Source: Deltaproteobacteria bacterium
GTDB lineage: Bacteria > Desulfobacterota > Desulfarculia > Desulfarculales > Desulfarculaceae
NCBI GenBank assembly: GCA_020444205.1
Contig: JAHLLJ010000016.1
Location: forward strand, 1-45,881
DNA length: 45,881 nt
Reading direction: 5' to 3'
The notes beneath the pieces were generated by a model, which was given only the letters and a program-made list of their open reading frames with translations, was not told the DNA's origin and ran no database searches. Both the position numbers and the translations under genes were made by a program. Below are positions 1 to 45,881 of this stretch, in pieces; position 1 is the stretch's first letter; each line of letters starts with the position of its first letter.

Positions 1-2
1 CC

Positions 3-1550
3 TGGCAGCACGTGCGCCGGGTGGGCGAGGACATCGTCAGCCAGGAGCTGATGTTTGGTCACCACCACCGCCTTGGCCCGGCCGACGTGGCCGCACTGCT
101 CACCAGCGGAGTGTTCGAGGTGGAGGTCCTGGTACGGCCCAAGGTGGCCATAATCCCCACCGGCTTTGAATTGGTGGACTGGCGCGAAGCCCGGGAAAAG
201 CAGCCCGACCCCGGCGCCATCATGGAAACCAACAGCCTGTTCCTGGCGGGCCTGGTTACTCAGGCCGGGGGCGAGCCCCTGCTCATGAACAAGGTCACCG
301 ACGACTTTGAAGCCATCAAGGAAGCGGTGGCCAAGGCCCTGGACGGACCGGCTCACCTGGTGATGCTCAATGCCGGGGCCTCGGCGGGGAGCAAGGATTA
401 CAGCGCTCACGTCATCAATGAGCTGGGCGAGGTGTTGGTGCATGGCGTTACCGTGATGCCGGGCAAGCCCTCCATCTTGGGGCGGGCCCAAGGCAAGGCG
501 GTGGTGGGCAGCCCCGGCTACCCGGTGTCCGCTTGGGTGTGCTTTGACCAGTTCATCGTCCCGGCCTTGGCGGCCATGCAGGGCCAGCCAGCACCGCGGC
601 GCGACACTGTGGAGGTGGTGCCTGCCAGGCGCTTGGCCAGCAAGCTGGGGCGCGAGGAGTTCTTGCGAGTGCACCTGGGCCGGGTGGGCAGCCGGGTGGT
701 GGCCACACCCCTCAAGCGCGGGGCCGGAGCCATCACCTCCCTCACCAGGGCTGACGGCCTGTTGCGCATCCCGGCAGACAGCGAGGGTCTAGAAGAAGGC
801 GAGGCCGCGGTGGCCGAGCTGTTGGGCCCCAGGGACCGGGTGGAAAACACCCTGGTGGTGGTGGGCAGCCACGACATTACCCTGGACCTGTTGGGCGACC
901 ACCTCAAACGCCTGGACCCCAAGCTGCATCTCAGCTCCTCGCACCTGGGCTCCCTGGCCGGGATCATGGCCATCAAGGGAGGCCGCTGCCATTTGGGCGG
1001 TACCCACTTGCTGGACCCCGAGACCGGGGAGTACAACATCAGCTATCTAAAACGCTTTCTCAAAGAGGTTCCTGTGCGCCTGGTCACCCTGGCCATGCGC
1101 CAGCAAGGGCTGATGGTCAAGCCGGGCAACCCCAAGGGCATCAAGGACCTGACCGACCTGGGCCGGGAAGACGTGGTGTTGGTCAACCGCCAGGCAGGCA
1201 GCGGAACCAGGGTGCTGCTGGACTATCATCTGAACAAGCTGGGGATGGACCCGGCAGCGGTTCGCGGCTATGACCAGGAAGAATACACGCACATGGCCGT
1301 GGCGGTGCAGGTGTTGGCCGGAGGGGCCGACGTGGGCCTGGGCATCCTGGCCGCGGCCAAGGCCCTGGGTCTGGAGTTCATTCCGGTCATGGAGGAGCGC
1401 TACGACCTGTGCATCCCCCAGGAGCATTGGGATGACCCCAGGGTGATCGCGCTGCGCCAGGTGCTGGATAGCCCCGAGTTCCGCCAACAGGTTAGCGGCT
1501 TGGGCGGCTACGACGTGAGCCCCATGGGCGCTATTGCCTGGGAGAGCTAA
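3..1550 (+). CDS. MoeA-type molybdopterin molybdotransferase fused to a PBP-like domain (5' partial)
   Basis: MoeA inserts molybdenum (or tungsten) into adenylated molybdopterin in the cytoplasm. The reading frame is open to the left window edge: the codons before the first GTG (base 12) read WQH and continue into RRVGEDIV, which fits the MoeA pattern around HxRxxGEDI, so the gene starts upstream. The visible ~515 residues hold the MoeA central domain (PTGFELV; NAGASAG in place of the usual GGxSxG; VMPGKPSILG; GSPGYPVSAW), the small C-terminal MoeA domain, then from about residue 275 a periplasmic-binding-protein-like domain (GSHD, SSHLGS, NRQAGSGTR, DVGLGI) of the kind that binds oxyanions. 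This MoeA-PBP fusion is a known architecture in anaerobes, and the second domain may sense or present molybdate or tungstate; that role is inference. It converges on the FmdE gene with one base between the stop codons. Confidence 0.9.
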   Translation, partial: WQHVRRVGEDIVSQELMFGHHHRLGPADVAALLTSGVFEVEVLVRPKVAIIPTGFELVDWREAREKQPDPGAIMETNSLFLAGLVTQAGGEPLLMNKVTDDFEAIKEAVAKALDGPAHLVMLNAGASAGSKDYSAHVINELGEVLVHGVTVMPGKPSILGRAQGKAVVGSPGYPVSAWVCFDQFIVPALAAMQGQPAPRRDTVEVVPARRLASKLGREEFLRVHLGRVGSRVVATPLKRGAGAITSLTRADGLLRIPADSEGLEEGEAAVAELLGPRDRVENTLVVVGSHDITLDLLGDHLKRLDPKLHLSSSHLGSLAGIMAIKGGRCHLGGTHLLDPETGEYNISYLKRFLKEVPVRLVTLAMRQQGLMVKPGNPKGIKDLTDLGREDVVLVNRQAGSGTRVLLDYHLNKLGMDPAAVRGYDQEEYTHMAVAVQVLAGGADVGLGILAAAKALGLEFIPVMEERYDLCIPQEHWDDPRVIALRQVLDSPEFRQQVSGLGGYDVSPMGAIAWES

Positions 1551-1551
1551 T

Positions 1552-2127
1552 TTAGGAGTAGTAGGCCTGACCCGCGCAAGAAGGGCAAAGACCACCCTGG
1601 CGGCTGGGGTAGTACTCGCCGCAGGAGGGACAGGCTATGGTGGGCACATGCTCCTGGTCCTTGAGGGGAGCCTTCATGGTGACCGCCCGGGACTGTACCA
1701 AACCGTGGCCGCCTTCCATGATCTCCTGCACCACCCGGGTCTTTTCCACCCCCTTGCCCTCTGGGCGGCGCAGATACCAGCCCGCCACCAAAGGATAGTC
1801 CTCTATGCCCTGGGCGCTCACCCAGGCCCTGGCCCCTTGCAGGCTCATGCGGTCGTACATGGTGAGCGCGAACTTGCCCCAATCGAGCATTTGCAAGAAT
1901 CCGTTGCCCATGGTGCAAGGAGTAAGCGCCTGCACCGAGTCGGGCAGGCATACCGTGGTCTCCACCACCACATTGATATAGGGCGTGTCGCCCAAGATGT
2001 TCCAGGCGGCATCCAGCAAAAAGCCGCCCATCACCGTTCCGGGCGAGATGTGGCCATGAAACTCCTCCAACTTGACCAGGAAGTCTTGCCGGGACAGGCC
2101 GCAAATCTGATCGGGCATATCGCTCAT
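1552..2127 (-). CDS. FmdE-family protein with C-terminal zinc ribbon
   Basis: The 191-residue protein carries the FmdE hallmark FHGHISPG (residues 23-30) followed by TVMGG, two further cysteines (C60, C71), and a C-terminal zinc ribbon made of two CPSC pairs (C166/C169 and C181/C184). FmdE was named from formylmethanofuran dehydrogenase operons. In bacteria it is common beside molybdenum or tungsten enzymes and formate dehydrogenase maturation genes; its biochemical role is poorly defined. The ATG at 2127 is preferred over the upstream TTG because AGAGAGGA lies 8 bases before it. It is the last gene of a cNMP-binding protein/FdhD/FmdE operon. The context supports a job in Mo/W-enzyme maturation or substrate handling. 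Confidence 0.85.
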   Translation of the reverse strand: MSDMPDQICGLSRQDFLVKLEEFHGHISPGTVMGGFLLDAAWNILGDTPYINVVVETTVCLPDSVQALTPCTMGNGFLQMLDWGKFALTMYDRMSLQGARAWVSAQGIEDYPLVAGWYLRRPEGKGVEKTRVVQEIMEGGHGLVQSRAVTMKAPLKDQEHVPTIACPSCGEYYPSRQGGLCPSCAGQAYYS

Positions 2128-2190
2128 GAACAAGGTCCTCTCTTAATAGGGCGCAACGAGGCTAAAGCTTAGCATGATTCCAGGAATGAG

Positions 2191-3042
2191 CTAGGCATCC
2201 CGCAGGGGCTCGCCCGCCAGGAGCACCCGCTGGGGGTGGCAGTAGACCGTGGCCCGGCCCTGACGCACAAAAGCCACCAAGGTCACCCCAGCCTGTTGGC
2301 ATATTTGGCGGCCCAGGGAGGTGGCGGCAGAAAACGAGCAAACTACCGGCACTCCAGACCTGGCCGCTTTTAAGGCCATCTCCAGGCTGATGCGCCCGGA
2401 TACGGTGCAAACGCACTGCCCCAGATCGTGGCCCTGGCCTAAGGCCATGCCCAAGGCCTTGTCCATGGCGTTGTGGCGGCCCACGTCCTCGGCCAAATGC
2501 AACAGCTCACCCTGGGCCGTGCCCAGAGCCACGGCATGGGTCCCACCGGTATTGCGATAAATCCCCTGCTCGGTTTCCATGGCCGCGATTAGGTTCTGGA
2601 TGGCCGCCAGCTCAATGCGCAAGGAAGATTTCACCGGGCTGATACCGCCGCCCAGGTCGCGAAAGGATTCCAAACCGCAAAGGCCGCAGGAAGTAGCCGC
2701 CGGCGCCGCCCGTCTGGTGCGGGCCCGCCGGGCCAGGTCCGGCAACAGGGAGACGTCGGCCCAAAACACCGGCCCCACCCCGGGCAACTCGCTGTTGCCC
2801 AAACCTATCTCCAGGACCTCCTGGGGGCTGCTCACAATGCCCTCGCTGATGCAAAAGCCCAGAGCCAGGTGCTCAAGGTTGGCGGGAGTGGCCATGAGCA
2901 ACACATAGGAGCGGCCGTTGAGGCGTATCTCGCAGGGCGCCTCCACAGCCAACTCTTCGGGCTCCGACCGGGCCCGGCCGGCCTCCACCCGCAGGCCCGA
3001 GACGCTGCTCACCACGCTTTGCTGGTCAGGTTGTTTATCCAA
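2191..3042 (-). CDS. fdhD: Formate dehydrogenase accessory sulfurtransferase FdhD
   Basis: FdhD passes sulfur from the cysteine desulfurase IscS to the molybdenum bis-MGD cofactor and is needed for active formate dehydrogenase. The 283-residue protein has the typical length. It shows the redox-active CxxC as SCGLCG (C119, C122), the conserved EDVGRHNAMDK (185-195), and SGRISLEM near residue 215. The start is a TTG at 3042 preceded by AAGGA five bases upstream; no better start is visible. It lies 63 bases upstream of the FmdE gene and 30 bases downstream of a cNMP-binding protein gene, all on the minus strand. With the convergent MoeA fusion this makes a small Mo-cofactor and formate dehydrogenase maturation locus, although no formate dehydrogenase structural gene is in the window. 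Confidence 0.95.
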   Translation of the reverse strand: MDKQPDQQSVVSSVSGLRVEAGRARSEPEELAVEAPCEIRLNGRSYVLLMATPANLEHLALGFCISEGIVSSPQEVLEIGLGNSELPGVGPVFWADVSLLPDLARRARTRRAAPAATSCGLCGLESFRDLGGGISPVKSSLRIELAAIQNLIAAMETEQGIYRNTGGTHAVALGTAQGELLHLAEDVGRHNAMDKALGMALGQGHDLGQCVCTVSGRISLEMALKAARSGVPVVCSFSAATSLGRQICQQAGVTLVAFVRQGRATVYCHPQRVLLAGEPLRDA

Positions 3043-3072
3043 GCTGTTCCTTTCCCCAAGGCGCGGGGCGCC

Positions 3073-3555
3073 TCACCATCTGTGAACTTGATCAAAGCCT
3101 TGAATACGGGCCAGCTCGTCCTGGGCCGCATGAAAACGCTTGCCAATGACGCTGGCCAGGTTTCGCATGAAAATGTAGCCTATGTGATGATTCTGATCAA
3201 ACAGATCCAACAGGTCGTCGCGCCCCAGTCTGACATAGCGGCAAAGCGGCGAGGTGCAATATCCGGAAAGGGTGTAGCGGTGCGGCGGCACCATGGCCGA
3301 CCAGCCCCAGGAGCCGCCGGGCTCTACCACGGACAGGGTCTGGTCGCTGCTGCTCTCTCCCCTGGGCAGTTCGTAGCGCAGTTCCACCTGGCCTTCCACC
3401 AGCAGAAAAAACTCATCTGCCTGCTGGCCCTCCACGCACAGGCGCTGCTCTTTTTCCGCCTTGCCCGGCTGGCAACAGCCGCGCAGCTTGACTATTTCTG
3501 AAACGCTCAGCCCCTGAAGCACATCCACCCTGTTGAGGAATTCCAAATCTTCCAC
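3073..3555 (-). CDS. Standalone cyclic-nucleotide-binding-domain protein
   Basis: This is a 160-residue protein made almost entirely of one cNMP-binding (Crp/Fnr sensor) beta-roll: LSVSEIVKLRGCCQPGKAEK, then FFLLVEGQVELRYE, then PGGSWGWSAM, then a helical end with HIGYIFMRNLASVIGKRF. It stops after the dimerisation-type helix, and no DNA-binding helix-turn-helix follows, so it is not a full Crp/Fnr regulator. The GGSWGWSA stretch replaces the phosphate-binding cassette GExxGExAL, so cyclic-nucleotide binding is doubtful. Two GTG codons are adjacent (3558 and 3555); the second has the better distance (5 bases) from GGAGG. It heads the FdhD/FmdE operon and could be a sensor or scaffold for it; that is inference. 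Confidence 0.8.
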   Translation of the reverse strand: MEDLEFLNRVDVLQGLSVSEIVKLRGCCQPGKAEKEQRLCVEGQQADEFFLLVEGQVELRYELPRGESSSDQTLSVVEPGGSWGWSAMVPPHRYTLSGYCTSPLCRYVRLGRDDLLDLFDQNHHIGYIFMRNLASVIGKRFHAAQDELARIQGFDQVHRW

Positions 3556-3711
3556 CACAACCTCCCCGCATGGGTTCTTAGCCCGGATATTTCATATAAT
3601 CTCCAGGATATCTCCATGTTAAACAATAGGAATCCTCCAGGAGAACCCTTTTCCACAAATCACCCCCCGGACTGAGCCCGGCGGATTGCGGCGACCAGGG
3701 CTAACGGCTTA

Positions 3712-4623
3712 TTATGCGGTCAGATTTTGCAGATTTTTGCGGGCTTGGGACAGGGATCGTCCATGCCGCCCCATGCCTTGCCAGGGGTCGGGCTGCTGGT
3801 CCAGACGCTCAAGGATGTTGCCCAGGTGGTAGCTTTGGGGACCCAGGCCCGAAGCGGTAAGCTCGCTCCACTCCAGAGGAGTGGCCACCGGCGCTCCGGG
3901 CAGGGCGCGCACCGCATAGGGCGCCACGGAAGTCTGTCCATATCCGTTGCGGGCCACATCCAGGTAAAGCCTGTCTTGGCGCTTGGCCACGCGTTGCTCG
4001 GTGGTCAGCAAATCGGGATGCTCCACGGTCAGGCGCTGGGCCACCTCTTGAGCAAAGCCACGCACCTGATCAAAGCCTTCCCTGCGCAACAGCGGCGCCA
4101 CCACATGGAGGCCACGAGATCCGGTGGTCATCACATAAGGCCGCAGGCCGATGCGCCCCAACAGGCTGCGCAGCATACCAGCCGTCTGGATAACCTGGCT
4201 GAAATCTTCTCCATCGCCGGACGGGTCCAGGTCGAAGATCACCCTGTCGGGCTGGTTGGGACGGTCGGCCCGGCTGAGCCAAGGGTGTAGAGTCACACAG
4301 GCGAGATCGGCAAGGTAGAGCAAGGTGGAGCGGTTGTTGGCCATTAACTGCCTGATGGAACCACCCTCTTTCTTTTTAAGGCGCGCCCAGGGGACCCAGG
4401 ATGGAAAATAATCCGGTACGTCCTTTTGATAAAAACCTTCGGCCTGGATTCCATCGGGAAACCGTTGCACCATCAGGGGGCGGTCCTTGAGATGAGGCAG
4501 AATTATCGCGGAAACCTGCTGGTAAAAATTGGCTAGATCGGCTTTGCTGTATCCCTTATCCGGAAAAAGAACCTTGTCAGGATTGGACAGCTCCAGATTC
4601 TGCGGGACGCTCTTACCGGTCAT
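3712..4623 (-). CDS. ligD: LigD-type polymerase domain (non-homologous end-joining primase/polymerase family)
   Basis: The 303-residue protein is a standalone LigD polymerase (Pol) domain of the archaeo-eukaryotic primase superfamily, which adds ribonucleotides at double-strand-break ends in bacterial NHEJ. It shows LSNPDKVLFP (12-21), FYQK, the conserved HPWLSR (113-118), the catalytic metal-binding FDLDPSG (D131, D133), the TGSRGLHV motif (167-174), and the distal RNGYGQTSVAPYAVRA. A strong AGGAGGGG precedes the ATG by 7 bases. No ligase domain, phosphoesterase domain or Ku gene is adjacent, so the rest of the pathway is either encoded elsewhere or absent. It follows a ~150-base gap after the cNMP-binding protein gene and appears monocistronic. 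The symbol is given for the family; the gene covers only the polymerase part. Confidence 0.9.
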   Translation of the reverse strand: MTGKSVPQNLELSNPDKVLFPDKGYSKADLANFYQQVSAIILPHLKDRPLMVQRFPDGIQAEGFYQKDVPDYFPSWVPWARLKKKEGGSIRQLMANNRSTLLYLADLACVTLHPWLSRADRPNQPDRVIFDLDPSGDGEDFSQVIQTAGMLRSLLGRIGLRPYVMTTGSRGLHVVAPLLRREGFDQVRGFAQEVAQRLTVEHPDLLTTEQRVAKRQDRLYLDVARNGYGQTSVAPYAVRALPGAPVATPLEWSELTASGLGPQSYHLGNILERLDQQPDPWQGMGRHGRSLSQARKNLQNLTA

Positions 4624-4955
4624 GCTGAACCCCTCCTATTACAGCAGACTTGCCCGCCATAGCTCTTTTATCCTTGTCTACATCTTTTAAAAGCAAAAGA
4701 CCTCAATTGACCAGGTCTTTAGCTTAGCATCCTTTGCCCTTGAATTTCACCCCCACTTGTCAGGATATTGCCCTGACCACAACTTCCATTCAGGGCATTT
4801 GGGTAATTAGGCAACTCGTTCCTGGCGAAAGCCCGGCACTAATCCACCATGTTCACAGGGGATTAGGCCGCAGCCTCGCCAAAATTAAGGCGAAATTAGG
4901 GGATGTGTTTGGGTATTACGCGTGGCCAAAGGCTGTGACGCGGCGCACCGGCAGG
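4624..4955. other. Intergenic stretch with two dyads
   Basis: About 330 bases without a convincing gene. It contains a perfect 8-base inverted repeat (TGCCCTGA at 4769-4776 and TCAGGGCA at 4790-4797, 13-base spacer) and a second one (AAAGACCT at 4696-4703 and AGGTCTTT at 4713-4720). The second lies about 75 bases upstream of the LigD-type gene and could belong to its control region. Neither has a T-tract that would make it a clear terminator. A plus-strand open frame across this stretch has no family features and continues into the antisense of the next gene, so it is left out. Confidence 0.4.
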
Positions 4956-5249
4956 CTACTCCATCTTACCGGCGGCATTGAGTTGATCCGAACCCTCGGC
5001 ATCCTCCCACAAAAACGCCAGTTCATCTTCAGTCAGAGGCTCGGAGCGGGGCCGCATACGATTGCGGCACACGGCCGCGAACAAGGACAAGACCCTGCGT
5101 GAATCACGCTCCTGGATTTCAGGCCAGTCGTTGCGTACCTCATCTTGATAAGAGCAGCCCTGGCAGTGGAAATCGCTCACCTTTTGGGCAATAGCCTCGC
5201 TCAGGCAGGAATCGTAGTTTGGGCAGGCGAAATTTCTCTTAATCTGCAT
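4956..5249 (-). CDS. Small cysteine-rich protein of unknown function
   Basis: This is a 97-residue protein not assigned to a named family. Its N-terminal half holds four cysteines in the pattern C-x5-C-x13-C-x2-C (FACPNYDSCL, then FHCQGCSY), which looks like a small zinc or iron-sulfur knuckle. The C-terminal half is charged and helical (RDSRRVLSLFAAVCRNRMRP, then LTEDELAFLWEDAEG). The ATG at 5249 is preferred over an in-frame TTG at 5267 because GAGGA lies 10 bases before the ATG. It is flanked by long non-coding stretches on both sides and seems to be transcribed alone. The clean cysteine pattern and gene-like composition argue for a real gene, but nothing in the sequence shows what it does. 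Confidence 0.6.
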   Translation of the reverse strand: MQIKRNFACPNYDSCLSEAIAQKVSDFHCQGCSYQDEVRNDWPEIQERDSRRVLSLFAAVCRNRMRPRSEPLTEDELAFLWEDAEGSDQLNAAGKME

Positions 5250-5639
5250 AATGCGTCTGGTCCTCAAACATTCTCGATTTCAGCCGCAACGTAAAAAACC
5301 GCACTACGCGGTTCGGGAATCGATACGGCGATTTAACCCTTGGAAGAAGTAGCCTGTAAAAGGCCCTGTTCATTCCTGGTGAGTGCCTGCTTTAGTATTG
5401 TGAGACCTTTTGGATGGCTTTTAAATAAAAACTTTTACATTTTTAGTTTTTTATTATAATGACGATTTATTTTGATTTCAGGCATGCGCCGCCACCGGCC
5501 ATATAAGCCAATTTGCTCCAGTACGCCAAAAACCTTATGCTGATAAATAGAGACGAGATCTGCCCCAGGTGAACGAGTTTGCCCAAGCTCCCGTAATTTC
5601 GGGAAACCCAACTTTCAGGCAATAAAAGGAGGTATCTCC
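5250..5639. other. AT-rich intergenic region upstream of superoxide reductase
   Basis: About 390 bases without a gene. The middle (about 5400-5475) is far more AT-rich than the surroundings and contains a perfect TATAAT. A small hairpin (AACCGC-ACTAC-GCGGTT) lies near 5297-5313. The downstream part would form a leader of about 170 bases before the superoxide reductase gene. I see a loose resemblance to PerR/Fur boxes around 5454-5475, but not enough to call one. Confidence 0.5.
5434..5460 (+). promoter_or_regulatory. Candidate promoter for the superoxide reductase gene
   Basis: A perfect -10 TATAAT (5455-5460) is preceded by TTTACA (5434-5439) at a 15-base spacing, shorter than the optimum of 17. 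Its place in the only strongly AT-rich island upstream of the superoxide reductase gene supports a sigma-70-type promoter with a start near 5467. Confidence 0.4.
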
Positions 5640-6029
5640 ATGGCTATTGGCGATCTGGTAAAAACCGACGATTTCAAAAACGAAAAACACGTACCCGTAA
5701 TCGAACTGCCCGCTGCCCGCACCGCTGGGGAGCCCATGGAAATCAAGGTGTCGGTGGGCAAGGAGATTCCCCACCCCAACACCACGGCCCACTACATCTC
5801 TTGGATATCATTGTACTATCTTCCCGATGGCGGCAAGTTCGCCTACAACCTGGGCCGGGCCGACTTCCTTTCTCACGGTGCCAGCACCGAGGGGCCTGAC
5901 AGCATCACTATCTACACGGATCCCACTGCCCTATTCAAGGTGAAGCTCGACCAGCCGGGCACCTTGTATGCCACTTCCTACTGCAACATCCATGGCCTGT
6001 GGGAGAGCCAGCTACAGGTCGATTTCTAG
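5640..6029 (+). CDS. Superoxide reductase, one-iron (neelaredoxin) class
   Basis: The 129-residue protein reduces superoxide to hydrogen peroxide with electrons from rubredoxin, in the cytoplasm of anaerobes. It has the full Fe(His)4Cys centre set: H17 within EKHVPVIE (E15 and K16 are the usual mobile ligand and catalytic lysine), H45 and H51 in IPHPNTTAHYISW, and C115 and H118 in YCNIHGLW. The N-terminal desulforedoxin domain of two-iron desulfoferrodoxins is absent, so this is the short one-iron form. A very strong AAAGGAGG sits 8 bases before the ATG. The next plus-strand gene, an antiporter, begins about 65 bases downstream and is probably co-transcribed. No rubredoxin gene is adjacent. 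Confidence 0.96.
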   Translation: MAIGDLVKTDDFKNEKHVPVIELPAARTAGEPMEIKVSVGKEIPHPNTTAHYISWISLYYLPDGGKFAYNLGRADFLSHGASTEGPDSITIYTDPTALFKVKLDQPGTLYATSYCNIHGLWESQLQVDF

Positions 6030-6093
6030 CCTCAACCGGGGGGCGGCCAATCCAGCGGCCGCCTCCCAGCCGTCCAACGGTTTCGGAGACATA

Positions 6094-7326
6094 TTGAACA
6101 CCATTTCAGGCGACATCACCCAAACCGTGCTCCTGGTGGCGGTGGTGACCATCATTACCTTGCTGGTCAAGGCCTGGCTGCACCGCACCGTAGTTCCGCC
6201 ACTGGTGGGGTTTTTGCTGCTGGGTATGTTACTGCGCTGGCTGGACGACGAGGGAACCCTGGTCAGCGACCAATCCGCCTCGATCCTGCGCTTCCTGGGC
6301 GAGATCGGGCTGTTCACTCTGCTGTTCAAGGTAGGCCTGGAGAGCAACCTGGCCGGGCTCATCGCCCAGATACGCAGGGCCAGCCTGGTGTGGCTGGCCA
6401 ACATCCTGGGAACCGGATTAATGAGCTATCTGGCCGCGTACTACATTTTCGGCCAGGGGCTCTTGCCCAGCCTGGTGGTGGGAGTGGCCTTCACCGCCAC
6501 CAGTGTGGGGGTAACGGCCCAGATGTGGGAGGATGCCGGGGCTCTGAACACCGATAACGGTGACCTGCTGCTGGACGTGGCCGAGTTGGATGATGTTTCG
6601 GCGGTGGTATTCATGGCCCTTTTGTTCGCGGTGCTGCCCGAGATGCGCCAAGGCAAGGCAGAGGGTCTCTTCTGGTCCTCGGTAGCCACCACCGGCATCT
6701 TCGCGCTCAAGCTCATTGCCTTTGTCGCCTTGTGCGTGCTTTTCTCTACCCATGGCGAGCGACGTCTCACAGCCTATTTCCAGCGGCTGGAAAAGCCGCC
6801 CGAGGCAATGCTGATGATCGCCGGTGTGGCCCTGCTCTTTGCCGCCCTGGCCGGGCTGTGGGGTTTCTCCCTGGCGGTGGGGGCCTTCATGGCCGGTCTG
6901 GTGTTTAGCCGAGACCCCGCCACCCTGAAGCTGGAGACATCTTTTATCCCCCTGCACGACTTCTTCAGCCCATTTTTCTTTATCAGCATTGGTTTGGCCG
7001 TGGACCCGGCGGTGTTTCACCAGGCCTTGGGTCTGGGGTTGGGCCTGGCGGTGGTGGCCATCGTGGGCAAGGTACTTTCCAACGGCCTGGCGGTGTGGGG
7101 CCTGGGCTCCTTGTCGGCCGGAATGGTGGTAGGCGCAAGCATGGTGCCCAGGGCTGAAATCGCATTGATCATCATGCACCGTGGACAGCAGATGGGGCCA
7201 TGGGCGGTGTCTACCCACCTTTACACGGCCACGGTGGTGGTCACCTTTATCACCTGCATCGCCGCTCCACTTACGGTGCGATACCTTTTGCGCCGCTGGC
7301 CGCAAAACGGGCCCGGCAGAGGCTAG
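6094..7326 (+). CDS. CPA2-family cation/proton antiporter (KefB/Na+-H+ exchanger type)
   Basis: The roughly 410-residue integral membrane protein has about 12 hydrophobic segments of the sodium/hydrogen exchanger fold. Recognisable parts are PPLVGFLLLGMLL, the LLFKVGLESNL segment (typically LFxxGLE), FTATSVGVTAQM, and the ion-binding LDVAELDDVSAVV, followed by the second repeat with GFSLAVGAFMAGL, FFSPFFFISIGLAVDP and MVPRAEIALIIM. It lacks the cytoplasmic TrkA-N domain of KefB/KefC. The start is uncertain: the open frame runs back into the superoxide reductase gene, but the only start codon in frame after that gene's stop is the TTG at 6094, preceded by GGAG. Likely role: Na+ or K+ efflux and pH control. 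Confidence 0.85.
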   Translation: MNTISGDITQTVLLVAVVTIITLLVKAWLHRTVVPPLVGFLLLGMLLRWLDDEGTLVSDQSASILRFLGEIGLFTLLFKVGLESNLAGLIAQIRRASLVWLANILGTGLMSYLAAYYIFGQGLLPSLVVGVAFTATSVGVTAQMWEDAGALNTDNGDLLLDVAELDDVSAVVFMALLFAVLPEMRQGKAEGLFWSSVATTGIFALKLIAFVALCVLFSTHGERRLTAYFQRLEKPPEAMLMIAGVALLFAALAGLWGFSLAVGAFMAGLVFSRDPATLKLETSFIPLHDFFSPFFFISIGLAVDPAVFHQALGLGLGLAVVAIVGKVLSNGLAVWGLGSLSAGMVVGASMVPRAEIALIIMHRGQQMGPWAVSTHLYTATVVVTFITCIAAPLTVRYLLRRWPQNGPGRG

Positions 7327-7345
7327 CGCCTCATCCCGAGCCCGC

Positions 7346-7363
7346 TGCCGGCGCTTGCCGGCA
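7346..7363. terminator. Stem-loop between convergent genes
   Basis: A perfect 7-base stem (TGCCGGC / GCCGGCA) with a GCTT loop lies in the 53-base gap between the antiporter and the convergent LarA-like gene. It has no T-tract on either strand, so it is at best a weak bidirectional terminator. Confidence 0.35.
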
Positions 7364-7379
7364 AATATTGGCCAGCAAC

Positions 7380-8645
7380 CTAGCTGAAGAAAAGACCAAA
7401 GGGCATGTTGCCCTCATCGTCAAAAGGCATATCCCGCAGCTCGCCCTCCAAAGTGATTTCTTCCATGGCCTCGGCCTCTTCCATCAGGGCCTGGGACACA
7501 AACATTCGCTCCAGCTCCAGGGTGTTTTTAATCCACACCACCCGGGCCTGGCTGGGGTCGTCAACCCCTATGGTGTTCAAGGCATCGATAACCGCGCCTT
7601 TGTCATGGTCATAAGCCAGGGGTATGCGCCCCTTTTCCGGCACCGAGGCGGTAATGCAGTTTACCCTGGTTTTGTGCAGATCGATCTTGTCCACCAAACG
7701 GCGCACCGTGAAATCAGCGGTGCCCATTCCCAAGGCGTTGCCCTCGCTCTCGGGCGTCAGGTCGCGCACGAAAATACGCTTAAAATGGCGCTCCGTGGGC
7801 TCCGGGGTCACCTGATTCATCACCCGGCCGGTGACGTTGGAGTCCATGCCGCTGCCACTGACGTTCTTGCCCATCTCGTCCACGATCAGCAAGTCCACAT
7901 TTTTAAAAGGCACCCTGCCCATAAGATCACGGGCCTTTGCCAGCAACTCCGCATCGGTCTTCATGAACTCCCGGGGGCCGCAAACCTTCAGGTAGGCGGT
8001 GCGCTCAAAGTGATTTTCCACCAGGGCCACGCCGCAGAGCACCGGAACCTTGCCCATGACCACCCCGGCGATCTCCCGGACCACCTGGTCGAAACCGTGG
8101 GCATAAAACTGGGAGTGGGCCAGCTTGGCTCCGGCTTCCTTGCCCATGCCTATGGTGAGCATCTTGCATAGGCCGCTTTCCACCACGCCCCGGAAGCTGG
8201 TGTGAGGCTTTACCCGGTTGACCACCACCACGTGATCCGCTTCGACAAAATCGCGGCCAATGATCACCGGCTGACCGTAACTGGTTTCCCCAATGATCTC
8301 GGTGGCCATGGAAGACTTGATGGGCACGCCCACCGTCTCCTGGGTGATGCCCAGGTGCTCCAGCATGTCTTGCTGGCCCTGGTCGGTGGCCCCGCCGTGG
8401 CTGCCCATGGCCGGGGCCACGAAAGGCTTGGCTCCCAGGCGCGTAAAGTACTCAGCCACCGCGGCGATGGCCGCGGTCATGTCGGTGACCCCCCGGCTGC
8501 CCGCGGTGATGGCCACCGTCTGCCCTGGTTGCACCTTGTCCGTCAGGTTCAGGGCCTCCAGGCCCCTGCGGACCTCAAAGGGCACCTCCACGGCCTCTGG
8601 GGAAGCAATATGGTGCCTTACCATTACTAATTTAGGAAAATTCAT
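7380..8645 (-). CDS. LarA-like protein (lactate racemase/DUF2088 superfamily)
   Basis: The 421-residue protein belongs to the LarA superfamily. LarA racemises lactate with a nickel-pincer nucleotide cofactor, and relatives act on other 2-hydroxy acids and sugar acids. Seen here: GSRGVTDM (49-56), GSHGG (81-85), VVNRVKPHTSFRG (142-153), and SGLCKMLTIGMGK with K161 and H177 in the region where LarA holds its cofactor lysine and histidines. The exact ligand match cannot be proven by eye. It is the last gene of the long minus-strand dehydrogenase/Liv/AOR cluster, 200 bases after the AOR stop. A hydroxy-acid racemase or epimerase would fit at the end of an alcohol-to-acid pathway. No LarB, LarC or LarE cofactor genes are in the window. 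Confidence 0.75.
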   Translation of the reverse strand: MNFPKLVMVRHHIASPEAVEVPFEVRRGLEALNLTDKVQPGQTVAITAGSRGVTDMTAAIAAVAEYFTRLGAKPFVAPAMGSHGGATDQGQQDMLEHLGITQETVGVPIKSSMATEIIGETSYGQPVIIGRDFVEADHVVVVNRVKPHTSFRGVVESGLCKMLTIGMGKEAGAKLAHSQFYAHGFDQVVREIAGVVMGKVPVLCGVALVENHFERTAYLKVCGPREFMKTDAELLAKARDLMGRVPFKNVDLLIVDEMGKNVSGSGMDSNVTGRVMNQVTPEPTERHFKRIFVRDLTPESEGNALGMGTADFTVRRLVDKIDLHKTRVNCITASVPEKGRIPLAYDHDKGAVIDALNTIGVDDPSQARVVWIKNTLELERMFVSQALMEEAEAMEEITLEGELRDMPFDDEGNMPFGLFFS

Positions 8646-8845
8646 TGTCCAGACCTTACCTCACACGCCGCTCTGGCTGCGCTCATTGGGCGGCTTCCAC
8701 CGCCGGTTGTCTTCCATTCAATATGCGGCCTCGGAAATCACAATCTTTCGCAGGGCAGGTGAAGACGCCTTCTGGCGTCATGAGCCTGGAGGCCCGCGCG
8801 GCGATGTCTCTGCCGCCACGCAGGGCCATGTAATTATCGTCCCAC

Positions 8846-10681
8846 CTAGGCGATGCCCAGCTTAGCCAGGGTCTGCTGGGTGGGAATCCCTTCCTCGCTC
8901 CAGCCGCGATGCTTGTAGTAATCGCTGAGCAGGCGGCCTATGGGCGGCAGCTGGTTGGTGAGCTCCTCGCCTTCGCGGTTAAGGGTCATGAAGCGAGGCG
9001 GCAGGAAGTCATCCTTGCGGCTAACCCCCAGACGGGTGTTGTACAGCCGCTTGAGGGTAAACACGCGCTCACCCACCTTCATGAGCGACTCCACGTCCCA
9101 CTGCTTACCGGTTATCAGAGACATCCACTCTACTACGTTTTCAACAGTGACCGCCTTGCCGATCTGGGTGAAGCGGCACAGCAGGGCGCTGTCTTGCACG
9201 CACATCAGGTTTTGCAAGGTTGCGGTGAACGCCGCCTTGCCATCCACCTGATAGGCGTCTTGGGGCTCGTCGATGCCGATCTCGCTCATGGTCAAGGCCA
9301 ACTCGTAGGGATGGCTCCAACTGGCGTTGTGGCAGGCGCCGCGTCCGGCCGTGCCGTAGGACAGGGCTTGGCTGAAAAAACGCCTGGGATCGTGGGCCGA
9401 GGGCTCCAGGCCCTTTACGTGCACCGCGAACTCGCTGGCGTTGTGGCCCAAGGCCTCGGCCATGGCCGCGGAGCCTTGGCTCATCAGCTCGCCTATGCCC
9501 TCCCGCTTGCCCATCTTGTCCACCATCTTTACCAGGGCCTCGGCATTGCCCCAGGTCAGCTCCACCCCGCCGGTGTCCTCGGTGGTGATCAGGCCCTTTT
9601 CATAAGCTTCCATGGCAAAGGCGACGGTGGCCCCGGCGGATATGGTGTCCAGACCATAACGGTTGCACAGGTCGTTGGCCTTGCAAATGGCCGCCAGGTC
9701 ATCCACCAGGCACTCGCCGCCCATGGTGCCCATGGTCTCGTATTCCGGCCCAGCGCCTTCCAGCCCGGCATAAGGCCCTTCGGTGATCTTGATATGCCTG
9801 CCGCAGGCGATGGGGCAGCGCCAGCATCCCTTGCGCCCGGTGAGCACGGTGTCGTGCAGCACCACCCCGTTTATCTTGGACACCCCTTCCCAGCGTCCCT
9901 GCTTCCAGTTCTTCAGGGGGAAGTTGCCCGCTTTCTCATAGTTTTCCGCCCCGCCGCCGGTGCCGTATTGGCCGAAAGTTTCCGTGGCCTCGGTAATGTG
10001 CTTGAGCAGGCCCTTGACGCTTTTTTCCAGGCCCTCGGGGTCGGCCACCGGCGCCTGTCCCTTGCCCACGGCCACCATGGCCTTGAGATTCTTGGACCCC
10101 AGCACCGCGCCCAGGCCGGTGCGGGCCGCCGCCCTGGTCAGGGTGCCTATGTGGGGCACACCCGCAATGGGGGCCAGGCGCTCGCCGGCCTGGCCGATCA
10201 CCGCCGCCGCCGCCTTGTTGGAGGTCTGGGATTTGAGCCATTTGGCCGACTCCTCGGCATCCTGGCCCCAAATTTCCCCGGCGTCGCGAATTTCCACCTT
10301 GTCATCGCTTATGGCCACGTAGACCGGCTTATCGGCCTTGCCGGTTACCACCACTCCGTCGTAGCCCGCTTTTTTGAGCATCACCCCCCAGGAGCCGCCC
10401 ACGTTGGCCTCACCGAATATGCCGGTCAGGGGAGAGCGGGCCACTATGTGATGGCGCCCCGCGGAAGGCACCCTGGTGCCGGTAAAGGGACCGGTCATGG
10501 CGATGAATACGTTGTCCGGGCTCAGGGGCTCGGTGTCGGCCGTGGTTTCGTCGTAGAGCAGCTTGGCCGCCACTCCCGCACCGCCCATGAGAGAGTCGGT
10601 CAACTGGGGATCGAGGTCTTGGGTTTTAATCTCGCGCCGGTTCAAATCCACCCTAAGAAGTTTGTGGTGATATCCACTCAT
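8846..10681 (-). CDS. aor: Aldehyde:ferredoxin oxidoreductase (tungsten AOR family)
   Basis: The 611-residue protein matches AOR in length and plan. It oxidises aldehydes to carboxylic acids with ferredoxin, using a tungsten bis-pterin and one [4Fe-4S] cluster. Seen: the N-terminal LLRVDLNRREI and GGAGVAAKLLYDE; SPLTGIFGEANVGGSWG (83-99); the cluster cysteines CWRCPIAC (C286, C289, C293) with the fourth in DSALLC (C502); the pterin-contact stretch GLDTISAGATVAFAMEAYEKG (344-363); and PSAHDPR. The start is the ATG at 10681 because GGAGG lies 8 bases before it; the in-frame TTG at 10699 lies inside the end of the upstream MoaD-like gene. That gene is immediately upstream, and two alcohol dehydrogenases lie further upstream, so it probably oxidises the aldehydes they make. 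Confidence 0.95.
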   Translation of the reverse strand: MSGYHHKLLRVDLNRREIKTQDLDPQLTDSLMGGAGVAAKLLYDETTADTEPLSPDNVFIAMTGPFTGTRVPSAGRHHIVARSPLTGIFGEANVGGSWGVMLKKAGYDGVVVTGKADKPVYVAISDDKVEIRDAGEIWGQDAEESAKWLKSQTSNKAAAAVIGQAGERLAPIAGVPHIGTLTRAAARTGLGAVLGSKNLKAMVAVGKGQAPVADPEGLEKSVKGLLKHITEATETFGQYGTGGGAENYEKAGNFPLKNWKQGRWEGVSKINGVVLHDTVLTGRKGCWRCPIACGRHIKITEGPYAGLEGAGPEYETMGTMGGECLVDDLAAICKANDLCNRYGLDTISAGATVAFAMEAYEKGLITTEDTGGVELTWGNAEALVKMVDKMGKREGIGELMSQGSAAMAEALGHNASEFAVHVKGLEPSAHDPRRFFSQALSYGTAGRGACHNASWSHPYELALTMSEIGIDEPQDAYQVDGKAAFTATLQNLMCVQDSALLCRFTQIGKAVTVENVVEWMSLITGKQWDVESLMKVGERVFTLKRLYNTRLGVSRKDDFLPPRFMTLNREGEELTNQLPPIGRLLSDYYKHRGWSEEGIPTQQTLAKLGIA

Positions 10682-10695
10682 GACAGGTCCCTCCG

Positions 10696-10962
10696 TCAAC
10701 CACCGGTAACCGGCGGAAATAGTTTCAAGTCATCCCCATCGTCAACGAGGTCATCGAGCTTTAGGAATTTTCCCGAGGAAAATACGCTGAGGTGGGCCCC
10801 CAAAAGGGCGTCATTTTGATAGCGCAGGTACTTGGAGAAAACCTCGTAGTCCCGCGCCAAGAGCCTCAAGACCTCGCGCATGGCAATGGGGCTTTGTAGG
10901 TTGATTTCTATGCAGGAAGTGCCTGCCAATTTTTCAAAGGCCTGGGAAAGCTCCACTCGCAT
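10696..10962 (-). CDS. MoaD/ThiS-like sulfur-carrier protein
   Basis: The 88-residue ubiquitin-fold protein ends in FPPVTGG, the Gly-Gly tail that MoaD and ThiS proteins need for adenylation and thiocarboxylation. MoaD supplies the sulfurs of the molybdopterin dithiolene. The start MRVELSQAFEKLAG and the penultimate DDGDDLKLFPPV strand match MoaD. Its stop lies 15 bases before the AOR start codon, so the two are almost certainly translated together. A copy placed directly before AOR suggests a dedicated carrier for the tungstopterin of that enzyme, an arrangement seen in other AOR loci. GGGAG precedes the ATG. No MoaE or MoeB partner is nearby. Confidence 0.85.
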   Translation of the reverse strand: MRVELSQAFEKLAGTSCIEINLQSPIAMREVLRLLARDYEVFSKYLRYQNDALLGAHLSVFSSGKFLKLDDLVDDGDDLKLFPPVTGG

Positions 10963-11016
10963 GACCCGATCGCTCCCGGGGGCAATAAAAGCGAAAGGCC
11001 TCTGGCTCGGCGCTCA

Positions 11017-12039
11017 TCAGACAACCAGGACGGGCTTGAGCAGTTGCCCGGCCAAGGCTTCTTGGAAGGCGTCCTCGGCATTTTCCAGAGGAAACTGCTG
11101 AGCCAGTGCTGAAAAATCCATGGCCTGGTCCGCCATCAGGCTTATAGCTTGCTGATAGTCCCGCATGGTGCTGGCATAGCTGAGCAGAAGGCTCAGCTCG
11201 TCGCGCACGGCCGGGCTGGGGAACCAGGTCATCTCGCGGTTGTACAAGGCCACGATGAGAATGGTCCCGCCCCGGCGCACCAGGCTGAAGCCTGATTTCA
11301 GAGCAGGCACCGCGCCGGAAGCCTCTATAAACAGGTCGGCCACGCCGCCGAAGGTAGAGCGCACCAACTCCTCGGGCGACTCACCTTCCACGATGGCCGT
11401 CTCCACCCCCAGCCGCTGGGCCGCGGGCAGGCGCACCGTGGCATCACTATTCATGCCCAGGAGCAGCACCTTGGCCCCGTGCAGCTTTGCCAGCCCGGCG
11501 CAAAACAAGCCAATGGGGCCCGGACCGCTGACCACCACCTTGTCGCCGGGACGGATCACCGTTCGGCGCAAGGCGTGCAGGGCCACCGAGACCGGCTCCA
11601 CCAAAGTGGCTAGGCGCAAATCCAGCTTGTCCGGCAGAGGCAGGATCTGCTCCGCCTTGACCACCGAGAAGGCGGCCATGGCGCCGTCGAAATGCAGGCC
11701 GATGACTTGGCGGTCCAGGCACAAGTTGCTGTCGCCCGCCAGGCAGGTTGAGCATTTCAGACAGCCTTGTATGGCCATGGCCGTGACGTGCCGCCCAACC
11801 ATCTCCGGGTCCACGCCGGGACCGGTTTCCACTACCACCCCTGCCAACTCATGGCCCAAGATCACCGGCGGAGTTACGAACTCATACCCGGGATCAGAGT
11901 TGAACGCGTGCAGGTCGCTGCCGCAGATGCCGGCGCCGGCCACCTTGACGAGCACCTCACCGGGTCCGGGCTCGGGCCGGGGTACATCCATGATCGCGGC
12001 CTGCCCCGGCTCCTTGCCATGTTTTACAAAGGCCTTCAT
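11017..12039 (-). CDS. Zinc-dependent medium-chain alcohol/polyol dehydrogenase
   Basis: The 340-residue MDR-family enzyme interconverts an alcohol and an aldehyde or ketone with NAD(P). Catalytic zinc ligands are C39 (AGICGSDLH) and H63-E64 (GHE). The structural zinc is bound by the four cysteines C93, C96, C99 and C107. The nucleotide-binding Rossmann motif is GPGPIGLF (about 174-181). The general look is that of threonine, sorbitol or other polyol dehydrogenases; the substrate cannot be read from sequence. It lies 7 bases after the livF stop and about 50 bases before the MoaD-like gene, so it links the transporter to the AOR unit. With the iron alcohol dehydrogenase and SDR it is the third dehydrogenase of the cluster. 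Confidence 0.9.
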   Translation of the reverse strand: MKAFVKHGKEPGQAAIMDVPRPEPGPGEVLVKVAGAGICGSDLHAFNSDPGYEFVTPPVILGHELAGVVVETGPGVDPEMVGRHVTAMAIQGCLKCSTCLAGDSNLCLDRQVIGLHFDGAMAAFSVVKAEQILPLPDKLDLRLATLVEPVSVALHALRRTVIRPGDKVVVSGPGPIGLFCAGLAKLHGAKVLLLGMNSDATVRLPAAQRLGVETAIVEGESPEELVRSTFGGVADLFIEASGAVPALKSGFSLVRRGGTILIVALYNREMTWFPSPAVRDELSLLLSYASTMRDYQQAISLMADQAMDFSALAQQFPLENAEDAFQEALAGQLLKPVLVV

Positions 12040-12046
12040 GGTTTGC

Positions 12047-12751
12047 CTACTTGCCTAGATACACAGTCTTGACGTAATCGTCGTTGGCGATCTCCGCGCT
12101 GGGCCCGTGCAGAACCACGGTCCCTTTCTCCATGATGTAGGCCTCATCGGCTATCTTCAAGGCATGGTTGACCTGCTGCTCCACCAGGAAGATGGTCACG
12201 CCGGTCTTGGCGATCTCGGTGACCATCTTAAACATCTCCTGCACCAAAACCGGCGAGAGGCCCAGGGACATCTCGTCGATCATCAAAAGGCGCGGTTCGG
12301 TCATCAGCCCTCTGGCGATGGCGCACATTTGCTGCTCGCCGCCGGAGAGCGAACCCGCTTGCTGGGAGGAGCGCTCCCTGAGGATAGGGAACAGGTCGTA
12401 CATCTTGTCCAGGTTCTTCTGGAGGTCCTTGCGGGCGTGCTTGGCGTAAGCACCCATCTCCAGGTTTTCCAGCACGGTCAAGGTGCCGAAGAGCCTGCGG
12501 CCCTCGGGAACCAGAGCGACGCCCAGGGACACGATGTCTTCTGGGTTCATGGCATTGATGTGCTGCCCCTGGAAGGTGATGCTGCCCTTGCGATAAGGGA
12601 CCATGCCGCTGATGGTGGAAAGCAGGGTGGTTTTACCCGCCGCGTTAGGCCCCAGCAGAGCCACGATCTTGCCTTCCTTGACTTCCAGGTTCACGTCCCT
12701 TAGCGCCTGGAAATCCCCGTAATAGGAATCCACCTTTTCGATGTTTAACAC
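12047..12751 (-). CDS. livF: Liv-type ABC transporter ATP-binding protein (LivF)
   Basis: The 234-residue ATPase energises a high-affinity amino-acid/amide-type importer. The Walker A is GPNAAGKTT, where the usual glycine after Asn is alanine; the signature is LSGGEQQ; Walker B is LLMIDEMSLGL; and the switch His lies in FLVEQQVNHAL. The GTG at 12751 is chosen as start because GAGGAGG lies 7 bases before it and the protein then begins VLNIEKVDSYYG, typical for LivF. The longer frame would add 13 atypical residues. The gene overlaps the end of livG by 7 bases, pointing to translational coupling. The substrate is set by LivK and may not be an amino acid here. Confidence 0.94.
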   Translation of the reverse strand: MLNIEKVDSYYGDFQALRDVNLEVKEGKIVALLGPNAAGKTTLLSTISGMVPYRKGSITFQGQHINAMNPEDIVSLGVALVPEGRRLFGTLTVLENLEMGAYAKHARKDLQKNLDKMYDLFPILRERSSQQAGSLSGGEQQMCAIARGLMTEPRLLMIDEMSLGLSPVLVQEMFKMVTEIAKTGVTIFLVEQQVNHALKIADEAYIMEKGTVVLHGPSAEIANDDYVKTVYLGK

Positions 12752-13470
12752 TCTGGCGCCTCCTCGCCCAGATACGCCGTGATAACGCACTGGTCACTGG
12801 TCACTTCGTCGGGTGTGCCGCAGGCGATGAGCGCGCCTTGGTCCATCACCAACACCCGCTCGGATATGGCCATCATGGCATCCATAAGGTGCTCGATGAA
12901 CAAGATGGTCACACCGCTGTCGCGAACCTGACGGATCAGGGGCAGGTTTTCGGCCACCTCCGCGGGGTTCAAGCCGGCCAAGACCTCATCCAGGAGCAAG
13001 AGCTTGGGTTTGGTGGCCAAAGCCCGGGCCACCTCGATGCGCTTGCGCTGGGCCAGAGTAAGGTTGGCGGGCATCTTGTCGGCCAGCTTGTCTATCTTCA
13101 CCATTTCCAGGATCTCGTAGGCCTTTTCCCGGGCCTCCTTGGAAGTCTTGTAATGAGCGAAGATGGGCACCATGACGTTTTCCAAGACCGTCATGTCAAA
13201 GGGACGCACCACCTGGAAGGTCCTGCCCACACCCATGGTGCTGCGTTTGTAGGGCGGCAGCTTGGTAAGCTCCTCGCCCTCCAGCTTGATGGTGCCCCGG
13301 TCACTGGCCAGCAGGCCGGAGATCAGGTTGAACAGGGTGGTCTTGCCCGCGCCGTTGGGGCCGATAAGGCCCAGGATCTCTCCGCGGCGCACCTCGAAGC
13401 TGACCTCGCTCACCGCGGCCAAGCCGCCGAAGTTCTTGGTCAGGTCTTTAACTACTAGCAGGTCATCCAT
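12745..13470 (-). CDS. livG: Liv-type ABC transporter ATP-binding protein (LivG)
   Basis: The 241-residue ATPase is the partner of LivF. It shows Walker A GPNGAGKTT, a Q-loop at RTFQVVRPF, the insert region LENVMVPIFAHYKTS typical of LivG, and Walker B LLLLDEVLAGLNP. The ABC signature reads LTLAQRKR rather than LSGGQ or LSYGQ, which is within LivG variation. It sits between livM (20-base gap) and livF (7-base overlap). A GGTGA precedes the ATG. Confidence 0.94.
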   Translation of the reverse strand: MDDLLVVKDLTKNFGGLAAVSEVSFEVRRGEILGLIGPNGAGKTTLFNLISGLLASDRGTIKLEGEELTKLPPYKRSTMGVGRTFQVVRPFDMTVLENVMVPIFAHYKTSKEAREKAYEILEMVKIDKLADKMPANLTLAQRKRIEVARALATKPKLLLLDEVLAGLNPAEVAENLPLIRQVRDSGVTILFIEHLMDAMMAISERVLVMDQGALIACGTPDEVTSDQCVITAYLGEEAPEC

Positions 13471-13490
13471 AATTTCACCATTCCAGCCGG

Positions 13491-14474
13491 CTAGTTGTCC
13501 GCCGCCGATGAGTCACCGGATTGCTTCTTTTTAAACCAGGGCTCCACTAACGAGATGATGCCGCCCGGCACGAAGTTGACCACCGCGATTAGCATAAGGC
13601 CGTACACCACGAAGTTCAGGCCTTGTTGGATGGTCCCCAGGTAGAAGCGCAGGAACTCGCCCAGCGGAGTCATGATGATGGCGCCGATAACCGGCCCCCA
13701 GACTGTTCCCATGCCGCCGATGATGCCGTTCATGGCCGGTTGCAGAGAGAACAAGTCAAGGGAGAAGGCGGTGCCGGGCTCAAGCACGTAGTTGTAGAAC
13801 ACGTAGAACACCGCGATCATGCCGGTGAGCCCCGAGCTCCACATCAGGCCCAGGAAGTGCGACTTAGCTGTGTTGATGCCCAAGGCGCGGGCCGCGTCCT
13901 CATCGGCCGCCGCGGCCCTGAGGTGATAACCCAGGGAGGAGGAGCGAATCCACCAGGCCAGGACAATCACCAAAATGGCCAGCCCCAGGGCGATGTAGTA
14001 AAACGGCGCGCCGCTGGTGAAGGTCAGGTTGAGCCAGCTCGGCTTAAAGGGAATGTTGATGCCCACCGAGCCGTTGGTCAGAGCGCGCCAATCCACGGCC
14101 ACCATGCGCAGCACCTCGGCGAAGGCGATGGAGGCCAGGGTGAAAAAGGGGCCCTTGAGGCGGATAAGGGGGAAGCTCATGATCACCCCGCCCAGCATGG
14201 CCACAAAGGTGCCGGCCACCACGCCGATAAAGGGAGAGATGCCGAGCTTTACATATAGTATGGAAGCGGTATAGGCCCCCAGGCCAAAGAAGGCCGCGTG
14301 TCCCAGGGAAAACTTGCCGCCAAAGGCCGGGATGTTCCAGGCCGCGGTCAAGGCAACGTAGAAGAACACCAGGGTGAACATGTGCAGGACAAAGGTGGAG
14401 GTGAAGAACAGGGGCACCACCAACAAGGCCAGTAAAAGGATGGCCGCGGCTGTTTTAAGCTTGCTATTTCTCAC
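13491..14474 (-). CDS. livM: Liv-type ABC transporter permease (LivM)
   Basis: The 327-residue membrane protein has about nine hydrophobic segments. It includes the Liv permease loop GKFSLGHAAFFGLGAYTASIL and the C-terminal GGMGTVWGPVIGAIIMTPLGEFLR, which contacts the ATPases. It starts with GTG at 14474 in the sequence GTGA, which overlaps the livH stop by 4 bases; GAGGAGG lies upstream within the end of livH. With LivH it forms the membrane channel of the importer. Confidence 0.94.
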   Translation of the reverse strand: MRNSKLKTAAAILLLALLVVPLFFTSTFVLHMFTLVFFYVALTAAWNIPAFGGKFSLGHAAFFGLGAYTASILYVKLGISPFIGVVAGTFVAMLGGVIMSFPLIRLKGPFFTLASIAFAEVLRMVAVDWRALTNGSVGINIPFKPSWLNLTFTSGAPFYYIALGLAILVIVLAWWIRSSSLGYHLRAAAADEDAARALGINTAKSHFLGLMWSSGLTGMIAVFYVFYNYVLEPGTAFSLDLFSLQPAMNGIIGGMGTVWGPVIGAIIMTPLGEFLRFYLGTIQQGLNFVVYGLMLIAVVNFVPGGIISLVEPWFKKKQSGDSSAADN

Positions 14475-15358
14475 TTTAAACCAACCTCCTCGGAGCCTGC
14501 ACCCTTGCCGAAGATTCCTTGGGGCCTAATGAGGACAGCGATGATGAAGATGCCGAAATAGATCGCTTCCTTCAGGGCCGGGGAAACGTAAGTGCCTCCT
14601 ACGGCCTCGACTACGCCGATGAAAAGTCCCGCCAGGAAGGTTCCGGTCATGCTGCCCAGGCCACCCAGCACCACCACGATGAAAGCGATGAGGGTGAAGG
14701 GGATGCCCACGGTGGGATACACCGAGCTGAAGGGCATGAGCAAAACCCCGCCCAAGGCCGAGAACACACAACCGATGCCAAAAGCCAACATGTAGAGCTT
14801 TTGCACCTTCACGCCCATCAGGCGGGCGATGGTGGGGTCTTCCACGATGGCCCTCAGGGCCTTGCCCGTGTAGGTGTTTTTAAGGAAATAGTAGAGCAAG
14901 ATAATGGAACCGAGAGCGGCGAAGAAGGCCACCAGCCGGGGTACGCTGATGAATATGCCTCCCCACTCCATGGTGCTCATGCCATAGGAAACCTGAACCG
15001 TGCGGAAGTTGCCCGTACATACGATCAACGCTACGTTCTGCAAGATCAGCGACAAGGCCACGGTGGCGAAGATCTTCATGTTGGCCGAGGAAGTCTGGAT
15101 CGGCTGGACTATCACCCGCTGGATGAATACGCCGAACAAGAACATCACCGGCAACACGATTATCGTCGACACGTAGGGGTCCATGCCGAAGAAATAGTTG
15201 AGCCAGAAGGTCAGGTACATGGCAACCATGACCATCTCGCCGTGAGCGAAGTTGATGATGCGGATCACGCCGAAGATCAGGTTTAACCCGATACTGATAA
15301 GTGCGTAGATCCCACCGAGAAGGAGACCCGATACGCAGACTTGAACAATCAACTCCAT
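14471..15358 (-). CDS. livH: Liv-type ABC transporter permease (LivH)
   Basis: The 295-residue membrane protein has eight or so hydrophobic segments. It shows the hallmarks GLLLGGIYALISIGLNLIFG and INFAHGEMVMVAMYL near the N terminus, DPTIARLMGVKVQKLYMLAFGIG in the middle, and VVVLGGLGSMTGTFLAGLFIGVVE near the end. It is separated from livK by about 450 bases of non-coding, hairpin-rich DNA, unusual because livKHMGF sets are normally tight. GGAAG precedes the ATG by about 10 bases. Confidence 0.94.
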   Translation of the reverse strand: MELIVQVCVSGLLLGGIYALISIGLNLIFGVIRIINFAHGEMVMVAMYLTFWLNYFFGMDPYVSTIIVLPVMFLFGVFIQRVIVQPIQTSSANMKIFATVALSLILQNVALIVCTGNFRTVQVSYGMSTMEWGGIFISVPRLVAFFAALGSIILLYYFLKNTYTGKALRAIVEDPTIARLMGVKVQKLYMLAFGIGCVFSALGGVLLMPFSSVYPTVGIPFTLIAFIVVVLGGLGSMTGTFLAGLFIGVVEAVGGTYVSPALKEAIYFGIFIIAVLIRPQGIFGKGAGSEEVGLK

Positions 15359-15561
15359 AGGTACTCTACTTCCATCTTTGGTTTTAGATGGTCCTTGTGG
15401 GAGGCGACCAAACCATGATCCCAGGCTCTCAATGAAAGCGCCATCAGAAGGTAGGGGCCGATGCCTCGCACCCTGCTTGTCGCTTTATCGCCCTTGCCGG
15501 ACCCGGCAACCAACCGCCTGGTCCTTAGATTCAGGCCGGGAGCTATCCCGTGCCCCTTGCC

Positions 15562-15612
15562 CGGAGGCCCGGCGGCGCCATCTTCTTGGCGCCTTTTGCC
15601 GGGCCGCCTCCG
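15562..15612. repeat. Long GC-rich imperfect inverted repeat
   Basis: The outer arms are CGGAGGCCCGGC and its complement interrupted by three bases near the right end. The inner arms GGCGCC / GGCGCC flank an 8-base loop. On the minus strand it would fold into a long, very stable stem in the livK-livH spacer. There is no T-tract. Confidence 0.5.
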
Positions 15613-15759
15613 CGAGAGGCGCGGAACCAGCCTGAGCAGGGTGCCCTCAGGGCCAGAGCCAAGCCGCTTTCCCGGTCCACCAACGGTAGTTCCGGTGCTT
15701 GCCGCCTCGCCTGTGCGCCGTATCGGCGCCTGAGCCGTAGCCCTCTGGCCGTGTTGGTG

Positions 15760-15795
15760 TACCGGCGTTTCCCCCCGGAGAGGGAAACGCCGGTA
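15760..15795 (-). terminator. Stem-loop directly downstream of livK
   Basis: A perfect 14-base stem (TACCGGCGTTTCCC at 15760-15773, complement at 15782-15795) with an 8-base loop begins 15 bases after the livK stop. It lacks a T-tract, so it is more likely an mRNA-stabilising 3' structure or partial attenuator than a full rho-independent terminator. Confidence 0.6.
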
Positions 15796-15809
15796 ATGCT
15801 TGGGATCTA

Positions 15810-17012
15810 TTACTTGGCCAGCATCGGCTTGACCACCGCGGCGCCTTCGGGCCACACGGTGAGCAGCTTGCCTTTGCGCCACTGGGTAATGAAAGCGGAA
15901 GCGCGCAGGTTCTGTCCGTTCTCGTCGAACTTGACGCCCCAGCCGTTGGCGGTCTTGCCCAGGGGGATGTCCACGGCCATGGCGGCCTTGCGAATCTTGT
16001 CCGCGTCAAAGCTGCCGGCGTTCTGAATAATGTCGAAGACCACGTTGGCGCCCATGAAGTTGGTCAGGCTGTGACCGGAGCGGGGATCTTCCTTGAAGGT
16101 CTTACGATAGAGCTCCAGGAACTCCTTCAGGCCGGGGGTGAACTTGGTGTTGACCTCGTACTGGGTGAAGTCGATGTTGAAAATGCCGTCGGCCTTGTCG
16201 CCCAGAGCCTTCTGGAAGCTCTGCAGGCTGTGGCCGCCGCCGGTGCCGAGGAAAGGCTTGTTGAGCTTGTACTCGTGAGCCTGACGGCCCAGCAGGATGG
16301 CGTCTTGAGCGTAGGACACGGCCACGATCACATCGGGGTCGGCCTTCTTCAGGCGGAAGATAACCGGGGAAAGGTCGCTGGAATTGGCGGCGTAAGGCTC
16401 AATGGAGACCACCTGCAGCCCAGCCTTGGTGGCCAGTTCCTTGAAGCTGGCGGCCACGGAGGTGCCATAGTCGGAGTCCTCGTGGGCCACGGACACCTTG
16501 ATGTCCTGGGGCTTTTTGCCCAGGATGGGAGCCATGAAGTCCACGATGAAGCCCACCTGGCCCTTGCTGAACATGGCGGCGGTGCTGTTGGTGCGATACA
16601 CCGTCTTGTAGCCGCGGGCGGTGATGGCGTTGGCGATGGCGCCCAGTTCAAAGTAGGAAATGCCCTTGCGAGCGGCCACCTCGGTGGCGGCCATGCTGCG
16701 CGAGCTGGAGTAGGAGCCGATGATCAGACCGACTTTTTCCTGTTCGATAAGCCTCTCCGCCTCGGAGCGGGCGGCGGCCACATCGGAGCCGTCAGCGTTG
16801 GCGAAAACGATCTGCTTGCCGTTGATGCCGCCGTTCTGGTTGCGCACCAGACGGGCGATCTCAGCTCCACGCCAGCTTTCCTCGCCCAAAAGGGCCAGGG
16901 CGCCGGAGCGCGGATACAAGGCGCCGATCTTGATCTGATCAGCGGCGAAAGATGCGGGCGCCAGAGACATCATCAGCGCCAGCGCCAAGGTGACCAGTAA
17001 AAGCTTTTTCAT
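15810..17012 (-). CDS. livK: Liv-type ABC transporter substrate-binding protein (LivK)
   Basis: The 400-residue periplasmic binding protein begins MKKLLLVTLALALMMSLAPASFA, a clear Sec signal peptide of about 23 residues. The mature type-I periplasmic fold starts IKIGALYPRSGALALLGEESWRGAEIA and has the usual GLIIGSYSSSRSMAATEVAARKG and VAHEDSDYGTSVAASFKELA. The start is the ATG at 17012 with GGGAGGG 8 bases upstream; the longer frame upstream is rejected. The family imports branched-chain amino acids, amides, urea, aromatic acids and other small molecules. Here the alcohol-oxidising neighbours argue for a non-amino-acid substrate. The gene follows the iron alcohol dehydrogenase by about 50 bases. 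Confidence 0.94.
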   Translation of the reverse strand: MKKLLLVTLALALMMSLAPASFAADQIKIGALYPRSGALALLGEESWRGAEIARLVRNQNGGINGKQIVFANADGSDVAAARSEAERLIEQEKVGLIIGSYSSSRSMAATEVAARKGISYFELGAIANAITARGYKTVYRTNSTAAMFSKGQVGFIVDFMAPILGKKPQDIKVSVAHEDSDYGTSVAASFKELATKAGLQVVSIEPYAANSSDLSPVIFRLKKADPDVIVAVSYAQDAILLGRQAHEYKLNKPFLGTGGGHSLQSFQKALGDKADGIFNIDFTQYEVNTKFTPGLKEFLELYRKTFKEDPRSGHSLTNFMGANVVFDIIQNAGSFDADKIRKAAMAVDIPLGKTANGWGVKFDENGQNLRASAFITQWRKGKLLTVWPEGAAVVKPMLAK

Positions 17013-17064
17013 GCTAACTTCCCTCCCTACCACAAGTAAAACTGAGAATGATCTGGGGTTGCCA

Positions 17065-18258
17065 TCAACCCCCTTGGTAATACTCGACGGCCCTGGCGAT
17101 ATCGCCGGTGACCATCGTTTCGTAAAGCACTTGCAGACGCTCGGCGTCGATTGGCGCCGGGTTTGTGGGCCGCGGATATCGTTCCACGCACTCGGTGATC
17201 ATGGCCGGTACGTCGGTTTCGCTGATATCCACCTCTTGCAGCGATCGCGGCAGCCCCAGAGCCACGATCAACTCGTCAACCCAAGTCACCAGTTCCGCAG
17301 GCTTTGAGCCTTGCTTGCCCAGCACCAGATCCGCCGCCTGGCTGATACGCTCGGGTATGGCGGCCAGGTTGTAGGCAATGGTGTAGGGCAAAGCCATGGC
17401 GCAGGAAACGCCGTGAGGTAGATGACAACGGTTGGCAATGGTGTAAGCCACCGAATGGCCCAGGACCACGCCCGCGTTCAAGGTGAGCCCGCCAGTGTAC
17501 GCGCCATAGATCATGGCCCGCCTCGCCTCCATATTGGAGCCGTCCTCATAGGCGGTCTTAAGCCAACGAGCCACTATGGACATGCAGGTGGTGGCCTGCG
17601 TGTCGGTGTAGGGGCTGGCGTTCACCGATAAAAACCCCTCCACCGCGTGGCTCAGGGCGTCCATGCCCGTGGCCGCGGTAATCTTGGGAGGCAAGGTCTT
17701 GGTGAGCTCGGCGTCCAGCACCGTGGCCAGGGGCACCAGCTGGGGCCCCACCACCACCGCCTTGCGGCCCTCCACCGAAAGCATGGAAACCGCGGTGGCT
17801 TCGGCGCCGGTGCCCGCGGTGGTGGGTATGTTGACCAAAGGCAACGGAGCCTTGTCAAAGCTGGTGGCTCCCAGATGCTCAGTGACTTCATCGGGGTTGG
17901 CGGCAAACGCCGCGGCCAGCTTGGACATGTCCAGCGAGCTGCCGCCGCCCATGCCGATCACCGCCTTGAAAGGCTTTTGCCTGGCAAAAGCCACCAGGGC
18001 TTCGGCGATCTCCAGGGTGGGCTCACCCACTATGCCGTCGAAAACCGCCACCGCATATCCGGCCGACTCCAGGGGTTCGGCTACCTTGCGGTCCAGACCC
18101 AGCTTGACGACCTCCTTGTCCGCCACCAGCAGAAGGTCGCCGTCGGCGATCTTCCACCCGGACAAGAGTTGCTCCACCTGCCCGGCGGCGCCGTCGCCCA
18201 TCATCAACTGACGAGGGCCAATGCAGCTATATACGTTAGGTTTAGCGAAAGAAATCAT
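17065..18258 (-). CDS. Iron-containing alcohol dehydrogenase
   Basis: The 397-residue group III (iron-dependent) alcohol dehydrogenase has NAD-binding GMGGGSSLDMSK (102-113) and PTTAGTGAEAT (145-155). The metal ligands are D200 and H204 in GMDALSHAVEG, H268 in LGHSVAY, and H282 in HLPHG. The family covers ethanol, butanol, lactaldehyde, 1,3-propanediol and methanol dehydrogenases, so the substrate is open. AAGGA lies about 10 bases before the ATG. It lies between the SDR gene (49-base gap) and livK, and appears to be the second gene of the cluster's transcript. Confidence 0.93.
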   Translation of the reverse strand: MISFAKPNVYSCIGPRQLMMGDGAAGQVEQLLSGWKIADGDLLLVADKEVVKLGLDRKVAEPLESAGYAVAVFDGIVGEPTLEIAEALVAFARQKPFKAVIGMGGGSSLDMSKLAAAFAANPDEVTEHLGATSFDKAPLPLVNIPTTAGTGAEATAVSMLSVEGRKAVVVGPQLVPLATVLDAELTKTLPPKITAATGMDALSHAVEGFLSVNASPYTDTQATTCMSIVARWLKTAYEDGSNMEARRAMIYGAYTGGLTLNAGVVLGHSVAYTIANRCHLPHGVSCAMALPYTIAYNLAAIPERISQAADLVLGKQGSKPAELVTWVDELIVALGLPRSLQEVDISETDVPAMITECVERYPRPTNPAPIDAERLQVLYETMVTGDIARAVEYYQGG

Positions 18259-18307
18259 CGCGTTAATGTCCTTACTTCAGAACGGGAATTAAGAAAATAG
18301 GCTCGCA

Positions 18308-19081
18308 TTAGCCAGCCATCCACCCCCCATCGATGAAGATAACTTCGCCGGTGATGTAGTCGGAAGCCGGGCAAGCCAGGAACAAGGCGGCATACCCGAT
18401 ATCCTCGGGCGCCCCAAAACGTTTCAAGGGGATGCGTGAGAGCATCCAATCTTGGGTGTCGGGGTTGGTAAAGGCGGCTTCGGTCATGGTGGTACGCACG
18501 TAACCCGGAGCCACCGCGTTGACGTTTATGCCCTCGCTGGCCAGTTCCAAGGCCATGGATTTGGTCAAGGAGAAAATGCCCCCCTTGGCCGCGCCATAGG
18601 CGGAGATGTTGGGCACCGCGATCTTGCTGGTCAAGGAAGCCAGGTTGATGATCTTGCCGCCGCCGGCTTTGGCCATTTGGCGGGCCGCCGCCTGGGCCAT
18701 GAAATAGGCCCCGCGCAACTGGATGGCCATGACATTGTCAAAGTCTTCGGGCTCGAACTCCAGGAAAGGCTTGCGGATGTTGGAGCCCGCATTGTTGATG
18801 AGCACGTCCAGACGGCCGAAACGGTCCAGGGTCTGCTGTACAATGTCCCCGTAGCCGCCGATCTGGCTGAGGTCGGCGCTAATGGTTTCCACCTCGCGGC
18901 CGTAGCGCTCCCTGATCATTTCGGCGGACGATTGGAGCTGGGATTCGCTACGGGCCACCAACACCAGGTCCGAGCCGGCCCCGGCCAGCACCTCTGCGAT
19001 GCCCAGGCCGATGCCCCGGCCGCCGCCGGTTACCAAACTAACTTTTTTGTCCAATGAGAAGGCGTTGCTCTCGTAAGCCAT
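18308..19081 (-). CDS. SDR-family NAD(P)-dependent oxidoreductase
   Basis: The 257-residue classical short-chain dehydrogenase has the nucleotide motif TGGGRGIG (18-25), NNAG (96-99) and the catalytic S149, Y162 and K166 (YGAAK). The arginine and serine in VARSES after the second beta strand suggest NADP(H) preference. The C terminus DYITGEVIFIDGGWMAG is standard. The overall style is close to gluconate 5-dehydrogenase or 3-oxoacyl reductase relatives, which would suit sugar acids or hydroxy acids, but the substrate cannot be assigned. It is the first gene of the minus-strand catabolic cluster, preceded by a promoter-like TTGACA and a CG-centred palindrome. Confidence 0.92.
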   Translation of the reverse strand: MAYESNAFSLDKKVSLVTGGGRGIGLGIAEVLAGAGSDLVLVARSESQLQSSAEMIRERYGREVETISADLSQIGGYGDIVQQTLDRFGRLDVLINNAGSNIRKPFLEFEPEDFDNVMAIQLRGAYFMAQAAARQMAKAGGGKIINLASLTSKIAVPNISAYGAAKGGIFSLTKSMALELASEGINVNAVAPGYVRTTMTEAAFTNPDTQDWMLSRIPLKRFGAPEDIGYAALFLACPASDYITGEVIFIDGGWMAG

Positions 19082-19206
19082 CTGTCAAGTTCCCAATCCG
19101 GTTTCGTGTCGTGCCGAGTAGATAAAGAAGCCGTGCAGACGATTGCTGGCCGAATATCTTTAGCGGGTAATCCCACCGGCACTTATGACAACTTAAGTAC
19201 AAGTCT

Positions 19207-19222
19207 AGTTTAACGTTTTACT
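19207..19222. promoter_or_regulatory. Candidate LacI-family operator at the SDR promoter
   Basis: The sequence AGTTTAACGTTTTACT is a pseudo-palindrome, AGT-NN-AACGTT-NN-ACT, with the central CG typical of LacI/GalR-family operators. It lies 24 bases downstream of a TTGACA on the minus strand, near the expected transcription start, a position suited to repression. A related sequence lies upstream of the neighbouring LacI-family gene (20563-20574). Confidence 0.55.
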
Positions 19223-19246
19223 TTTGTCGCAAATTTGAACTGCATT

Positions 19247-19252
19247 TGTCAA
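19247..19252 (-). promoter_or_regulatory. Candidate -35 element (TTGACA) for the SDR-Liv-AOR cluster
   Basis: A consensus TTGACA reads toward the SDR gene on the minus strand. No clean -10 is found 16-18 bases downstream (CGACAA is the closest), which could mean a regulated or activator-dependent promoter. Confidence 0.35.
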
Positions 19253-19392
19253 CCCCAAAAGATCTGAAAAGGATTTTTTAGGTTGTGGTGCGCGGCGCGC
19301 GAAGACGCTGAAAAGGCAAAATAGCTGGAAGTGAGGATGGTGAGTTGATCGGCGCCGCGCGAAAGAAGTGATTTATTCCGCACCCGGCAGCC

Positions 19393-20469
19393 TCAGCCGT
19401 TGGCCCGCACGGGTGAGATATCCGCGTAGTGGTTTCCCATGGCCCTGAAACCGCAAGTATCGCGGATGATGAGTTTGGGTTCCAGAACCACCCGCCGGAC
19501 GGTCTCAACGGTTTCCATCTTGATCTTGCTGACCAAGATGTCCACAACCACCCGCCCCATCACTGTCTTTTTCTGAGATACGGTGGTAAGCCCCACACCG
19601 GGCAGGCCGGCCATCTCGATGTCGTCGAAGCCCACCACGGCCACGTCTTGCGGCACTCTGAGGTTCGCCTCCTGCAAAGCGTCCAGCACCCCAAGGGCCA
19701 TGTGATCATTGGTGGCGAAAACTGCCGTGAATTCAGCGCCTTTGTCTATAAGGTCCCGGGTGACCTGGTACCCGGAAGGCCGGGTGAAGTCGCCCTCGCT
19801 CACCAATTCGGGGTCCAATTCCAAGCCGTAATGTTCAAAGCAAACCTGGGCGCCTTGTAGACGGTCCTGGCCCGTGGAGGTGTTCTTGGGGCCCATGAGC
19901 AGGGCAATTTTGCGGTGGCCCATTTTCACCAGGTGCTCAACCGCCAAGTAGGCTCCCCGGGGATTGTCGATGCCCACGAAATCCGCCGCCGCTGAACCCA
20001 ACTCGTCGTTGACATAGCGCAGGGCCAGAGCCACGGGCAATCCGCTGTCAATGAGCTCGAAAACGAACTTGTCGTCAAGAAGCGCCGCACAGATGATCAG
20101 GCCATCCACCCCATGGGAAATCAATTCCCGCACGTCCGCCTGGTGGTTGTCCACCCCATCTTCCACCGAGCAGGTTATCACCCGGTAGCCGCGCTCCTGG
20201 GCGCGGTCGATTATATCCTGGGCCAATTCAGAGTAAAAAGGGTTTAGCAGGGTCTTGATCAGCAGCCCGATGATGTTGCTCTGTTTGTTAACCAGGGCGC
20301 GCGCGGCCAAATTTGGATGATAATTCAAGGCATTGGCAATAGACAACACCTTCTCGCGGGTGGCCGAGCTTATGCGATTAGTCTGTTTGTCCCTCAGGGC
20401 CAGAGAAACCGTGGTAACGGAAACTCCCGCCGCCCTGGCGATGTCCTTTACTGTAGCCTGCTTTTTCAT
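19393..20469 (-). CDS. LacI-family transcriptional regulator
   Basis: The 358-residue repressor-type protein starts with the LacI helix-turn-helix and hinge helix: ATVKDIARAAGVSVTTVSLALRDK (residues 4-27), then ATREKVLSIANALNYHPNLAARALV. The rest is a periplasmic-binding-protein-like sensor with NIIGLLIKTLLNPFYSELAQDI, SHGVDGLIICAA, VGIDNPRGAYLAVEHLVKMGHRKIALLMG and FATNDHMALGVLDAL. The last residues are less conserved. LacI regulators mostly respond to sugars, polyols or their acids. Its neighbour in transcription direction is the SDR-Liv-AOR cluster, which it most likely controls. CG-centred palindromes occur both before that cluster and upstream of this gene. No good ribosome-binding site is visible before the ATG. 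Confidence 0.94.
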   Translation of the reverse strand: MKKQATVKDIARAAGVSVTTVSLALRDKQTNRISSATREKVLSIANALNYHPNLAARALVNKQSNIIGLLIKTLLNPFYSELAQDIIDRAQERGYRVITCSVEDGVDNHQADVRELISHGVDGLIICAALLDDKFVFELIDSGLPVALALRYVNDELGSAAADFVGIDNPRGAYLAVEHLVKMGHRKIALLMGPKNTSTGQDRLQGAQVCFEHYGLELDPELVSEGDFTRPSGYQVTRDLIDKGAEFTAVFATNDHMALGVLDALQEANLRVPQDVAVVGFDDIEMAGLPGVGLTTVSQKKTVMGRVVVDILVSKIKMETVETVRRVVLEPKLIIRDTCGFRAMGNHYADISPVRANG

Positions 20470-20484
20470 TAATGATTTTTAGAA

Positions 20485-20496
20485 CTATTTAAATAG
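20485..20496. promoter_or_regulatory. Perfect palindrome just upstream of the LacI-family start
   Basis: CTATTTAAATAG is centred 21 bases before the regulator's start codon. It may be a dyad for autoregulation or simply the AT-rich promoter core. Confidence 0.3.
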
Positions 20497-20562
20497 GTTA
20501 GCATTTTATCCCCCCTTGGGCACATGATAGCTTCATGCCTGCATGCCTTCCCATATCCTAGG

Positions 20563-20574
20563 TTTAGCGTTAAA
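20563..20574. promoter_or_regulatory. Candidate LacI-family operator upstream of the regulator gene
   Basis: TTTAGCGTTAAA is a CG-centred pseudo-palindrome (10 of 12 positions symmetric). It shares 9 of 12 bases with TTTAACGTTTTA inside the candidate operator at 19207-19222. It lies about 95 bases before the LacI-family start codon. Confidence 0.45.
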
Positions 20575-20774
20575 TCGATACTAAATAAAGAAGGATTCAT
20601 AGTCAAGCACGACCTGTAGCCTTGAATCTACAATAAATAGACCATGCAGGACAACCTGCAGAATTAACAATATTTATTTGAATTAATAAAAACACCGGCA
20701 ACAGCGGGCCGCCCATCTTTTTTCAACCGGGGGACCGCCTGGTTTCACCAACTAAAACATAACGCAAAGCAAAA

Positions 20775-20807
20775 CGCAAGAAAATGGGAGCCCCGAAGGG
20801 CTCCCAT
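20775..20807 (-). terminator. Rho-independent terminator of the kor operon
   Basis: On the minus strand a perfect 10-base stem (ATGGGAGCCC / GGGCTCCCAT) closes a TTCG tetraloop and is followed by a T-rich tract (TTTCTTGCG). It lies 57 bases after the stop codon of the gamma subunit gene. Confidence 0.85.
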
Positions 20808-20863
20808 GGTATGCGTTTAGTTTTAGGTTTTATCAGGCCCGCCCCGAGCGGCTTCCTGCTTGG

Positions 20864-21493
20864 TTACACGTCTTCCGGGCTGGGATCTTGCCCGGCGGTG
20901 TGGCCGTTGGCCTGGTAGTCCCTGGCCATTTTGGTGCCCGCGTTGAGGGCCTTTTTATTCAGAGCCTCGGTCCCCTTGGGCACCCGGGCCAGCAGGGCCT
21001 TTTCCAGGGCCTTGCGGCTGACCACGCCGGTGAGCTCGCTCAAAGCGCCCAAGGCCACCACGTTGGCCACCATGGGCTTTTTCAGCTTGTCGCGGGCCGT
21101 GGCCGTGAATGGCAGGGCCACCGCCCGGCTGGAGGGAGGATGGCTCACCAGGTCGCTATCCACCACGATCCACCCGTCGGACTTGAGGTCCCAGGAGTAG
21201 GTGTCCGCCGCCTCCTGGGTCAAGGCCAGAAACAGGTCCACCTTGGTGGCCAGGGGATAGTCGATATCCTCATCGCTGATGATGACCTCGGCCTTGGAAG
21301 CCCCGCCCCGGGCCTCGGGGCCGTAGCTCTGGCCCATGGCCACGGCCCGGCCGTCGTGCAGGCCCGCAGCCTCGGCCAGCACCAGCCCGGCCAGAATTAG
21401 GCCTTGACCGCCGCTGCCCGCCAGGCGAACCTCCATGCGCTCCATGGCCTTGGGCTTGGACTTGGGGGCTTCTTTCTTCTTGCTCACCGCCAT
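20864..21493 (-). CDS. korC: 2-oxoacid:ferredoxin oxidoreductase, gamma subunit
   Basis: The 209-residue protein is the gamma subunit of a 2-oxoglutarate-type 2-oxoacid:ferredoxin oxidoreductase. It has the family start RLAGSGGQGLILAGLVLAEAA (23-43), then AVAMGQSYGPEARGGASKAEVIISDEDIDYPLA and NVVALGALSELTGVVS. The first 20 or so residues are lysine-rich and not conserved. The start ATG at 21493 is 2 bases after the beta-subunit stop, with GGAGG 7 bases upstream. It is the last gene of the korD-A-B-C order, followed by a strong terminator. Confidence 0.92.
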   Translation of the reverse strand: MAVSKKKEAPKSKPKAMERMEVRLAGSGGQGLILAGLVLAEAAGLHDGRAVAMGQSYGPEARGGASKAEVIISDEDIDYPLATKVDLFLALTQEAADTYSWDLKSDGWIVVDSDLVSHPPSSRAVALPFTATARDKLKKPMVANVVALGALSELTGVVSRKALEKALLARVPKGTEALNKKALNAGTKMARDYQANGHTAGQDPSPEDV

Positions 21494-21495
21494 GA

Positions 21496-22338
21496 TCAGC
21501 CCTCCTTCCGGATGGCTTGGGCCCGTCCAATGGCGCCCTCGTAGGTCTCCCAGAAGGTGGGACGCTCGTGGTCGGCCAAGACACCAATGGCGAAGCGGCC
21601 CTCTCGCTGGGCCGGGCTCATTTTGTCCCAGCGGTCCATGCGCACCGCCTGTTTCTTAAAGCCCTTCATCATCTCCACCTGGCTGCCCAAACGGTTCTGC
21701 CTGCCAAAGTTGGTGTGACAGGGGCTAAGCACCTCCACCACCCCGAATCCCTTTTTGGCTATGGCCTGGCCCAGCATCTGGTCCAGCTGGGTCACGTGGT
21801 AAACCGTTGAACGGGCCACGAAAGAAGCCCCAGCGGTCACCGTAAGGGCGCTGATGTCAAAGCTGGGCTCGGAGTGGCCATAAGGCGCGGTGGTGGCCTT
21901 GGAGCCCAAGGGGGTGGTGGGGCTGTACTGGCCGCCGGTCATGCCGTAGGTCAGGTTGTTGACTATGATGGCGGTCAGGTCCAGGTTGCGCCGGGCGGCG
22001 TGAATCAGGTGGTTGCCGCCGATGGCCGTGGCGTCGCCGTCGCCCATGACCACGATCACCTTTAGGTCCGGCTTGGCCAGTTTGATGCCCGTGGCAAAGG
22101 TGAGCGCCCGGCCGTGGGTGGTGTGCACGCTACCCACGTCCACGTAGACCGGCAGTCGGCCCGAGCAGCCGATGCCGCTGACCAGCACCACCTGGTTCTT
22201 GTCGTAGCCGCCTTGGGCCAGGGAACGCACCAGGGAGCCCAGGAGAATGCCCAGGCCACAGCCGGGGCACCAAACGTGGGGAAACTTCTTGTCGTGACGC
22301 AGCCACTCATAGACCACGCTTCTATGCACCGCCGTCAT
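21496..22338 (-). CDS. korB: 2-oxoacid:ferredoxin oxidoreductase, beta (TPP-binding) subunit
   Basis: The 280-residue beta subunit binds thiamine diphosphate. It shows HVWCPGCGLG (C24, C27), SGIGCSGR (54-61), THGRALTFATGIKLA, the TPP/Mg motif GDGDATAIGGNH (99-110) and VNNLTYGMTGGQYSPTTP (126-143). The enzyme decarboxylates a 2-oxoacid, such as 2-oxoglutarate, to the acyl-CoA and reduces ferredoxin. The real start is the ATG at 22336-22338, which shares one base with the alpha-subunit stop (TGATG). The longer frame upstream is an out-of-frame read of the alpha gene. Confidence 0.94.
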   Translation of the reverse strand: MTAVHRSVVYEWLRHDKKFPHVWCPGCGLGILLGSLVRSLAQGGYDKNQVVLVSGIGCSGRLPVYVDVGSVHTTHGRALTFATGIKLAKPDLKVIVVMGDGDATAIGGNHLIHAARRNLDLTAIIVNNLTYGMTGGQYSPTTPLGSKATTAPYGHSEPSFDISALTVTAGASFVARSTVYHVTQLDQMLGQAIAKKGFGVVEVLSPCHTNFGRQNRLGSQVEMMKGFKKQAVRMDRWDKMSPAQREGRFAIGVLADHERPTFWETYEGAIGRAQAIRKEG

Positions 22339-23519
22339 CAGGCCACCTCCCGCATGCGGCCCAGGATCTCCTCGGGGGTGATCATGGTGCCGTCCATCTT
22401 GCTGTGACGAATCACCTGGGTTCGTCCGTCGTTGACCCTTTTGACCTCGCGGCTTATCTGGCCCATGTTCAGCTCGGGTACCAGGGCCGCCTTGCGGCCG
22501 GTCAGGGCCACTTCCACCGCCTGGCGGGGGAAGGGCCACAGGGTGAGCAATTGCAACAGGCCCAACTTGATGCCCCGCTCCCGGCCTAGGCGAACCGCCG
22601 CCCGGCAGGAGCGGGCGGTGCAGCCATAGGAGATCAGCACGATCTCAGCGTCGTCCATGGCGTATTCCTTGGTCAACATGAGGTCGTCGAAGTGGCGGCT
22701 GATCTTGCCGAAGAGCCTGGCGTAGAATGGCTCCACCTCATCGGCCCGCCGGGTGGGAAAGCCCCGCTCATCATGCACCAGGCCGGTAACATGGTAGCGG
22801 TATCCCTCGCCCAGATCGGCCAGACGGGGGATCAGGCTGCCATCGGTTTTGTAAGGCACGTACCAGTCTGGGGGTACGGTGGGGCGCCGGCGGTCGATGA
22901 CTTCCAAATCGCCCTCGGCCGGCAGCACCACTTTTTCGCGCAAGTGGGCCACGGTCTCGTCGGCCAAAAAAATGACCGGAGTGCGAAAACGCTCGGCGGT
23001 GTTGAAGGCCTTGACCATCAAATCAAAGCACTCGCTCACCGAGCTGGGACAAAACACGATGGCCGGGTGGTCGCCGTGGGTGCCCCAGCGGGCCTGCTGC
23101 ACATCGCCCTGGGCCACATTGGTGGGCAGCCCGGTGCTGGGGCCGCCGCGCATCACATTGACCACCACCATGGGTGCCTCTACGATCATGCCGTAACCCA
23201 GGTTTTCTTGCATAAGGGAAAAACCCGGGCCGCTGGTAGCGGTCATGGCCTTGCGCCCGGCCAGGGAAGCGCCCACGCAGGCCCCAATGGAAGCGATCTC
23301 ATCTTCCATCTGAATGAAGGGATTGCCCCTGACCGGCATCTCGCGGCTCATGTATTCGGTAATCTCGCTGGCCGGGGTGATGGGATAACCAGCGAAGAAA
23401 TTACATCCAGCGGCCAGGGCCCCCAAGGAAGCGGCCTCGTTGCCTTGCAGCAGCCGCGCCCGGCCCTTGCGGCCCGCCTTGGCCGTTCTGCCCGCCGGCT
23501 TTTTGGTTCCTGCGGCCAT
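22338..23519 (-). CDS. korA: 2-oxoacid:ferredoxin oxidoreductase, alpha subunit
   Basis: The 393-residue alpha subunit lacks the fused gamma domain, as in four-subunit Kor enzymes. Visible motifs are GNEAASLGALAAGCNFFAGYPITPASEITEYMS (26-58), MEDEIASIGACVGASLAGRKAMTATSGPGFSLM, VVVNVMRGGPSTGLPT, QARWGTHGDHP and the C-terminal LLTLWPFPRQAV. GYPITP and the TSGPG stretch are the classic alpha-subunit signatures. The first 20 residues are basic and Gly/Ala/Lys-rich, probably unstructured. It overlaps korB by one base and lies 2 bases after the ferredoxin subunit, so the operon is translated as a unit. Confidence 0.94.
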   Translation of the reverse strand: MAAGTKKPAGRTAKAGRKGRARLLQGNEAASLGALAAGCNFFAGYPITPASEITEYMSREMPVRGNPFIQMEDEIASIGACVGASLAGRKAMTATSGPGFSLMQENLGYGMIVEAPMVVVNVMRGGPSTGLPTNVAQGDVQQARWGTHGDHPAIVFCPSSVSECFDLMVKAFNTAERFRTPVIFLADETVAHLREKVVLPAEGDLEVIDRRRPTVPPDWYVPYKTDGSLIPRLADLGEGYRYHVTGLVHDERGFPTRRADEVEPFYARLFGKISRHFDDLMLTKEYAMDDAEIVLISYGCTARSCRAAVRLGRERGIKLGLLQLLTLWPFPRQAVEVALTGRKAALVPELNMGQISREVKRVNDGRTQVIRHSKMDGTMITPEEILGRMREVA

Positions 23520-23521
23520 GA

Positions 23522-23887
23522 CTATTTCTCCTCCCGCGGCACCGGGGCCAAACGCTCCGGACTTATGTTGCTGGCGGCCTTGGCGGCATCGGACTTGTCC
23601 TGTTTCACTTCCAGAGAATCCTTGGCTCCGCTTGGGTGGGCAAGGTCAACCGCTCCGGGTTTTTCGTAGCCCACAGTGATGGCAAAATCGGGACAGAGCA
23701 TCTCGCACAGGCCGCAACCGGTGCAGCGCTCCTTGTCCACCTGCCGGGGATAACCCCACTCGTCGGCGACCAGTATGCCCACCGGGCAAAAAGCCACGCA
23801 ATTTCCGCAACGCTTGCACCAGGCAGGGTAAAAGCTGTGCTTGGTCTGAGGCTTGCCTCGTTTGGTGGCCGCCTTATTGGCGATCAT
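23522..23887 (-). CDS. korD: 2-oxoacid:ferredoxin oxidoreductase, delta (2[4Fe-4S]) subunit
   Basis: The 121-residue ferredoxin subunit has two complete CxxCxxCxxxC clusters (C24, C27, C30, C34 and C55, C58, C61, C65), each followed by Pro. This is the electron outlet of the Kor complex. Beyond residue 75 there is a charged tail (PSGAKDSLEVKQDKSDAAKAAS) of no recognised function. GGAG lies 7-8 bases before the ATG. It is the first gene of the korDABC unit and is separated from the upstream GntR-type regulator by a long non-coding stretch. Confidence 0.92.
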   Translation of the reverse strand: MIANKAATKRGKPQTKHSFYPAWCKRCGNCVAFCPVGILVADEWGYPRQVDKERCTGCGLCEMLCPDFAITVGYEKPGAVDLAHPSGAKDSLEVKQDKSDAAKAASNISPERLAPVPREEK

Positions 23888-24354
23888 TTCACTACTCCAA
23901 AGACTAGATCCAGTAACCAGATTTCATTGGCGCTCAAGGCGCCCTACCCTTTTGCCGCTTGATGTCCTAGGTCAGCCTGCGGACTGTTTTCCCACGCATC
24001 ACCAACTATACCCAGGTGAGCCTTCTCAAGGATAGGGGCCTGGGTGTCTTGGTTGTTGCCGATGTCTGTCTCTAAAGAGCCCGTTCCCTTAAACTGCTGA
24101 GTTGCCTTGGCCCCGCTTAAGCCCACCGCTGCCCAAACCTCCAGTCGCACAGCACGCTCTCCCACCCCCGCCGCCCGCCAAAAGAACGGCCGCCCCATCA
24201 CCAAGCGCACTGATTCACTCGGCGCCTGGTCCAGGGGCTGAAAGGTTGTTTCGTGCATCGTGCGCTTTCGTTATTTCCTTGACCGGCCCGCTGAGTCCGC
24301 TTGCCCGGACTCCGCCCGGCAGTTGGACCGGCCGTGGCGCTGGTCTGGTTTTTA
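23888..24354. other. Intergenic region between the GntR-type regulator and korD
   Basis: About 465 bases. A minus-strand open frame (23944-24258, 104 codons) covers much of it, but it has no convincing ribosome-binding site, no recognised motif and a composition unlike its neighbours, so it is not called. The kor promoter should lie in the part nearest korD, but I cannot point to a clear -35/-10 pair. A small GC-rich dyad (GGCGC-TCAAG-GCGCC) lies around 23929-23943. Confidence 0.4.
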
Positions 24355-25074
24355 TTAAATCTCCAGCCCCAGACGCCGCGCGGCCATCCGCAGATGGGCC
24401 AAGGTTTCTTCTCTGGCTTTTTGGGGATCGCGGGCCTCTATGGCCCGATAGATGCTCTCGTGCTCTTTTTGCACCTGCCGTGGCACCCCGGGGTTCTGCC
24501 GCGAGTTCAGCCTGGCCTCCTGAATGAGCACCAAAAGCTTGTCGTTGAGGAACTGCATGAGGTCGCACAAATGCTGGTTGCCACTGGCCTCGGCTATGCC
24601 CCGGTGGAAGTCCAGGTCCGGCACCGCGCCAATGGTGTCGTCCTCCACCGCCCGGGCCATGGCCACCACACACTGGCCTAGCTGGGCCACATCGCGGGTG
24701 CTGCCCCGGGAGGCGGCCATAGCCGCGGCCTCGCCCTCCAGGATGGCCCTCAGCTCGTAGAGATGAGTCAGGGATTGCGAGCTAAACTTGTCCGGGTCTT
24801 CCAGGCGGAAGAAACGCCGCCCGGACCGGCCCACCACAATGACTCCCCGGCCCTGTTGGGACTCCAGCAGGCCCTCCGCCTTAAGCTGAGAAAGGGCCTC
24901 GCGGATCACCGCCCGGCTTACGCCGAACCTGGTGGCCAGCTCCATTTCAGGCGGAAGCATCTCGCCCGGCTTGAGCGTGCCGTTATCCAACTCTTCCATG
25001 AGGATCGTTGCCACCTGGTCAGGGAGCCGCAGGGGCTGCTTCAACTCATATTTGTCTGACAACATGCTTTCCAT
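24355..25074 (-). CDS. GntR-family (FadR/FCD subfamily) transcriptional regulator
   Basis: The 239-residue regulator has a winged helix-turn-helix (residues about 18-75: LPDQVATILMEELDNGTLKPGEMLPPE, then MELATRFGVSRAVIREALSQLKAEGLLESQQGRGVIV) and an all-helical FCD effector domain with the metal-binding pattern LDFHRGIAEASGN and later HESIYRAIEARD plus HLRMAA. FCD regulators bind carboxylic acids such as lactate, pyruvate, malonate or sugar acids. It lies upstream of korDABC on the same strand and is the obvious candidate to control it. Two ATGs (25074 and 25065) are possible; the first lies three bases from a palindrome, so binding there would directly block expression of this gene. Confidence 0.92.
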   Translation of the reverse strand: MESMLSDKYELKQPLRLPDQVATILMEELDNGTLKPGEMLPPEMELATRFGVSRAVIREALSQLKAEGLLESQQGRGVIVVGRSGRRFFRLEDPDKFSSQSLTHLYELRAILEGEAAAMAASRGSTRDVAQLGQCVVAMARAVEDDTIGAVPDLDFHRGIAEASGNQHLCDLMQFLNDKLLVLIQEARLNSRQNPGVPRQVQKEHESIYRAIEARDPQKAREETLAHLRMAARRLGLEI

Positions 25075-25076
25075 GC

Positions 25077-25093
25077 AGCATGATTAACATGCT
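25077..25093. promoter_or_regulatory. Candidate GntR-family operator at its own start codon
   Basis: AGCATGATTAACATGCT is a perfect inverted repeat (AGCATG / CATGCT, 5-base spacer) three bases before the regulator's first ATG. Further CATGC or GCATG half-sites occur at 25063-25067 and 25072-25076, giving several half-sites in about 30 bases. Confidence 0.55.
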
Positions 25094-25206
25094 GAGGGTG
25101 CCAATTCAAGCAAAATTATTAACAAATTTGAAATTTTCAAATGGTGGATAAATAGAGGTAGGCTTTTTATTTCAAATGCTTGAGTCCAAATTTTCTGCGA
25201 TGGCCC

Positions 25207-25236
25207 AAAAAAAGGACCGCCCTGTAAGGGCGGCCC
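25207..25236 (-). terminator. Rho-independent terminator of the GAK operon
   Basis: On the minus strand a 10-base GC-rich stem (GGGCCGCCCT / AGGGCGGTCC, one G-T pair) with a 3-base loop is followed by seven consecutive Ts. It lies 22 bases after the stop of the CXXXCH-protein gene and ends the seven-gene minus-strand operon. Confidence 0.9.
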
Positions 25237-25257
25237 AAAAATTATAGCGAAAAGGCT

Positions 25258-25863
25258 TTATTTGAACTTGTCGTGGCACTCACTTTTGCATTGGCCCAGC
25301 TCTGCCAAGGCCTCGTCCGCGGCCGGGCCGTCATCAGCGGCCAAGGCAGCCTCCAAACTATCTAGGGCAGCCAAAAAGCGGGGGTAATTTTCACTGCCGT
25401 ATTTGGCTTTGTCAACGGTGCACATCTCTCTGGCGCTGGCCACGAACACGGAGGCGTCAGCCGCCTCGGGCATGCCGCCCTCCTTGCGGGCTTTCTTCAT
25501 ATTGCTGAAGCTTTTAGCCATGGCCTTTTTGAGCTTCTTATAAGACGTCTTGCCCTCGCTATCGGCGGTTTCCTGATCGGGCGCGGTGATCTCCACGAAT
25601 CCCTGGGTGTCCTCCTGTAGCGGAGCTTCCTCGGATTCCGGCTCCGGCATGGGGGCCACGATCTTCAGGTTGACCTTCAGGGTGGCCTTGCCCGACTTGG
25701 TCTTGAGTTCCTGTTTGACCTTTACATCACTCTCCAACTCCAAATCCTCGGAGCGCAACTCCAGGTGCCCCTGTTCCAGGGCGTCGGCCAGTTGGCGTAG
25801 ATAGTCCGCCGCCTCGGCCGGGGAAAACCGGTGCTTGGTTTTATTTTTCTTGGGAGTGTCCAT
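25258..25863 (-). CDS. GAK-system amphi-Trp/CXXXCH protein
   Basis: The 201-residue protein has two parts. Residues about 10-70 match an amphi-Trp domain (RFSPAEAADYLRQLADALEQGHLELRSEDLELE, then alternating hydrophobic strands ATLKVNLKIVAP). After an acidic linker (72-105), residues 106-201 form a helical unit ending in QCKSECHDKFK, with the CXXXCH motif C192-x3-C196-H197 that gives the XXXCH family its name. The end resembles the CxxCHxxxR/K tail of cytochrome c' four-helix bundles but with three residues between the cysteines. No signal peptide is present, so periplasmic heme attachment is unlikely; the motif may bind a metal or be redox-active. It is the last gene of the GAK operon, 43 bases after the CofD-like gene, with GGAGG before the ATG. 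Function unknown. Confidence 0.88.
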   Translation of the reverse strand: MDTPKKNKTKHRFSPAEAADYLRQLADALEQGHLELRSEDLELESDVKVKQELKTKSGKATLKVNLKIVAPMPEPESEEAPLQEDTQGFVEITAPDQETADSEGKTSYKKLKKAMAKSFSNMKKARKEGGMPEAADASVFVASAREMCTVDKAKYGSENYPRFLAALDSLEAALAADDGPAADEALAELGQCKSECHDKFK

Positions 25864-25906
25864 GATAGCCTCCTAAATTAAACATGCGGCGGACACCGCC
25901 GTGGTC

Positions 25907-27109
25907 TCATACCAAAGAGAGTAGGGCCTCAGCCAAAAGACGCCCATCGGTAAGGGGCGCGCTTGCCGGGGTAATCAAGTCAGCCTCTATTACCTTGAGG
26001 CCCATGTCCTCCAAGGCTTGGCGCTCCACCCCGCCGGGGTAATCCCTCCAGCCCCGGTCCAAGAGCACGTAGTCCAGCACCCTGCCCTCGGCGCGCCGTG
26101 CAGCCCGGGTGGCTCCCAGGGTGGCCACCAGTTCGGCTGTCCGCTCAGCCACCCCACCGGCCAGCACCTCCTGGTCCGGCGCGGTGTTTGGCACATACAC
26201 CTTGGGGCAGGGGTTGGCAGCCACCGCCTCCCCTATCCCCTCGGGCAATAGGCTGGCCAAAAGGCTGGTGTAAAAGCTGCCCACCGGATAGCAGATGAGC
26301 TCCGCTCCGGCGATGAGCTGCCTCACCTTGGGCCGTATTTCCGCTGTTGCCGGGTTCTCCTCCTCCAGCCCTTGATTCAGGCCCAGCTCAATGATGGGAG
26401 AGCCAAGGGGCGGTTCGTTGCGCCCGGTGAGCCGATGCTGCCCCAACACCAGGCTGCCGTCGGCCAACCGGGCGGCCAGGTGCAGGTTGCGGTTTACCAC
26501 TGGGCGCACCACGCCACGCACCTCGGCCAGCTTGGAGAACAGAAAGATCACCGGATCCAGGTGGCGGCCGTTGTTCAGGTAACCGCCAACCAACACCAGG
26601 TTGCCGATGCTGGCCCCAGCCAGGTCGAAATCGCCGGGCATGGCCGTAACGAAGTAGCTCAGGTGGTTGCGGATGATCTTGCGCAGGGGATCGGGAATAG
26701 CCGCCACCATGGGATCGTCTCCCGCGGTCATGGCCTCCAGGCGCTCCACCAGCTCATCGGTTTCGGCGTCCAAGGGTAAACGATAGGTGAACAGGGTGCG
26801 CACCTCGGTGTTACCGCGCACGCTCATATCGCTCAGGGTCATCATGCGGTTGCGCAGGTCGCCCACCGCAGGCATGGCAAAGGCCCGGCGCAACACTGCC
26901 GAGGAGCCGCCCGAATCAAAAGGGGTGATTAGGTGGATGGAGTTGTGGGTGTAGTTGATCAACTCTCGGCACATGGGCCCCGGGCCGCTGCCCCCGCTAA
27001 AGAACAATATGCCGGGACCCAGCTCGGGCACCCGGGCATAGCGGGCCAAACGCACCGGATCCGGCACGCGCAAGGGACGAGTTATGGTCAGTCCGTCCTG
27101 GTGGCTCAA
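25907..27109 (-). CDS. GAK-system CofD-like protein
   Basis: The 400-residue protein belongs to the CofD/YvcK fold, which includes 2-phospho-L-lactate transferase and the nucleotide-sugar-binding YvcK/GlmR. Seen: ILFFSGGSGPG (34-44), matching the GGGTG nucleotide loop; HLITPFDSGGSSAVLRRAF (59-77); GDLRNRMM (83-90), close to the family's GDxRN; and GNLVLVGGYL. The distal LICYPVGSFYTSLLASLLPEGI is also typical. Length and placement match the GAK-system CofD-like family. It might transfer a phosphorylated group from a nucleotide-activated donor, or sense a nucleotide sugar; neither is shown. Its ATG overlaps the kinase stop by 4 bases (ATGA), so it is translationally coupled to the kinase. Confidence 0.9.
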   Translation of the reverse strand: MSHQDGLTITRPLRVPDPVRLARYARVPELGPGILFFSGGSGPGPMCRELINYTHNSIHLITPFDSGGSSAVLRRAFAMPAVGDLRNRMMTLSDMSVRGNTEVRTLFTYRLPLDAETDELVERLEAMTAGDDPMVAAIPDPLRKIIRNHLSYFVTAMPGDFDLAGASIGNLVLVGGYLNNGRHLDPVIFLFSKLAEVRGVVRPVVNRNLHLAARLADGSLVLGQHRLTGRNEPPLGSPIIELGLNQGLEEENPATAEIRPKVRQLIAGAELICYPVGSFYTSLLASLLPEGIGEAVAANPCPKVYVPNTAPDQEVLAGGVAERTAELVATLGATRAARRAEGRVLDYVLLDRGWRDYPGGVERQALEDMGLKVIEADLITPASAPLTDGRLLAEALLSLV

Positions 27110-28179
27110 GATTTTTGCAACTCCCCGGCCAGCATGTCAGCCGCCTTGGCAAAATCCACGCCACCGCTGAGCACGAACACCCTGGCCCCGGTTAATACCC
27201 TGAGGTAGTCCTCCTGGCTGGGAGCGTTTTGCCCTTTGGGCGGCAGGTAGAACAGCCCCGGCTCTTTCATAAAGGAGGCCAACAGGTTTGGGTGATCGGC
27301 CAGATCCACCTGGTCCAGACGGCAGGCTCCAGCGTCCCTGTCCCAGTCCAGTAAGGCCAGCATATCCAAGCTGAAGCCCATCTTGATGAGCCCAGGGCCA
27401 AAGCAGGTGTCGATGTCCACGTCGTACTTGTGCTCCAGGGCCCAGAGCTGGTCCGGGGGTAAGGCGGCAAAGCGCTCTTGGTCCTCGAGGCTCATGACTT
27501 TTTTCAGGTTGGGATTGTTCAGCGCGGTGCCGGGGTTGATGCGAGGCAGCTTGGCCAGTCCGGTCATCACGGGCCCATTCTGGCCTTTGGTAACCATTAG
27601 GCGGTCATTGGAGATGAAGGTGGCTCCCCGGCTCATCAGATGCAAGGCCAGGGTGGATTTGCCCTTGCCCGCCTGCCCGGCCATAGCCAGGCCCAGGCCG
27701 GGTCCGCACACCCCGGCGGCGTGGGCCAAAAGGGCGCCCCGCTCCAGCTCCCATTGAATCTGGCGGTTGTTGATGAAGTTGATAACCTGGTTGGGGTTGG
27801 CCAGGCAAGGCCCCAGGGCCAGGTTGGTTTGGCCACCAAAGATAAAAACCATGCCCGTGAGGCGCTTGCGAACCAGGCGCCCGCCCACCAGGTCAATGTA
27901 CTCTTCCTTTATCTTGGCCTTGCCCGGTTCCAGCGGCTTGTGGCGCAGCTCAAGGCCGCAGTCCCAGGCTGGGGTCTCCAGGGCGTACACGGTAATTTGC
28001 GCCTCACCCTGAGACGGCTCGATAAAAGGCCGGTAATAGCGCTTCAGCTCTTGGGCCAGTTCGGCGCGGTTGGTTTTGACCTCAAAGTTCAGTTTGTTCA
28101 GGCGCAGGCGCAAGCTGATGCCCGCGGGGTTTTCCCGCAAAAGCTCCCGGGCCAACTCCTGTACTTGGGGCGCGCTCAT
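27106..28179 (-). CDS. GAK-system HprK-related kinase B
   Basis: The 357-residue protein has a P-loop AGQAGKGKSTLALHLMSRG (167-185) followed by FISNDRLMV (188-196), as in HPr kinase/phosphorylase where the P-loop is followed by a strand with the catalytic acid. Unlike HprK it has a different N-terminal half (LRLNKLNFEVKTNRAELAQELKRYYRPF, then FIFGGQTNL and NNRQIQWELERGALLAHAAGV). It lacks the canonical HprK K3 loop that I could identify. No HPr or other PTS gene is nearby, so its target is unlikely to be HPr; an amphi-Trp protein in the same operon is a natural candidate (inference). Start and stop overlap both neighbours by 4 bases. Confidence 0.9.
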   Translation of the reverse strand: MSAPQVQELARELLRENPAGISLRLRLNKLNFEVKTNRAELAQELKRYYRPFIEPSQGEAQITVYALETPAWDCGLELRHKPLEPGKAKIKEEYIDLVGGRLVRKRLTGMVFIFGGQTNLALGPCLANPNQVINFINNRQIQWELERGALLAHAAGVCGPGLGLAMAGQAGKGKSTLALHLMSRGATFISNDRLMVTKGQNGPVMTGLAKLPRINPGTALNNPNLKKVMSLEDQERFAALPPDQLWALEHKYDVDIDTCFGPGLIKMGFSLDMLALLDWDRDAGACRLDQVDLADHPNLLASFMKEPGLFYLPPKGQNAPSQEDYLRVLTGARVFVLSGGVDFAKAADMLAGELQKS

Positions 28180-29069
28180 GAGGCCAACTCCCGGCAGACA
28201 TAGTCAGCATAATGTTGGGCCGCATCCATGCCGCATCCCTCCTTTAGGCCCCGGAAGCCGCCAAAGGCGCTGACCTCAAACACCGCCGGCCCTTGGGCAG
28301 TCTCCGCCACATCCACACAGGTGAAATCCAGATTGAACAGGGCCTGGGCCTTGTGGGCCAGATCCTTGATCTGCTGGCTGGGCTCGTAGCTTTGGTAGCG
28401 CCCCCCCGCCCGGCGGGTGGTGTTCCAGGAGTTTCCATTGGCCACCCTGGCGTAGGTGGCCAGATACTTGCCGCCCAAAAAGACCACGCCCAGGTCCTGG
28501 CCGGGCAAGGAGAGCATCTGCTGTAAATAGATCATGGGATGTCCCGCGTCGCGGTATTGGGCTATTTGCCCGCGCAGCCCCGGGCCGGGCTCCACCACCA
28601 ACATGCCTCGGGCCTTGGTGGAGTAAAGTGGCTTGAGCACGCTGCGGCCCATGCGCTCCACCGCACGGGCGGCCTCTTCCACGCTTTCGCTGACCACGGT
28701 GGCCGGCATGGGTATGCCCCCGGCGGTTAGGGTCACGGTGCAACTCAGGCGGTCTAGCATGGCCATTATGGAGGCCGGCGGTGAAAAAATGCGCGGCCCC
28801 TGAGAGGCGATGAACCGCAGCAGTTCCAGGCGATCCAACAGCTCGGGAGAGTACTCGGCTCCCACCTTTTTTATAACCAGGCCGTCCAGGGCGGTCAGTT
28901 CCACATCGTTGAAATAGGCCCGGCCGGAAGCCAAGTCACAGCGCACCTGGGCCATATCCACCAAACAGCGGAAACCGGTTCGCTCATCCAGAGCGTCCAG
29001 CAGACGCTCGCTGGACCAACCGCCCTCGATGCCCACCACGGCCACTTTTGGTTTTTCGGTTGCAATCAT
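28176..29069 (-). CDS. GAK-system ATP-grasp enzyme
   Basis: The 297-residue protein has the ATP-grasp fold of the RimK type. It has an N-terminal Rossmann-like part (KVAVVGIEGGWSSERLLDAL), the central LDRLSCTVTLTAGGIPMPAT (105-124) that precedes ATP-binding in RimK/DdlB-like ligases, the ATP-contact LKPLYSTKARGM (145-156), YLQQML, and the metal-binding end FTCVDVAETAQGPAVFEVSAFGGF. In most relatives the last motif reads E-x-N; here it is E265-V-S267, so metal coordination may differ. ATP-grasp enzymes of this group join a carboxylate to an amine or thiol through an acyl-phosphate. It overlaps the kinase gene by 4 bases and follows the PhoU-phosphotransferase gene by 16 bases. Substrate unknown. 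Confidence 0.9.
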   Translation of the reverse strand: MIATEKPKVAVVGIEGGWSSERLLDALDERTGFRCLVDMAQVRCDLASGRAYFNDVELTALDGLVIKKVGAEYSPELLDRLELLRFIASQGPRIFSPPASIMAMLDRLSCTVTLTAGGIPMPATVVSESVEEAARAVERMGRSVLKPLYSTKARGMLVVEPGPGLRGQIAQYRDAGHPMIYLQQMLSLPGQDLGVVFLGGKYLATYARVANGNSWNTTRRAGGRYQSYEPSQQIKDLAHKAQALFNLDFTCVDVAETAQGPAVFEVSAFGGFRGLKEGCGMDAAQHYADYVCRELAS

Positions 29070-29085
29070 TGTGTGTCAGCTCAGC

Positions 29086-30738
29086 TTAGGGATAGATCAA
29101 AGTTTGCCGGGGCAGCTTGAACTGCGACCAATCCCTGCCCCGGTGAGCGACCACCCGCTCCAACAGGTACACGGACCTCAGATGCATTTCCCGGGCAAAG
29201 GTTTTGTTCATTTCAAAGCGGGTAGAGGAAAACAAAGAGCGCCCCAAACCCAGGGCCAAGCGGGCTTGGAAGGTACTGTCGCCTATGTTGTAGGCGAAAT
29301 CCAGGGCAAAGCCCAAAAAACGCCCCATGACCATGCTGATACGGCGGCGAAGCTCCGGCTCGAAAACCGGCAGGCGGAAGTTGGAAATGAGAAACACCGA
29401 AATGTCCTGGGCGCAGTCGGCCAGGGCCGAACGGTGCAGGTCTATGAAATGCAGGCGTTGCCGGGCAGGATCGAAGATCACGTTGTTGAGGTTCAGATCG
29501 CCGTGGGTGCGCACTGCGTAGGGCGCGGCCAACTCGGGCTCCAGCTCCTCCAGAATGTTCAACATGCCTTCAAAGGAAGGCAGCCGCAGATTGCCGATGG
29601 ACACAGGCTTGCTCTGAAACTCCGGATGCATGCGATACACCGCTTCCTGGCGGGATCTTATCTGCCTTACAAAATCCGGACGCTGGGAACGCGGCTGCTT
29701 GGTGGCCCACCAAACCTTGCCCAGGGTGGCCTCCAAAAGGTGCTCGGAAATCTCCAAGCCCTCATCGTCGCCGTTGATGATCAAATCCTGCATGGTACAG
29801 CCGGGCAGGTATTCCAAAAGAATAGAGCCCTCCCCGTCCTCACCCTCCTGAAAGGCCCAAACCTTGGGGGGAAGTCCGGGAGCCAAATCTTCCCATAGCT
29901 CCAGATTCTCTTTTTCCTTGGCCAACTTTTTGGCCACGCCCTGCTTGAACAACACCGGGCTGGAGGATGCGGGGCCGGGGTCCTGCACAGCCGCGATGCG
30001 GCAGCCGCCCCTGGTGCCCCAGATCGACTCGAACTCCACCTGACCCATGGAGGATTCAAGGCCCGAGGCGGCCAAGGTGTCGCTCAGGGCCTGGTATTGG
30101 CGAATCTTCATTTTTTCGCCCACCAGCACGAAGATCAGCGCCTCGCCAATGTTCAACAGACAGTCACCCATGCGCTCCAGGTAGTGGCTCATGAACACGA
30201 TGGTCACCAGGTCGCCCCGGTGCTCGTTGTGCTCCATCTCCCGCAGCACCTCGTCAAAAGTCTGGGCGTGCAGCTTGTCCAGGTTGAACTCGCACTGGCA
30301 GATACGGAATGCCTTGTTGGAGTTGCGCTGATCCAGGGCCCCCACGATATTGTCCAGCCCCACCAGAACTTCGTCAAAAAAGGGCGCAAAGTCCATGAGC
30401 CGGCTGGACTCCAGATGCACCAGGTGGCCCATTTGGCCCACGAGGTTCACCGCGAAATCGGCGATGCGCTCCAGGTTGGCGGTAATGGTGGTCAGCGCCC
30501 TCAACTCCACCACCTTGGCCCGCTCTATGCCCCTGGGGTCCATGAGGCGGTCGAAGCTTTGCTCTTCGATGACGCTCTTCAGGTTGTCCACGTAGTCGTC
30601 GCGGGAGCTGATTTTTTCCATCAGCTCCCGGCTGGGCTGGTCATAAAAGCGCCGGGTCAGCTCCACCTGTGCCGTAACTTCGCTGACGATGAAGCGGAAA
30701 TTTTCCCGCACCTCTTCGAGGCGGTGCATGGCTGACAT
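29086..30738 (-). CDS. PhoU-like domain fused to an aminoglycoside-phosphotransferase-type kinase domain
   Basis: The 550-residue protein combines two domains. Residues about 1-220 are helical and carry the two PhoU repeats, seen in ANLERIADFAVNLVGQM (87-103) and HYLERMGDCLLNIGEAL (185-201), with the E/R/D pattern that binds metal clusters in PhoU. Residues about 240-550 are a kinase of the APH/choline-kinase type: VLFKQG (K265 a possible ATP lysine), ILLEYLPGCTMQDLI, catalytic loop RTHGDLNLNNVIF (410-422, HGDxxxxN) and the metal Asp in FIDLHRS (D433). PhoU proteins sense phosphate status; APH-type kinases phosphorylate small molecules or proteins. The fusion suggests phosphate-status control of a phosphorylation step. 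It lies 10 bases after the amphi-Trp gene and 16 before the ATP-grasp gene. A second ATG at 30729 may be the true start because GGGAA is better placed for it. Confidence 0.88.
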   Translation of the reverse strand: MSAMHRLEEVRENFRFIVSEVTAQVELTRRFYDQPSRELMEKISSRDDYVDNLKSVIEEQSFDRLMDPRGIERAKVVELRALTTITANLERIADFAVNLVGQMGHLVHLESSRLMDFAPFFDEVLVGLDNIVGALDQRNSNKAFRICQCEFNLDKLHAQTFDEVLREMEHNEHRGDLVTIVFMSHYLERMGDCLLNIGEALIFVLVGEKMKIRQYQALSDTLAASGLESSMGQVEFESIWGTRGGCRIAAVQDPGPASSSPVLFKQGVAKKLAKEKENLELWEDLAPGLPPKVWAFQEGEDGEGSILLEYLPGCTMQDLIINGDDEGLEISEHLLEATLGKVWWATKQPRSQRPDFVRQIRSRQEAVYRMHPEFQSKPVSIGNLRLPSFEGMLNILEELEPELAAPYAVRTHGDLNLNNVIFDPARQRLHFIDLHRSALADCAQDISVFLISNFRLPVFEPELRRRISMVMGRFLGFALDFAYNIGDSTFQARLALGLGRSLFSSTRFEMNKTFAREMHLRSVYLLERVVAHRGRDWSQFKLPRQTLIYP

Positions 30739-30747
30739 TTCCCGCGC

Positions 30748-31035
30748 TTAACTTGCCTTGATGGGTTCGATGAGCAGAGGCTGGTCCTCGGGGTCTTCAC
30801 TGCCCTTCTTTTCATTCCAACGCATCTTGAGCGAAAGCTTTATTTCCTCGCCCTTGCGTTTGGCCTCCACGTGCAGGTTGATCAAGCCTTCGGGCTTGAG
30901 CACCAGGTTGCGGCCGTCGGTGGAAAATAGCAGGGCCCCGCTCTCAAAACCATCTTTAAGGGCTGTCAGGTAGTTAATGATGCTTTGGCAGTCCTGTAGG
31001 GACTCATGCCGAAAGCGGTTGGTGGTGGAACTCAT
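30748..31035 (-). CDS. Amphi-Trp domain protein
   Basis: The 95-residue protein is a single amphi-Trp domain: FRHESLQDCQSIINYLTALKDGFESGALLFS, then LVLKPEGLINLHVEAKRKGEEIKLSLKMRWNEKK. The alternating hydrophobic strands ending in the Trp of MRW give the family its name. It is small, cytoplasmic by appearance and lies in the operon among a kinase, an ATP-grasp enzyme and a CofD-like protein. It is therefore the best candidate for a carrier or substrate protein of the system (inference). Its function is unknown in any organism as far as I know. AAGGA lies about 11 bases upstream of the ATG; 20-base and 10-base gaps separate it from its neighbours. Confidence 0.88.
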   Translation of the reverse strand: MSSTTNRFRHESLQDCQSIINYLTALKDGFESGALLFSTDGRNLVLKPEGLINLHVEAKRKGEEIKLSLKMRWNEKKGSEDPEDQPLLIEPIKAS

Positions 31036-31055
31036 TGGTCCATATCCTTGTTAAT

Positions 31056-32237
31056 TTAATCTAGGCGGGCCTGGTATTCGTCTATGACTTGGGAGCGGCT
31101 GGCCCCGGCTAGGCTGAGGCTCTTACGCACCGCCACCTCGTCCCAGGCCGGTTGCAGGCCCACTTCCCGCTTGTATTTGGAAGGCTCCACCTGCCCCGGA
31201 TCCTTGAGCTTGACCGACATGTGAGTGTCGTCGCCCATGAAGATGAGCATTTGGCGGCGCCCTGCGGGGCGGCTCTTGTTTTGATTGGTCAGGGCCCGGA
31301 TCAAAAATTCGGTGTACTCGCGTGATTGAGGGTTCCAAACCTCCACCCCGTCCACGTCATAGTCGGCCAGCAGGATGGGCCAGAACTGCTCGGGGTGAGG
31401 AATCACCACACCGCCGCCCAGGGAACGCGCCTCCTCGATCACCTCGCTGGCCCGGAAGAAGTAGCTCAGGGAGAAATGCTGCTTTACGATGGCCTTTACC
31501 GCCTTGAGCAAAAGCTGGGCACGATTGACCATCAGATCCGTGTGGCGGCCGCGCTGGGCGTCGATGTATTCGGTCAAAAGCTTATTCTTGATCATGGCCG
31601 GAGGGGTCTCGGCCAGGTTCATCTCCACCAAACGGCGCAGGCGGGTGGTGTAAAAACGCACGAAAGCCACCACCTCCTCGCTGGAGCCGGTGTCGTTGGC
31701 CGCCTTTTCCAGGCGTTCGGCCAGGGCGGGCTGGGTGATGGTGTCCATGAACTCATACATTTGGCCGGTGCGGTACTTGAAGGTATGCTCCAGCATGGCG
31801 CGCAGCACGTTGGCCTCGTTCAGGGACTCGGTCTTGAAGTGCAACAGGAGTTGCACCTTACGATTGAAGCCCGAGGAGTAGCAGTCCACCTCCACCCCGC
31901 TATAGCCGTTCCAGCCCAATATCTGGTTGTGCTGGGTGGGAATGATCAGGCTTTTGCCCGCGTTGGGGTAAAGGGTGGCTACCCGCTGGGCGGTAAGCTC
32001 CATGGGAATCCACTCCGGGTGCCAGTGGATAGCCAAAACCTCGCTCTGCCGGGGATAGCTGGCTTCGGGGTCCGCGACCCGCTCACGTTGTTCGGGAGTA
32101 AGCTCGGTGGAAACGATGCGCTCATACTGGGCCTGATCCCAAGAATCTATGTCCGCCACTGCCCGGTCCAGATCGTAATCCGGCGGGATAGAGGGAACGG
32201 AAACCTGATTTTCCTGGGCCCGGCTTTTGTCGCTCAT
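31056..32237 (-). CDS. PHP-like metallohydrolase, first gene of the GAK operon
   Basis: The 393-residue protein was not recognised by name, but the metal-ligand pattern fits the PHP (polymerase and histidinol phosphatase) superfamily. It has an early HxH pair in LAIHWHPEW (H71, H73, with E75), TQHNQILGWNGYSGVEVDCY (H103), LLHFKT (H133), then GGGVVIPHPEQFWPILLADYDVDGVEVWNPQSREYTEFL (H281) and the terminal IFMGDDTHMS (D336, H339). The stretch from IPHPEQF to GDDTHM is the typical PHP end (aHP, dgiEvxN, gsDaH). A long helical insert (about 140-260) separates the halves. A phosphatase or phosphoesterase would complement the operon's kinases. It leads the operon, with GAAGGGG before the ATG. The family call is by eye. 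Confidence 0.75.
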   Translation of the reverse strand: MSDKSRAQENQVSVPSIPPDYDLDRAVADIDSWDQAQYERIVSTELTPEQRERVADPEASYPRQSEVLAIHWHPEWIPMELTAQRVATLYPNAGKSLIIPTQHNQILGWNGYSGVEVDCYSSGFNRKVQLLLHFKTESLNEANVLRAMLEHTFKYRTGQMYEFMDTITQPALAERLEKAANDTGSSEEVVAFVRFYTTRLRRLVEMNLAETPPAMIKNKLLTEYIDAQRGRHTDLMVNRAQLLLKAVKAIVKQHFSLSYFFRASEVIEEARSLGGGVVIPHPEQFWPILLADYDVDGVEVWNPQSREYTEFLIRALTNQNKSRPAGRRQMLIFMGDDTHMSVKLKDPGQVEPSKYKREVGLQPAWDEVAVRKSLSLAGASRSQVIDEYQARLD

Positions 32238-32537
32238 AAACTTTTTCGCCCCTTCAATCGCACCGTCCAGCCTAAATTCGCCAGCCGTTCCCTATCTTTA
32301 AATAGAGCTAACCCTTCATCGGCTGATAATTTGTTTGGCTTTCCATAATAACAATTAGGTTGGAGCTTAATTGTTAAGCTTCGGTTACATCGCCCCGCTA
32401 TCCGCTTCCTTTAAACGGTAACTTTTCCTTCGGAAAGATGTAACAAAATGCCCTTAACCTTCAGTATAAAGGGAACATTTGGAAAATTAAAACCCGACTA
32501 TTATCCTTTTCCTTTTGGATCAGGGCGATATACAACC
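32238..32537. other. Divergent control region, GAK operon / cyclic-di-GMP protein
   Basis: About 300 bases, AT-rich, between two divergently transcribed units. The main feature is a pair of overlapping inverted repeats at 32349-32380. A plus-strand reading frame opens at 32448, but its first 30 codons are AT-rich and unconserved, so the gene is started at 32538. Confidence 0.5.
32349..32380. promoter_or_regulatory. Two overlapping dyads between divergent promoters
   Basis: TAACAATTA (32349-32357) and TAATTGTTA (32368-32376) form a perfect 9-base inverted repeat with a 10-base spacer. Sharing its right arm, AGCTTAA (32364-32370) and TTAAGCT (32374-32380) form a second perfect 7-base repeat. 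The first fits a dimeric regulator binding on one face of the helix. Confidence 0.5.
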
Positions 32538-34829
32538 ATGATTTCAAGCGCCGACAAAACCAGCCCCGCCAGGGTGCTGCATCATCCAGGGATTTCCTTT
32601 AGCGATCGCCTGGAGCACGACCTGGGTCAGGCTTTGTACGAGGCGGCTGAGCCGGACAAGCCCATGGCTCTGGTTTTGGTCTGCCTCAACTCCTTCAACC
32701 TGTTCAGCCGCCTGTACGGCGGTGAGGCGGCAGCCAGGGTGCTGGAGCGCCTGCATGAGATGCTGATGCGCTTGGGCCCCAAGAGCATGGGGCGAGCCCG
32801 GCTGCTGGCCCTGGAAGCCGACGACCCGGGGTCCATGGTGATGATGCTCCAGGACGGCCCAGAGTTGCTCACCCACCTCATGGAGCGCTCCCTGGTGCTC
32901 AGGGCCGCCCTGCGCCAACATCTGAACAAGGAAATGATCCAAATCACCGGTCAGCCTCTGGCTCTAAGCATCGGCTTTGCCCGGGTGGAGCCCGCCCCGG
33001 CCGAGCGGCTGCCGGAGTTGGTCTACCGGGCCTTGCGCGACGCCCGCCAGGTGGCCGAAGGGAGCCTGGATCTCAAGAGCATGAACTTGCTGGAGGAGTT
33101 TCGCCGTCTGGTGGAGCAGCCTCTTTTGCATTCGGTTTATGAACCCATCGTGGACCTGCAGAGCGGGCAGGTGAAGGGATGGGAAGCCTTGGCCAGGGGC
33201 CCAGCGGACGACTACTTCCATTCGCCCGAGGTCATGTTTGATTTTGCCGACGAAGTGGGCGCCCTATTTCATCTGGAAAAAGCCTGCCTGCGCCAAGCCG
33301 TCCTGGGAGTGGGCCGCCTGGATTCCAATCAAAATCTTTTCCTCAACATCAATCCCGAGACCCTGGCCGACCCCAAGTTCCGCGACGGAGATTTCCTGTG
33401 GTTATTGAGCCGCCATGGACTGCGCCCCCAGGACATTGTGTTCGAGATCACCGAACGTCATTCCATCGGCGACTTGGGCAGGTTCCACCGGACCCTGCAG
33501 CATTACCGCTCCCAGGGTTTTTCTTTGGCCATAGACGACATGGGCACCGGCTATTCCGGCCTGATGCGCATAGCGCTCTTGCGCCCCGAGTTCCTCAAGG
33601 TGGACATGTCTTTGATACGGGGTATTGATTCCAACCCCATGCAGCGGGCCCTGGTGGAGACCCTGGTCACCTTTGCCGAAAAGGTGGGCGGCACCCTTAT
33701 CGCCGAAGGAATAGAGACCGCCACCGAGTTCTCCAGCCTGCGGGGCATGGGGGTGCGCTATGGCCAGGGCTATTATCTGGCCCGCCCGGCCAGCGAAAAG
33801 CCCAGGCCCAAAATCAACCGGGTGGACTTCCCCACCGGCCAGGGCGAAGCGGCACTGCACTACAACCAATGCTCTTTTGCGGTGCGCAACCTGGTGGAGC
33901 AGGCGCCTCAAGTGGGTCCCAGGGCCACGGTACGGGAGGTCAAAGAGGTGCTGGACAAGGCCCCCATCAGCGGCTGCCTGGTGGTCGACCGCGCACTCCC
34001 CTTGGGCTTGGTGATGAGCCACAACTTGGACCGTATCCTGGGCACCCCCTTCGGCTCATCCCTTTACTATGACCGCGAGGTGGCCCTGGTTATGGACGAT
34101 CAGGCCCTGATCGTTGACAGCGGCACCCCGGTGCAGCAGGTGGCGGAAAAGGCCATGGCCCGGGACAAGCTCAAGCTCTACGACCATATCGTGGTCACAG
34201 AGGAAGGACGCTCCATGGGAGTGGTCAGCGTGCAGCGCATGCTCGACGCCCTGGCCAAGGTTCAGGTGGAGATGGCCAAGGGGGTCAATCCCCTCACCGG
34301 GCTGCCAGGAGGGGTGGTACTGGAACAAGAGATAGAGCGGCGTAGCGCCAGCGAAGACGCCGCCAGCATCATCTACGTGGACCTGGATCATTTCAAGGCT
34401 TACAACGACACCTATGGGTTCGAGGCCGGTGACCGCATGATCCGCATGCTGGCCGACCTGTTGCAATGGTCGGTGCGCCGCCACGGCAACTCAGGCGATT
34501 TGGTGGGCCACGTGGGCGGCGACGACTTCGTGGTGGCCACCACCCCGGACAAGGCCGAACGCCTCTGCCGCGCGGTGGTGCGTTGCTGCACCCGCTTGTT
34601 GCCCCGCTTTTACGGTCAGGAGCACCGCAAAGCCGGTCAGGTTGAGGCCCGGGGCCGTGACGGCAAACCGGGAGTGTTCCCCTTGGTGTCCATTTCCCTG
34701 GGCATTGTGGATTGCCCTTCCTCTTGCAGCCTGCTGCATGTGAGCCAGCGGGCCGCCGAAGTGAAATGCTACGCCAAATCTCGGCCCGGCAATGTGTTCG
34801 TACGCGACCGAAGACGCTCCAACCCATAA
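32538..34829 (+). CDS. Cyclic-di-GMP signalling protein: degenerate GGDEF - EAL - CBS-like pair - GGDEF
   Basis: The 763-residue soluble protein starts with a GGDEF-like domain without the catalytic motif (about 20-185). An EAL phosphodiesterase domain (about 190-420) follows with intact motifs: EALARG (216), NINPET (270), EITER (303), DDMGTGYSG (333), KVDMSLIRG (354), EGIET (390) and GQGYYLARP. Next comes a CBS-like region (about 440-590), then a GGDEF domain with GGDDF (660-664) and VDLDHFKAYND, so the cyclase site is probably active. This EAL-CBS-GGDEF order is known in several proteobacteria. No transmembrane segment is seen. The start at 32538 is chosen on composition; an ATG at 32448 is possible. 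The gene is transcribed away from the GAK operon and shares its control region. Its stop overlaps the T-tract of the opposing terminator. Confidence 0.9.
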   Translation: MISSADKTSPARVLHHPGISFSDRLEHDLGQALYEAAEPDKPMALVLVCLNSFNLFSRLYGGEAAARVLERLHEMLMRLGPKSMGRARLLALEADDPGSMVMMLQDGPELLTHLMERSLVLRAALRQHLNKEMIQITGQPLALSIGFARVEPAPAERLPELVYRALRDARQVAEGSLDLKSMNLLEEFRRLVEQPLLHSVYEPIVDLQSGQVKGWEALARGPADDYFHSPEVMFDFADEVGALFHLEKACLRQAVLGVGRLDSNQNLFLNINPETLADPKFRDGDFLWLLSRHGLRPQDIVFEITERHSIGDLGRFHRTLQHYRSQGFSLAIDDMGTGYSGLMRIALLRPEFLKVDMSLIRGIDSNPMQRALVETLVTFAEKVGGTLIAEGIETATEFSSLRGMGVRYGQGYYLARPASEKPRPKINRVDFPTGQGEAALHYNQCSFAVRNLVEQAPQVGPRATVREVKEVLDKAPISGCLVVDRALPLGLVMSHNLDRILGTPFGSSLYYDREVALVMDDQALIVDSGTPVQQVAEKAMARDKLKLYDHIVVTEEGRSMGVVSVQRMLDALAKVQVEMAKGVNPLTGLPGGVVLEQEIERRSASEDAASIIYVDLDHFKAYNDTYGFEAGDRMIRMLADLLQWSVRRHGNSGDLVGHVGGDDFVVATTPDKAERLCRAVVRCCTRLLPRFYGQEHRKAGQVEARGRDGKPGVFPLVSISLGIVDCPSSCSLLHVSQRAAEVKCYAKSRPGNVFVRDRRRSNP

Positions 34830-34854
34830 AAAAGGGGGAGCCCGAAGGCTCCCC
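34828..34854 (-). terminator. Rho-independent terminator of the IclR-TRAP-MFS operon
   Basis: On the minus strand an 8-base stem (GGGGAGCC / GGCTCCCC) closes a TTCG tetraloop and is followed by C and six Ts. It lies about 50 bases after the MFS stop. It closely resembles the kor terminator (same TTCG loop and nearly the same stem). Confidence 0.88.
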
Positions 34855-34905
34855 AGGAGTGAAGAGAGGCGTGGGCCGGAGCGGAGAGCCGCCGGGCCCG
34901 CTATC

Positions 34906-36213
34906 TTACGTCGCTTGCTTGGGACGGTAGGCATAGGCCAGCACCCCGCCGATAACCGTGGAGGCCAGGTACAGCCAAAACAAGGGGGTGAAGTCCGCCG
35001 CGCCCAGACCAAGGGCCAAGTTGCCCGAGCGGTCCAGGATGGCCCCGGCCAGAGGTTGGTACACCGCGCTGCCGATCATGGGGAACATATAGGTGAAACC
35101 GGTGACCGTGCCCGCTATGCGCAGAGGAAAGCGCTCCTTGACCGCGGCAAAACAAACCCCTGCCGGGCCCGCGCCCAAAAAGCCAAAGATAAGGTTCCAC
35201 GCATAAATCTCGGGCAGGTTCATGGAGCCGTTGCGCAAGAGCATCCAGATTAGGATGGCCACCCAAGCCACCATGCTGCCCCCCATCACGGCGCCCCGCG
35301 AGGAAATCTTGCCCGCAATCCAGGCGAAGATGATGGGGCCGAACACCCAACCGAATGAGAAGACGTTGATCACCTCTCCAGCCTGGGTCTTGCTCATGGC
35401 ATAGGCCTGCATGTAATAAGGCCCGGCCCAGAGCCCGGCAAAGCTGAACAGCACCCCGCCGTTAAAGAAGAACCAACCCGCCAACAACCAGAAGTCCTTG
35501 TTGCCCAGCACCATGCCCAAGACCTGGAGCAAGGGCACCGACTCGGCCAAGGTATGACTGTCTTCAGACGTGGGCTCCACTGGAGGCAAGTCCATGTCCT
35601 GGGGCTTGTCGCGCACCAAAAACCACACCAGGGCGGCGTTTACCATGGTGAGCCCGGCAATAGCCCAAAAGCTGCCACGCCAACCAATGCTTTCGCTGAG
35701 CCAGGCCAGGGGCGAGCCGGCCAGGAGGCCACCCAGCCCGGCTATGGAGATGACCAGGGAGGTGCCCAGCACATAGTCCTTGGCCGGGAACCAGGTGGTG
35801 AGCGCCTTGTAGGTGGGCACCAGCACCACTGACACCCCCAGGCCCACCAGCACCCGGGACCAAAAGGCAGTGCCCACCCCGATGGACAGGGCGAAGAGCA
35901 CCGAGCCGACACTGGCGGCCAACATGGATAGAGTAACCAGGCGGCGGGGGCCCAGCCTGTCGGCAATAAGGCCGCCCGGCGCCTGCATCAGGGCATAGGG
36001 ATAGAAGTAGGCGGAAGCCAAGAGTCCGGTGGTGGCCCCGGTAGCCCCAAAAGAGCGCATGATGTCCTCGGCCAATACCGCCGGACACATGCGGTGCACA
36101 TACACCAGCAAATAGGAAAAGGACAACAGCCCCAGGATCACCCAGCGGTATGGCGAGGCGCGATAAGTAGACTCGGTTTTAGGCACGGACCGTTTGCGCC
36201 TTATTCTTGCCAA
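34906..36213 (-). CDS. MFS-family transporter
   Basis: The 435-residue membrane protein has 12 predicted transmembrane segments and a central cytoplasmic loop (DKPQDMDLPPVEPTSEDSHTLAES). The first half shows the MFS signature GGLIADRLGPRRLV (loop 2-3). The second half is symmetric, with AWIAGKISSRGAVMG. The tone is that of the anion/cation symporter and NarK-like groups, with no clear substrate. Two starts are possible: a TTG at 36213 with GGTGAT upstream, or a GTG at 36186 that overlaps the TRAP permease stop by 8 bases. It is the last gene of the IclR/TRAP operon and could export a product or import a second substrate. Confidence 0.88.
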   Translation of the reverse strand: MARIRRKRSVPKTESTYRASPYRWVILGLLSFSYLLVYVHRMCPAVLAEDIMRSFGATGATTGLLASAYFYPYALMQAPGGLIADRLGPRRLVTLSMLAASVGSVLFALSIGVGTAFWSRVLVGLGVSVVLVPTYKALTTWFPAKDYVLGTSLVISIAGLGGLLAGSPLAWLSESIGWRGSFWAIAGLTMVNAALVWFLVRDKPQDMDLPPVEPTSEDSHTLAESVPLLQVLGMVLGNKDFWLLAGWFFFNGGVLFSFAGLWAGPYYMQAYAMSKTQAGEVINVFSFGWVFGPIIFAWIAGKISSRGAVMGGSMVAWVAILIWMLLRNGSMNLPEIYAWNLIFGFLGAGPAGVCFAAVKERFPLRIAGTVTGFTYMFPMIGSAVYQPLAGAILDRSGNLALGLGAADFTPLFWLYLASTVIGGVLAYAYRPKQAT

Positions 36214-38092
36214 CTGCCATCACCCCCACGGCCACCAGGGGCACGATACCCGCCAGGCTCACCAGAATGTTGGGCACGATGAGGGCCACGGCCGCGGCCA
36301 GGAACACCAAACGCAGCCATAGCTTGAGAGGCATTAAGAACCAGCCCACCAGGCCTCCGGCCAAGGCGGTAACCCCCAACAAAGCGGTGGTCGAGTTAAG
36401 GATGATCTTCACCACGCTGCCCTCCAGCACGATGGAGGGACTGTACAGGAACAAAAAGGGCACGATAAAACCGGCCAAGCCCAGCTTGAACGACTGGAAC
36501 CCGGTGTTCATGGCGTTGGTGCCTGCGATGCCGCTGGCCGCGTAGGCGCTGATGGCCACCGGCGGGGTGATGAAGGAGATAATGGCAAAATAGAAAATAA
36601 ACATGTGGGCCTGCAAAGGCGAGACCCCCATGTCGGTGAGGGCGGGCACACCCAAGATGGCGGTAATGATGTAGGCCGCCGTGGTGGGCAGGCCCATACC
36701 CAGGATGATGCAAGCCACCATGGTCAGCAGGCCACCCAGCCAGAGCACTCCGCCGGAAAGGTGAATTACCATCTGGGTGAAGCGCACGCCCAGTCCGGTA
36801 AGCGACACCACCCCGATGACCATGCCCGCCGCCGCACAGGCCAAGGCCACGGGCACGGCGGTGATGATGCCCTGCTCCAGAGCCCCGATGATCTCCCGCC
36901 AGGGGAAGCGCTTCTCGCGCACCACGATGTACAGCGATGCGGTGACCACCAGGGTGCAGATGGCGTAGAAGCCCGAGAGCATGGGCGAGAGCTGCTCCAC
37001 GACCAACAGGTAGACCAGCACCAGCAGGGGAATCAGCAGGTGGTAGCCCATGCGCAGGGTATTGGTGGCGCTGGGCACCTCGTCCTTGGTGAGCACCTTG
37101 AGCTGCTTGCGCTGGGCCTCGAAGTAGACCATCAGGCCCACCGAGGCAAAGTAGAGCAGCGCCGGAATAGCCGCGGCCAAGGCGATGTTGGCGTAAGAGG
37201 TGCCCAAGAGCTCGGCCATGACAAAAGCGCCCGCGCCCATTACCGGCGGCATGATCTGCCCGCCGGTGGAGGCCACCGCTTCCACCGCCCCGGCAAACAG
37301 GGGCGAGTAGCCGGTGCGCTTCATCAGGGGGATAGTGAAGGTGCCGGTGGTGACCACGTTGGACACCGAGGAGCCGCTGATGGAGCCCATGAGGCCGGAG
37401 GCCACCACCGAGGTGAGGGCCGGCCCTCCCCTGCGGCGCCCGGTGAGGGCCAGGGCCAGCTGGATAAAGAAGTTGCCCGCGCCCAGCTTGTCCAGGAAGG
37501 CGCCGAAGATGATGAACACCACCACAAAAGTGGCAGACACGGCAATGGGGATGCCGAACACACCCTCGGTGGTCCACACCAGATAGCTGACCAGGCGCTG
37601 GGGGCTATAGCCCTTGTGGGCCAGCATGTCGGGCATGTAGGGGCCCAGCATGCCGTAGGCCAAAAAGGCCACGGCCACAAGAACGATGGGCATGCCCACC
37701 GTGCGCCGGGTGCCCTCCAAAATAAGGATAATCAGCAGCGCACCCATCCATATCTCGTTGTCGGTGGGGCCCATGATGCCCCGCTCCAGCACCGCCTCCG
37801 GGGCAAAGGACTGGATGAAAAACACCGCCACGGCGATCATGCCCAGGCTGATGATCCAATCCACCACGCCGGGGTTGGCCCCGCCCCGGCCGGCGATGGC
37901 CCGGTAGATCAGGAAGGTAAGGAGCATCAGGCCCATCAAGTGGACCGAGCGCTGATACAGGGGGGACATCACGCCAAAGGCGGCGGTGTAGAGATGGAAA
38001 CAAGCCAGGCCAACCGCAACGGTGAAGACCAACCAACGGGCTATGCCGGTCGGCTGGCGCTTGGGGCCCTTATTTTGCTCGGACGCAGCCAT
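36179..38092 (-). CDS. TRAP transporter fused permease (TAXI type, 4TM-12TM)
   Basis: The 637-residue membrane protein is a fusion of the small (DctQ-like) and large (DctM-like) TRAP permease subunits, as usual in TAXI systems. The N-terminal four segments are followed by the DctM hallmarks: GAFLDKLGAGNFFIQLALALTGRRRGGPA, GSISGSSVSNVVTTGTFTIPLMKRTGY, AGAVEAVASTGGQIMPPVMGAGAFVMAE, GMGLPTTAAYIITAILGVPAL and PPVAISAYAASGIAGTNAMNTG. It uses an ion gradient to import the ligand captured by the TAXI binding protein encoded two genes upstream. GAGG lies 5 bases before the ATG. The gene is 7 bases after the DUF1850 gene. Confidence 0.94.
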   Translation of the reverse strand: MAASEQNKGPKRQPTGIARWLVFTVAVGLACFHLYTAAFGVMSPLYQRSVHLMGLMLLTFLIYRAIAGRGGANPGVVDWIISLGMIAVAVFFIQSFAPEAVLERGIMGPTDNEIWMGALLIILILEGTRRTVGMPIVLVAVAFLAYGMLGPYMPDMLAHKGYSPQRLVSYLVWTTEGVFGIPIAVSATFVVVFIIFGAFLDKLGAGNFFIQLALALTGRRRGGPALTSVVASGLMGSISGSSVSNVVTTGTFTIPLMKRTGYSPLFAGAVEAVASTGGQIMPPVMGAGAFVMAELLGTSYANIALAAAIPALLYFASVGLMVYFEAQRKQLKVLTKDEVPSATNTLRMGYHLLIPLLVLVYLLVVEQLSPMLSGFYAICTLVVTASLYIVVREKRFPWREIIGALEQGIITAVPVALACAAAGMVIGVVSLTGLGVRFTQMVIHLSGGVLWLGGLLTMVACIILGMGLPTTAAYIITAILGVPALTDMGVSPLQAHMFIFYFAIISFITPPVAISAYAASGIAGTNAMNTGFQSFKLGLAGFIVPFLFLYSPSIVLEGSVVKIILNSTTALLGVTALAGGLVGWFLMPLKLWLRLVFLAAAVALIVPNILVSLAGIVPLVAVGVMAVGKNKAQTVRA

Positions 38093-38099
38093 CTTCGCC

Positions 38100-38597
38100 T
38101 CACTTTATACTAAGGACCAAAGGCTGGCCCGGTTTACCCCACTCGGTGAACAGGTAAACACGCTTGCCCTTGGTTTTGTGCAAAATCAATTGTTGGGGTT
38201 TGGTGAAGGCCACCCGGGTGGCGATTTGGGCCAGAACATCCGAGGGGCGGGGTTGAATATTAGTTAAATGAACCCTGTGGGCGCCCACCTTGGCGCGGCT
38301 GGTGTAGCGCTGGTCGCGGTAGTCATAGGTGTCGGCGCCGTAGGAAACCTCGTAGGGGTAGAACTTGCCACCCTTGAGCAGAAAAGACTCTTCCACCCAC
38401 ACACAATCGTAGGAGTGGAAAAAGCGCATGGTGATGTAGTCGACATCCTGGACAGGCACCCGGGCCAGCAGCCCGGTTTGGGGATTATTGATAAACAGCG
38501 CTCTCCCGCCGCTCTTCCCCGCCGCCGGCAGGGCAAGGCATAGGACCACCAGGAGTATAAGCAGGATGAATTTGCCCTGGCGGGAGAGCGCTGACAT
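38100..38597 (-). CDS. DUF1850 protein associated with TAXI-TRAP systems
   Basis: The 165-residue protein has a hydrophobic N terminus (FILLILLVVLCLALPAAG), a likely signal peptide. A compact domain follows with ITMRFFHSYDCVWVEESFLLKGGKFYPYEVSYGADTYDYRD, matching DUF1850, which is regularly found between the TAXI binding protein and the fused TRAP permease. Its role is not established; a periplasmic accessory to the transporter is likely. It is 17 bases after the binding-protein gene and 7 bases before the permease. Confidence 0.88.
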   Translation of the reverse strand: MSALSRQGKFILLILLVVLCLALPAAGKSGGRALFINNPQTGLLARVPVQDVDYITMRFFHSYDCVWVEESFLLKGGKFYPYEVSYGADTYDYRDQRYTSRAKVGAHRVHLTNIQPRPSDVLAQIATRVAFTKPQQLILHKTKGKRVYLFTEWGKPGQPLVLSIK

Positions 38598-38614
38598 GCT
38601 TCAGATTCCAGTCG

Positions 38615-39583
38615 TTACTTGATCAGCTTGGCCGGGACGTCCAGGCCCTTTTCCTTGTAAAACTTCACCGCGCCGGGATGCAGGGGCACCTGCAGGCCCT
38701 TCACCGCGTCCTTGAGAGTGGTGTACTTCTTGACCGCGGGATGGGTGCCCGTCCACTCACCGGTGTTGGCCCACAGGCCCTTGAGCAGGGCATAGACCTC
38801 GTCGGCCGACAGACCGGCCTTGGTGCTGGTGTACATCACCACCCGGCTGGTGGGGGTGGGCACCGGCTTGTCCACATTGCGGTAGGTACCGGCGGGCACG
38901 TCCACCTTGTTGAAGAAGGGATACTTTTTGTAGAAACCCGCGTCAGCCACAGGAACCATCTTCACCTTGTAGCTGGTGGTCAGGTCCAACAGGGCGGCGG
39001 ACTTCAGGGGGTGGGTGATGATAAAGGCATCCAGAGTGCCGTCCTTGAGCGCGGCCACCATCTCGGCGTTGGACATGAACTCGGGCTTGATGTCCTTGTA
39101 GGTCAGGCCGTAGTAGCTCAAGATCTTCTGAGCGGCCCGTTCACCGCCGCTACCCGGCGCGCCCACGCCGATGCGCTTGCCCTTGAAGTCCTTGACGCTG
39201 TTGATGGGGCTGTCGGCGCTGGTGAAAATCTGAGCCCAGGACAGCAGGGTGCCGAACAACGACTGCAGAGAGGAAACCGCGCGGCCCTTGTACTTGCCCT
39301 GGCCGTTGTAGGCCAAAAAGGCGACCTCATTCTGGCTGATGGCCCAGTCCACGTTGCCTTGGGCCAGGTTGCGGATGTTCTCCAAGGAGGCGGAGCTGGC
39401 CTCGGCCGAGGCCTTGAAGCCGGGCACGTGGCGGTTGACGGTTTCGGCCATGGCCACGCCCATGGGATACAAGGCCCCGGCGGTGCCGGCGGTGCCGATG
39501 CTGATGCGCTTTTCAGCCGCGGCGGGCAGGGCCAAGGCCAGGCCCAGTGCCAGGGCCGTGCAGATGATCAAAGCTTTTTTCAT
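38615..39583 (-). CDS. TAXI-family TRAP transporter solute-binding protein
   Basis: The 322-residue periplasmic protein has a clear signal peptide (MKKALIICTALALGLALALPAAA) followed by ISIGTAGTAGALYPMGVAMAETVN, the TAXI start. The family also shows VDWAISQNEVAFLAYNGQGKY, KDFKGKRIGVGAPGSGGERAAQKIL and DAFIITHPLKSAALLDL. TAXI proteins capture small carboxylates, such as glutamate or 2-oxoglutarate in characterised cases. GGAGAGAG precedes the ATG. The neighbouring EPSP-synthase-like gene hints at a cyclic or phosphorylated carboxylate pathway, but the ligand is unknown. Confidence 0.93.
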   Translation of the reverse strand: MKKALIICTALALGLALALPAAAEKRISIGTAGTAGALYPMGVAMAETVNRHVPGFKASAEASSASLENIRNLAQGNVDWAISQNEVAFLAYNGQGKYKGRAVSSLQSLFGTLLSWAQIFTSADSPINSVKDFKGKRIGVGAPGSGGERAAQKILSYYGLTYKDIKPEFMSNAEMVAALKDGTLDAFIITHPLKSAALLDLTTSYKVKMVPVADAGFYKKYPFFNKVDVPAGTYRNVDKPVPTPTSRVVMYTSTKAGLSADEVYALLKGLWANTGEWTGTHPAVKKYTTLKDAVKGLQVPLHPGAVKFYKEKGLDVPAKLIK

Positions 39584-39672
39584 GATACTCTCTCCCCAGT
39601 TTATGCGGACCGGAAAGGCTCCGGCCCAACCTTGTTTGAAACAGCACTCGAGGGCATGAGCCCCCGTAGGTG

Positions 39673-40962
39673 TTAGACGATCTCCATTCGTTTAATGTCC
39701 GCGCCCAGGCCAGTCATCAACTCGTAGAAGTTGGGGAAGGAAACCCCCACGTACTCGGCGTCGTCGATGATGGTCTCGCCTTCGGCGGTCATGGCCGCCA
39801 CCGCGGTGGCCATAACAATGCGGTGGTCATGGCGCCCGTCAATATGGGTGCCCTTGAGCTCGGAGTGGTAAACGGTCAGGCTGTCCGGGGTTTCGTCGAA
39901 CTTGCCGCCCATCTTGGTCAGCTCCTCCATTATGGAGCGGGTGCGGTCGGTCTCTTTGAGGCGGCTGGCCTCGATGTTGTACAGCCTGGTCTTGCCCTGG
40001 GCCTTGCAGCCCAGCACCGCCAGGGCGGGCACCGCGTCCGGGGTGCCGGAGCAGTCGATCTCTATGCCCTGAAGCTCGCTGCCGCCCTCCACGGTAATGG
40101 TGCGTCCCTCGTCGGCAAAGGTCACCTTGCCGCCCATGGCCTTGATGATATGGGGGTAGGCCTTCTCACCGGCGTAGTCGTCGGGGTTCATGCCGGTAAA
40201 GGTGACCTTGCTCTCGGTGACCGCCGCGGCCACCATGGGATAACCCGAGGTGCCCCAGTCGGCCGGGATGTCGGCGGTGAAGCCCTTGTACTTCTGGCCG
40301 CCGGGCACGGTGAACACATCGTAATTGTCGTGGAACACCTGGCCGCCCGCGGTGCGGATCCAGCCCATGGTCATGTCCACATAGGGACGCTCCATTAGGT
40401 TGTCCTCGACCACGGTGATGCCCTCGGGGGTGAGGCCACCGGCGATCAACAGGGGGCTGAGCCACTGGGAGTTCACGCCGGGCAGCTTGGTCTTGCCTCC
40501 GCTCATGGCACCCTTGACCACCAGGGGAGCAAGGCCATTGCCCCGGGTGGAGACAACCTCGGCCCCCAGGTCGATGAGAGCCTCGATGAGCGGCTGGGCC
40601 GGACGGCGGCAGATCTGGTAGTCGCCGGAAACCACGGAGCAGCCCTTTATCAGCGCGGCAATGGCCGCGATGAGGTAATAGCCGGTGCCGGAGTTGCCCG
40701 CGTCCAACACGCAGGCCGGAACCTGGGGCTGGTTGGCAACCCCCTCGAACACCCAGTAGTCGGGATTGGAGGTGTCGATCTTGGCCCCCATGGCCCGCAT
40801 CATGTCCACAATGGAGAAGCTGTCTATGCCGGGCAGGCAGTTGCCCACCTTGGAGGTGCCCTCGGCCAGGCCGCCCAAGACGATGGCCCGGGCGGAGGCG
40901 GACTTGTTCCCCGGAATGCGGGTGGTCCCCTGCACGGAGGACCGGGTTACTATGAACTTCAT
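39673..40962 (-). CDS. EPSP-synthase-family enzyme with altered PEP site
   Basis: The 429-residue protein has the EPSP synthase (AroA) double-domain plan. It has GNKSASARAIVL (K20, S21, R25), GNSGTGYY (89-96), GDYQICRRPAQPL, NSQWLSPLLIAGG, MERPYVDMTM, PDAVPALAV (D309), SRLKETDR (R334, K336, E337, R340) and HDHRIVMATA (R381). Two residues that hold phosphoenolpyruvate in AroA appear changed: the Arg of GNxGTxxR (R124 in E. coli) is Y96, and the Lys before the terminal TFP (K411) is Val or Ser in GVSFP. The usual DxSSA reads ADWGTSG. It could be a divergent AroA or a paralogue for another enolpyruvyl or vinyl transfer. It is in an IclR/TAXI-TRAP operon rather than with shikimate genes. AAGGAG precedes the ATG. 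Confidence 0.85.
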   Translation of the reverse strand: MKFIVTRSSVQGTTRIPGNKSASARAIVLGGLAEGTSKVGNCLPGIDSFSIVDMMRAMGAKIDTSNPDYWVFEGVANQPQVPACVLDAGNSGTGYYLIAAIAALIKGCSVVSGDYQICRRPAQPLIEALIDLGAEVVSTRGNGLAPLVVKGAMSGGKTKLPGVNSQWLSPLLIAGGLTPEGITVVEDNLMERPYVDMTMGWIRTAGGQVFHDNYDVFTVPGGQKYKGFTADIPADWGTSGYPMVAAAVTESKVTFTGMNPDDYAGEKAYPHIIKAMGGKVTFADEGRTITVEGGSELQGIEIDCSGTPDAVPALAVLGCKAQGKTRLYNIEASRLKETDRTRSIMEELTKMGGKFDETPDSLTVYHSELKGTHIDGRHDHRIVMATAVAAMTAEGETIIDDAEYVGVSFPNFYELMTGLGADIKRMEIV

Positions 40963-40982
40963 CGCTGGCTCCTTGATTCTGA

Positions 40983-41759
40983 TTAATCGCCGGGTGTGTA
41001 ACCCCGGAGCTGGGAGATGGTTTCAGCGGTTTCCAGCACCAGAGGCAGGTGTTGCCCCAGCAGCTCTTGCTTGCTGCAAAGCTGGCTGAACACCGGAACG
41101 TTGATAGCTGCTTCGACGTAGCCGGATTGGTTGAACACCGGCACTGCCACCGAGCGCAGACCGGCCACGTACTCGTCCTCGCCCAAGGCGTAGCCATCCT
41201 CACGGATGCGCTCCAGCCGTTTCATAAGGTTGACCCCGTGCGGCCCCACCTGATGGGCCAACTCCTCGTCGGCCGCGATCTGGTCCAGAATCACCTGCAT
41301 GCGCTTGGGGCTGGCAAAGGCCAACAGGGCCCAACCGATGGCGCTGTTATGAGCAGGCAGGCGGCTACCCACCACCAGGTCGATACCCAGGATGCGGCGA
41401 ACCTTGATGCGGATGATGTACACCACCTGGCTGCCGTCCAAGATTCCCAGGTTCACGTTCTGGTCGATGCGTCGGGAAAGCTCCTTAAGATAAGGCTCGG
41501 CCAGCGGCGCCAGGTCTTGGCCCGCCAAGGAGGACATGCCCAAGGACATGACCTTGGGACCTAGCTGGTAGGTGGCGGTGTCTTCAAAATAATGCAGGTA
41601 ATTGCTGGCCACCAGAGTTTGCAGCATGCGGTAGGCAGTGGCCTTGGGAAGGCCGGTTTCCCGGATGATGTCCGGCAGGCTAAGGCCATGGGGATGACGA
41701 GCAGCGGCCTCCATTACCTTCAAGCCCTTGAGCAGAGATTCGACAACCTTTACCGGCAT
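40983..41759 (-). CDS. IclR-family transcriptional regulator
   Basis: The 258-residue protein has an N-terminal winged helix-turn-helix (VESLLKGLKVMEAAARHPHGLSLPDIIRETGLPKATAYRMLQTLVASNYLHY, residues 4-55) and the IclR effector domain with YLKELSRRIDQNVNLGILDGSQVVYIIRIK, GSRLPAHNSAIGWALLAF and YALGEDEYVAGLRSVAVPVFN. IclR proteins usually control aromatic or organic-acid catabolism in response to a pathway acid. It is the first gene of the operon that continues into the EPSP-synthase-like gene (20-base gap) and the TAXI-TRAP transporter. An inverted repeat upstream may be its binding site. Confidence 0.93.
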   Translation of the reverse strand: MPVKVVESLLKGLKVMEAAARHPHGLSLPDIIRETGLPKATAYRMLQTLVASNYLHYFEDTATYQLGPKVMSLGMSSLAGQDLAPLAEPYLKELSRRIDQNVNLGILDGSQVVYIIRIKVRRILGIDLVVGSRLPAHNSAIGWALLAFASPKRMQVILDQIAADEELAHQVGPHGVNLMKRLERIREDGYALGEDEYVAGLRSVAVPVFNQSGYVEAAINVPVFSQLCSKQELLGQHLPLVLETAETISQLRGYTPGD

Positions 41760-41788
41760 TATCGTCTCACTTTGTGATACGGTGTTTC

Positions 41789-41802
41789 GTTTTCATAAAA
41801 AC
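41789..41802. promoter_or_regulatory. Candidate IclR operator
   Basis: GTTTTCATAAAAAC, read on the minus strand as GTTTT-TATG-AAAAC, is a perfect 5-base dyad with a 4-base spacer. It lies 30 bases upstream of the IclR-family start codon, between it and a TTGACA (minus strand, 41829-41824), where a -10 element would be expected. Confidence 0.4.
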
Positions 41803-41823
41803 TTTTCCATGAATTCACCTTTT

Positions 41824-41829
41824 TGTCAA
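41824..41829 (-). promoter_or_regulatory. Candidate -35 element (TTGACA) of the IclR-TRAP operon
   Basis: A consensus TTGACA reads toward the IclR-family gene in an AT-rich stretch. The -10 region (AAAAGT or AAAGTT) is poor and overlaps the dyad at 41789-41802. Confidence 0.35.
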
Positions 41830-41953
41830 GGTGTTTTGAATGGCCCCTCACTCGGCTGAGAGGCCATGAACCACTTCAGAGAAAGTATCTTTGCGGAAAA
41901 CTGTTGATTTAATGCGGGAACCCTGGAAGCTGTTGAAAAAAATATTTGGGGAC

Positions 41954-41975
41954 AAAAAAGGGCAGTTCGCCCTTT
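41954..41975 (-). terminator. Rho-independent terminator after the BKACE gene
   Basis: On the minus strand AAAGGGC and GCCCTTT form a 7-base stem with a 5-base loop, running into a tract of six Ts. It begins 54 bases after the BKACE stop and separates the XRE/dehydrogenase/BKACE unit from the IclR operon. Confidence 0.8.
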
Positions 41976-42028
41976 AGGCCGGAAATCCGGTTAAAAGGCA
42001 AACCGCCCTGGCTCGGGGGAAAATTTTT

Positions 42029-42964
42029 CTAGTATTTGACTTTGTCCAGTCCCTTGAGGCCCAGTATCCCCCTGGCCTCGTCTGGAGTGGCGGTCTCGAT
42101 ACCCAGCTCGCGGGCGATGCGGACCAGCTTGGCCACCTGCTCGCCGCTGCTTTTGGCCAGCACGCCTTTTTCAAGATACAAGTTGTCTTCCAGGCCCACC
42201 CTGGCGTTGCCGCCCATGAGCAAGGCATGGGTGGTCATGGGGAACTGGAAGCGCCCGGCCGCGCACACCGACCACTGGAAATCGCCGATGAGGCGCTCTG
42301 CCGTCTGCACCAAATACACCAGGTTGTCCACCGTGGCGGGGATGCCTCCCAGGATGCCCATGACGAACTGCAGATACACCGGCTTCTTTACGTGCCCCGC
42401 CCTAATAAGATGAGCCAAGTTGTTGATCATGCCCACGTCGTAGATCTCGAACTCGGGCTTGGTCTCAAAGGGGCGCATAATCTCCATGAAGCGGCGCATG
42501 GTGTAGAAGGTGTTGGGAAAGATATAGTCTTCGGTGGCTTCCAGGTAGTCCTTTTCCCAATCGTGCTTCCAGTCCTCATATTGCCCGGCCACATGGAACA
42601 AAGCGAAGTTCAAGGACCCGGCGTTCAGCGAGGCCAGCTCGGGCTGTAGGTTGGCGATTACCCGGGAGCGGTTCTCCACCGACTCACCCAGTTTGCCCCC
42701 GGTGGTGGTGCACAGCACGATATCGCAGCGCCGTTTCACCTCCGAGGCCACCTCGCGGTAGATGTCCTGATCCGCATTGGGCAGGCCGGTCTGGGGATCG
42801 CGCACGTGCAAATGGGCCACCGCGCCTCCGGCCTCATATACCGAAAGGACGTCCTGGATAAGTTCCTCTGGAGTCACCGGAAGATAGGGAGACATGGTGG
42901 GGGTGTGGATGGAGCCGGTCACCGCCGCGGTGATTATTGCCTTGCGCGCCTTGCCCTTGGCCAT
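42029..42964 (-). CDS. BKACE-family beta-keto acid cleavage enzyme
   Basis: The 311-residue protein belongs to the family of 3-keto-5-aminohexanoate cleavage enzymes (Kce, BKACE). These zinc enzymes condense a beta-keto acid with acetyl-CoA and release acetoacetate plus a new CoA ester. Motifs seen: IITAAVTGSIHTPTMSPYLPVTPEE (9-33), VAHLHVRDPQTG with the zinc histidines (HLH), CTTTGG, ELASLNAGSLNF and NARVGLEDNLYL, with the conserved Arg, Glu and Asp. Substrates in the family range over lysine fermentation, carnitine and other beta-keto acids. The upstream dehydrogenase could make the beta-keto acid. It ends at a rho-independent terminator. A 147-base gap separates it from the dehydrogenase gene. 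Confidence 0.93.
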   Translation of the reverse strand: MAKGKARKAIITAAVTGSIHTPTMSPYLPVTPEELIQDVLSVYEAGGAVAHLHVRDPQTGLPNADQDIYREVASEVKRRCDIVLCTTTGGKLGESVENRSRVIANLQPELASLNAGSLNFALFHVAGQYEDWKHDWEKDYLEATEDYIFPNTFYTMRRFMEIMRPFETKPEFEIYDVGMINNLAHLIRAGHVKKPVYLQFVMGILGGIPATVDNLVYLVQTAERLIGDFQWSVCAAGRFQFPMTTHALLMGGNARVGLEDNLYLEKGVLAKSSGEQVAKLVRIARELGIETATPDEARGILGLKGLDKVKY

Positions 42965-43111
42965 TGCCTGACTGCCTTTCTATGTTGTAAGCCCAGCCCG
43001 GGCCAAGAGGCCCGGCTCGATTTGAAAATCATCTATCATGCCAGATAGGTCATAACCCGGAGCCCAGCCCCACTCACGGCGGGCCCATCCCCTTGGGGCG
43101 CCCCGCTGATG

Positions 43112-44056
43112 CTAGACCAGGACCTCCCGTACGATTCGCAAGAGCACCTCATCGCGCCTGGAAACCATCTGCCTGAGTTTTTCAGGCGTCCACTTATGAA
43201 AACCCTGGCCGCTCTTGGCCCCCAGCTCGCCTTGCTCAATTTTTTTAACCAACAGGGGCGAAGGGTCAATGGAGCGCTCCAAGTGGGGAAACAGATCTTT
43301 GTGTATGTCGTAGGTAAGGTCCAGGCCCGCCAAGTCGGCGGTGGCCAGGGGGCCCAGGAAGGCCAGGCGCAGGCCAAAGCTGTAGCGCACCACTTCGTCC
43401 ACGTCCTCGGCGCTGGCGATGCCCTCCTCCACCAAGGATATGGCCTCGCGCCACAGGGCGTGCTGCATGCGGTTGCCCACAAAGCCGGGCACGTCCTTTT
43501 GCACTCGCACCGGGCGTTTGCCCACCCGGCGCAGCAGGGCGTACACGGCCTCCATGACCTCATCATCGGTCCGAGGCCCCCGGATGACCTCCACGCAAGG
43601 CACTACGTGAGGCGGGTTCCAGAAATGAGCCCCCACCACCCGGCCTGGATGGGTCAGTCCCTTGGCGATCTTGCCGATGCTGATGGCCGAGGTATTGCTG
43701 GCCAGGATGCACTCGGGGCTGGTCAGCTCCTCCAGAGAGGCGAAGACCTTGCGCTTTAGCTCCAGGTTTTCGCTCACCGCCTCGATGATCATGTCCTGAT
43801 CCCGGCACAAGCCGGCCAGATCCTCGGCCAGGGTGATTCTGGCCAGGGCCTGGTCCATCTCGCCGGGGGTTATCATATCCAACTTTAGAAACACCCGCAG
43901 ATTGTCGGACATGCGCCGCAAGGCGGTGCCCAGCATTTGGTCGTCGTTGTCGAACAGCCTGACCCGGCAGCCGCCCACGGCCAGGAGTTGGGCAATGCCG
44001 TGGCCCATGAGCCCGGCGCCCAGCACCCCGATGTTCTTGATCTCTTTGTTGCCCAT
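43112..44056 (-). CDS. 3-hydroxyacyl-CoA dehydrogenase-family protein
   Basis: The 314-residue protein has the N-terminal Rossmann fold with GVLGAGLMGHGIAQ (10-23), MIIEAVSENLELKRKVFASLEEL, SNTSAIS with the catalytic His in GAHFWNPPH, and the C-terminal helical domain VPGFVGNRMQHALWREAISLVEEGIASAEDVDEVV plus GPLATADLAGLDL. It is shorter than fused FadB-type enzymes. Relatives of this size include 3-hydroxybutyryl-CoA dehydrogenase, L-carnitine dehydrogenase and L-gulonate 3-dehydrogenase. Pairing with a BKACE enzyme suggests oxidation of a beta-hydroxy acid to the beta-keto acid that BKACE cleaves. It lies 14 bases after the XRE-cupin gene. Confidence 0.92.
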   Translation of the reverse strand: MGNKEIKNIGVLGAGLMGHGIAQLLAVGGCRVRLFDNDDQMLGTALRRMSDNLRVFLKLDMITPGEMDQALARITLAEDLAGLCRDQDMIIEAVSENLELKRKVFASLEELTSPECILASNTSAISIGKIAKGLTHPGRVVGAHFWNPPHVVPCVEVIRGPRTDDEVMEAVYALLRRVGKRPVRVQKDVPGFVGNRMQHALWREAISLVEEGIASAEDVDEVVRYSFGLRLAFLGPLATADLAGLDLTYDIHKDLFPHLERSIDPSPLLVKKIEQGELGAKSGQGFHKWTPEKLRQMVSRRDEVLLRIVREVLV

Positions 44057-44070
44057 AGCTCACCAGCGCC

Positions 44071-44631
44071 CTATTCGGGCAGATAGATGACCATTAAAAT
44101 CTTCACGTCCTGCCCGTTGATAGGCAGGCCGTAGTGCTCGATACCCGAATCGCAGTAGATACAATCTCCCGGGTGCAGGATGAACTCTTCCTTGCCGTGG
44201 AAAAAATGCATGCTGCCTTCGATCAGAAGCATCATTTCCTCGCCCTGGTGCTGAAACACCGCGCTCTCGGCGGAGTCGCCGGGAATGGTGAGGATGTAGG
44301 GCTCCATGCGCTTGCCGGGATACTTGTGAGCCAGGGTTTCGTAGGAGTAGCCGAATACCGTGCCGTCGCGGGCCACGGGTTTGCGTTCGGCCTTGGTGAC
44401 CACCGCGGCGGTCACCTTTTCCTGGCCTTCGCCGAATATCTCGGAAATGGTGACTCCCAGGGATTTGGCGATGATGAGCAGGGTAGACACCGGCGGTGCC
44501 TTGTCCGAGTTCTCAACCTTGGACAAGTAGCCTTTGCTCAGGCCGGTCTTATGAGCCAGGGCATCCAGGGAAAGCCCCTGGCTGGTGCGCATGGCTCTTA
44601 TGTTGGCTCCTATTTCATTTTCTGGAATCAT
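44071..44631 (-). CDS. XRE-cupin transcriptional regulator
   Basis: The 186-residue protein (from the ATG at 44631) joins an XRE-type helix-turn-helix (GANIRAMRTSQGLSLDALAHKTGLSKGYLSKVENSDKAPPVSTLLIIAKSLGVTISEIF) to a C-terminal cupin (QHQGEEMMLLIEGSMHFFHGKEEFILHPGDCIYCDSGIEHYG) with the usual H/E/H metal or ligand positions. Such regulators often control catabolic genes beside them and bind the pathway substrate in the cupin. A longer start (ATG at 44667) adds 12 unconserved residues. The chosen start has GGGAA 7 bases upstream and begins in the family's usual way. Two similar GTTTC-type dyads lie upstream. It is the first gene of the unit with the dehydrogenase and BKACE. Confidence 0.92.
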   Translation of the reverse strand: MIPENEIGANIRAMRTSQGLSLDALAHKTGLSKGYLSKVENSDKAPPVSTLLIIAKSLGVTISEIFGEGQEKVTAAVVTKAERKPVARDGTVFGYSYETLAHKYPGKRMEPYILTIPGDSAESAVFQHQGEEMMLLIEGSMHFFHGKEEFILHPGDCIYCDSGIEHYGLPINGQDVKILMVIYLPE

Positions 44632-44698
44632 CCTGAATTTCCCGAAAGCCCCAGGGGTTTTAAGCATCTGTGCCGTAAAGGCAAGGTACTGGCTGCTA

Positions 44699-44713
44699 TT
44701 TCCTATTTAGAAA
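44699..44713. promoter_or_regulatory. Candidate XRE-cupin operator, proximal site
   Basis: TTTC-CTATTTA-GAAA is a 4-base dyad with a 7-base spacer, about 70 bases upstream of the chosen start of the regulator. It shares the CTATTTAG core with the distal site. Confidence 0.45.
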
Positions 44714-44781
44714 CTTTTAGCGCCTCTAATATCCATCATATTTATTTTTTGTGTTAATAATGAGCCTTATATATGCAGATC

Positions 44782-44802
44782 ATGTTTCTATTTAGGAAAC
44801 AT
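44782..44802. promoter_or_regulatory. Candidate XRE-cupin operator, distal site
   Basis: ATGTTTC (44782-44788) and GAAACAT (44796-44802) form a perfect 7-base dyad with a TATTTAG spacer. The similarity to the proximal site (TTTC, CTATTTAG, GAAA) suggests both are bound by one regulator. Confidence 0.5.
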
Positions 44803-45145
44803 ATATTAAATGGCGAGCACGGGTCAAATTCTTTTTCATGCTGTGAACCATTTAAAATGCTTTCCAGAAGAAACCTGTTGAGGCGGCTGATTACTCGGAG
44901 AAGACGCTTAGTGAGGCAATATGCCTCGGCCAAGTCCTGAAAACAGCTTATGCCGTATTGTGCCCAATATGCGGCTTTTTACCTCGCTGGCGATCAAGCT
45001 ATTGTTTTAATAGAGTTTTTACATGCTTCTGCAACCTCCGGCAGAGTGCGGGAGGCAAAACGCACCACGGCCCTCGCCAAGCGGCTCCAAAGGATCATTC
45101 TTGTTTTAGCAATTAAATTAGGTGGTTACACTCAATGGTCTGCTT

Positions 45146-45161
45146 TGGCACGACCCGTGCT
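45146..45161 (+). promoter_or_regulatory. Sigma-54 (RpoN) type promoter
   Basis: TGGCACG-ACCC-GTGCT matches the -24/-12 consensus TGGCACG-N4-TTGCW at all but one position, with the GG and GC exactly 12 bases apart and a T just before it. Transcription would start near 45172, about 43 bases before the GcvH-like gene. A bacterial enhancer-binding protein would be needed; none is encoded in the window. Confidence 0.75.
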
Positions 45162-45214
45162 TAATAGAAAGGGCAAAACGAACCTCAAAAGGCCCAAGGC
45201 CGGGAAGGCAAACC

Positions 45215-45881
45215 ATGACCACCAAGGCAACAAATAAGACCAAGAGCCGGGCGCCCATGGTGTTTGACATGACCAGCGACGAGTGCATTTGGTCCAAGGC
45301 CGGCGTGGTGGCTCCCCGGAAGTGTCACAACGCCTTTGATTGCCTAAGTTGCTCCTTTGACAAGGCCATCCAACGCAAGCGGGTGCACGGCTGGTATGCC
45401 GGAGGCCTGGAGCAGCCCATGGATGACTACTGGACCAGCGAGAACTGGCAGAACACCGCGCCGCACAAGCGCTACTGCCGCCACATGCTCACCGGGCGGG
45501 TGCCCTTTAAGCTGTGCCCCAACCATTACAACTGCGCCAAGTGCGCCTACGATCAGATGCTCGATGATGAAGGCCTGGCCCAGCCCGTGGATCAGGTGCC
45601 CCTGGCCAGCGCCGCCGGCTTCGAGGTGCCCACTGACTACTACCTGCATCCCGGCCACACCTGGGCCCGGGTGGAGTACGGGGGCCGGGTGCGCATCGGC
45701 CTGGACGACCTGGCCGCCCGCCTGTTCGGACCGGCCGACGAGTTCCGCCTGCCTCAGCTAGGCATGGCGGTGACCGGCGGAGGCAAGGAGTTGGCCTTTT
45801 CGCGCTCCGGCCATCAAGCCCGCGCAGCCAGCCCCATCGAGGGGGTGGTGGTGGCGCGCAACCCCAAGGTGCTCGACAACC
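45215..45881 (+). CDS. GcvH-like protein with cysteine-rich N terminus (3' partial)
   Basis: The frame is open to the right window edge; 222 codons are visible. GAAGG lies 6 bases before the ATG. The N-terminal part (about 20-130) is cysteine-rich: DECIWSKAGVVAPRKCHNAFDCLSCSFDKAI, then RYCRHML and LCPNHYNCAKCAYDQML, a pattern suited to metal or iron-sulfur binding. From about residue 143 it resembles the glycine-cleavage H protein (YYLHPGHTWARVEYGGRVRIGLDDLAARLFGPADEFRLPQLGMAV, then SPIEGVVVARNPKVL). In real H proteins the lipoyl lysine lies seven residues before SPxxG; here that position is Gly (SGHQARAASP), so it probably carries no lipoyl group. Similar long GcvH-like proteins occur in Desulfobacterota and are probably not part of glycine cleavage. 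A sigma-54-type promoter precedes it. Confidence 0.85.
   Translation, partial: MTTKATNKTKSRAPMVFDMTSDECIWSKAGVVAPRKCHNAFDCLSCSFDKAIQRKRVHGWYAGGLEQPMDDYWTSENWQNTAPHKRYCRHMLTGRVPFKLCPNHYNCAKCAYDQMLDDEGLAQPVDQVPLASAAGFEVPTDYYLHPGHTWARVEYGGRVRIGLDDLAARLFGPADEFRLPQLGMAVTGGGKELAFSRSGHQARAASPIEGVVVARNPKVLDN

Follow-up and report, generated by a model that had tools for sequence, protein, structure and literature searches.

The closest described relative of the locus analyzed here is the GAK system of NCBIfam, whose five families (TIGR04354–TIGR04358) comprise the amphi-Trp protein, the HprK-related kinase B (HprK-B), an ATP-grasp enzyme, a CofD-like protein and the XXXCH protein. As far as the listings and abstract openings of open-licence PMC papers go, no function has been given for it: searches there for amphi-Trp, GAK system and HprK-related kinase returned no match, and the papers pairing GAK with ATP-grasp concern other topics by title and abstract start. 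Among the same open-licence papers, the exact GAK family names were matched only by a Salmonella phage genome. GAK shares a PhoU domain with the Pho regulon and its Pst-PhoU machinery, and some GAK loci have pst, Pit or Na/Pi neighbors and Pho-box-like sites; however, the GAK PhoU domain is fused to an APH-type kinase, and we know of no ATP-grasp, HprK-B, CofD or amphi-Trp gene in the Pho regulon. F420 and methanopterin tailoring combines CofD with MptN- or CofF-type ATP-grasp enzymes, and GAK likewise has a member of the CofD superfamily and an MptN-like ATP-grasp, but its CofD is optional, kinases and phosphohydrolases are added, and its ATP-grasp carries EVS, with Ser in place of Asn, where the RimK paralogues have EVN. 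Eukaryotic phosphate signaling through inositol pyrophosphates involves VIP/PPIP5K (ATP-grasp and histidine phosphatase) and DIPP NUDIX enzymes.

The window, a 45,881-nucleotide stretch of a Deltaproteobacteria bacterium, contains seven minus-strand genes (32237 to 25258) that form one operon, with successive spacings of 20, 9, 16, −4, −4 and 43 bases. In order of transcription, they encode a 393-residue PHP-fold metallo-phosphohydrolase-like protein, as judged from alignment and predicted fold (31056..32237), a single-domain amphi-Trp protein of 95 residues (30748..31035), a 550-residue fusion of a PhoU-like domain and an APH-type kinase, hereafter PhoU-APH (29086..30738), the RimK/MptN-like GAK ATP-grasp enzyme (297 residues, EVSAFGG signature; 28176..29069), HprK-B (357 residues, with a Walker A motif ending in GKST and an NDR motif; 27106..28179), the CofD-like protein (400 residues, with a TTG start overlapping the preceding stop; 25907..27109), and an amphi-Trp-XXXCH protein of 201 residues with a C-terminal CxxxCH (25258..25863). 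The operon ends at an intrinsic terminator on the same strand (25214..25236), whose stem has 10 pairs, 8 of them G-C, followed by seven T; its RNA fold of −23.1 kcal/mol (z −2.30) was equalled by 5 of 200 shuffles. The region upstream, up to a divergent EAL-GGDEF-CBS gene (32238..32447), presumably holds the promoter, and no sigma-70-type site is listed in it. The open reading frames and the fold thus agree with the preliminary description of a single-strand, seven-gene operon with gaps of −4 to 43 bases and a strong terminator.

All five GAK models exceed their cut-offs in this operon, as that description had proposed: TIGR04354 scores 70.1 bits on the 95-residue amphi-Trp protein and 38.7 on the second amphi-Trp domain inside the XXXCH protein (cut-off 31), TIGR04356 436.8 (300), TIGR04355 456.6 (200), TIGR04357 497.5 (340) and TIGR04358 69.9 (40). 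The same gene order was found again in other families of the phylum, which argues against a chance grouping. With all five NCBIfam families together, the operon represents a complete GAK system in the form that its phylum, the Desulfobacterota, carries. HprK-B is over cut-off in 24 of the 395 genomes sampled from this phylum and the GAK ATP-grasp in 12 of 299 Pseudomonadota genomes; across many families GAK is kept as a single operon, amphi-Trp proteins being present in nearly all loci. The names of the NCBIfam models, which alone were compared, omit the PhoU-APH kinase and the phosphohydrolase, yet both recur here as partners.

The third gene matches both PhoU (PF01895, 74.1 bits; cut-off 23.5) and APH (PF01636, 31.6 bits; cut-off 23.2). 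Its score against the PhoU equivalog TIGR02135, 79.2 bits, lies below the cut-off of 130.25, so the protein is a PhoU-domain fusion rather than PhoU itself. Alignment of 25 rows shows K265, HGD414, N419 and D433 to be invariant, with few conserved columns in the PhoU part, and the kinase motifs of HprK-B are conserved as well. In the window's phylum, PhoU-APH adjoins HprK-B at 24 of the 28 places that exceed the cut-off, and in Pseudomonadota it adjoins the ATP-grasp gene in all 12 loci over cut-off; the full-length protein was found in 9 of 150 Pseudomonadota genomes, every one an ATP-grasp-positive GAK bearer. It is absent beside the ATP-grasp-HprK-B pairs of L043, L044, L046 and L162, whose genomes have a PhoU-APH locus elsewhere, and also beside the pair of L160, where the ATP-grasp falls below cut-off. 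Over 35 loci, PhoU-APH, ATP-grasp and HprK-B show correlated distances (r 0.66–0.90, with none of 999 permutations as high), which the common descent of the genomes would also produce. PhoU-APH is therefore, on its occurrence in two phyla, a core component and the most constant partner of GAK.

Neither Pfam nor NCBIfam gives a significant match to the first gene, and no PHP chain of the PDB was matched by sequence; the sole hit, a ribosomal protein at E 0.16, was taken as chance. In a 15-row alignment, the motifs HxHPE, TQHN, ExD, H133, HPE and GDDxH are invariant, including H71, H73, H103, E116, H133, H281, D337 and H339, which we take to be the PHP metal motifs. The AlphaFold model (pLDDT 87.3, pTM 0.82) confirmed a predicted PHP fold: the three Foldseek matches in the PDB at E ≤ 0.001 are all PHP enzymes, led by RNase AM (9etk, E 7.7e-5, probability 1.00, TM 0.35/0.47), the others being 3e0f and 3o0f, and BAD_1165 is among the Foldseek matches. 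PHP and HprK-B occur together in 20 of 395 genomes against 1.7 expected, a count that excludes one weak PHP match (G250, E 3.4e-4) and whose p values ignore relatedness. This enzyme is the form of the window's phylum, whereas in Pseudomonadota the slot is filled by other phosphohydrolases: an ApaH-like phosphoesterase in 12/12 loci (best PDB relatives ApaH, E 9e-4), a histidine phosphatase in 11/12, and in 5/12 a SixA-NUDIX fusion, absent from the window. The NUDIX part of this fusion most resembles DIPP and Ap4A hydrolases. The phosphohydrolase can thus be exchanged between phyla, if one assumes that the different enzymes share a substrate. The initial description would have been reduced to a chance grouping had its two apparent extra members, the PHP-like and PhoU-APH genes, been missing from other GAK loci; both are found there again, as real partners, but PhoU-APH is no extra, and PHP represents one phylum's occupant of the slot.

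Some GAK loci have phosphate genes nearby. In L041, pstS-like, pstC and pstA genes lie directly upstream of the operon on the same strand; L042 has the run PstA-PstB-PhoU-CofD; one genus shows CofD-RluD-PhoU_div-Pit in 10 of 11 loci; and a Na/Pi transporter with PhoU lies near GAK in L151. In L152 and L155 the neighbors are CHAD genes, whose domain is described as binding polyphosphate (PMC6537752). Phosphate genes flank only 6 of 44 loci (15 from Pseudomonadota and 29 others, chosen after setting aside short contigs, duplicate copies in a genome and loci with CofD alone), against 1 of 40 control stretches, hand-picked in GAK genomes and in the CofD-only genome G161; the initial count of 8 of 44 was lowered as the matches in L052 and L055 were the PhoU-APH gene itself. 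Upstream of PhoU-APH, 3 of 15 Pseudomonadota loci have Pho-box-like sites at 12–13 of 14 positions, against a Markov expectation of 0.095, while the control upstreams of the same loci gave 3 of 154 (two sites) at 12 or more of 14, one site being that of the CHAD gene of L152. Two of the three positive loci, L148 and L149, appear closely related. Over 45 operon starts, some of them approximate because the longest reading frame was taken, 20 scored at least 8 of 10 against a mean of 9.45 and a maximum of 16 in 200 shuffles, an excess that is suggestive only. Unlike these loci, the window has no phosphate gene flanking its operon, and its best PhoB-box match upstream is 7/10, below a good Pho box.

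We tentatively propose, with a probability of roughly 0.42, that GAK is a phosphate-linked kinase/phosphohydrolase cycle acting on a polyphosphorylated molecule. Its core would consist of the PhoU-APH kinase, the ATP-grasp ligase, the HprK-like kinase and the amphi-Trp proteins, with at least one phosphohydrolase, here of PHP fold. The PhoU domain may sense or relay phosphate status and thereby gate APH. Both kinases would work with the ligase to make a small molecule that carries phosphate and perhaps an amino acid, or would act on polyphosphate, and the PHP enzyme would take phosphate off again. CofD could contribute an optional transfer step, and the amphi-Trp proteins may serve as small adaptors. 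Their fusion to XXXCH could be a cytochrome c'-like sensor in the cytoplasm or an adaptor that binds metal or heme. The constancy of PhoU-APH, the joint occurrence of PHP and HprK-B, the correlated distances, the enzymes in the Pseudomonadota hydrolase slot, the conserved kinase motifs and the phosphate context of some loci speak for this reading. Against it speak the scarcity of phosphate flanks, the lack of such genes and of a good Pho box in the window, the pairs that lack PhoU-APH, the few conserved PhoU columns, and the glutamate-ligase likeness of the ATP-grasp with its Ser for Asn.

The same enzymes could instead modify proteins reversibly, HprK-B and PhoU-APH phosphorylating and ATP-grasp glutamylating an amphi-Trp or other protein, with PHP or ApaH-like enzymes reversing the reaction. 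HprK kinases use proteins as substrates, glutamate ligases of ribosomal protein S6 are among the closest PDB relatives of the GAK ATP-grasp, which looks like a glutamate ligase, and amphi-Trp is nearly ubiquitous in the loci. However, F8 and W73 are the only invariant residues among 24 aligned single-domain amphi-Trp proteins, which have a variable C-terminus and share no fixed Ser, Thr, His, Lys or Cys, and the NUDIX part of the fusion resembles small-molecule anhydride hydrolases. We consider this alternative unlikely. The matches of amphi-Trp to Cullin-1 (E 0.005) and a fatty-acid-binding protein (E 0.013) in the PDB were taken as chance. A reversible modification cycle, as first put forward for the locus, is compatible with its two kinase-like proteins of conserved motifs, ligase and phosphohydrolase, while the role of carrier or target then given to amphi-Trp finds little support in these alignments.

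Equally doubtful is the synthesis of an F420-like or peptide-like cofactor, in which CofD-type transfer and amino-acid addition by ATP-grasp would act on precursors prepared by kinases and phosphatases. The CofD-like protein belongs to PF01933, and MptN is the next best NCBIfam model of the ATP-grasp, mirroring F420/methanopterin tailoring. Yet CofD, over cut-off in the window and so rightly listed among its GAK genes, is an optional member: among the 12 GAK genomes of Pseudomonadota, 5 have a CofD_rel_GAK match over the cut-off and none was found over it in the other 7, nor next to several loci of the window's phylum. Moreover, Pfam and NCBIfam recognize none of the operon's other genes as a cofactor gene, and the class-mates L109, L110, L113 and L114 retain only PHP-amphiTrp-PhoU/APH.

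The XXXCH domain matches the four-helix bundle of cytochrome c' by profile and predicted model, with the C-terminal CH at the same place, a likeness that, as with the phosphate-gene neighbors of some loci, was absent from the preliminary description. A heme, redox or gas stress module, in which the enzymes would answer to NO, CO or redox signals picked up by this domain, could also account for the peroxiredoxin gene adjoining ATP-grasp-HprK-B in L043, L044 and L046 and near L156. It is nevertheless improbable: unlike cytochrome c', the first Cys is not conserved, C196 and H197 alone being invariant in the heme motif (16 rows), and no export signal was seen by eye at the N-terminus, making heme c attachment unlikely; in addition, the 15 Pseudomonadota loci have no XXXCH match. 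The window protein also differs from cytochrome c' in its fusion to amphi-Trp. Finally, an anti-phage defense system, for which carriage on Rhodobacterales plasmids might speak, is most improbable given zero PADLOC matches at E 0.001 for all seven proteins and one operon conserved over many families.

Within the proposed phosphate-linked cycle, GAK might even signal phosphate through a polyphosphorylated messenger of its own, as a functional parallel of eukaryotic inositol pyrophosphates. PhoU-gated and HprK-like kinases and ATP-grasp would make the messenger, DIPP-like NUDIX, SixA/histidine phosphatases, ApaH-like or PHP enzymes would erase it, and amphi-Trp and, in this phylum, the cytochrome c'-like protein would read it. 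One GAK locus type indeed joins ATP-grasp, histidine phosphatase, DIPP-like NUDIX and a PhoU domain, but the nearest relatives of the ATP-grasp are RimK-type glutamate ligases, no inositol phosphate enzyme was recognized in GAK, and SixA-NUDIX is confined to the minority of loci given above; we regard this extension as a long shot. For the GAK family as a whole, the nearly constant PhoU-kinase partner and the swappable phosphohydrolase point to a phosphorylation cycle that is undescribed and probably linked to phosphate. With some GAK copies sitting within or next to pst operons, these two features make the phosphate hypothesis for GAK testable.

The operon occupies positions 32237 to 25258 of the minus strand, and its seven closely spaced ORFs and terminator are as the preliminary description had them. 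It encodes, in order, a PHP-like hydrolase, an amphi-Trp protein, a PhoU-APH fusion, an ATP-grasp enzyme, the HprK-related kinase B (HprK-B), a CofD-like protein and an amphi-Trp-XXXCH protein, and all five NCBIfam models of the GAK set (Grasp, Amphi-Trp, Kinase) match above their curated cut-offs. The third protein carries both a PhoU and an APH domain. The first has no significant family match by sequence; its naming as PHP-like was nonetheless right, as its model (pLDDT 87.3) matches PHP enzymes, with RNase AM and the phosphoesterase BAD_1165 as the only PDB matches at E 0.001 or better. A Desulfarculaceae MAG is the nearest relative with a name, its CofD being 85% identical, and the phylum is on this ground taken to be Desulfobacterota. 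A third amphi-Trp gene lies away from the operon, elsewhere in the same genome (G000:C61:48073–48273). A divergent EAL-GGDEF-CBS gene (32448–34829) adjoins the operon, a possible link to cyclic-di-GMP turnover, and past the terminator (21496–25074) lie a GntR/FCD regulator gene and then 2-oxoacid:ferredoxin oxidoreductase subunits.

The catalytic motifs of the three core enzymes are conserved. In a 25-row alignment of PhoU-APH, K265, HGD414, N419 and D433 are invariant and the PhoU part has few invariant columns; the profile matches PhoU (1.9e-18) and APH(3') (2.9e-7) in the PDB. GKST and NDR are kept across the HprK-B rows. All 45 rows retained out of 47 show the ATP-grasp motif EVSA[FL]GG; as the seed appears a second time and one locus is duplicated, they stand for 43 distinct loci. 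RimK-like or other ATP-grasp paralogues carry EVN or EIN in six of 12 loci scanned, all six from Pseudomonadota; five loci gave no result, and in L149 the GAK motif alone came up. Among solved structures, the ATP-grasp is closest to RimK-type glutamate ligases.

Of 395 genomes of the same phylum, 24 have HprK-B above cut-off (28 places in all), 32 have CofD_rel_GAK above cut-off, and 29 have the PHP-like family at E 0.001 or better (one weak, 3.4e-4). PhoU-APH, which had appeared with PHP as an extra member, adjoins HprK-B at 24 of the 28 places, a count including a short contig-end fragment (L193) and a broken copy (L069). It is not beside HprK-B in L194, a 4-kb contig, nor in L043, L044 and L046, whose genomes have it at second loci (L104, L105 and L103, respectively). 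PHP adjoins 21 of the 28, being absent beside HprK-B in these same four loci and in L193, L195 and L196, where contigs end. HprK-B shares a genome with PHP in 20 cases versus 1.7 expected and with CofD in 19 versus 1.9, by a statistic that ignores relatedness. Eight genomes have PHP without HprK-B. Four class-mate loci (L109, L110, L113 and L114) keep PHP-amphiTrp-PhoU/APH in stretches that match neither ATP-grasp nor HprK-B nor CofD, L111 and L112 keep PHP alone, and L106 has PHP with a separate PhoU. Since such loci keep the PHP part without the ATP-grasp part, the operon seems to be made up of two modules, one being PHP-amphiTrp-PhoU/APH and the other ATP-grasp-HprK-B(-CofD-XXXCH). In L043, L044 and L046, the ATP-grasp-HprK-B pair is followed by peroxiredoxin, PTA, AckA and CofD genes, and XXXCH-PHP-amphiTrp-PhoU/APH-HprK-B lies at another place in these genomes. 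In the L069 operon, PHP, PhoU-APH and CofD are each in pieces, through either decay or sequencing error.

The GAK ATP-grasp scores above cut-off in 12 of 299 Pseudomonadota genomes. All 12 loci have PhoU-APH, HprK-B and a calcineurin-like phosphoesterase, 11 a histidine phosphatase (exception L148), 11 amphi-Trp (the copy of L155 about 4 kb off; L152 is cut by a contig end), five a SixA-NUDIX fusion (L151–L155), two CofD and none PHP. CofD_rel_GAK is above cut-off in six of the 299 genomes, five among the 12 ATP-grasp-positive (Fisher p 2.4e-7). Of 150 Pseudomonadota genomes, nine have full-length PhoU-APH (that of G395 as two pieces in one frame), and each of these nine is ATP-grasp-positive; every other match at E 1e-20 or better is confined to the PhoU part. 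The ATP-grasp-positive G556, G558 and G586, apparently outside this sample, have PhoU-APH at their loci. Two loci go against this pattern by lacking a PhoU-APH match: L160, which has HprK-B and a below-cut-off ATP-grasp (273.7 bits), and L162, where the genome that holds L161 carries another ATP-grasp-HprK-B pair. Five of 20 plasmid records listed, all Rhodobacterales, had an annotated GAK ATP-grasp; the three examined carry phosphotransferase, ATP-grasp, HprK-B, histidine phosphatase, metallophosphoesterase and amphi-Trp genes, and two of them CofD. The phosphoesterase of the Pseudomonadota loci has ApaH as its nearest relative (9e-4; NF001204 score below cut-off), the separate histidine phosphatase is phosphoglycerate-mutase-like, and the SixA-NUDIX fusion is closest to SixA (2.3e-14), DIPP1 (1.7e-12) and Ap4A hydrolase (5.3e-12). 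DDP1-type NUDIX enzymes are described as acting on diphosphoinositides, dinucleotides and polyphosphates (PMC8064635).

The XXXCH profile (16 rows) matches cytochrome c' across its C-terminal helix (6e-5). The amphi-Trp-XXXCH model has four helices in its second half (whole-model pLDDT 75.7, pTM 0.49) and Foldseek ranks cytochromes c' first (best E 0.014 with probability 1.00), no match reaching E 0.001. K112, K113, F140, M147, C196 and H197 are invariant. Haem c attachment is doubtful, because no export signal is seen in the protein. None of 15 Pseudomonadota loci has an XXXCH match.

The gene neighbourhoods point to a likely, putative link of GAK to phosphate. In L041 (14552–18936), PstS-like (called by eye from its N-terminus), PstC and PstA genes lie immediately upstream of a complete GAK operon on the same strand, with no pstB seen in between and a Pho-box-like site (13/14) at 19172. 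GAK operons also lie beside pstC-pstA-pstB-phoU on the opposite strand (L053), a PhoU gene (L056), a Na/Pi transporter with PhoU (L151) and genes for CHAD (L152, L155), described as a polyphosphate-binding domain (PMC6537752). Such flanks occur at 6 of 44 GAK loci, two rows being dropped as PhoU-APH itself, versus 1 of 40 hand-placed control stretches. Outside GAK, CofD lies in PstA-PstB-PhoU-CofD-MgtE (L042) and, within a single genus, in CofD-RluD-PhoU_div-Pit at 10 of 11 loci; the CofD_rel_GAK gene of L059–L067 and L070 adjoins pseudouridine synthase, DUF47/PhoU_div and Pit phosphate transporter genes. Among the families tested, no phosphate neighbour of CofD was found in L034, L036, L037 and L049. 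Three of 15 Pseudomonadota loci (L148, L149, L150; Markov expectation 0.095) have a Pho-box-like site of 12–13/14 upstream of PhoU-APH, versus 3 of 154 control upstreams of the same loci, these from two sites, one being 14/14 before the L152 CHAD gene. At a threshold of 13/14, the 265 kb of Pseudomonadota GAK loci contain five sites, two of which fall within the operons, in genes or between them; the 517 kb of other GAK loci contain one and the 760 kb of controls none. The window has no phosphate-gene neighbour and no such site upstream of the operon.

Over 35 loci (L161 and L069 left out), distances are correlated among PhoU-APH, ATP-grasp and HprK-B (r 0.66–0.90), as co-inheritance would predict, but shared ancestry of the genomes can by itself produce the same. 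GAK is a recurrent set of kinases, a ligase, amphi-Trp proteins and exchangeable phosphohydrolases. These would form a cycle controlled by phosphate. We hold this phosphate-linked kinase/phosphohydrolase cycle tentatively, at a probability of about 0.42, lowered by L160 and L162 and by the Pho-box-like control upstreams. A substrate carrying several phosphates is suggested by the types of hydrolase employed (ApaH-, DIPP-, SixA- and PHP-like), be it a nucleoside polyphosphate, polyphosphate or a compound akin to an inositol pyrophosphate. In its boldest form, which we consider improbable, the cycle would serve a bacterial phosphate signalling through its own polyphosphorylated messenger.
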